From contig JAUHYR010000023.1 in the NCBI GenBank assembly GCA_030426475.1, positions 1 to 35,092 on the forward strand: a stretch of 35,092 nt of DNA. The letters run 5' to 3'. The notes beneath the pieces are model-generated. The model had not been told where the DNA came from and did not search any database. It saw only the letters and a list, made by a program, of their open reading frames with translations. The stretch is from Bacteroidia bacterium. Lineage in GTDB: Bacteria; Bacteroidota; Bacteroidia; Flavobacteriales_E; Vicingaceae. Below, one piece after another: positions 1 through 35,092 of this stretch. Numbering within the stretch: position 1 is the stretch's first letter; each line of letters opens with the position of its first letter. The translations under genes and the position numbers were made by a program.

Positions 1-119
1 CTTATGGAATTAAAGCAACTAAAAAGAAAGCTAAGGAAGAATGTAACGCTAAACAGGATAAGTTTATAAAAAATGCTAATAAGCAAAAGATTTACTGGCG
101 CTGTATGCTAAACAAATAG
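1..119 (+). CDS. C-terminal fragment of an unknown protein (5' end outside window)
   Basis: An open frame enters from the left edge (first whole codon at base 3) and runs 38 codons to TAG at 117-119. The visible tail is very rich in Lys, Asn and Gln, has two Cys, and ends in YWRCMLNK. No family is recognisable. It overlaps the convergent methyltransferase stop codon by 12 bases, as tightly packed convergent genes often do. It could also be chance open frame, since only 119 bases are visible. Confidence 0.4.
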   Translation, partial: YGIKATKKKAKEECNAKQDKFIKNANKQKIYWRCMLNK

Positions 120-641
120 GGCATTTCTATAATGCCACAGTACTACACCAAGACTTACCGATATATTTAACGAATGTTTAGTTCCTTCTTGGGGAATTTC
201 AATTATTTCATCACAGCTATTAATAATTTCTTGTGATACTCCGCCTACTTCACTGCCAAATACAAAAACAAATTTTTCATCTAGATTGGGTTTAAAGTTA
301 TTAAGGAAGATTTTTTTTTCTGCCTGCTCAATTCCTATAATTCTATAACTTTCCTTTTTTAAGCGCTCAAGCAACTCTAAAGGTGATTTAGCATATTCCC
401 AATTTACTGACTCTTCTGCACCTAAAGCAGTTTTCCTAATGTCTCTGTGCGGTGGAGTAGGTGTAATTCCACATAAATAAAGTTTTTCAACTAAAAAAGC
501 ATCACAGGTTCTAAAAACTGAACCAACATTATTCATGCTTCTCACATTATCTAAAACGATTCTTACAGGAAGTTTTTTAATTTTTTGAAAATCTTCTATT
601 GAAATTCTTTCCAACTCATGATTTCTTAACTTTCTGTTCAT
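108..641 (-). CDS. TrmH/SpoU-family RNA 2'-O-methyltransferase
   Basis: This is a SAM-dependent RNA ribose methyltransferase of the SPOUT (trefoil-knot) superfamily. All three SpoU motifs are visible: motif 1 LDNVRSMNNVGSVFRTCDAF, motif 2 FVFGSEVGGVS and motif 3 LNISVSLGVVLWHYR. The length of 177 residues matches the minimal catalytic domain without an N-terminal RNA-binding extension, as in TrmH/TrmL-like enzymes. I chose the ATG at 641 (MNRKLRNHELERI) because that is how relatives begin. The upstream ATG at 695 would lie at or before the start of transcription predicted from a TAnnTTTG box at 693-700. It is divergent from mutS. The substrate (tRNA or rRNA position) cannot be read from the sequence. 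Confidence 0.9.
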   Translation of the reverse strand: MNRKLRNHELERISIEDFQKIKKLPVRIVLDNVRSMNNVGSVFRTCDAFLVEKLYLCGITPTPPHRDIRKTALGAEESVNWEYAKSPLELLERLKKESYRIIGIEQAEKKIFLNNFKPNLDEKFVFVFGSEVGGVSQEIINSCDEIIEIPQEGTKHSLNISVSLGVVLWHYRNALFV

Positions 642-682
642 AATAAAAACCTTAAATATTCGGTGGTTACTGCTTAGCTTTT

Positions 683-690
683 TAAGTTTG
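683..690 (+). promoter_or_regulatory. Candidate -7 box for mutS (TAAGTTTG)
   Basis: TAAGTTTG matches the Bacteroidota -7 consensus TAnnTTTG exactly. Transcription would start near 695, about 17 bases before the TTG start of mutS. No clear TTG -33 element is seen at the expected distance. It forms one half of an 18-bp near-palindrome with the opposing box at 693-700. Confidence 0.5.
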
Positions 691-692
691 TG

Positions 693-700
693 CAAAGTTA
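693..700 (-). promoter_or_regulatory. Candidate -7 box for the TrmH-family gene (TAACTTTG)
   Basis: On the minus strand 700-693 reads TAACTTTG, an exact TAnnTTTG match. A TTTG at 719-716 lies 15 bases upstream, slightly short of usual -33 spacing. The predicted start near 687 supports the ATG at 641 over the one at 695. Confidence 0.5.
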
Positions 701-711
701 AAGGAATTTAA

Positions 712-3321
712 TTGGCAAAAAGTAAAACATCTGAAACACCATTAATGAAGCAATATAATGCCATCAAAGGAAAATATCCTGATGCATTGTTATTATTTAG
801 AGTGGGAGATTTTTATGAAACTTTTGGGTCAGATGCCATTATTGCATCTAAAATACTGGGAATTACTTTAACAAAAAGGAATAATGGGGCTGCAGGAAAA
901 ACAGAACTAGCCGGGTTTCCCCACCATGCTTTAGATACTTACCTTCCAAAATTAGTTAGAGCAGGGCAAAGAGTTGCTATTTGCGACCAACTGGAAGATC
1001 CCAAAAAAACAAAAACCATTGTTAAAAGAGGGGTAACGGAATTAGTTACTCCGGGAGTTTCATTAAACGATGAAGTTTTAGAACAGAAGTCGAATAATTT
1101 TTTAGCCTGTATTCACTTTGAAAAAAATAAGGCCGGAATAGCTTTTTTAGATATTTCTACGGGAGAGTTTTTGGTTGCGGAAGGAAATATGGCTTATATC
1201 AATAAGTTAATTCAGGGCTTTTCACCAAGTGAAATAGTTTTTCAGAAGAAGTATAAAGAAACATTTCAAACCGAATTTGGAAATAATCATTATATCTATT
1301 TTTTAGATGAATGGATGTTTACCTCAGAATATGCTACTGAGGTTTTACTCAAACATTTTCAAACTAAGTCTTTAAAGGGTTTTGGTGTTGTGAGTATGGA
1401 TTTGGGAGTTGTTGCTGCAGGAGTGGCACTACATTATCTTTCTGACACTCAACACGACCAACTCAAACATGTTTCCAAAATATCTAGGGTTGAGGAGGAT
1501 AATTATGTTTGGCTGGATAAATTTACGGTAAGGAATCTGGAGTTGTTTTATTCTCCCAATGAAAATGCAAAAACTCTTTTAGATGTAATTGATTTTACGT
1601 CTTCTCCAATGGGCGGTAGGTTATTAAAACGCTGGTTGGCTCTACCTCTTAAATCAAAAGAGGAAATAACGAAAAGATTAAATGTTGTAGAAGAGCTTTG
1701 TTCTGATGAAAATTTACGTTACAGCCTACAAGAACAATTAAACGGAATAGGAGATTTAGAACGATTAATTTCTAAAGTTGCCGTGCAGCGTGTTAATCCA
1801 AAAGAAGTGTATCACCTGAAAAGCTCTTTAGAGATTGTTTCGGAGATAAAAGCGTTATGTGAAAAATCATCAAAAAAAAGCTTGAAAGAAATAGCAAAGC
1901 AAATTGACAACTGTGATAAGCCAAAACAATTTATAGAAAAAACGATATTTAGCGAAGCTCCTTCTATAATTGGTAAAGGCAAGGTAATTAATGCAGGAGT
2001 TAACAATGAACTAGATGATTTAAGAAGCCTTGCCAGCTCAGGAAAAGATTACCTTACTAATCTTCAAAAAAGACTGACTGAAGAAACCGGAATATCAAGC
2101 TTGAAGATAGCTTTTAATAATGTTTTTGGCTATTACATTGAAGTTAGAAATACCCACAAAGATAAAGTGCCTCAAGACTGGATTAGAAAGCAAACGCTTG
2201 CTAATGCGGAACGATATATTACCGAAGAATTAAAGGAATATGAAACCAAGATTTTAGGAGCGGAAGAAAAAATATTGGCTATTGAAACTAAGGTGTTTTA
2301 CGATTTGGTTATTGAACTTTCTAATTACCTTTTACCTATTCAAAAAAACGCATATATCATTGCCCAATTAGATTGTTTGCAGTCTTTTGCCAGTTGTGCA
2401 ATAGAGAATGATTATACCAAACCGGAATTTATATCCGAAAACAGCCTTGATATTTCTGAAGGAAGACACCCGGTAATTGAAAAAACATTACCTATTGGAC
2501 AAGAATACGTTTCAAACAATATCTATTTGGATGATGCTACTCAGCAAATAATTATGATTACCGGCCCCAATATGGCGGGTAAGTCAGCTTTGCTAAGACA
2601 AACTGCTTTAATAGTTATTTTGGCTCAGATGGGAAGTTTTGTGCCTGCTAAAAAAGCTCGACTGGGTATTACCGATAAAATATTTACCAGAGTGGGTGCT
2701 TCAGATAACCTTTCAATGGGAGAATCTACTTTTATGGTAGAGATGAACGAAACTGCCAGTATTTTAAATAATCTTTCAAATAATAGTTTGGTGTTGTTAG
2801 ATGAAATAGGAAGAGGAACATCCACTTATGACGGAATATCTATAGCCTGGTCTATTGCTGAGTATATACATCAACACCCAAAGTTTAAGGCGAAAACACT
2901 ATTTGCAACCCATTATCATGAGTTAAATGAAATGGCAAAATCGTTTGAACGGATAAAAAACTATAATGTATCGGTTAAAGAAATTGATGGGAAGGTTTTA
3001 TTTTTAAGAAAGTTAGTTCCCGGAGGTAGTGAGCATAGCTTTGGAATACAAGTGGCTAAAATGGCCGGAATACCAAAATCAGTAGTGAATAAAGCGAACG
3101 AAGTATTAAAAAAACTAGAAAATTCTCATGTAGATGAAAAAACAAAAGCGGTAGTAAATGAAATAACCAATGATAATTTTCAGCTAAGCTTTTTTCAGCT
3201 AGATGATCCTGTGTTAGAACAAATCAAGGAAGATATTTTAGCGATTGACATTAATACGCTTACTCCCGTTGAAGCACTGATGAAGTTAAATGAAATTAAG
3301 AAGTTAGTTGGAGGGAAATAG
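712..3321 (+). CDS. mutS: DNA mismatch repair protein MutS
   Basis: MutS is the mismatch-recognition ATPase of methyl-independent mismatch repair; it binds mispairs and recruits MutL. At 869 residues it is normal length. The mismatch-wedge motif Phe-X-Glu is at residues 34-36 (GDFYE). The ATPase has Walker A GPNMAGKS at 618-625, the signature [11 protein letters not shown], Walker [17 protein letters not shown] around 693-708, and the switch ATHYHEL near 732. The start is TTG at 712: an in-frame stop (TAA 709-711) lies directly before it, AAGGA at 701-705 gives a plausible ribosome site, and the resulting N terminus matches relatives. The next in-frame ATG is residue 12. The gene is convergent with its downstream neighbour, with two bases between stop codons. 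MutL is not in the window. Confidence 0.98.
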
Positions 3322-3323
3322 CT

Positions 3324-4697
3324 TTATTTAACTCTTTGCTCCAGCCAATTTTCTAAATCAAATTCTTTAAAATAATTTGGCTGTTCTTTTTTAAGTTCTC
3401 TCTTTATCTCTTCAAACAACTTTTTAGATTTAGATTTTTTTGTATTGGTAATTGCCAATAAACATTGAATAGTAAGAGAATCAATTTCACTCAATTTACC
3501 GGAAAGCAACATCTTTTTTTCTAGGTCAATTAGGTATTTATGCGCATAATTCAATTTCATTAATTCAATTTGGATAACGGCAAAAATAAAGTAGCAAAGT
3601 TTTTCAAAGACTGAATACCTTAAATTGTTTGACAGTGCCAATGGTAAAATCCACTTATGAGCATCTCTATATTTTTTATTTTGAAAACTTAATAAAGACA
3701 AATTGATGTATAGCAACTCGATTCTTTCACTTTCTCCTTCACACTTTTTAATTAAGTCCTCATTTTCTTTTATAAAATCATATCCTTTAGTATAATTTTT
3801 TTCTTGTAGATAGAAGTCTGATAGTGATATTAGTAGATTTATGTTATTTCTTGCATTTAGAGGCTTAGATTTTGTTTTTATATTTCTTGCTGTTAAATAT
3901 TGAAAAAAATATTCTTTTTTAAATCCATGCTTTTTAAGAAACTGTAAATAGTTATGACAATGAGTAATGTAAGAATGAATGGAAAAAATGTCAACATATG
4001 AATCTCTGAGTAGATGTAAATTTTTTTCATAAAGTTCTTGAATTTTTTCATAAGTCTCTTTAGTTTCTTTCACCTTATTTTGTTGACCATAAATTTCACA
4101 AACTACTTGATAATACATTAGTGTGGACTTTAAGGAGCGTTTTAACTCTATTTTTTTAGGCTTAATCACATCAGTAGGATTTATGCCTTTTAATAAGCTG
4201 GAACGATAAATTTCTTGTACCTTCTCTAAGTAAATTTCATCTTTAATCGAATTAGTAGAGTTCTCTAATTCGGTTAAATTCGTCTCATATTCATCAAAAT
4301 CAAAACAATTTAATCTAATATCATTTCTTTTTTTTAGTCTATAAAGTTTGATGAGGTGCTCATAAGAAGATACTTTTTTTGCCAGAGAAATACCCTTTTT
4401 TAATTGTTGTTGGACCATTTTAAAAAGACCTTTGGCGTAAAGAATATCTGCTAAATGGATAATATTATCCAACTCTCTTGAAATAGATAAATTCTCGTGA
4501 AACGAACTTAAACTAGAGAGGAGAGAGTTTAAAAGATAGTTTTTTGTCTTTGCAGAAAACTTTTTTTTATCAGAAGAATACTTCCCTTTATTAATGCAGT
4601 CAAATAGTGAAATACACTCTTTTGAGTTAGTATAAACTTTAAAATACCTCTTTTCGGCTTGAGTGAGATTATGTATTAATAACTCTAGCTTATCCAT
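3324..4697 (-). CDS. Helical TPR-like protein of unknown function, Bacteroidota family
   Basis: This 457-residue protein has no signal peptide or membrane segment and looks cytoplasmic. It is all-helical, rich in Lys, Leu and Glu, with regularly spaced Tyr and Leu pairs of the kind seen in degenerate tetratricopeptide arrays (for example near residues 95-135 and 285-400). The N terminus, LLIHNLTQAEKRYFKVY, resembles an opening (LTKSEKRYFKL) that I recall from uncharacterised Bacteroidota proteins. No catalytic motif is visible. It starts at ATG 4697 in an AT-rich spacer shared with the divergent surface-protein gene. A scaffold or regulatory role is a guess; function is unknown. Confidence 0.75.
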   Translation of the reverse strand: MDKLELLIHNLTQAEKRYFKVYTNSKECISLFDCINKGKYSSDKKKFSAKTKNYLLNSLLSSLSSFHENLSISRELDNIIHLADILYAKGLFKMVQQQLKKGISLAKKVSSYEHLIKLYRLKKRNDIRLNCFDFDEYETNLTELENSTNSIKDEIYLEKVQEIYRSSLLKGINPTDVIKPKKIELKRSLKSTLMYYQVVCEIYGQQNKVKETKETYEKIQELYEKNLHLLRDSYVDIFSIHSYITHCHNYLQFLKKHGFKKEYFFQYLTARNIKTKSKPLNARNNINLLISLSDFYLQEKNYTKGYDFIKENEDLIKKCEGESERIELLYINLSLLSFQNKKYRDAHKWILPLALSNNLRYSVFEKLCYFIFAVIQIELMKLNYAHKYLIDLEKKMLLSGKLSEIDSLTIQCLLAITNTKKSKSKKLFEEIKRELKKEQPNYFKEFDLENWLEQRVK

Positions 4698-4700
4698 ATT

Positions 4701-4781
4701 AATGAAAAGTAATTTTAAATTATTGTAAATAACATAAAATCAAATATATAAAATAAATATAAATTTAAATGAAAAGTAATT
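4701..4781. repeat. 14-bp direct repeat AATGAAAAGTAATT in a divergent intergenic spacer
   Basis: AATGAAAAGTAATT occurs at 4701-4714 and again at 4768-4781, 67 bases apart. Both copies lie between the TPR-like gene (minus) and the T9SS cargo gene (plus). They could be regulator half-sites or an accident of an extremely AT-rich spacer. Confidence 0.45.
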
Positions 4782-4796
4782 ATTTTATTTTTTTAC

Positions 4797-4828
4797 TTGT
4801 TATGAGGTTCAGTCCATCTTTACTATTG
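4797..4828 (+). promoter_or_regulatory. Candidate promoter for the T9SS cargo gene
   Basis: TTG at 4797-4799 and TACTATTG at 4821-4828 are separated by 21 bases. This fits the Bacteroidota arrangement TTG-N17-23-TAnnTTTG with one mismatch in the -7 box. The predicted start is about 15 bases before ATG 4848. Confidence 0.4.
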
Positions 4829-4847
4829 CATTAGTAATTAACCGACT

Positions 4848-7800
4848 ATGAAGTATCTGAATTTATTTTCTTATACATTTATTTTAATTCTCTTTTGTAC
4901 TGGCGTGACCTTATCTCAACCAGTTATTCTTTGGGATTCTACTTATGGTGGTTCAGGTCGTGACGGTGGGATGGAAATAATGAAGGTAAAAGGTGGCTTT
5001 ATGGCTGCAAGTAGAACGTCTTCTTTTGATTTCGATATAAACTCTCTTACAGACCCTGATGGTTCGGGAAGCCATTTCGGAGAAGAATTCTGGATAAAAA
5101 AACTAGACCCTAATGGACAAATTTTATGGCAAAATGCTATAGGAGGTTCCGGTAGTGAGCAAATAACAGCTTTTGATACAACATTGGATGGAGGATATAT
5201 TCTCACAGGGTTTATTTCTCCGGTTCAGAATGGGGATTTAGTTTTACCACCGGACGTTGACGGGAATTTTGGTTTTGGGGCAACAGATATTTGGGTGGTA
5301 AAAGTTGATGGAAATGGCTTAATACAATGGCAAAATCAAATTGGCGGAAATAGTTTTGATCAAGCTTTCGATATAATAAGCACTTCTGATGGAGGGTATT
5401 TAGTTGTAGGAAATACATATTCAACAACTGGCGATGCGCTTGCAATAACAGAGTGTGACGGAACAGGAAATCATGGCTCGGTTGATATATGGGTAATAAA
5501 ACTATCCTCAACAGGTAATATTCTGTGGAATAACCAGCTTGGTGGTTCCAGTTTTGATTATGGCGGTACCGCTGTTGAAATGAATAATGGCTATTTAATT
5601 TGTGGAGAAAGCTCTTCAAACAATGGTGATTTAGCATTACCAGATGCTGACGGAACACCGGCACATGGGAGTTATGACTACTATTTAGCAAAATTAAATA
5701 AGAATACTGGAGTAGTGATTTGGGACAATGCAATTGGTGGCTCAGGCTTAGATGTTACAAATGCAACACCTGGCCTAATAGCAACTTCAGATGGAAATTA
5801 TTTATTATGCGGGAGAAGTAACAGTACAAACGGAGACGCCCTTTCTATTAATGATGTTGATGGAAGTACGTTTCATGGCAGTCAGGATATGTGGGCAGTT
5901 AAGGTTGATCCTAATGGACAAATATTATGGCATAATATAATAGGAACAAGTGGATGGGATGAGCCACATGCCGCTCATGTAGCATGTGATGGAGGAATTG
6001 TTTTGTCAGGGTATTCTGACTTTGTTGGAATAGGTGGTGATAAAACAAGAGCCAACCCTAATGGTGGAAGAGCACCATGGTTGGTCAAACTTAATACTAC
6101 AACAGGCTTTATAGAATGGGATTATGCTTTTTCATCTGCAGGTGGAGTTACTACTTGGGATGGCCCTCACCTTGGTCTGAGTTATGGTAGTGACGCAGAT
6201 TTTTTTGTGATAATTGACTCTCTGGGTGGCGATTATTATTTTTGGAGCGCATCTGCAAATCCGGCAGGAGGAGATAAGAAATCAGGAATTCATGGAACAC
6301 AATCTACATCAAATTATGATTCTTGGTTGGTAAAACTTGCTTTTAGCAAGCCAACAGCAAATTTCACTCATGATACTGTTTGTGACGGCAGCCCAATGAG
6401 CTTTACAGATTTAAGCTCATTTATGAATATTCAACCAGCTCCCTTATACTACTGGAACTTTGGTGACCCTGCATCTGGCGCAGCAAACTTGTCAAACTTG
6501 AAAAATCCAATACATATTTTTTCGGGACCGGGAAACTATAATGTTCAACTAATAGTTCAATATGAATGTAAATACGATACTATTACAAAAACAGTAATAG
6601 TAGATCCTATTCCTACTATCACAAGCTCAGGAGCCACATTATGTTCAGGAAGTACAAGAAATTTAACAGCAACGCCTTCAGGCGGTTCTTGGTCAGTAGT
6701 GAGCGGACCAGGAACCATATCCGGCTCTACACTTTCTCCTACGGGAACAGGTACAATTACCATACAATACTCTTTAAATGGCTGTACAATTACTCAAGCA
6801 ATTAATGTAGGAGCAACAGTAATTAACAACCGCCCTACACAAACGTCTTGTGATAGTATACAAGTAAACGGTAACTGGTATTTTTCTAATCAAACGGTTA
6901 GCGATACTATAGTTGGCGGAGCATCCAATGGCTGTGATAGCATTATAAACACTCCTGTGATTATTAATACCTTTCAAATTATAAATAACAACATAACGGT
7001 TTGTGCAGCTAGCTTGCCTGTTGTAATTCATGGAATTCCAAGGGGCTCTGCCGGAGTATATAGCTTTACCTACACCGGAGCGAATACATGCGATAGTATT
7101 GTAAATACAACACTTATAATAAGTAATGCAGTCGTTAACAACCGTCCTACACAAACATCTTGCGATAGTATACAAGTAAATGGGAATTGGTACTTTTCGA
7201 ATCAAACAGTTAGCGATACTATAGTTGGCGGAGCATCTAATGGCTGTGATAGTGTTGTAAATACCCCTGTAGTTATTAAAAATGCTAGTTTTTCTACAAT
7301 TAATACTAGTTTTTGCGGAAGCTATACTAGCCCGAGCGGGAAAATATTTACCACAGCTGGAAACTATATGGACACGATTCCTAATACCAATGGTTGCGAT
7401 AGTGTAATATCAATTACCTTAACTAACGGTCCCGGCACAGTATACCCTGTTAACCTGACTGCCTGTGACAGTGCATTAATAAACGGCACATGGTATACAT
7501 TTAGTCAATTGGTCAGTGATACTTTTCCAACCATAGGCTGTGACAGTATTGTAAACACTACTCTTTCAATTAACAACAGCACCACTGGAACTATCAATAC
7601 TACTTTCTGTGGAAGCTATACCAGTCCAAGCGGGAAAATATTTACTACAGCTGGAAACTATATGGACACGATTCCTAATACCAATGGTTGCGATAGTGTA
7701 ATATCAATTACCTTAACTAACGGTCCCGGCACAGTATACCCTGTTAACCTGACTGCCTGTGACAGTGCATTAATAAATGGTACATGGTATACATTTAGTC

Positions 7801-9134
7801 AATTGGTCAGTGATACATTTCCTACAATAGGATGCGATAGCATTGTAAACACTAACTTAACTATAAATACGCCTACTAATAGTACTATTAATGTTATAGG
7901 AGCAGGAAGTTATGTTAGCCCAAGCGGAAACTATACATGGACAATTGCCGGAACCTATACAGATACAATAACAAATGCAAATGGTTGTGATAGTGTAATA
8001 ACAATAATACTAACCTTTGGTGTGGTTGACTCTGTTAGTGTGACTGCTTGTGATAGTGCATTGGTACAAGGGTTTTGGTATTATAATTCGCAAATAATAA
8101 ATGACACTATTCATGGAGGTGGACCTAATGGTTCAGATAGCGTAATAGTAACAACGTTAACAATTAATTATACAGTCGTATATAATGCACCTCAATTAGT
8201 AGGTTGTGATAGTGTAGTATTTAACGGAATAACATATTACAACAATCAAATAGTCAGCACAATATACCCGGGAGCTTCAGCGATGGGTTGTGATAGTATA
8301 GTTCAAACTCCAATAATTATTAATAGTGCAAGCTATACAAATTTATCTGGGAGTTTTTGTAATGGCGACAGTGTTTTGGTGTCTGGGAACTATTACTCCA
8401 ATGTAGGAACTTTCTATGATACATTATCTCACCCTATCACAGGCTGTGACAGTATATTGGTCATTACAATTACTATTAAGTTTCCTGAGTTTGGAGGAAT
8501 AGACACCTCTATATGTAGCAACGAAATACTAGTTATAGGAGGAGTTACAGTAACAGGAAAAGGATTGTATTACGACACTATTCCAGGAGGCGCAAGCAAT
8601 GGTTGTGATTTAATTAATATTTACAATGTAACAATAAAACCGGACGCAATAATAAAAGCATTTTCACCGGATAGTTTATTATGTTTTGGGGACTCTTCCA
8701 AACTAATAGCAGTCGGTGGAAATAATTATACTTGGTGGAATATGAGCGAGACAGGAAGCGGGTTTTATGTAAAACCAACAGAAACAACCACTTACACTGT
8801 TTTTGACTCTACTCTTTGTGGAATACCATCTTCACAAGTAACAATAACAGTCCTGGATGAAGCAATATTTTATGTTCCAAATGTTTTTTCGCCTAATGGA
8901 GATAATAATAATGATGTATTTCAGGTAAAAGCCAGAGGAGTAGAAAGTTTTTATATTATGATTTATGACAGATGGGGAGAGAAAGTTTTTGAAAGCGAAG
9001 ATGTAAATGAAACATGGGACGGCACCTTAAGAAACAAACCGATGAATGTTGGAGTATTTGTTTACTATGTAAAGGCAAAGCTGAAATGTGGAAAAGAAAT
9101 TGAAGAAAAAGGAGAAGTTTCAATACTTAAATAA
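4848..9134 (+). CDS. Giant secreted surface protein: beta-propeller-like repeats, PKD domain, GCDS repeats, T9SS type-B sorting domain
   Basis: This 1428-residue protein is exported by Sec (signal peptide, residues 1 to about 23) and then by the type IX secretion system. Residues 25-500 hold about seven propeller-like repeats, each opening ILWxNxIGGSGxD and followed by DGGYLLxG and a D-rich loop. A PKD-like domain follows at about 503-590 (core YYWNFGDP). Residues 600-1270 are tandem modules built on CDS-x-NGxWY-x-SQxVxDT and GCDS, each carrying paired Cys. The C terminus, from about 1335, is a gliding-motility/CHU_C type-B sorting domain (YVPNVFSPNGDNNNDVF, IYDRWGEKVFES, TWDGT). The PorP/SprF partner gene starts 7 bases downstream. 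A role in adhesion or gliding is inferred from architecture; the ligand is unknown. Confidence 0.92.
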   Translation: MKYLNLFSYTFILILFCTGVTLSQPVILWDSTYGGSGRDGGMEIMKVKGGFMAASRTSSFDFDINSLTDPDGSGSHFGEEFWIKKLDPNGQILWQNAIGGSGSEQITAFDTTLDGGYILTGFISPVQNGDLVLPPDVDGNFGFGATDIWVVKVDGNGLIQWQNQIGGNSFDQAFDIISTSDGGYLVVGNTYSTTGDALAITECDGTGNHGSVDIWVIKLSSTGNILWNNQLGGSSFDYGGTAVEMNNGYLICGESSSNNGDLALPDADGTPAHGSYDYYLAKLNKNTGVVIWDNAIGGSGLDVTNATPGLIATSDGNYLLCGRSNSTNGDALSINDVDGSTFHGSQDMWAVKVDPNGQILWHNIIGTSGWDEPHAAHVACDGGIVLSGYSDFVGIGGDKTRANPNGGRAPWLVKLNTTTGFIEWDYAFSSAGGVTTWDGPHLGLSYGSDADFFVIIDSLGGDYYFWSASANPAGGDKKSGIHGTQSTSNYDSWLVKLAFSKPTANFTHDTVCDGSPMSFTDLSSFMNIQPAPLYYWNFGDPASGAANLSNLKNPIHIFSGPGNYNVQLIVQYECKYDTITKTVIVDPIPTITSSGATLCSGSTRNLTATPSGGSWSVVSGPGTISGSTLSPTGTGTITIQYSLNGCTITQAINVGATVINNRPTQTSCDSIQVNGNWYFSNQTVSDTIVGGASNGCDSIINTPVIINTFQIINNNITVCAASLPVVIHGIPRGSAGVYSFTYTGANTCDSIVNTTLIISNAVVNNRPTQTSCDSIQVNGNWYFSNQTVSDTIVGGASNGCDSVVNTPVVIKNASFSTINTSFCGSYTSPSGKIFTTAGNYMDTIPNTNGCDSVISITLTNGPGTVYPVNLTACDSALINGTWYTFSQLVSDTFPTIGCDSIVNTTLSINNSTTGTINTTFCGSYTSPSGKIFTTAGNYMDTIPNTNGCDSVISITLTNGPGTVYPVNLTACDSALINGTWYTFSQLVSDTFPTIGCDSIVNTNLTINTPTNSTINVIGAGSYVSPSGNYTWTIAGTYTDTITNANGCDSVITIILTFGVVDSVSVTACDSALVQGFWYYNSQIINDTIHGGGPNGSDSVIVTTLTINYTVVYNAPQLVGCDSVVFNGITYYNNQIVSTIYPGASAMGCDSIVQTPIIINSASYTNLSGSFCNGDSVLVSGNYYSNVGTFYDTLSHPITGCDSILVITITIKFPEFGGIDTSICSNEILVIGGVTVTGKGLYYDTIPGGASNGCDLINIYNVTIKPDAIIKAFSPDSLLCFGDSSKLIAVGGNNYTWWNMSETGSGFYVKPTETTTYTVFDSTLCGIPSSQVTITVLDEAIFYVPNVFSPNGDNNNDVFQVKARGVESFYIMIYDRWGEKVFESEDVNETWDGTLRNKPMNVGVFVYYVKAKLKCGKEIEEKGEVSILK
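6825..7276 (+). repeat. Diverged tandem duplication inside the T9SS cargo gene (312-bp period)
   Basis: Segments 6825-6964 and 7137-7276 encode nearly the same peptide, running from NNRPTQTSCDSIQVNGNWYF to GGASNGCDS. They differ at roughly a dozen bases, almost all in third codon positions, until the last few residues. The period is 312 bp (104 codons). Confidence 0.9.
7353..7777 (+). repeat. Near-identical tandem duplication inside the T9SS cargo gene (294-bp period)
   Basis: Bases 7353-7483 and 7647-7777 are identical over 131 bp with a 294-bp (98-codon) offset. Similarity continues on both sides with scattered differences. The duplicated module runs from FCGSYTSPSGKIFTTAGNY through NGTWYTFSQLVSDTFPTIG. 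Short-read assembly could collapse or expand this region. Confidence 0.95.
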
Positions 9135-9141
9135 CAGAGAG

Positions 9142-10170
9142 ATGAGGCAGATAAAATTAGTTATACTTATGGTTGGATTATTTTGTGTTACTGGAATTCA
9201 TGCACAAGATTTTCATTTTAGTCAGTTTAATTCGTCTCCATTAATGAGCAATCCTGCAAATACAGGAATGTTTAGAGGCAAATACAGAAGTTTTTTAAAC
9301 TATAAAGAGCAGTGGAGAAGTGTAACAACACCTTTTGTTACTTATGCAGCCTCCGGAGATATGGTAATTAGAAAAAAAACGAATAACTCTAATTTTGGTT
9401 TGGGAGCGCTTATAATAAAAGATCAAGCGGGAGCAATAAAACTATCAAAAACATCTGTTAATCTTTCATTTTCAGGAATAGTGAAAATGGATGAGTTAAA
9501 CGTAGTAAGCTTAGGAATTCAAAGCGGATTTGTTCAAAACTCTTTTGACCCGTCAGGATTAAGATGGGGCAATCAATTTGATGGTACCGGATATAATGAA
9601 AGCATGGATCCTAAAGAAGAATTTGGGGCAGCATCTTATTTTGCTCCTGATTTTGCAGTGGGAGTGGTATATTCTTACAACAATTTTGAGCAAAAAATTA
9701 TGAGTAATGATGAGCTAAGGTTTAGTACAGGACTTGCAATGCATCATGTAGCAAGACCTAAAACATCTACTACAAAAGATGATAAAGTTTGGAGAAGGTA
9801 TAATTTTTTTATGGATGGAATATATAGTATTAAAAATACCCCTCATGCTATACAGGGAATATATATGATTCAAAAACAAGGACCAAGTTATGAGAATTTA
9901 TTTGGATTTATGTGGAGATATAATATGAAACATGGTTCTCATTACACAGGTGTTTATAAAGGGTCCGACCTAAAAGTAGGCTCTTATTACAGGTGGAAAG
10001 ATGCAGTTAGCCCCTATATAGGTTTAGAACTAAATGGTTTTGGCTTTGGAGTAAGTTATGATATAAATATATCTGATCTCAAAACCGCATCTAAAATGAA
10101 AGGTGGTGTAGAAGTAAACTTAAATATGATATTGGCTTCAGGAAACAACAAATCTGTAAGCATAAGATAG
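9142..10170 (+). CDS. Type IX secretion system membrane protein, PorP/SprF family
   Basis: This is an outer-membrane beta-barrel of the PorP/SprF family, whose members help secrete or anchor particular T9SS cargo proteins at the surface. The 342-residue product starts at ATG 9142 with signal peptide MRQIKLVILMVGLFCVTG (cleavage near IHAQ-D). The family hallmark FHFSQFNSSPLMSNPANTGM follows directly, then alternating beta-strands rich in Gly, Tyr and Phe. A longer frame from 9088 inside the upstream gene would bury the signal peptide behind 18 charged residues, so I rejected it. The gene lies 7 bases after the type-B cargo gene and is presumably co-transcribed with it. The pairing suggests a dedicated cargo-partner module like SprB/SprF. 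Confidence 0.93.
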   Translation: MRQIKLVILMVGLFCVTGIHAQDFHFSQFNSSPLMSNPANTGMFRGKYRSFLNYKEQWRSVTTPFVTYAASGDMVIRKKTNNSNFGLGALIIKDQAGAIKLSKTSVNLSFSGIVKMDELNVVSLGIQSGFVQNSFDPSGLRWGNQFDGTGYNESMDPKEEFGAASYFAPDFAVGVVYSYNNFEQKIMSNDELRFSTGLAMHHVARPKTSTTKDDKVWRRYNFFMDGIYSIKNTPHAIQGIYMIQKQGPSYENLFGFMWRYNMKHGSHYTGVYKGSDLKVGSYYRWKDAVSPYIGLELNGFGFGVSYDINISDLKTASKMKGGVEVNLNMILASGNNKSVSIR

Positions 10171-10203
10171 ACATACGAACGAGAAAAACTACAAAAACAT
10201 CGT

Positions 10204-10275
10204 TCACACTTCTTGATAACCCGGTTCGTCATATTCATAGTCGATTAAATTTGAACCGGGTTTGAAAGAGTGCTT
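10204..10275 (-). other. Post-stop open frame with 10-bp inverted repeat, between convergent genes
   Basis: Directly after the stop of the MORN-repeat gene, the same minus-strand frame stays open for 23 codons (containing IDYEYDEPGYQEV) before TGA at 10206-10204. Within it are perfect 10-bp arms, AACCCGGTTC (10218-10227) and GAACCGGGTT (10253-10262), around a 25-base AT-rich loop. There is no adjacent T-run on either strand, so it is not a convincing intrinsic terminator. It may be the remnant of a longer C terminus, or a structured 3' end for one or both convergent genes. Confidence 0.35.
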
Positions 10276-12072
10276 TTATTTTTCTTTAATCTTTTCTCCG
10301 TTTTTATACCAAACCATTCTTTTTACCTCTCCTTTTGGTGAGTAGTAAATCCATTTTCCGTGAGGCAAATGATGTTTGTATGATTTTACAGATTCTTTTA
10401 CTCCCGTTGGATACCAACTCGTCACTTTTCCTTCTTGTTTACCATTTAGCATATTAGCTTCATACATCGGAACACCATTATCATAATAGTACATCCATTT
10501 TCCTTGCTGTACATTCATTTCATAATTTCCGGTTTCTTTTATAAATCCTGATTCATACCAATACGTATAAAGTCCGTCTTTTTTAGTAATAATGTCTTCC
10601 TTGAATTTTATGCTCGGTATTTTTTCTGAGCCTTTATTTTCTAACTGTTTTTCATTATACCCTTGCTCAATAGGCAGAGAATACGTTTCCAGTAGCTCCA
10701 TTTGCCCGTCAGGATAGTAGTGTGTCCAGACTCCTGTTTTTAATCCATTTATATAGCTTCCCTTATAATCTGTTTGGCCTCCTTCAAACCATCCCGTCCA
10801 GCTACTATTCATCACACCATTTTTGAAGTAACCACTATCTTTTTTTGCTCCATTGTCATACCATGACTGCCATAGACCATCTTCTTTTCCTTTTTTAAAG
10901 CTACCTTTTAAAACTAACTGTTTGTTCTCTGCAAAGGTCTTCCACTCACCTTGCTTATACCCTAAATTATACGGTCCGGTTTTCCATAAAGTACCATCTT
11001 CATACCAATAGGTCCAAACAGAATCTCGTTTTTCATTTTTGAAAAACCCTTCATATTCTTTTTCACCATTCTTATGGTAATAAAACGTCCATTTTCCATT
11101 TCTTTTTCCATCTAGAAAATTACCTACTATATCTTTTTGACCGTTTTCTAACCACCAAGTCCATTCACCGGTTTTCTCTCCTTTTTTATACTCTCCTTCT
11201 GCGCTCTTTTTTCCACTTTTAAACCATTCTATTGAGGAGCCATCTTCTAATCCGTTTTTGTAAGTGATGGTTTTAAACTTATTCCCGTCTTCAAACCAGT
11301 AGGTAAAAAGCCCTTCTTTTTTATTATTGATGATATTTCCCTCATACTTTTTGTTTCCGTTTTCATAGTAAAATGTCCATTTACCGTCTACCAAACCGTT
11401 TTTAAATTCTCCTTCTGAAATTAGTTTTCCTTCATCAGAATAGTGTTTCCACACACTGGTTTTCAGACCATCTTTACACAATCCTTCTGAGATTAAAGTG
11501 CCATTACTATTGTAGTCTTGGTAAGTTCCATTTCCATTGTCCAATATTTTTTTCCCACTTTTATTCCAGCAGTTTAAATAAAAAATATTGTCGTTTTCAT
11601 ATCTAATTTCGCTTTTTTCTTTACCATTGCTATACCATGTTTTCCATGTTCCAACAGGCTTGTCTCGATCATAATATTGAACTTCTTTTTTATTGCCGTT
11701 AGGATAAAAATAAGTCCATGTACTGTCTTTATAGCCATTTACATAAAATCCTTGAGCTTCTTTTTCTCCGCCTTCATACCATGAGGTAAAGGCTCCTTGC
11801 TTCATTGACCTATCAAAAATACCTTCCTCTCTTTTATTTCCATTATCCCAGTAATAGGTGTATTTACCATCGTATTCTCCCGCTTTATAATTTACTTCTT
11901 GACTAAGCTTGCCGTCTTGTGTCCAAAACTTCCAAAGACCTTCTTCCATTCCATCTTTTATAAGTCCGGCAGCTTTTTTATTGCCATTAGTCCATTTGTA
12001 CTCATGCAATTCTTGAGAAAAACTGATTAGAGAAGAGAAAATAAATACGATAAAAAGAATATTGCGAATCAT
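10276..12072 (-). CDS. Exported MORN-repeat (MORN_2/YwqK-like) protein
   Basis: This 598-residue secreted protein is built almost wholly of MORN-type repeats of about 23 residues (pattern GxWxxYYxNGxKxxEGxYxxGxxxG). I count about 21, for example GKWTFYYENGNKKYEG and GEWTWWLENGQKDIVG. Two linkers break the array, around residues 170-190 and 470-495. The signal peptide MIRNILFIVFIFSSLISFSQ supports ATG 12072; a TTG 21 bases upstream would put a charged tail before it. Databases often name this family a YwqK-type antitoxin, but nothing here suggests a toxin pair. A location in the periplasm or on the outer surface is inferred. Its function is unknown. Confidence 0.85.
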   Translation of the reverse strand: MIRNILFIVFIFSSLISFSQELHEYKWTNGNKKAAGLIKDGMEEGLWKFWTQDGKLSQEVNYKAGEYDGKYTYYWDNGNKREEGIFDRSMKQGAFTSWYEGGEKEAQGFYVNGYKDSTWTYFYPNGNKKEVQYYDRDKPVGTWKTWYSNGKEKSEIRYENDNIFYLNCWNKSGKKILDNGNGTYQDYNSNGTLISEGLCKDGLKTSVWKHYSDEGKLISEGEFKNGLVDGKWTFYYENGNKKYEGNIINNKKEGLFTYWFEDGNKFKTITYKNGLEDGSSIEWFKSGKKSAEGEYKKGEKTGEWTWWLENGQKDIVGNFLDGKRNGKWTFYYHKNGEKEYEGFFKNEKRDSVWTYWYEDGTLWKTGPYNLGYKQGEWKTFAENKQLVLKGSFKKGKEDGLWQSWYDNGAKKDSGYFKNGVMNSSWTGWFEGGQTDYKGSYINGLKTGVWTHYYPDGQMELLETYSLPIEQGYNEKQLENKGSEKIPSIKFKEDIITKKDGLYTYWYESGFIKETGNYEMNVQQGKWMYYYDNGVPMYEANMLNGKQEGKVTSWYPTGVKESVKSYKHHLPHGKWIYYSPKGEVKRMVWYKNGEKIKEK

Positions 12073-12101
12073 TTTAAAATGGGTTTGGAACAATTAACGA
12101 C

Positions 12102-12109
12102 CAAATTTA
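12102..12109 (-). promoter_or_regulatory. Candidate -7 box for the MORN-repeat gene (TAAATTTG)
   Basis: Minus-strand TAAATTTG at 12109-12102 matches TAnnTTTG exactly, with a TTG 23 bases upstream (12135-12133). The predicted start near 12097 precedes ATG 12072 by about 25 bases. Confidence 0.5.
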
Positions 12110-12124
12110 GTTTATATTAAAAAG

Positions 12125-12132
12125 TATCTTTG
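12125..12132 (+). promoter_or_regulatory. Candidate -7 box for the TonB receptor gene (TATCTTTG)
   Basis: TATCTTTG matches TAnnTTTG exactly and is followed by CA, as is common in this phylum. The predicted start lies about 44 bases before ATG 12181. A clear -33 TTG is lacking. Together with the opposing box at 12102-12109 it makes this a compact divergent promoter region. Confidence 0.5.
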
Positions 12133-12180
12133 CAACTCACTAATAACTTTTAAACAAAGCAAATTGTAAAGTAGTTTTCC

Positions 12181-14541
12181 ATGAGAAAATTTTCTCCACT
12201 TATTTTCTTACTATTTCTTGTAAACACCTACTATACACAAGATTTAACCCAAACCATAAGGGGAACTGTTGTAGATGAACAATCGGAGTTTCCTCTGCCG
12301 GGAGCTACTATTATTTTACTTGATACAGATCCTGTCGTTGGAGTTTATTCAGATGAAAACGGAAAATTTAAACTGGAAAATGTCCCTATTGGAAGACAAT
12401 CTATTCAAATTAGTTTTATTGGATATAGTCCGGTTACGCTTAATAATCTGATTTTAACGTCAGCAAAGGAGCTTATTGTTAACGTTAAACTCAAAGAAAT
12501 GGTAGTGCAGACAGATGAGTTTGTAGTTACGGCAGAAAAGGATAAAAAAGAGGTAAATAATGAAATGGCTACAGTAAGCTCTCGTTCATTTACTGTTGAA
12601 GAAACTAAGCGTTATGCAGGCACATTAAACGACCCCTCAAGAATGGTGGCTAATTATGCCGGTGTAGCTGTTGCAGGAGACCAAAGAAACGACATTATTA
12701 TCAGAGGAAATTCTCCTCTTGGGGTTTTGTGGCGTATGGATGGTATAAATATTCCAAATCCAAACCATTTTGGAAGTTTAGGAACAACGGGAGGTCCAAT
12801 AAGTATTTTAAATAACAATGTGCTAGACAATTCAGACTTTATGACAAGCGCTTTTCCTGCAGCGTATGGTAATGCTTTAGCCGGAGCATTTGATTTAAGA
12901 ATGCGAAACGGAAACAACGAAAAAACTGAGTTCACAGGACAAGTAGGTTTTAATGGGTTTGAGTTTGGAGCCGAAGGGCCTATTTCAAAAGAAAAAAACT
13001 CATCCTATTTAGCTGCTTACAGATATTCAACACTAGGTTTTTTAGATAAATTAGGAATTGATTTTAATGTAGGGGGAACACCACAATACCAGGATTTAGC
13101 AGTAAAAGTTGACTTTCCCGGAGTGAAGTATGGACGGTTTTCTTTTTATGCAGTTGGAGGATTGAGTTATATAGAATTGCTTCAAAAAAATAAAAAAGAA
13201 TCAGATTGGTCTTTTGGAGTGGGAAAAAGCGATGCATACTATGGTAGCAATACAGGTTTTTCAGGACTATCACACACGTATTTTTTTAATGAAAAAACAA
13301 GAATAAAAACCAACATAGCTTTTTCCGGCACACAAAACACCATCACTATTGATTCATTGAGTTCATTAGACGACAAACCTTTTATGATTTATGATAACAA
13401 CTCTTATGAAATAAAATATAGTGCCAATACAGAACTGAATAAAAAAATCAACTCAAAAAATACAGTTAGTTTGGGGTTGATAATGGATTTATATGATTTT
13501 AGATATGTGGACAGCACGTTTGATAATACTTTCTATAGAACTATAACCAACACTTCAGGTAACACTTCTTTACTGCAAAGTTATTTGCAATGGCAGCATA
13601 AATTTACGGACGTATTGATTTTAAACACAGGAGTTCATCATCAGCATTTTGCGTACAATAATTCATACGCTATAGAGCCTAGGGTAGGAATTAAATATCA
13701 GTTTCATGAAAAGCAAACCCTAAGTTTAGGGGGAGGACTTCACTCTCAAACACAACCCTTTTCACTCTATTTTTATGAAACTTACTTGCCCGATGGCACA
13801 ACTATAAAGACCAATACAGACTTGGGATTTTCTAAAAGTGTTCATTCAGTAATTGCCTATGATTATTCTATAAATACCAACTTAAGATTAAAAGTAGAAA
13901 GCTATTACCAATATTTATATAACATACCTGTTGAGTCACATCCTTCTACTTTTTCTGCCTTAAATATTGGGGCTGACTTTGGAATTCCAGCTATTGATAG
14001 CTTAAAAAACTCTGGAGAAGGAGAAAACTATGGGCTGGAAATCACCTTTGAAAAATTCTTTAGTAAACATTATTATTTTTTAATTACTGGTTCATTATAT
14101 GAGTCAAAATATGTGGCGAGTGATAATGTGGAAAGGCAAACAGCCTTTAGCGGCAACTATACTTTTAATGCATTGGGAGGACTAGAATATCCCGTTGGAA
14201 AAAAGCAAAACAATGTGTTTGCCATAGATGTTAAAACTGTTTTTGCAGGAGGTAGAAGATATATCCCTATTAATGAAGAATTGTCCAGACTATATGGAAG
14301 AACCGTTTATATTTATTCGCAAGCGTATCAAAAAAGATATCCTGATTATTTTAGATTTGACATACGATTTACGTATAAATTGAATTTGAAAAGGGTAACA
14401 CAAGAATGGGCAATAAATGTTCAAAATGTATTTGACAGCCAAAACATTTTTACCCAAACTTTTGACAAAGTAAGCGGAGAAGTAGTTACCGAATACCAAA
14501 TGGGATTTTTCCCAATCATGCAGTATAGAATTTTGTTTTAA
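12181..14541 (+). CDS. TonB-dependent receptor with carboxypeptidase-regulatory-like N-terminal domain
   Basis: This outer-membrane receptor would take up a substrate using TonB/ExbBD energy. In its 786 residues I see a signal peptide (1 to about 19), a CarboxypepD_reg-like beta-sandwich at about 25-110 (GTVVDEQSEFPLPGATIIL, YSDENGKFKLENVPIG), a plug at about 115-240 (IIRGNSPLGVLWRMDGINIP) and then a beta-barrel ending in QYRILF with terminal Phe. There is no SusD partner, so it is probably not a glycan SusC. moeA follows after a single base. That adjacency raises molybdate or another metal species as a possible substrate, but nothing in the receptor shows it. Confidence 0.92.
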   Translation: MRKFSPLIFLLFLVNTYYTQDLTQTIRGTVVDEQSEFPLPGATIILLDTDPVVGVYSDENGKFKLENVPIGRQSIQISFIGYSPVTLNNLILTSAKELIVNVKLKEMVVQTDEFVVTAEKDKKEVNNEMATVSSRSFTVEETKRYAGTLNDPSRMVANYAGVAVAGDQRNDIIIRGNSPLGVLWRMDGINIPNPNHFGSLGTTGGPISILNNNVLDNSDFMTSAFPAAYGNALAGAFDLRMRNGNNEKTEFTGQVGFNGFEFGAEGPISKEKNSSYLAAYRYSTLGFLDKLGIDFNVGGTPQYQDLAVKVDFPGVKYGRFSFYAVGGLSYIELLQKNKKESDWSFGVGKSDAYYGSNTGFSGLSHTYFFNEKTRIKTNIAFSGTQNTITIDSLSSLDDKPFMIYDNNSYEIKYSANTELNKKINSKNTVSLGLIMDLYDFRYVDSTFDNTFYRTITNTSGNTSLLQSYLQWQHKFTDVLILNTGVHHQHFAYNNSYAIEPRVGIKYQFHEKQTLSLGGGLHSQTQPFSLYFYETYLPDGTTIKTNTDLGFSKSVHSVIAYDYSINTNLRLKVESYYQYLYNIPVESHPSTFSALNIGADFGIPAIDSLKNSGEGENYGLEITFEKFFSKHYYFLITGSLYESKYVASDNVERQTAFSGNYTFNALGGLEYPVGKKQNNVFAIDVKTVFAGGRRYIPINEELSRLYGRTVYIYSQAYQKRYPDYFRFDIRFTYKLNLKRVTQEWAINVQNVFDSQNIFTQTFDKVSGEVVTEYQMGFFPIMQYRILF

Positions 14542-14542
14542 A

Positions 14543-15727
14543 ATGATTAGCGTAGAAGAAGCAAAAAAATTAATAATTGACAACAGCCCAATTTTGGGAG
14601 AAGAAAAAATTGCTGTTTCCGAAGCAATGGGAAGAGTGATTTCAAAAAACATTTTAGCACCGATCTCTTTACCATCTTTCAGGCAATCAGCAATGGACGG
14701 CTATTGCATCATAAAGTCAGATTTTGATGAGGGTATTAAAGAGTTTATTTTGGCAGGAGAAATTCCTGCGGGTTCAAAACAAAAAATAAAGCTGAATAAG
14801 GGTGAAGCCTATCGTATTTTTACCGGAGCGCCTGTTCCTGACAATGGGACTGCTGTCATCATGCAGGAAAATATATTAGCGAAAAACGAGAAAATAACTA
14901 TTCGGCAACCTAAACTAAAAGAGCAGGAAAATATTAGACAAATAGGAGAAGATATTGAAGAGGTAGAGATAGCGGTAGAGCAATATCATGTTGTTAATCC
15001 TGCTACAGTTGGGTTTTTAAATAGCTTAGGAATTACAGAAGCAGAAGTATATAAAAAGCCAAAAACCGCTATTGTTGTTACAGGAAATGAATTGATTGAG
15101 CCCGGAAAGGAGTTGTCTTTTGGTGGGGTTTATGAGTCAAACGGAGAAATGTTAAAGTCTGCACTTTCACAATTAAATATAGTAGCTGAAACATTTAAGC
15201 TAAAAGATGATTATAAGTCAACCTTAGAGCTAATTAACCGATTGACTAATAAGTACGAATTAATTTTATTTAGCGGTGGGATTTCAGTTGGTGATTATGA
15301 TTTTGTGGGTAAAGCCTTAAGCGAATTAAACGCAGAAGCGATATTTTATAAGGTCAATCAAAAGCCCGGAAAGCCCTTATACTTTGGTAAACTGAAACAT
15401 TCATTTGTATTTGGGTTGCCCGGAAATCCGTCATCTTCTTTGGTTTGTTTTTATGAATATGTGTTACCATGGTTAAATAACACTCAAAAAAAGTGTCCGT
15501 CTTTTTTGCCGCAAAAAAACTTAACTCTCACGCATGATTATTCACTTAAACCCGGAAGGGCAATGTTTTTAAAAGCAAACGCACTTGGCAGTAATGTAAC
15601 TATTCTTGAGGGGCAAAACTCATTTATGTTAAAGTCGTTTACCCAAGCAAATGCTCTAGTTTATCTTAATGGAGAAAAATCAAAATTTGTTGAAAAAGAA
15701 GAGGTAGAAGTGCATATTTTGGCTTAA
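14543..15727 (+). CDS. moeA: Molybdopterin molybdenumtransferase MoeA
   Basis: MoeA inserts molybdate into adenylylated molybdopterin in the last step of molybdenum cofactor synthesis, in the cytoplasm. The 394-residue protein has the expected order of motifs: FRQSAMDGYCI near residue 50, RIFTGAPVPDNGTAVIMQE near 93-111, GEDI near 136, NPATVGFLNSLGI near 153, VTGNELIEPG near 178, the MoCF-fold SGGISVGDYDF near 240, KPGKPLYFGK near 276 and GLPGNPSSSL near 295. It starts one base after the TonB receptor stop, so it is probably translationally coupled. No other moa/moe/mob or molybdate ABC genes are nearby, which is unusual. Confidence 0.95.
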   Translation: MISVEEAKKLIIDNSPILGEEKIAVSEAMGRVISKNILAPISLPSFRQSAMDGYCIIKSDFDEGIKEFILAGEIPAGSKQKIKLNKGEAYRIFTGAPVPDNGTAVIMQENILAKNEKITIRQPKLKEQENIRQIGEDIEEVEIAVEQYHVVNPATVGFLNSLGITEAEVYKKPKTAIVVTGNELIEPGKELSFGGVYESNGEMLKSALSQLNIVAETFKLKDDYKSTLELINRLTNKYELILFSGGISVGDYDFVGKALSELNAEAIFYKVNQKPGKPLYFGKLKHSFVFGLPGNPSSSLVCFYEYVLPWLNNTQKKCPSFLPQKNLTLTHDYSLKPGRAMFLKANALGSNVTILEGQNSFMLKSFTQANALVYLNGEKSKFVEKEEVEVHILA

Positions 15728-15761
15728 TGACCCAATTATCAACATAAAATCGTTAATTGTT

Positions 15762-15792
15762 TTTGTGGATTGGGAAATTAGTACTAAATTCG
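15762..15792 (+). promoter_or_regulatory. Candidate promoter for rplM-rpsI
   Basis: TTTG at 15762-15765 and TAAATTCG at 15785-15792 are 19 bases apart, an optimal spacing with one mismatch in the -7 box. The decamer AAATTCGCAG, which overlaps the -7 element (15786-15795), is repeated 20 bases on at 15806-15815, just before the GTG start. Confidence 0.5.
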
Positions 15793-15820
15793 CAGCCCAA
15801 TTAAAAAATTCGCAGGAATA

Positions 15821-16276
15821 GTGGATACATTAAGTTACAAAACAATATCAGCAAATAAGGAAAACGCCAACAAGCAGTGGTATGTTGTAGATGCTGAAAA
15901 TCAAACACTTGGAAGATTCGCTTCTAAAGTTGCTCAAGTTTTAAGAGGTAAAACAAAACCTAATTTTACTCCTCATGCAGATTGTGGAGACTATGTGGTT
16001 GTGTTAAATGCCGATAAAATTAAGTTAACCGGTAAAAAGTGGGATCAAAAAGAATATGTTACTCACTCAACTTACCCTGGTGGACAAAAAACTACTACGG
16101 CAAGTGAAATGATGGCAAAACATCCTGTGAGAATGGTAGAGTGGGCAATTTTAGGAATGCTACCTAAAAATAGACTAGGAAGAGCAATCTTCAGAAACCT
16201 TCACGTTTATGCTGGAAGCGAGCATAATCATGAAGCTCAAAAACCTCAAGCATTAGACCTTAACACGATAAAATAA
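15821..16276 (+). CDS. rplM: 50S ribosomal protein L13 (uL13)
   Basis: L13 is an early-assembling large-subunit protein. At 151 residues it has the Bacteroidota N-terminal form [13 protein letters not shown], followed by [38 protein letters not shown] and the C-terminal [17 protein letters not shown]. The start codon is GTG at 15821, preceded by AGGA, and no in-frame ATG would give this N terminus. rpsI begins two bases after the stop, giving the standard rplM-rpsI pair. Confidence 0.97.
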
Positions 16277-16278
16277 AT

Positions 16279-16665
16279 ATGGAAGTTATTAATACCGTAG
16301 GAAGAAGAAAAACTTCAGTTGCTAGAATTTTCTTAACAGAAGGAAAAGGAAATATTACTATCAATAACAAGGAAACCAAAGATTACTTTAAAACGAATAC
16401 ATTATTATATAAAGTAAATCAGCCTTTTTTATTAACTGACACTGCAAAGAAATTTGACGTAACAGTAAATGTACAAGGCGGTGGAATCACAGGTCAGGCT
16501 GAGGCAGTAAGATTAGGAATTTCAAGAGCACTTATTCAAGTTGACCCTGAGTTCAGAAAAGCTTTAAAGCCTGAAGGATTATTAACTCGTGACCCAAGAA
16601 TGGTGGAGAGAAAGAAATTTGGTCAGAAAAAAGCGAGAAAGAGATTCCAGTTCAGCAAACGTTAA
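16279..16665 (+). CDS. rpsI: 30S ribosomal protein S9 (uS9)
   Basis: S9 is a small-subunit head protein whose basic C-terminal tail reaches the P-site tRNA. The 128 residues begin [19 protein letters not shown] and end in the characteristic [31 protein letters not shown] in the middle is the family core. It is translated directly after rplM with a two-base gap. Confidence 0.98.
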
Positions 16666-16700
16666 TTTTTTATTTATTATAAATTGTTTAGTACCTAAAC

Positions 16701-16740
16701 TTGTAAGACCGCTTGGCGCTACTTACGGGTTGAGTTACAA
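16701..16740 (+). ncRNA. Candidate structured 5' leader of rpsB
   Basis: The 93-base spacer before rpsB holds an imperfect hairpin: GTAAG (16703-16707) pairs with CTTAC (16722-16726), and an inner CGC-TTG-GCG (16710-16718) closes it. U-G wobbles can extend the base. GAGTTAC just downstream could pair alternatively with the same 5' arm. Ribosomal protein genes often carry autoregulatory leaders, so this may be an S2 binding site, but I recognise no named motif. Confidence 0.3.
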
Positions 16741-16758
16741 CTAAAAAAGGAAGTAAAC

Positions 16759-17565
16759 ATGGAAAACAAACCAAACATTCAAAGCTTATTAGAAGCTGGT
16801 GTACATTTCGGACACCTTAAAAGAAAGTGGCATCCTAAAATGGCTCCATATATTTTTATGGAGAAAAACGGAATCCACATTATCGATTTAAACAAAACTG
16901 CGGCTAAACTTCAAGAATCAGCAAATGCATTAAAGCAAATTGCTAAGTCAGGTAAAAAAATTCTTTTTGTTGCTACAAAAAAGCAAGCAAAAGATTTAGT
17001 TGCTGAAAGAATTAAATCTATTAACATGCCTTACGTTACTGAAAGATGGCCTGGAGGTATGTTAACTAACTTTGCTACAATCAGAAAGGCAGTTAGAAAG
17101 ATGGATAACATCGATAAAATGAAAAAAGACGGAACTTTCTTAACACTTTCTAAAAGAGAAAGGCTTCAAGTTGACCGTCAAAGAGCTAAACTAGAGAAAA
17201 ACTTAGGCAGTATAGCGGATTTAACAAGACTTCCTGCGGCATTATTTGTTGTAGATATTAAGAAAGAACATATTGCAATTGCAGAAGCAAAAAAGTTAAA
17301 CATTCCTACATTCGCTATTGTTGATACTAACTCTAATCCAAACTTAGTTGATTTTGCAATTCCTGCGAATGATGATGCAGCTAAATCTATTGATATTATT
17401 TTAGAATATATAACTAAAGAAATTGCTGGAGGATTAGCAGATAGAAAGAAAGATAAAGAAAAGCCAAAAGCTGAAAAAGAAGCCGCTCCTAAAAAGGAAA
17501 AAACTGCTTCTAAAGAAGAAAAGCCAAAGGCTAAGGCAAAAGAAAAAGTAGAAGAAACTGAATAA
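16759..17565 (+). CDS. rpsB: 30S ribosomal protein S2 (uS2)
   Basis: S2 binds late to the small subunit near S1 and the anti-Shine-Dalgarno region. The 268-residue protein has the canonical LLEAGVHFGHLKRKWHPKM, FVATKKQAKD, TERWPGGMLTNF and PTFAIVDTNSNPNLVDF. Beyond residue 232 or so there is a low-complexity Lys/Glu/Ala/Pro tail (DKEKPKAEKEAAPKKEK onwards), of a kind common in this phylum and probably disordered. tsf follows after 12 bases, the conserved rpsB-tsf order. Confidence 0.98.
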   Translation: MENKPNIQSLLEAGVHFGHLKRKWHPKMAPYIFMEKNGIHIIDLNKTAAKLQESANALKQIAKSGKKILFVATKKQAKDLVAERIKSINMPYVTERWPGGMLTNFATIRKAVRKMDNIDKMKKDGTFLTLSKRERLQVDRQRAKLEKNLGSIADLTRLPAALFVVDIKKEHIAIAEAKKLNIPTFAIVDTNSNPNLVDFAIPANDDAAKSIDIILEYITKEIAGGLADRKKDKEKPKAEKEAAPKKEKTASKEEKPKAKAKEKVEETE

Positions 17566-17577
17566 AAAATAAAACAC

Positions 17578-18420
17578 ATGGCAGAGATGGCAACTATAAC
17601 GGCAAGTGATGTAAATAAATTAAGACAACAAACCGGTGCAGGTATGATGGACTGCAAAAATGCACTTGTAGAAGCTAACGGAGATTTTGAGCAAGCAGTA
17701 GACATCCTAAGAAAAAAAGGACAAAAAGTTGCTGCTAAAAGAGGAGATAGAGAAGCTAATGAAGGCGCAGTTATTGCTAAAGCAACTGCAGATGGCAAAA
17801 AAGCTGTGGTTATCATGTTAAACTGTGAAACGGATTTTGTTGCAAAAAATGAAAATTTTGTTGCATTTGCAGAAGAAATTTTAAATGTAGCTGCTGATAA
17901 AACTCCAGCTAATGTAGATGAATTAAAAGCATTAACATTTGCTGACGGAAGAACAGTGGCAGACCACATTACTGATAATATAGGTAAAATAGGTGAAAAA
18001 ATTGATCTTGGAGCTTATGAAATAGTTAGCGGAGAACAAGCAGTTGCATACATTCACCCTGGAAATAGATTAGCTACTATAGTTAGTCTAAACAAAAGCG
18101 GAGAGAATGTTGAAGATGCCGGCAAACAAGTGGCTATGCAGGTAGCTGCAATGGATCCGGTAGCTGTAGATGAATCAAGCGTTTCACAAGAAACTATTGA
18201 TAGAGAGTTAGAAATTGGTAAAGAGCTTGCTCGTCAAGAAGGAAAGCCAGAAGAAATGATTGACAAAATCGCTCAAGGGAAACTTAAAAAGTTTTTCAAA
18301 GAGAATACTCTAGTTAATCAAGACTTTATTAGAGACAACAAAAAAACAGTTGCTCAATTTTTAAAAGACACCGCTGATGGATTACAGGTGGTGGAGTTTA
18401 AACGAGTAACATTAGGATAA
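17578..18420 (+). CDS. tsf: Elongation factor Ts
   Basis: EF-Ts is the GDP/GTP exchange factor for EF-Tu. The N-terminal UBA-like domain carries DVNKLRQQTGAGMMDCKNAL, followed by the core with MLNCETDFVAKNENF and the dimerisation and coiled-coil region. The length of 280 residues is normal. Two in-frame ATGs exist: 17578 gives MAEMATITAS and 17587 gives MATITAS, the usual family start, so the true start may be the second. A strong intrinsic terminator begins about 10 bases after the stop and ends the rpsB-tsf transcript. Confidence 0.98.
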   Translation: MAEMATITASDVNKLRQQTGAGMMDCKNALVEANGDFEQAVDILRKKGQKVAAKRGDREANEGAVIAKATADGKKAVVIMLNCETDFVAKNENFVAFAEEILNVAADKTPANVDELKALTFADGRTVADHITDNIGKIGEKIDLGAYEIVSGEQAVAYIHPGNRLATIVSLNKSGENVEDAGKQVAMQVAAMDPVAVDESSVSQETIDRELEIGKELARQEGKPEEMIDKIAQGKLKKFFKENTLVNQDFIRDNKKTVAQFLKDTADGLQVVEFKRVTLG

Positions 18421-18429
18421 TTTATAATT

Positions 18430-18458
18430 AAAGAGAACTTCGGTTCTCTTTTTTTTTT
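18430..18458 (+). terminator. Intrinsic terminator after tsf
   Basis: AAGAGAAC (18431-18438), a UUCG tetraloop (18439-18442) and GTTCTCTT (18443-18450) form a perfect 8-bp stem, extendable by one A-T pair. The 3' arm runs into an unbroken stretch of ten Ts (18449-18458). This is a textbook rho-independent terminator separating rpsB-tsf from pyrH. Confidence 0.95.
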
Positions 18459-18480
18459 GCTTTTTTTAATTTAGCTACTT

Positions 18481-19188
18481 ATGAAATATAAAAGAATACT
18501 TCTAAAACTTAGCGGAGAAGCTTTAATGGGCTCTAAAAGCTTTGGTATTGATAATGATAGGCTAGACCAATATGCCAAAGAAATAAAATCAATTACAGAC
18601 GAAGGAGTTCAAGTGGCTGTGGTAATAGGTGGCGGAAATATTTTTAGAGGAGTTCAGGCAGAAAAAGGCGGAATGGAAAGAACACAAGGAGACTATATGG
18701 GAATGCTTGCCACCGTTATTAATGGCATGGCTTTACAGTCTGCTTTAGAGCAAAACGGAGTACAAACCAGACTACAATCGGCTATTGAAATGAAAGAAAT
18801 AGCGGAGCCATTTATTAGAAGAAGAGCAATGCGTCATCTTGAAAAGGGAAGGGTAGTTATTTTTGGAGCGGGAACAGGCAATCCTTTTTTCACAACAGAT
18901 TCGGCTGCTTCTCTGAGAGCAATAGAAATAAATGCTGATGTAATTTTAAAAGGTACAAGGGTAGACGGCATCTACACTTCTGACCCTGAAAAAGATACAA
19001 GTGCAACTAAATTCGAAAAAATTAGCTTTAACGAAGTTTATGAAAAAGGCTTAAATGTAATGGACTTAACAGCATTTACATTATGTAAAGAAAATAATCT
19101 TCCTATTATCGTTTTTGACATGAATCAGCCCGGAAATCTTAAAAAAGTAATGCACGGAGAAAATATTGGTACTTTAGTAGAAGCCTGA
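18481..19188 (+). CDS. pyrH: Uridylate kinase (UMP kinase)
   Basis: UMP kinase phosphorylates UMP to UDP in pyrimidine nucleotide synthesis. It is a hexameric amino-acid-kinase-fold enzyme unrelated to eukaryotic UMP/CMP kinases. At 235 residues it shows [50 protein letters not shown] and [16 protein letters not shown], all typical of PyrH. It starts 22 bases past the tsf terminator and so needs its own promoter, which I cannot place with confidence. pyrH is often followed by frr; here frr lies about 3.8 kb further on, past ogt and an ABC exporter. Confidence 0.98.
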
Positions 19189-19192
19189 TTTT

Positions 19193-19726
19193 CTAAAACA
19201 AGTTTAGCTGCTCAACATTTTCATTAGCACTTTCTAATTGCAAAAGCCTTTTCTTGGCTTCCAGTCCTCCGGCATAACCGGTTAACTCATTATTGCTTCC
19301 AATAATTCTGTGGCACGGAATAATAATAGAAATAGCGTTAGCCCCATTAGCACTAGCCACCGCTCTGATGGCTTTTTCATCCCCAAGATTTCTTGATAAA
19401 TTCAGATAAGATTCAGTTTCCCCAAAAGGAATTTTTAATAATTCATCCCAAACTCTTTTTTGAAACTCACTTCCAACTAACAACAAAGGAATGTCAAAAT
19501 CGGTTCTTTTACCATTAAAATACGCAGCTAGTTGTTCTTTTGCTCCTTCTATAACCTTAGAACCTTCCTCTTTATATTCTGCCCTTAACCCTTTCTTTAT
19601 CCTACTATCAATTGATTCGCGCATTTTTCTATATCGCCAATCGGCTAAACATAATTTTTCTTCAAAAGAACCTAAAATTAATTCTCCCAAAGGGGTTTTG
19701 AAATATTCAATAGAAATGGTGTCCAT
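19193..19726 (-). CDS. ogt: Methylated-DNA--protein-cysteine methyltransferase (Ogt/MGMT)
   Basis: This suicide enzyme removes alkyl groups from O6-alkylguanine in DNA and transfers them to its own Cys. The active-site motif IIPCHRIIG is present with Cys138, preceded by the Arg-finger region RAVASANGAN (121-130) and followed by GYAGGLEAKKRLL. An N-terminal RNase-H-like Ogt domain (1 to about 80) is present, but no Ada regulatory zinc domain, so it is a stand-alone repair enzyme. The length of 177 residues is typical. It is convergent with pyrH (four bases between stops) and divergent from the ABC exporter. Confidence 0.95.
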   Translation of the reverse strand: MDTISIEYFKTPLGELILGSFEEKLCLADWRYRKMRESIDSRIKKGLRAEYKEEGSKVIEGAKEQLAAYFNGKRTDFDIPLLLVGSEFQKRVWDELLKIPFGETESYLNLSRNLGDEKAIRAVASANGANAISIIIPCHRIIGSNNELTGYAGGLEAKKRLLQLESANENVEQLNLF

Positions 19727-19837
19727 GTTATAAATATAGATAATTTTTAAAGTACGGAATCCTTGTTATACTGTGATATAAAAACAAAATCACTTGTTAA
19801 TAAGATATTTATCATATTTCTTTTGCTTTTATACTTT

Positions 19838-19845
19838 TACCTTTG
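19838..19845 (+). promoter_or_regulatory. Candidate -7 box of the ABC exporter operon (TACCTTTG)
   Basis: TACCTTTG matches TAnnTTTG exactly and is followed by CTACATT. Transcription would begin about five bases further on, at roughly 19850, only two or three bases before ATG 19853. The mRNA would then be leaderless or nearly so. No convincing -33 TTG is seen at 17-23 bases. Confidence 0.5.
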
Positions 19846-19852
19846 CTACATT

Positions 19853-20935
19853 ATGACTAGATATGTTACCTACATTATTGTAGTATTATTTTTATTTTCT
19901 TGTGGAGAAAATAAGGAGAAAATAAAACCTACTGTGACCTCAATTTCTGAGTCTGTTTATGCTTCGGGAATAGTTAAAAGTAAAAATCAGTATGAAGCCT
20001 ATGCAAGTGTTGGCGGAATAGTTGAGAATGTGTATGTAGAAGAAGGGGACACAGTGAAAGCAGGCACTCCTATTTTGTCTATTTCTAATGAAATACAAGA
20101 GTTAAATAAGGAAAATGCAAAACTTGCCAAACAATTTTCTGACTATAATGCTAATAAAGGAAAGTTAAATGAGGCGAAACAGTTTATTGAACTTTCTAAA
20201 AGTAAAATGGAAAATGACTCAATTTTATTGTTGCGTCAAAAAAACTTATGGCAGCAAAATATCGGATCAAAAGTGGACTTAGAACAGCGCGAATTGGCCT
20301 ATAAAAATTCAAAAACGGCATACTATTCTTCTATCGTAAAATACAATGATTTAAAAAGACAGCTCGAATTTTCATCATCTCAAGCTCAAAAAAACCTTCT
20401 TATATCTGATAAGCTTACAAGTGACTACACTCTAAAAAGTGAAATAGACGGGATAGTATATCGTATTTCAAAAAGCAAGGGGGAGGTAGTTGGAGTTCAA
20501 ATGCCGGTGGCTGTGATTGGAGATGCGGAAGAATTCATTTTAGAAATGCAAATAGATGAATATGATATTACAAAAATTAAAAAAGGGTTAAAAGTATTAG
20601 TAACCATGGATAGTTATAAAGGTGAAGTTTTTGAAGCAAAAGTGACAAAAATAAACCCTTTAATGAACGAAAGGAGTAAAACGTTTATGGTAGAAGCAGA
20701 GTTTATAAATAAACCGGAAACTCTTTACCCGAATATTTCTTTTGAGGCAAACATTGTCCTTCAATCTAAAGAAAAAGCACTAATTATTCCTAGAAAGTAT
20801 TTATGGAATGATTCTATTGTGTTTAAAGCAAATGGAGATCAAGCTATTGTAACAACAGGCTTAAAAGATTATCAGAAAGTAGAAATTATTTCAGGCATTA
20901 ATGAGAATGATGAAATAGTAATTCCTACAGAATGA
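19853..20935 (+). CDS. HlyD/MacA-family periplasmic adaptor, lipoprotein
   Basis: This adaptor would link the inner-membrane ABC exporter encoded next to an outer-membrane channel. From ATG 19853 the product is 360 residues with a lipoprotein signal ending in lipobox LFS-Cys17. A biotinyl-lipoyl-like half follows (GGIVENVYVEEGDTVKAGTP), then a coiled-coil hairpin of about 110 residues, the second lipoyl half (SEIDGIVYRISKSKGEVVG) and a beta-barrel. A longer frame from 19763 would put 30 hydrophobic residues before the lipobox and starts upstream of the -7 box, so I rejected it. Its stop overlaps the permease start in ATGA (20932-20935). No TolC-like gene is in the window. Confidence 0.9.
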   Translation: MTRYVTYIIVVLFLFSCGENKEKIKPTVTSISESVYASGIVKSKNQYEAYASVGGIVENVYVEEGDTVKAGTPILSISNEIQELNKENAKLAKQFSDYNANKGKLNEAKQFIELSKSKMENDSILLLRQKNLWQQNIGSKVDLEQRELAYKNSKTAYYSSIVKYNDLKRQLEFSSSQAQKNLLISDKLTSDYTLKSEIDGIVYRISKSKGEVVGVQMPVAVIGDAEEFILEMQIDEYDITKIKKGLKVLVTMDSYKGEVFEAKVTKINPLMNERSKTFMVEAEFINKPETLYPNISFEANIVLQSKEKALIIPRKYLWNDSIVFKANGDQAIVTTGLKDYQKVEIISGINENDEIVIPTE

Positions 20936-22191
20936 AAACTAAATTAATCATCAATATATCTCGGTCATTACTGCTTGCCCGGTGGAAACAAACCCTTGTT
21001 GCGGCAGTAGGAGTCACATTTAGCATAACTATGTTTATAGGTCTTTTAAGCTTTATGTCAGGGCTTAATGACTTATTAGATGGATTAATTATTAATAGAA
21101 CTCCGCATATTCGATTATACAATGAAATACAACCATCTAAAAATCAACCGATTGATTTGTCAAAAAAATATAAAAACCATTATAATTTTATCCGTTCCGT
21201 AAAACCTAAAAATGAAAAACTGGAAATATATAATAGTGCGGCTATCATAAAAGCGTTAGAAAAAGACGATAGGGTGTATGGTATAGCGCCTAAAATAACT
21301 ACTCAGGTATTTTATAATGTTGGTTCTATTGACTTAACAGGAGTGATTAACGGCATAGATGTAGAGTCAGAAAACAAGCTTTTTTTGTTTAGTGATTACG
21401 TGACAGAAGGAAATTATATTGACCTAAAAAATATTCCTAATAGTATTATTCTAGGGAAAGCTGCTGCTGAAAAAATGCTTGCAAACATCGGAGATGTAAT
21501 ACAGGTTACTACTGCAAAAGGCGAAAGAATGCAACTTAAAGTAGTAGGATACTTTCAATCAGGATTACAAGAAATAGATAAAGTTCAAAGCTATGCTTCA
21601 ATAAACACAACCCAAAAACTTTTAGGTGAAACAAGCAATTATGTTACCGATATTCAAATCAAGTTAAAAGACTTATTAATAGCTCCTCAGCTTGCCAAAG
21701 AATACCAAAATTTATTTGATTTAGAAGCTATAGATATTCAAACCGCAAATTCTCAATTTGAGACCGGGAGTTTTATAAGAACACTAATTTCCTATGCCGT
21801 AGGAATAACATTGTTAATTGTTGCCGGATTTGGCATATACAATATCCTAAACATGATGATTTATGATAAAATGGACTCTATTGCAATATTAAAAGCTACC
21901 GGATTTTCCGGGAAAGACGTCAATGCTATTTTTATTACCATTGCTTCAAGTATTGGCGTTTTTGGGGGAATTATGGGTTTAATGTTTGGGCTTGGTTTGT
22001 CGGCTTTAATTGATCAGGTTCCATTTAACACAGAGGCATTACCTACTATTACAACATACCCAATCAACTACAATATAAAGTTTTATATTATAGGAGGAGT
22101 TTTTTCAATTATCACCACCTATTTTGCAGGATATTTTCCATCTCGTAAGGCAAGTAAAATAGATCCGGTAGTAATTATCAGAGGGAAATAA
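20932..22191 (+). CDS. FtsX/MacB-type ABC transporter permease
   Basis: This 419-residue inner-membrane protein has the MacB/LolCE/DevC layout: one membrane helix near residues 20-45, a large periplasmic domain to about 280, and three helices near 285-310, 335-365 and 380-405 forming the FtsX domain. The conserved MMIYDKMDSIAILKATGFSG cytoplasmic coupling segment and the C-terminal YFPSRKASKIDPVVIIRGK are present. The start overlaps the adaptor stop by four bases and the ATPase starts one base after its stop, so all three are coupled. The order adaptor-permease-ATPase matches DevBCA exporters. The substrate is unknown; MacAB-like export or lipoprotein handling are both possible. Confidence 0.9.
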   Translation: MKTKLIINISRSLLLARWKQTLVAAVGVTFSITMFIGLLSFMSGLNDLLDGLIINRTPHIRLYNEIQPSKNQPIDLSKKYKNHYNFIRSVKPKNEKLEIYNSAAIIKALEKDDRVYGIAPKITTQVFYNVGSIDLTGVINGIDVESENKLFLFSDYVTEGNYIDLKNIPNSIILGKAAAEKMLANIGDVIQVTTAKGERMQLKVVGYFQSGLQEIDKVQSYASINTTQKLLGETSNYVTDIQIKLKDLLIAPQLAKEYQNLFDLEAIDIQTANSQFETGSFIRTLISYAVGITLLIVAGFGIYNILNMMIYDKMDSIAILKATGFSGKDVNAIFITIASSIGVFGGIMGLMFGLGLSALIDQVPFNTEALPTITTYPINYNIKFYIIGGVFSIITTYFAGYFPSRKASKIDPVVIIRGK

Positions 22192-22192
22192 T

Positions 22193-22873
22193 ATGAACGA
22201 AAAGATAATAGAAGCAATAGGTATCAATAAATACTTTCATGACCCCAAAACAGTGAAAGTATTGAAAGAAATTAGTTTTTCTGTGTGCAAGGGTGAGTTT
22301 GTTTCTATTACAGGGAAATCAGGATGCGGAAAATCCACATTGCTTTATATTTTATCTACCATGGATACAGATTATGAAGGAGACTTGTTAATTCATGGCG
22401 TTAGTATGAAGAAAAAAAGAGAAGGAGAATTGGCTAAAGTAAGAAATGAAAAAATTGGGTTTGTATTTCAGTTTCATTATTTATTAAATGAGTTTTCGGT
22501 GTTAAAAAATGTAATGTTACCCGGATTGAAATTAGGAAAAAGACCAGAAAAAGAAATAGAGCACTATGCTTATGAAAAGCTCAAAATACTTGGCATTGAA
22601 AGTGAGGCATTGAAGAAACCCAATCAACTATCAGGAGGGCAAAAGCAAAGAGTAGCAATTGCAAGAGCCTTAATTAATAACCCACTTATTATTATGGGCG
22701 ATGAGCCAACAGGAAACCTTGATAAAAAAAATAGTGAAACGGTATTTAATATTTTTAAAGAATTGGCAGAAGAGTACAACCAATCTTTATTAATTGTAAC
22801 CCATGATAATGAATTTGCAGACAGGACAGACCGCATTATAGAAATGGAAGATGGAAAAATAATTAACCAATAA
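22193..22873 (+). CDS. ABC transporter ATP-binding protein (LolD/MacB/DevA type)
   Basis: This is the nucleotide-binding subunit of the exporter encoded just upstream. The 226 residues carry Walker A GKSGCGKSTLL near 42-52, the Q-loop FVFQFHYLLNEF near 90, the signature LSGGQKQRVAIARAL near 143-157, Walker B LIIMGDEPTGNLD near 163-175 and the H-loop VTHD near 202. Sequence and length are those of the LolD/MacB ATPase group rather than drug exporters with fused membrane domains. It is the last gene of the operon; 71 bases separate it from frr. Confidence 0.95.
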   Translation: MNEKIIEAIGINKYFHDPKTVKVLKEISFSVCKGEFVSITGKSGCGKSTLLYILSTMDTDYEGDLLIHGVSMKKKREGELAKVRNEKIGFVFQFHYLLNEFSVLKNVMLPGLKLGKRPEKEIEHYAYEKLKILGIESEALKKPNQLSGGQKQRVAIARALINNPLIIMGDEPTGNLDKKNSETVFNIFKELAEEYNQSLLIVTHDNEFADRTDRIIEMEDGKIINQ

Positions 22874-22915
22874 AGCTATTACAGCAGTAACTCTAAAAGC
22901 TAATTCCTAAAACAT

Positions 22916-22923
22916 TATATTTG
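22916..22923 (+). promoter_or_regulatory. Candidate -7 box for frr-prfB (TATATTTG)
   Basis: TATATTTG matches TAnnTTTG exactly and is followed by CACTCC. It would start transcription near 22928, leaving a 17-base leader before ATG 22945. A TTG -33 box is not evident. It suggests frr-prfB is transcribed independently of the ABC exporter. Confidence 0.45.
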
Positions 22924-22944
22924 CACTCCTAAAAACTATTTGAC

Positions 22945-23505
22945 ATGATACCGGAAATAGATAAAATTATAAAAGAAGCAAAAGATAAAATGCAAGCGGC
23001 TCTCGAGCATTTGGCAAATGAGTTAACCAATATCAGAGCGGGAAAAGCCTCTCCGGCAATGCTTAATGGAGTAAAAGTTGATTATTACGGAACACCCACA
23101 CCTCTTGCTCAGGTGTCTAACATTAATACACCTGACGCAAAAACGATTTCTATACAACCTTGGGAAAAAGGACTACTTGAAAATATTGAAAAAGCAATTT
23201 TTGAAGCCAATCTTGGAGTTACTCCCCAAAATAACGGAGAATTGATTATGATATATATTCCACCGTTGACGGAAGAAAGAAGGAAAGATTTAGTAAAACA
23301 AGCAAAAGCAGAAGGTGAACAAGCAAAAGTCTCTATAAGAACAGCCAGAAAAGATGCGAATGATGACATCAAAAAATTAAAGTCTGACATAAGTGAAGAC
23401 ATGATAAAAGACGCAGAAGACAGTGTTCAGAAAACAACAGATAGTTACGTATCAAGAGTGGATGAACTTATTGCAAAGAAAGAAAAAGATATATTGACCG
23501 TATAA
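22945..23505 (+). CDS. frr: Ribosome recycling factor
   Basis: RRF works with EF-G to split the post-termination ribosome. The 186 residues have the family pattern: a helical bundle opening with AKDKMQAALEHLANELTNIR, then AGKASPAMLNGVKVDYYG, the hinge and beta-domain TPLAQVSNINTPDAKTISIQ, and the long C-terminal helices with ERRKDLVKQAKAEGEQAKVS. Its stop TAA (23503-23505) shares a base with the prfB start ATG (23505-23507), so recycling factor and release factor 2 are translationally coupled. Confidence 0.98.
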   Translation: MIPEIDKIIKEAKDKMQAALEHLANELTNIRAGKASPAMLNGVKVDYYGTPTPLAQVSNINTPDAKTISIQPWEKGLLENIEKAIFEANLGVTPQNNGELIMIYIPPLTEERRKDLVKQAKAEGEQAKVSIRTARKDANDDIKKLKSDISEDMIKDAEDSVQKTTDSYVSRVDELIAKKEKDILTV

Positions 23506-24597
23506 TGATAAACTCTGAAAATATATCCGAGCTAGTGAAGCGTGCCGATGCGCTAAGGAGGTATCTTTGACATTGACGGCAAGAAAATACTCATAGAAGA
23601 AGAAGAAATAAAAACCATGAATCCCGGCTTTTGGGATAATTCTACAGAAGCCGAGAAAGTCATGAAAAAAATAAGAGGACTCAAAACCTGGACGGACTCT
23701 TATTCTTCCGTAACATCATCCATAGAAGACTTAAAAGTCATTTTTGAATTTCACAAAGCGAACGAAGCTTCTGAAGAAGATGTAATGACCCATTACCAAA
23801 AAGCGGTAGAGCTTCTCGAAGAATTAGAATTTAAAAATATGCTCAGCGAAGAAGAAGACGCAATGAATGCAGTTCTTCAAATTACAGCAGGAGCCGGAGG
23901 AACAGAGAGTTGTGACTGGTGTTCGATGCTTTACAGAATGTACACCATGTGGGCAGACAGCCATGGATTTAGTGTAAAAGAGTTAAACTTCCAAGAGGGT
24001 GATGTAGCAGGAATAAAAACAGTTTCTGTTGAAATTGAAGGCGAATTTGCCTTTGGTTATTTAAAAGGCGAGAATGGCGTTCATCGTTTGGTAAGGATAT
24101 CACCTTTTGACTCTAATGCAAAAAGACACACTTCATTTGCTTCAGTGTATGTCTATCCTCTTATAGATGACTCTATTGAAATAAAAGTTAACCCTGCGGA
24201 TATAGAGTGGGAAACATTTCGTTCCGGAGGAAAGGGTGGCCAAAATGTAAATAAAGTAGAAACTGGCGTAAGATTAAGACATGCTCCTTCAGGAATTATT
24301 ATTGAAAACACCGAAAGCCGTTCTCAGCTTCAAAATAAAGAAAAGGCCATGCAACTTTTAAAGTCACAGCTTTATGAAGCGGAGATGCGAAAAAGACTGG
24401 AAAAGAGGGAACAAATTGAAGCAGGAAAAATGAAAATTGAATGGGGAAGTCAAATCAGAAATTATGTTTTACATCCTTATAAATTAGTGAAGGATGTAAG
24501 AACAGGCATAGAAACATCAGATACAGAAGGTGTTTTATCAGGAGAAATTGATATTTTCCTAAAAGGTTTTTTGATGGAGTATGGGAAGAGTAGATAA
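23505..24597 (+). CDS. prfB: Peptide chain release factor 2, with programmed +1 frameshift
   Basis: RF2 recognises UGA and UAA and triggers peptide release. Translation starts at ATG 23505 ([21 protein letters not shown]), meets in-frame TGA at 23568-23570, and must slip +1 on CTT to continue as D-I-D-G-K-K. The coding path is 23505-23567 joined to 23569-24597, 363 residues, the normal RF2 length. The slip site is classical: AGGAGG, TAT, CTT TGA C, with the internal Shine-Dalgarno three bases before CTT. The RF2 codon-reading tripeptide SPF ([12 protein letters not shown]) and catalytic GGQ ([10 protein letters not shown]) are both present. The frameshift senses RF2 level: scarce RF2 leaves UGA unread and favours slipping. 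An annotation starting at 23617 would be artificially short. Confidence 0.97.
23556..23571 (+). promoter_or_regulatory. Programmed +1 frameshift site of prfB
   Basis: The element is AGGAGG (23556-23561), spacer TAT (23562-23564), slippery CTT (23565-23567) and stop TGA with C in the +4 position (23568-23571). It differs from the E. coli site only in the Shine-Dalgarno core (AGGAGG against AGGGGG). CTT in the P site can re-pair with TTT one base on, while the internal Shine-Dalgarno stretches the ribosome and the UGA-C context terminates poorly. Confidence 0.95.
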
Positions 24598-24632
24598 ATT
24601 TTATTTAACTTGCTCTACATAAATTTTAAGGG

Positions 24633-26582
24633 TTGCGACAAATATTTTCTCTTCTTTTTTTAGCTTCAAATTTTCTTTTGTTTTCACAAAACGAAAGAGA
24701 TTCTATTATTCATCTTTTAGAAAACACCAAAGATGATTCTACCTACATATTTAAAGGGTTAGAAATTGCAAATGCGATTTTTTATGAAGATTTAGATTTA
24801 GCAACCGATATTTCAAAGCATGTAGAAATAAGGGCTATTCAATCAAAAAAACAAAAATGGATAGCTGAAGCTAAAATTATGTTAGGAGGTGCTTATGGTC
24901 AGCAAGCAAAATATGATTTATCCGCAAAGTGTCTTTTAGAAGGAAAAGAAATAGCCATTCAAATAAACAATCCCAGGCTAATATCTCAATCACTGTCGTA
25001 TTTAATTGTAATGCATGGCATAAGAAATGAACTGGAAAAATCCATGCAGTATTTAAAAGAAAAAATTGAGCTAGACAGCCTTTATAATCGACAAAAATTA
25101 TTGGCTAAAGATTACGAGCAATTGGGAATATTGTACTTCCTTACTAATCAATACGAGCTTTCTAAAAAATATTATCGATTGTCAATTGATCTGGCAAAAG
25201 AACATAACCCTATTATTTTAGTTCATGTATATAATAATTTTAGCGAACTATTTTCAAAAACAAATGATTTAGACTCTGCCGAATACTTTATAAATAAGTC
25301 ATTATCTGAGGCGTTGGCAGTTGCAAACAATCAAAGCATTTCTCATTCTTATTTAAATTTAGCTGATGTAGCTTTTAAAAAGGAGGAATATAATAAAGCG
25401 CTAATTTGGCTTAAAAAAGCAGAAGAAACAGAGTTTCATAAAAACGACAAAACATTTGAGTTGTCAATATATGAGTTGTACTCTAAAATATATGAAAAAC
25501 TTAATCGAACAGTTCTAGCTTTTGACTATTATAAAAGTTACGCAGCACTAAAGTACTCACTAGAAAAAGGCGAAACTTCTCGGGAAATAGCAGAGCTTGA
25601 AAAGAAATATGAAATTTCTAAAAAGGATAAAGAAATTGCAAATCAAAAAATTGAATTAGAAAGAAACCAAGAAGCGGCTAAACGAAAAAACATTATTCTT
25701 TGGTTTGGATGTGCGCTTTTAATAGTAGCCGCTGTTTTTTCAGTGGTGTTATTTAATAGAATGAAATTAATTAGCAACCAAAGAGATACCATTCAAAACC
25801 AAAAACTTGCAGTAGATGAAAAGAACAAAGAAATAGTAGATAGTATAAACTATGCTAAAAGAATACAGGACGCTATTTTAAAAGAGCAAGAACAAAGTAT
25901 TGAATATTTACCCAAGCATTTTGTTTTTTTTAAACCAAAAGATATTGTAAGTGGCGACTTTTACTGGTCTAGTTTTAAAAATAATTATTGGTATTTTGCC
26001 GTAATGGACTGCACGGGTCATGGTGTGCCCGGAGCCTTGATGAGTATGCTGGGGATGTCTCTGCTAAACGATATTATGTCTTTAAATGATACGTTAACTC
26101 CTGCAGAAATTTTAGATGAATTAAGAAAAAGAGTGATGCGGGAACTTGGTTTAAAAGGCAAAAAAAGTGAACCAAGAGACGGAATGGACGGAAGTATATG
26201 TAGGTATAATGTTAATACTAAAGAATTAATGTGGGCGGGAGCAAACAACCCTATTTATATTATTCAAGAAAAAGAATTAACTGAAATAAAGCCGGATAAA
26301 GAATTCATTGGATATTCTTCTACACTAACACCTTTTACAAATCATATAATTAATGTTAATGAAGATACTTCAATTTATTTATTTAGTGATGGTTTTGCTG
26401 ACCAGTTTGGCGGACAAAAAGGAAAAAAATTTAAGTACAGTCAGTTTAAAGAATTGCTATTAAACAATCATCATTTAGAGTTGTCAAAACAAAAAGAAAT
26501 AATTGAAAAAAACTTTGTTGACTGGAAAGGAAATTTAGATCAGCTTGATGATATTTGTATAATAGGAACAAAACTTAGTTAA
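24633..26582 (+). CDS. TPR-containing SpoIIE/PPM-family serine phosphatase, membrane-anchored
   Basis: This looks like a sensor phosphatase that dephosphorylates a partner such as an anti-sigma antagonist. In 649 residues there is a signal peptide (MRQIFSLLFLASNFLLFSQ), TPR-like helical repeats to about 300 that would sit in the periplasm, a coiled-coil stretch (about 315-350), one membrane helix near 353-376, a short linker with INYAKRIQDAIL, and a PPM/SpoIIE domain from about 420. Metal-binding motifs are GDFYWSS, VMDCTGHGVPGALMSML (Asp459), YLFSDGFADQFGG and DDICIIGTKL. The start is TTG 24633, with an in-frame stop (24627-24629) just before it and the signal peptide directly after. The ArsC/Spx-like gene begins two bases downstream. 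Partner and signal are unknown. Confidence 0.9.
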   Translation: MRQIFSLLFLASNFLLFSQNERDSIIHLLENTKDDSTYIFKGLEIANAIFYEDLDLATDISKHVEIRAIQSKKQKWIAEAKIMLGGAYGQQAKYDLSAKCLLEGKEIAIQINNPRLISQSLSYLIVMHGIRNELEKSMQYLKEKIELDSLYNRQKLLAKDYEQLGILYFLTNQYELSKKYYRLSIDLAKEHNPIILVHVYNNFSELFSKTNDLDSAEYFINKSLSEALAVANNQSISHSYLNLADVAFKKEEYNKALIWLKKAEETEFHKNDKTFELSIYELYSKIYEKLNRTVLAFDYYKSYAALKYSLEKGETSREIAELEKKYEISKKDKEIANQKIELERNQEAAKRKNIILWFGCALLIVAAVFSVVLFNRMKLISNQRDTIQNQKLAVDEKNKEIVDSINYAKRIQDAILKEQEQSIEYLPKHFVFFKPKDIVSGDFYWSSFKNNYWYFAVMDCTGHGVPGALMSMLGMSLLNDIMSLNDTLTPAEILDELRKRVMRELGLKGKKSEPRDGMDGSICRYNVNTKELMWAGANNPIYIIQEKELTEIKPDKEFIGYSSTLTPFTNHIINVNEDTSIYLFSDGFADQFGGQKGKKFKYSQFKELLLNNHHLELSKQKEIIEKNFVDWKGNLDQLDDICIIGTKLS

Positions 26583-26584
26583 CC

Positions 26585-26923
26585 ATGAAAATATATCACA
26601 ATCCAAGATGCATGAAGAGTAGAGAAACTCTTCAAATAGTAGAAAAAAAGGCTAAAAACCTTGAAGTAATAGAATACCTGAAAACTCCTCCAACCGAAAA
26701 AGAAATAGAAGCATTGCTTAAAAAGCTGGGAATGAAAGCGGAAGAGATAGTAAGGAAAAAAGAAAAAATATTTTTAGAAAAATATAAGGGAAAATCACTT
26801 ACGGAAAAACAATGGATTAAAGCATTGGCAGAAAACCCAATATTAATAGAGCGACCAATTTTTGTAAACGGCAATAAAGCGGTAATCGGAAGACCACCGG
26901 AAAACGTTAAGAAAATACTTTAG
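26585..26923 (+). CDS. ArsC/Spx-family reductase (glutaredoxin-type arsenate reductase fold)
   Basis: This 112-residue thioredoxin-fold protein belongs to the ArsC/Spx family, in which plasmid R773 ArsC uses a single Cys plus glutaredoxin to reduce arsenate. Catalytic Cys9 is present in NPRCMKSRETL. The three arginines that hold oxyanion in R773 ArsC appear to be conserved: Arg57 (EEIVRKKE), Arg90 (LIERPIFV) and Arg103 (IGRPPENVKK). Many Bacteroidota carry such genes outside ars operons, so true arsenate reduction is not certain. It starts two bases after the phosphatase stop. It is unrelated to the second, phosphatase-fold ArsC at 31779-32168. Confidence 0.88.
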   Translation: MKIYHNPRCMKSRETLQIVEKKAKNLEVIEYLKTPPTEKEIEALLKKLGMKAEEIVRKKEKIFLEKYKGKSLTEKQWIKALAENPILIERPIFVNGNKAVIGRPPENVKKIL

Positions 26924-27082
26924 TTAATGATCAAATTTTCTAAACTTAGGAAGAACTTTGGTCTTTACCATATCCTGAATGTAAAGAGTAATAGCATAAG
27001 GAATAGCAAACCCTGCCAAGAAAAGTAATGTTGCAAAAGCTGTTCCCGCAATACCTAAGAAAATTAATAAACCTGTTACCAT
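26924..27082 (-). CDS. Small membrane protein, 52 residues, unknown function
   Basis: On the minus strand ATG 27082 opens 52 codons ending with TAA at 26926-26924, directly abutting the stop of the convergent ArsC/Spx gene. The product starts MVTGLLIFLGIAGTAFATLL, continues hydrophobic through FLAGFAIPYAITLYI, and ends with a basic tail (VKTKVLPKFRKFDH). It therefore has one long or two short membrane helices with a probably cytoplasmic C terminus. It fills most of a 203-base gap otherwise without a gene. Amino-acid composition is sensible for a real membrane peptide. No family recognised; no clear promoter seen. Confidence 0.6.
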   Translation of the reverse strand: MVTGLLIFLGIAGTAFATLLFLAGFAIPYAITLYIQDMVKTKVLPKFRKFDH

Positions 27083-27126
27083 AATTGCTTATTTTAGAGC
27101 CCTAAATTAAAAAAAACCTTCACAAA

Positions 27127-28527
27127 ATGGAATATAGAATAGAAAAAGATACGATAGGAGAAGTTAAAGTTCCTGCTGATAAATACTGGGGAGCCCAAAC
27201 AGAACGCTCAAGGAATAACTTTAAAATAGGTCCTTCTGCTTCTATGCCTTTGGAAATTGTTTACGGATTTGCCTATTTGAAAAAGGCTGCGGCACATGCA
27301 AATTGTGAGTTGGGAGTTTTATCTGAAGAAAAAAGGGACTTAATTTCTGCCGTTTGTGATGAAATTTTGGAAGGAAAGTTAGATGACCAGTTCCCATTGG
27401 TAATATGGCAAACAGGCTCAGGAACGCAAAGCAATATGAATGTGAATGAAGTAATTGCTAATCGTGCACATGTTTTGTCGGGAAAAAAAATTAGTGAGGG
27501 TGAGCCAACTTTAAAAGCAAATGATGATGTAAATAAATCTCAGTCATCTAACGATACTTTTCCAACCGGAATGCACATTGCCTGCTATAAAATGGTAGTT
27601 GAAAAAACCATTAAAGGAGTTGAGCAATTACGAAACACGCTTGATGCAAAAAGTAAAGCCTTTAAAGATGTGGTAAAAATTGGACGTACACATTTAATGG
27701 ATGCTACTCCTTTAACGCTTGGGCAAGAATTTTCAGGTTACGTGTCACAACTTGACCATGGATTAAAAGCACTCAAAAATACGCTAGCACATCTTTCTGA
27801 ATTAGCACTAGGAGGAACAGCAGTAGGAACTGGCTTAAACACTCCTAAAGGGTACGATGTTTTGGTGGCAAAAAAAATTGCAGAATTTTCAGGGCTTCCA
27901 TTTGTTACTGCTGAAAATAAATTTGAAGCACTAGCAGCACATGATGCCATTGTAGAAACACACGGAGCATTAAAACAGTTGGCAGTTTCACTAAACAAAA
28001 TAGCGAATGACATTAGAATGATGGCTTCCGGCCCAAGAAGCGGAATAGGCGAAATTATTATTCCTGCAAACGAGCCCGGTTCATCTATCATGCCCGGAAA
28101 AGTAAACCCAACACAATGCGAAGCCATGACAATGGTTTGTGCTCAAGTAATGGGCAATGATGTTGCGGTTACTATTGGCGGTACACAAGGACATTATGAA
28201 TTGAATGTGTTTAAGCCCATGATGGCATACAACCTATTACAATCTGCAGAATTGTTAGGAGATGCATGTGTATCTTTTGATGAACATTGTGCACAAGGAA
28301 TAGAGCCAAACTATAAGCGAATAGAACAATTAATGAATAGCTCATTGATGTTAGTTACTGCTTTAAATACTAAAATTGGATATTATAAAGCCGCAGAAAT
28401 AGCCAATACGGCTCATGAAAATGGAACAACATTAAAAGAAGAAGCTGTTCGCTTAGGCTATGTAACAGCAGAAGAATACGATGAGTGGGTAGTGCCAGCC
28501 AAAATGACTGGGTCACTGGACAAATAA
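27127..28527 (+). CDS. fumC: Class II fumarate hydratase
   Basis: FumC catalyses reversible hydration of fumarate to L-malate in the TCA cycle and needs no iron-sulfur cluster. The 466 residues contain the superfamily signature [17 protein letters not shown] around 318-334, the substrate motifs [20 protein letters not shown] near 98 and [19 protein letters not shown] near 185, and the class II C-terminal domain. Length is normal. It is convergent with alr, with no bases between the stop codons. Confidence 0.98.
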
Positions 28528-29685
28528 TTAATCTACTACTATTCTCGGAATATCAGAAGGCAATCGGGTTAGCATTTCATAGTTAACCTGATTGCTAATT
28601 TCGCTAAATGACGATACGCCAATTTCCAGATCACCTTGTTTCCCTATTAATACTACTTCATCTCCTTTTTTAACATCTTCCACTTGAGAAATATCAACCG
28701 TAATCATATTCATATTTACAATACCAATTACGCTCACTCTTTGTCCATTAATTAAAACTCTTCCTGAGTTACTGAGTGAGCGGCTAAATCCATTGCTATA
28801 GCCAACCGGAATAACGGCTATTTTCATATCAGAATTAGCAAGAAAAGAAGTGCCATAACCTATAAACTCCCCTGTTTTAACGGGCTTAACATCCATTACC
28901 TTACTTTTCCATGTAATCAATCTTTTTAAAGGATTTTCGGTTACTTTTTTCTTGGTTAAATATTCAATCAATACTTCTTTATTAGGAAAAAAACCATACT
29001 GAACAATTCCCAGCCTTGCCATATCCATTTGGGTTTTAGGATAACGAAGAGCTGCTGCCGAGCAAGCAGTATGTTTTAAGGCAGGAGACAAACCGCCTTC
29101 TTCCATTTTTTTTAATGCTTTTTGATAGTTGGCTCTTTGCTTTTTTATTCGGTAATAATTAGCAATACTTTCAGCTCCTGCATAGTGTGTACACAAACCA
29201 CTAAAAGAAATATAATCCGAATTCTTTTTGAGAATTTCTATAACCTTAGGGAGCTTTTTGAAATGAAATCCGGTTCTGTTCATACCGGTTTCTATTTCAA
29301 TATGAACTTTAGCTTTTTTCTTTAGTTTTTTAGCAAGCTCAATGGATTTTTCAAGCCTAGAAAGCTCAAATACAAAAAATTCTATATCATTTTCTATAGC
29401 CCATTCTAATTCGTGATTATCTGCATACCCCATAATCATGATAGTGTTTTGATTTCCGGTAGACTCGTAAACATGTAAAGCTTCATCTGCACTAAAAACC
29501 GAAAAATGGTCAATACCGCACTCTTCAGCTAAGGGAGTAAATAAATCTATTCCATGTCCGTAAGCATTTCCCTTTACAACAGAGGAAATAATAACATTAT
29601 CATGTATAAAGTTTCTTAAAAAGTTTAAATTATGCTGAAGAGCATTTTTACTAATTTCTATGTGGGACGTTTTAAAAGAAGTCAT
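28528..29685 (-). CDS. alr: Alanine racemase
   Basis: Alr is the PLP-dependent enzyme that makes D-alanine for peptidoglycan. The 385-residue protein has an N-terminal TIM barrel with the Schiff-base Lys38 in VVKGNAYGHG, MNRTGFHF near 135, and the C-terminal beta-domain supplying the second catalytic base, Tyr277 in IGYGTSF. The start overlaps the stop of the upstream M20 gene by four bases (29682-29685), so the two are coupled. It is a single-domain Alr, not fused to MurF as seen in some Bacteroidota. Confidence 0.96.
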   Translation of the reverse strand: MTSFKTSHIEISKNALQHNLNFLRNFIHDNVIISSVVKGNAYGHGIDLFTPLAEECGIDHFSVFSADEALHVYESTGNQNTIMIMGYADNHELEWAIENDIEFFVFELSRLEKSIELAKKLKKKAKVHIEIETGMNRTGFHFKKLPKVIEILKKNSDYISFSGLCTHYAGAESIANYYRIKKQRANYQKALKKMEEGGLSPALKHTACSAAALRYPKTQMDMARLGIVQYGFFPNKEVLIEYLTKKKVTENPLKRLITWKSKVMDVKPVKTGEFIGYGTSFLANSDMKIAVIPVGYSNGFSRSLSNSGRVLINGQRVSVIGIVNMNMITVDISQVEDVKKGDEVVLIGKQGDLEIGVSSFSEISNQVNYEMLTRLPSDIPRIVVD

Positions 29686-30833
29686 TGTGCTAGAGATAAG
29701 CTTATTTGATGGAATAGTTGAATAGCATTTGGTAAAATTTCATCAGGAAAGTCATAATCCGGATTATGAAGTGCAGGACATTTTTCTCCTGAACCAATAC
29801 CAAACATTGCCCCTTTAAACTTTTGTGTGAACAAACCGAAATCTTCTCCCCACTTAAAAGGATAGTCTCTTTCAGTTATATGAAGCGATAATTTTTTAGC
29901 AGATGCTGTAATTATTTTAACGGCATTATTATCATTTTCATTGGCACTAAACTCATGCGTCCAGCTATAGTCTAAGTCAATGTTATATTTCTCCGAAGTG
30001 GTTTTAATTAAATCTATCAATTTTGAAGAAAGCTCTTTCATTTGTTGCTCGTTCCAGGTTCTTATAGTTAGTCTTAACTCTCCATATCCTGCAGATATTC
30101 CGTAAGCAATTTCTCCCATGTTTATATGGATTGGAGTAATTAGAGTAAAGTCTTCTCTTTCCGGTTGGTTGTTAGAAAGCGCATCACACTCTCTTAGAAT
30201 TTCAGCAATGGGAAGAGCCGGATTAATTCCATTTTCAGGTTCTGCAGCATGAGATGTTTTACCATTAAACTTTATAATAATGCTCTTTACTGCTGAGGTA
30301 AACGAACCATTTTTTATCACCACTTCATTAAGCTGATATCCCGGAAGATTATGAAAAGCAAAAACATAATCAGGTGTTATGGATTTAAATTTTTCATCAT
30401 CTAACACTGTTTTAGCACCTTTGCCCTCTTCTTCAGCAGGCTGAAAGAGTAAAATTACTTTTCCTTTTTTTGGGGGCTGTTTGGAAAGCATTTTGGCAAA
30501 TCCGAGTAAAGAACAAGTATGCCCATCATGTCCACATTTATGCGAAACACCTTTTACTTTGGATTGGTAATCAAAATCATTTGTTTCTTGGATGGGAAGT
30601 GCATCGGTGTCTGCTCTGAACAAAATGGAAATCCCTTCTATGCCACTATCGAATATGGCAATAACTCCATGCCCGCCAACATCAGTTATTAATTCAGAGG
30701 GAGAACATTTTTCTAAATAGCTTTTGATAAGCTTAGCGGTTTCAGCTTCTTTTTCTGATAGTTCAGGGTTAGCATGAATGTGCTTTCTCAGCTGTATGAG
30801 TTCATCTAATATTTCCTGATTTAATGAGGTCAT
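29682..30833 (-). CDS. M20-family metal-dependent amidohydrolase
   Basis: This 383-residue cytoplasmic enzyme belongs to the M20D amidohydrolases (hippurate hydrolase, N-acetyl-amino-acid and IAA-amino-acid hydrolases). It opens with LRKHIHANPELSEKEAETA and has RADTDALPIQE, the metal motif CGHDGH (Cys100, His102), QPAEEEGKGA with catalytic Glu near 135, AFHNLPG, and the terminal GxxxxCPALHNPDYDF ligand motif. A dimerisation domain sits between about 185 and 290 (SHAAEPENGINPALP). Coupling with alr suggests a role in amino-acid or cell-wall peptide metabolism, but the substrate cannot be read from the sequence. Confidence 0.93.
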   Translation of the reverse strand: MTSLNQEILDELIQLRKHIHANPELSEKEAETAKLIKSYLEKCSPSELITDVGGHGVIAIFDSGIEGISILFRADTDALPIQETNDFDYQSKVKGVSHKCGHDGHTCSLLGFAKMLSKQPPKKGKVILLFQPAEEEGKGAKTVLDDEKFKSITPDYVFAFHNLPGYQLNEVVIKNGSFTSAVKSIIIKFNGKTSHAAEPENGINPALPIAEILRECDALSNNQPEREDFTLITPIHINMGEIAYGISAGYGELRLTIRTWNEQQMKELSSKLIDLIKTTSEKYNIDLDYSWTHEFSANENDNNAVKIITASAKKLSLHITERDYPFKWGEDFGLFTQKFKGAMFGIGSGEKCPALHNPDYDFPDEILPNAIQLFHQISLSLAQ

Positions 30834-30888
30834 TAATTGGCGTTTATTGCTAAAGCCAAATAATAGGAAAAAAAATAAGAAATAGCAA

Positions 30889-31743
30889 TTAATAAGTGGT
30901 GGTCATGTCCTCATCCACACAAATAATAAAGTCAGCTTTGTTTAAGTGCTCTTCTGAAAGTTTTGTAATATCAGCTTGTGATACAGTAGTAATAGTAGTA
31001 TAATTTAGGTCAGGCTTTTGTTTTTTTAGATACCACAAAATTCCTTCATAAAAATCGGAATGATAAGCTCCATTGTAATGAATGAAAACAGCGTTTTCAT
31101 CGTAGTTTTTTAAAATGAAGTGAGCCATAGTGGCATCTTTGGTTGCTTGAGCCATAACCAGTTCGGGAGAGCCGTGTTCTCCCATCATTTTTAAAATGTT
31201 TTTGTAAGTGGGTAATTCACTGTTAAAAGGAATGGGTAACGGAGCAATCCAAGATTTTTCTTCTTCACTTAAGTCATTTAATGCATCAAAACCGGTTTTA
31301 AATACAAGACTAGCATATTTCCTTGGAATGTTGGTGGCAATAAATTCCAACTGATTTTTGGCTGCAAAATCAACTAATGGGGCGTAATCTGTTTTATAGT
31401 TTGGCCAAAGTCTGGCTAATGTGTCTAAAGCTTTGCCGTCAATTTCTCCTTTTAAATATTGGTTTAATACAGTTTGATTATCTGCCTCAAACATTTCAGC
31501 GCCAAGTGTAAGTTTCTTTGTTTTGGATAAATCTTTAGTTACTTCATATTGAAGCCAGTGAGAAATGGGATTGTTATGAAGCTCTCCAAACATAACTATG
31601 TTAGATGCAGAGACAGACTTCATCATTTTTTTGTAGGAAACTTTTTTCCCTTTTGAATTATAAATAGTGTATGCGGGCTTATCTTGAGCACCTATTAATG
31701 TTACAGATAAAGCAGTAATAAGTAAAAGAAAATATTTTTTCAT
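30889..31743 (-). CDS. ChaN-family (Cofac_haem_bdg) exported protein
   Basis: Members of this family fold like the TIKI/EreA-type enzymes; Campylobacter ChaN binds paired haems and was proposed to act in iron uptake. The 284-residue protein has a signal peptide (MKKYFLLLITALSVTLIGAQ) without lipobox Cys, so it is periplasmic rather than a lipoprotein. Family motifs are IVMFGELHNNPISHWLQYE near 49, LGAEMFEADNQ near 80 and HYNGAYHSDFYEGILWYL near 223. It follows arsC by 35 bases, but a promoter-like sequence inside the end of arsC suggests it is also transcribed on its own. A link to arsenic is not supported. Confidence 0.85.
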   Translation of the reverse strand: MKKYFLLLITALSVTLIGAQDKPAYTIYNSKGKKVSYKKMMKSVSASNIVMFGELHNNPISHWLQYEVTKDLSKTKKLTLGAEMFEADNQTVLNQYLKGEIDGKALDTLARLWPNYKTDYAPLVDFAAKNQLEFIATNIPRKYASLVFKTGFDALNDLSEEEKSWIAPLPIPFNSELPTYKNILKMMGEHGSPELVMAQATKDATMAHFILKNYDENAVFIHYNGAYHSDFYEGILWYLKKQKPDLNYTTITTVSQADITKLSEEHLNKADFIICVDEDMTTTY

Positions 31744-31760
31744 CTAACGTATTTAATATT

Positions 31761-31792
31761 TAAAGATAACTAAAGCCCTTATTGTTGCAAAA
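31761..31792 (-). promoter_or_regulatory. Candidate internal promoter for the ChaN-family gene
   Basis: On the minus strand TTTTG (31792-31788) is followed by exactly 19 bases and then TATCTTTA (31768-31761), one base from TAnnTTTG. The -33 part lies in the last codons of arsC. Predicted start is about 13 bases before ATG 31743. Confidence 0.4.
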
Positions 31793-32168
31793 GTTCCTTT
31801 ACTTTTTTCTCAATCAAATCTCTAACTTTATTAAATTCATCCGGCTCCATTGCTTTAGGGTCAGGAATATCCCAATCTAATCTTTGCTTAGCTGGAACGA
31901 ACGGACACTTTTCTCCACAACCCATGCTTACTACATAATCGTAAGTAATTTGTGGAATTTCATCTAAAGAAGTGGATTTGTGTTTAGATAAATCATAACC
32001 GATTTCGTTCATGGCTTTTATGGCTCTTGGGTTAACTACTCCGCTTGCTTTTGAGCCTGCACTATATGCGTCAGCTACATCGCTACCGTGAATTTTTGCA
32101 AATGCTTCAGCCATTTGACTCCTGTTTGAGTTTTCAATGCAAACAAACAATAGCTTCTTTTTTTCCAT
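31779..32168 (-). CDS. arsC: Arsenate reductase, low-molecular-weight phosphatase fold (thioredoxin-type ArsC)
   Basis: This enzyme reduces arsenate to arsenite, which the neighbouring channel could then let out. The P-loop is FVCIENSNRSQMAEAF (Cys10 and Arg16), the LMW protein tyrosine phosphatase signature. The two further redox cysteines of the pI258 ArsC relay are present as Cys84 and Cys88 (SMGCGEKCPF), and the acid DWDIPDP follows near 98. The pI258 pair is spaced by six residues, against three here. The length of 129 residues is typical. It is the fourth gene of the ars operon, two bases after the aquaporin stop. Confidence 0.92.
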   Translation of the reverse strand: MEKKKLLFVCIENSNRSQMAEAFAKIHGSDVADAYSAGSKASGVVNPRAIKAMNEIGYDLSKHKSTSLDEIPQITYDYVVSMGCGEKCPFVPAKQRLDWDIPDPKAMEPDEFNKVRDLIEKKVKELLQQ

Positions 32169-32170
32169 AT

Positions 32171-32863
32171 CTAATTTTCTATCGGATTACATTTTTGATT
32201 AGGTAATGTACAACAATCCTTTTTGTAAACACCCCAACATGTAATTACACTAAAACTTGCTCCTAAAAGTGTGCTAACAACATACAGCCAAAGCGTGTCC
32301 ATGTTTCCTGAAACTACCGCAGGGGCAATGGAACGAGCCGGATTCATAGAAGCGCCTGTGTATGGCCCACCAAAGTAGGCTTCTAAAAAAACTACTCCAC
32401 CAATTGCGATGGCAGAAAAAGCCAAACTCCTGTTTTTGTAAAGTGTATTTAAGATAACTAATACCAAAATAAGGGTCATAAAAGCCTCTATGATAAAAGC
32501 TTCTCTTAAGTCAACAGAAGGCAGAGTTGCTCCAAGATTTTCATGACTTGGGAAAAATAAAAGCAATAAAAAACTTGCTAAAAATGCTCCGGTCAATTGG
32601 GCAAAAATATAAGGTATTATATGTTTTTTAGGTAGCCTTCCCGAAAACCACAAAGCAACTGTAACAGCAGGATTGATGTGTGCTCCTGAAATTTTTCCAA
32701 AGGCAAAAATCATTAGCGTTACAATGCCTCCAAAGGCAATGGAAACACCCAAGTGTGTGACAATACCATTGTATTCATCATTTAATACAATTGCTCCGGT
32801 GCCTATTAGCACTAAAGCAAAAGTGCCAATAAATTCCGCTATATATTTTTTATAGTCTTTCAC
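32171..32863 (-). CDS. MIP-family aquaporin/aquaglyceroporin in ars operon (AqpS-like)
   Basis: This 230-residue inner-membrane channel has six helices and both pore motifs: ISGAHINPAVTVALW and TGASMNPARSIAPAVV. By hand alignment with E. coli AqpZ, the selectivity positions Phe43/His174/Thr183/Arg189 become Phe/Ala/Ala/Arg. That is a wider filter than a strict water channel and compatible with uncharged As(OH)3 or glycerol. The probable cytoplasmic tail reads KKDCCTLPNQKC. Location between arsR and arsC parallels Sinorhizobium meliloti arsR-aqpS-arsC, where AqpS releases arsenite made by ArsC. No ATG exists at the 5' end; GTG 32863, two bases after the upstream stop, fits best, though TTG 32875 is possible. 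Confidence 0.88.
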   Translation of the reverse strand: MKDYKKYIAEFIGTFALVLIGTGAIVLNDEYNGIVTHLGVSIAFGGIVTLMIFAFGKISGAHINPAVTVALWFSGRLPKKHIIPYIFAQLTGAFLASFLLLLFFPSHENLGATLPSVDLREAFIIEAFMTLILVLVILNTLYKNRSLAFSAIAIGGVVFLEAYFGGPYTGASMNPARSIAPAVVSGNMDTLWLYVVSTLLGASFSVITCWGVYKKDCCTLPNQKCNPIEN

Positions 32864-32865
32864 TT

Positions 32866-33336
32866 TTAGCAACAACCACTATCAGGAGAGCAACAACTTC
32901 CTTGTGTGGTTAATTCTGATAGTTTTATTTTTTTCTTTTGAACCGGAACACCACAGTTGTCTTTAGCTAAACAATCTGTTTGTTTGGAAGTAAGCATAAA
33001 TGTATTGAAGTCAAATTCTAACCCATATTTTCCAATGGTATCTGTTTGATATTCTACTTCAATTTCAAGGTCTTCCAAACCTATTTGTTGCTCACTAAGT
33101 TCAATAATTTTAATCAGCTTTTCGGCAGAAAGTCTATGGTCAACATCATCGGCACTCCATAACTGGAAGTTAGCTACTTTTTCTTCTCTAATAGTTCCGC
33201 CACAATCAATAAACTTTTTATTAATCATACCTACTTCAGTTACATGAAAATGTGGAGGAACTTTATTTCCTTGACTATCTATAATAGTTATCTCGTTGAG
33301 ATTTTTTAGGTGATTTTTTAATTCTGATATTTTCAT
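32866..33336 (-). CDS. DUF6428-family protein with Cys-rich C terminus
   Basis: This 156-residue soluble protein resembles the DUF6428 family, which I recall as a neighbour of arsR in Bacteroidota; no activity is known to me. The body has LPPHFHVTEVG-like histidines (PPHFHVTEVGMINKKFIDCG) and QLWSADDVDHRLSAEKL. The tail holds most of the cysteines: DCLAKDNCGVP and then GSCCSPDSGCC at the extreme C terminus. That pattern suggests thiol binding of arsenite or another soft metal, as an inference. The start ATG 33336 (MKISELKNHL) lies 11 bases after the arsR stop; a TTG at 33357 would overlap arsR and adds nothing recognisable. Confidence 0.8.
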   Translation of the reverse strand: MKISELKNHLKNLNEITIIDSQGNKVPPHFHVTEVGMINKKFIDCGGTIREEKVANFQLWSADDVDHRLSAEKLIKIIELSEQQIGLEDLEIEVEYQTDTIGKYGLEFDFNTFMLTSKQTDCLAKDNCGVPVQKKKIKLSELTTQGSCCSPDSGCC

Positions 33337-33347
33337 AATGGTTGTTT

Positions 33348-33677
33348 TTAACAGCAATATTTGCTTTTAGTTTTTTGCTCAAAAAAGGACGAAAACATTT
33401 CGCTTATTTCTTGCCATGTTTTTTCATTAATGCAATAACAAACGCTTGTACCTTCAATAGTTCCTTTAATGATGCCTATGTTTTTTAATTCTTTTAAATG
33501 TTGTGAAACGGTGGGTTGTGCCAAACCAATTTCATCTACCAAATCACCACATACACAACCTTCTTTTTTTAAGAGATGCTGAATGATAGCAATACGGGCA
33601 GGATGCCCCAAAGCTTTTGCTAATAGAGCCATCTTGTTTTGATTTTTGGTAAATATTTCTGTTTTGGTAATACCCAT
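33348..33677 (-). CDS. arsR: ArsR-family metalloregulatory repressor
   Basis: This is a 109-residue winged-helix repressor that would leave DNA when it binds As(III). It has LAKALGHPARIAIIQHLLKK, the recognition helix GLAQPTVSQHLKELKNIGII and the wing GTIEGTSVCYCI. The helix-3 thiol site of the E. coli-type sensor is visible as Cys-Val-Cys in EGCVCGDLV. Extra cysteines occur in the wing (VCYC) and as a terminal CC. It is the first gene of the operon. A near-palindromic operator at 33684-33699 overlaps its own predicted -7 region, which would give autoregulation. Confidence 0.93.
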   Translation of the reverse strand: MGITKTEIFTKNQNKMALLAKALGHPARIAIIQHLLKKEGCVCGDLVDEIGLAQPTVSQHLKELKNIGIIKGTIEGTSVCYCINEKTWQEISEMFSSFFEQKTKSKYCC

Positions 33678-33681
33678 TTAT

Positions 33682-33699
33682 ATATTGCAATATTACGAT
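33682..33699 (-). promoter_or_regulatory. Candidate ArsR operator overlapping the ars promoter
   Basis: The 16-bp ATTGCAATATTACGAT (33684-33699) is an imperfect inverted repeat centred on AATATT, matching its reverse complement at 12 of 16 positions. A perfect 12-bp palindrome ATATTGCAATAT (33682-33693) overlaps it. On the minus strand TAATATTG (33695-33688) is one base from the TAnnTTTG -7 consensus. Repressor binding here would cover RNA polymerase. The start codon is only about five bases past the site, so any 5' leader would be very short. Confidence 0.55.
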
Positions 33700-33719
33700 T
33701 AAGTATTGAAATAAAAAAA

Positions 33720-34346
33720 TTATTTAAGAACACTAGGAACTCCATTTATATTTTTGGAAACTAGATTGCCAACTAGGTCATATATAATATTCGAAAAATA
33801 GTATAGAAGATTAAAAATAAAAAAGAATACAGCAGAAAGTAAACTTGTCCATGCAGAGAAGAGGTCTTTGCTAACTAATTTCTCAAATAAGAAATCGAAA
33901 CCGTAGAAAAGGATAAATTGAGTTGTGGTAAATAGAGACAAAAACTTTACTATCTGTTTTATAGCAGATTCCTTAATAATTTTTGCTTTAGAAAATACAA
34001 CTAAATTTTGTCCACCTCTTTTAAGGTAGAAAGAAGACAATAACAAGGCTTTAAAGTTCATTTTTAATTCTAAATAAGAACTAATACCGGAAATAATAAG
34101 CGGGTCGAAAGAATTTATATTTCTTTTAATGTTTTCTTTTACGTTTCTAGGCAAGGCCTTTATGAAACGCAAACATTCTTCATATAAGTTTTCCTCAACA
34201 AAAGATACTGCTATAATATTTATAATATCTGGTTTCTGGAGCGTACCTTCATATCCTTTGTAATGAGATATAACTTTAGAATATTGTTTTAAATCAAAAA
34301 GAACAAATAAATTTTCTTCAAGTTTTTCTTCTTTGTTTGATAGCAT
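33720..34346 (-). CDS. Membrane protein of unknown function
   Basis: I do not recognise this 208-residue protein. The first 125 residues look soluble and helical (KPDIINIIAVSFVEENLYEE has a TPR-like feel). Two hydrophobic segments follow: about 137-150 (LSLFTTTQFILFYGFDFL) and about 168-190 (LLSAVFFFIFNLLYYF). The tail is short and polar. It starts at ATG 34346, two bases after the stop of the alpha/beta hydrolase gene, so the two are probably one operon. Its codons and AT content resemble the surroundings. Confidence 0.7.
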   Translation of the reverse strand: MLSNKEEKLEENLFVLFDLKQYSKVISHYKGYEGTLQKPDIINIIAVSFVEENLYEECLRFIKALPRNVKENIKRNINSFDPLIISGISSYLELKMNFKALLLSSFYLKRGGQNLVVFSKAKIIKESAIKQIVKFLSLFTTTQFILFYGFDFLFEKLVSKDLFSAWTSLLSAVFFFIFNLLYYFSNIIYDLVGNLVSKNINGVPSVLK

Positions 34347-34348
34347 TT

Positions 34349-35092
34349 TTATTTTACAATAAAACTAGCAATAGAATCAGTATAGGCAGTAAAGCCCATT
34401 ACCAGCGGTACATCTCCATGGTCTGCACCCGTAATTCGTTGAGCATTTTTAGTAGTTCCACTATGATTTTTGTAAACCACTTCCCCATGTGTTTTGATGT
34501 TCAGAAAGTTGTCGTTAGTACCATGTAGCCACATCAATGGTTGGCTTATTTTTTTAATTTCTTCAGCATTGTCAATGGTGTAATTGGTAAAATAGGAGGC
34601 GGGCAAGGACAAGCCTGAAGCGTCTTGTACCATAACTTCCGCTGAGGCAAAAGGAGCTTCTAAAATTATTTTTGAAGGCACAATACAAGTTGGGTTAGCG
34701 GTTAGTTGACAAGTTGGTGCGCTTCCCAAACTAAAGCCATACATAATAAATCGTTCATCAGTTAAGCCTTGCTTTCTGAGCCAGTGCATACCGGCATGCA
34801 CATCGGCATAAATGCTTTGCTCACTTGACTCTCCTTCACTCAGGCCATAACCCCTGTAGTCAATCATTAAAACGCCATAACGGTTTTTTCCGCCTACATG
34901 GGCTAACAATTTTGCTCTTTGCCAGTAAAAATCCATGTGGTCTTTGTTTCCATGACAATACATAATTACGGTGTCGGTAGCTATGTTTGCCATATCGCCA
35001 ATGTAAATGGCATAAATACTTTTTTGGTCACCATTGTAATCAGAGGTAATCTGAAAAACATGAACTAAACTTTCAGGAATTTTGTAGCTATC
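34349..35092 (-). CDS. Alpha/beta hydrolase, N-terminus cut by window edge
   Basis: This serine hydrolase shows the oxyanion-hole segment VIMYCHGNKDHMDFYW, the DYRGYGLSEG loop, the nucleophile elbow YGFSLGSAP and the late acid and base positions MWLHGTNDNF and GADHGD. It resembles the BAAT/Hydrolase_4 and YfhR/Bem46-like group. The frame stays open from 34993 to the window edge at 35092, adding 33 residues (including VFQITSDYNGDQKSIYAIYI) with no stop. The internal ATG 34993 is therefore probably not the start; 247 residues are visible. The substrate cannot be told. The unknown membrane protein follows after two bases. Confidence 0.88.
   Translation of the reverse strand, partial: DSYKIPESLVHVFQITSDYNGDQKSIYAIYIGDMANIATDTVIMYCHGNKDHMDFYWQRAKLLAHVGGKNRYGVLMIDYRGYGLSEGESSEQSIYADVHAGMHWLRKQGLTDERFIMYGFSLGSAPTCQLTANPTCIVPSKIILEAPFASAEVMVQDASGLSLPASYFTNYTIDNAEEIKKISQPLMWLHGTNDNFLNIKTHGEVVYKNHSGTTKNAQRITGADHGDVPLVMGFTAYTDSIASFIVK

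Follow-up and report, generated by a model that had tools for sequence, protein, structure and literature searches.

The final 4 kb of the window, by which we mean the whole 35,092-nucleotide stretch of Bacteroidia bacterium DNA analyzed here, carries on the minus strand a closely packed arsenic operon with the order arsR, DUF6428 gene, aquaporin gene and arsC, in which gene ends lie near the following starts. An earlier note on this DNA had reported that the first three products, whose folds are unrelated, bear vicinal cysteine pairs at their C termini, and had proposed that arsenite is handed along these tails from ArsC to the channel. The locus raises the question of whether such tails are a genuine property of arsenic proteins and what they might do. 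The ArsR repressor (33348..33677, minus strand, 109 aa) ends SKYCC, with KYCC encoded at 33351-33362, and has further cysteines at positions 41, 43, 80 and 82. The DUF6428 protein (32866..33336, minus strand, 156 aa, PF20001) ends GSCCSPDSGCC, its tail CCSPDSGCC (residues 148-156) being encoded at 32869-32895, and both termini were found just where the note had placed them. The aquaporin (32171..32863, minus strand, PF00230; stop at 32171, probable GTG start at 32863, maximal ORF to 32875) has the C-terminal sequence CWGVYKKDCCTLPNQKCNPIEN, in which the reported vicinal pair is present but lies 12 residues before the end and is not terminal; its cysteines follow the pattern CX7CCX6C, formed by Cys213, CC221-222 and Cys229 in the numbering of the maximal ORF. 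ArsC, an LMW-PTP/thioredoxin-type arsenate reductase (31779..32168, minus strand, PF01451), has the Cys84/Cys88 pair described in the note as well as Cys10, and no cysteine tail. The window contains 36 ORFs of 100 aa or longer; of these, only ArsR, DUF6428, the aquaporin and one probably spurious ORF had a CC within the last 20 residues.

The window ArsR has the winged helix-turn-helix of the ArsR family, with scores above the cut-offs of NF033788 (71.8 bits against 55) and HTH_5 (44.6 against 22). The DUF6428 protein matched PF20001, its sole Pfam match, over its full length at 209 bits against a cut-off of 28.7. ArsC matched PF01451 (LMWPc) at 76.9 bits, and its Cys10 and Cys84/88 redox pair are those of the thioredoxin-type enzymes; its matches to NF010053 and TIGR02691 fell below the NCBIfam equivalog cut-offs.

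We then compared the tails across Bacteroidota using DUF6428 loci fetched with ~5 kb per side and 80 named loci, with genomes seen twice collapsed by identical protein. At these ~200 loci, 199 of 202 distinct DUF6428 proteins and 191 of 211 distinct ArsR ended exactly in CC, as did 23 of 25 ArsM from related loci. The background set comprised 1346 other ORFs, each 150 aa or longer, from related loci and outside the modelled ars families; only six of them had this end, and five of the six proved on inspection to be ars-operon proteins. The note's reading depended on the tails recurring in close relatives, and this was borne out for ArsR and DUF6428, whose tails are near-invariant and co-occur across Bacteroidota, whereas the aquaporin tail turned out to be patchy. 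None of the 120 ACR3 and none of the 184 ArsC-type proteins at DUF6428 loci ended in CC, and the 21-kDa ArsC-like protein of related loci was likewise without a CC tail. A dependence of the ArsR tail on DUF6428 was rejected since 15 of 17 ArsR at loci without DUF6428 still ended in CC; the ArsM tail was also kept at such loci. Within ArsR, Cys41 was conserved in 211 of 211 relatives, Cys82 in 210 and the terminal pair in ~96%, and in the 14 surveyed genomes that had ArsR-family paralogues elsewhere the tail was absent from these except in members of the ars-type clade.

The tail is specific to arsenic proteins. When 390 Bacteroidota genomes were scanned at the DNA level for C-x-P-x-x-x-C-C-TAA, an unbiased search that required no gene family, every gene-size ORF among the hits read, which are a strong sample rather than a full census, was DUF6428, ArsM or one ArsI/CadI-family enzyme (NF041414, 130 bits against a cut-off of 116), and the remaining hits read had no ORF or one of at most 20 codons. 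Similarly, an HMM built from 184 DUF6428 tails and run against 9356 ORFs found only ArsM outside DUF6428 at E<1. Two of these ArsM (L219, 3e-7; L216, 1e-5) also share the linker KPKxxLSELQ with DUF6428, and since the match covers both tail and linker, an exchange or a common origin of this module between ArsM and DUF6428 is likely from the sequences. Bacteroidota ArsM, arsenosugar-type ArsM and ArsI/CadI end in C-x-P-G-S-G-C-C or in GGGCC, tails of the kind seen on DUF6428, although they have unrelated folds and enzymatic functions. The window's own genome encodes an arsenosugar-type ArsM (NF038099, 567 bits; L384 1222-2193, G000:C121) that ends GGGCC, on a contig other than that of the ars operon. 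At an ars locus elsewhere (L297 6588-6887), a thioredoxin-like protein beside a tail-less ArsR ends NSGCCSQENCC; its homologues at L032 and L291 are without a tail.

DUF6428 received no mention and no function in the literature searched, and a PDB sequence search gave no match. Of 395 Bacteroidota genomes, 96 contained the family, as did 19 of 46 from the order to which the window belongs, and the DUF6428 gene lay within 250 bp behind arsR at 180 of 211 loci, with ACR3 at 120 of the loci and an ArsC-like protein at most. An alignment of 63 diverse members showed that H31, T33, E34, D44, C45, G46, Q58, E95, C122, C155 and C156 are invariant. The terminal pair was kept at identities down to 19% and in a divergent branch that has lost the linker, and the entropy at C155/C156 was 0 as compared to a core mean of 2.0 bits. 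In a structure model the core had a mean pLDDT of 84.6, most of residues 1-120 being above 90, and residues ~145-156 were disordered, with a tail pLDDT below 50. Fold searches returned nothing usable (best Foldseek E, 0.03; best VIA-align Z, 2.4), a result that does not by itself establish a new fold. The core constellation of H31, E34, D44, C45, Q58, E95 and C122, for which no fold match accounts, has the look of an active or structured site more than of a mere carrier, and this counts against the carrier reading proposed below.

An arsenite-binding role for the tails would fit two known proteins, as the C-terminal peptide of AfArsR binds As(III) and ArsD has a similar double CC. AfArsR of Acidithiobacillus ferrooxidans binds As(III) in an AsS3 site through a C-terminal CC-x5-C peptide, and the free peptide NCCHGTRDC passes from a random coil to an ordered state when its three cysteines bind As(III) (PMC11212059). 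Because of this behavior, the disordered tail in the DUF6428 model would suit a flexible binding arm. The window ArsR resembles AfArsR in being an ArsR-family repressor with vicinal cysteines in a flexible C-terminal segment; unlike AfArsR, it has the terminal CC alone, with no third cysteine in the tail and hence no CC-x5-C, together with Cys41-x-Cys43 at the classical inducer-site position and Cys80-x-Cys82.

We infer that each tail is a short and flexible arm with several thiols, which binds As(III) in the service of its own protein's job, with DUF6428 as a buffer or carrier accessory, and we favor this explanation with moderate confidence. Arsenite would be produced by ArsC. In ArsR, the terminal CC, probably together with Cys41/43 or Cys80/82, would form or complete the inducer site, at which As(III) would release the operon. 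DUF6428 would be a cytosolic As(III)-binding accessory whose C-x5-CC tail catches the arsenite made by ArsC and whose conserved core (Cys45, Cys122 and their neighbors) receives or presents it, perhaps to an exporter. It may thereby serve as an As(III) buffer or carrier where an operon has neither ArsD nor ArsA and relies on ACR3 or an aquaporin for export. ArsM and ArsI/CadI would collect their substrate with the same kind of arm, and the window aquaporin would be the exit, its own tail being an optional extra. The mercuric reductase MerA offers a parallel, since its flexible C-terminal cysteine pair catches a toxic metal and hands it to the core; it differs in handling Hg(II) and in being a single enzyme.

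More tentatively, the peptide itself, a KxxLSELQ linker followed by C-x-P-G-S-G-C-C, could be a transferable As(III)-binding tag common to unrelated arsenic proteins, such that arsenite moves by thiol exchange within the tagged pool and DUF6428 is a new carrier replacing ArsD; we see this as possible but would not expect it. If it holds, a C-terminal CC within an operon would mark arsenic proteins, and the question would arise of how free arsenite is kept low between reduction and export without ArsD and ArsA. Such a mark already flags an unnamed membrane protein of ~189 aa, which was seen always at ars loci, ended in CC in four of four cases (L246 3421-3990, L315 3412-3981, L115 4405-4980 and L064 8613-9176), and had no Pfam match over the cut-off and no NCBIfam match. 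C-terminal vicinal cysteines were already known in ArsD and AfArsR. Within the literature searched, two points are new: that DUF6428 is a regular member of ars operons and has an invariant tail, and that one tail module is common to unrelated arsenic protein families. DUF6428 occurs very commonly in Bacteroidota arsenic operons, and its invariant tail, shared with ArsM and ArsI/CadI and in kind with ArsD, suggests a testable role in As(III) handling.

The comparison with ArsD, an arsenite metallochaperone and repressor (PF06953), bears on whether DUF6428 acts in transport or in regulation. Like the window DUF6428, ArsD carries a double pair spaced CC-x5-CC and is encoded behind arsR in an arsenic operon; six Bacteroidota ArsD that we read ended SCCSGKSCC, SCCSGRSCC or SCCSTGCCC. 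Unlike ArsD, DUF6428 has no N-terminal CC-x4-C chaperone site (Cys12-Cys13-Cys18), there being no cysteine before Cys45 in the window protein, and no ArsA partner. Homology between the two was rejected (hhalign probability 3%, no PF06953 match). The earlier note's remark that ArsD is missing here held for the other DUF6428 loci searched, at which the single weak ArsD match was a thioredoxin-like protein. No convincing ArsA was found at these loci either (one weak match, E=3e-4), nor was an ArsA gene present in the window operon. ArsD exceeded the cut-off in 67 of 390 genomes, of which three also had DUF6428 against ~16 expected (Fisher p 4e-6), an avoidance that phylogeny can largely explain because most ArsD genomes belong to one family. 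In the three genomes with both, the genes were on different contigs. In ArsD of R773, the vicinal C-terminal pairs Cys112-113 and Cys119-120 have been tied to metalloid sensing and repression, and the metallochaperone function to Cys12, Cys13 and Cys18 (PMC4562236). A CC tail alone is therefore no evidence for a chaperone, as the note had cast DUF6428; what remains of that proposal is a possible carrier or buffer, given that DUF6428 takes ArsD's place behind arsR and that no ArsD was found at its loci. DUF6428 could instead be an ArsD-like co-regulator that senses As(III) and adjusts operon expression jointly with ArsR, since the position directly behind arsR is that of arsD in arsRDABC and the R773 pairs have been linked to regulation. 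DUF6428 has, however, no visible DNA-binding motif, no homology to ArsD and no Pfam match but PF20001, and we consider this role unlikely.

We give about the same low credence to a purely redox function, in which the pairs would be dithiol/disulfide couples that feed electrons to ArsC or ArsM in the manner of the C-terminal pairs of thioredoxin reductase, with no arsenic carried. A vicinal CC is able to form a disulfide, ArsC of the window type requires dithiol reduction, and the tailed protein at L297 is thioredoxin-like. This function is hard to reconcile with ArsR, which has no redox chemistry to feed and is nevertheless tailed almost throughout, and the three-thiol C-x5-CC spacing is closer to that of As(III) sites than to a redox pair.

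As(III)-binding arms, as favored above, leave the aquaporin to be accounted for. The window protein matched PF00230 at 175 bits, has the MIP fold with two NPA motifs, and carries F-A-A-R at the selectivity positions; F-A-A-R and W-A-A-R predominated in the filters of ars-linked aquaporins, both lacking the His and Thr of aquaporin Z. By its sequence, it would qualify as an arsenite-conducting MIP channel, and such transport is predicted. Its six hydrophobic segments, combined with the usual MIP topology, would place the tail probably in the cytoplasm. No match to ACR3 or ArsB was found in the window's genome (assembly ~98% complete), so that the aquaporin is the only recognized arsenite exit there. 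In this it resembles, by description, AqpS, the ars-operon aquaglyceroporin of Sinorhizobium, where a MIP channel replaces ArsB/ACR3 beside arsC and arsR; among the ars-linked aquaporins here, a CC tail is an extra on only some.

The absence of ACR3 and ArsB matches favors the directed relay of the earlier note, in which the DUF6428 tail would take arsenite from ArsC and deliver it, through thiol exchange, to the aquaporin's CC tail. So do five loci (the window, L157, L246, L284 and L315) at which ArsR, DUF6428 and aquaporin are all CC-tailed, and a tree of 73 aquaporins (tail columns kept, the window row long-branched) on which the trait requires at least three changes and may have arisen repeatedly. 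However, these five were the only tailed ones among the 27 same-strand aquaporins at DUF6428 loci, three of the 27 loci being second sightings of one genome, and a general CC tail on ars-operon aquaporins was rejected on this count. Moreover, the same tail was found on Flavobacteriaceae aquaporins (L354-L383), where all of the best 30 relatives ended in SCKLVKDxxCC or a close variant and none had a same-strand ars gene within 1.5 kb. The tail, rare in ars loci and conserved on these lone aquaporins, is thus genuine but characterizes one aquaporin lineage rather than ars operons in general. Because As(OH)3 diffuses, a channel can also do without metal being handed to it. Since ArsC, ACR3 and most ars aquaporins are tail-less, and the ArsR and ArsM tails persist without DUF6428, the relay lacks support and we think it quite improbable. 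In most of six neighborhoods examined, the Flavobacteriaceae aquaporin adjoined a DUF2911-like gene, named from its sequence; in Winogradskyella flava and strain ALC-1, ars genes lay between that gene and the aquaporin.

That the tails arose by chance, or that their cysteine codons serve translation coupling or attenuation with the residues irrelevant, is scarcely credible and was rejected: the tight packing of the operon would allow it, but all four TGT/TGC combinations occur, the tails are retained across differing gene orders and absent from non-ars neighbors, and the background and window ORF counts given above speak against it.

Some further genes recurred in the DUF6428 neighborhoods. 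At L045 (4312-4956) and at 134 of the 211 DUF6428 loci, a protein of 200-220 aa resembles ArsC and matches LMWPc only weakly, below the cut-off; it is apparently a divergent arsenate reductase. Metallophosphoesterase genes, sometimes as a tandem pair, were seen in DUF6428 ars operons at L085 (7373-8110), L240 (6574-8085) and L242 (2782-3558). On the small Empedobacter falsenii plasmid p1681-tetX (L241), an operon with the order arsR, DUF6428, phosphatase and ACR3 lies ~300 bp from tet(X).
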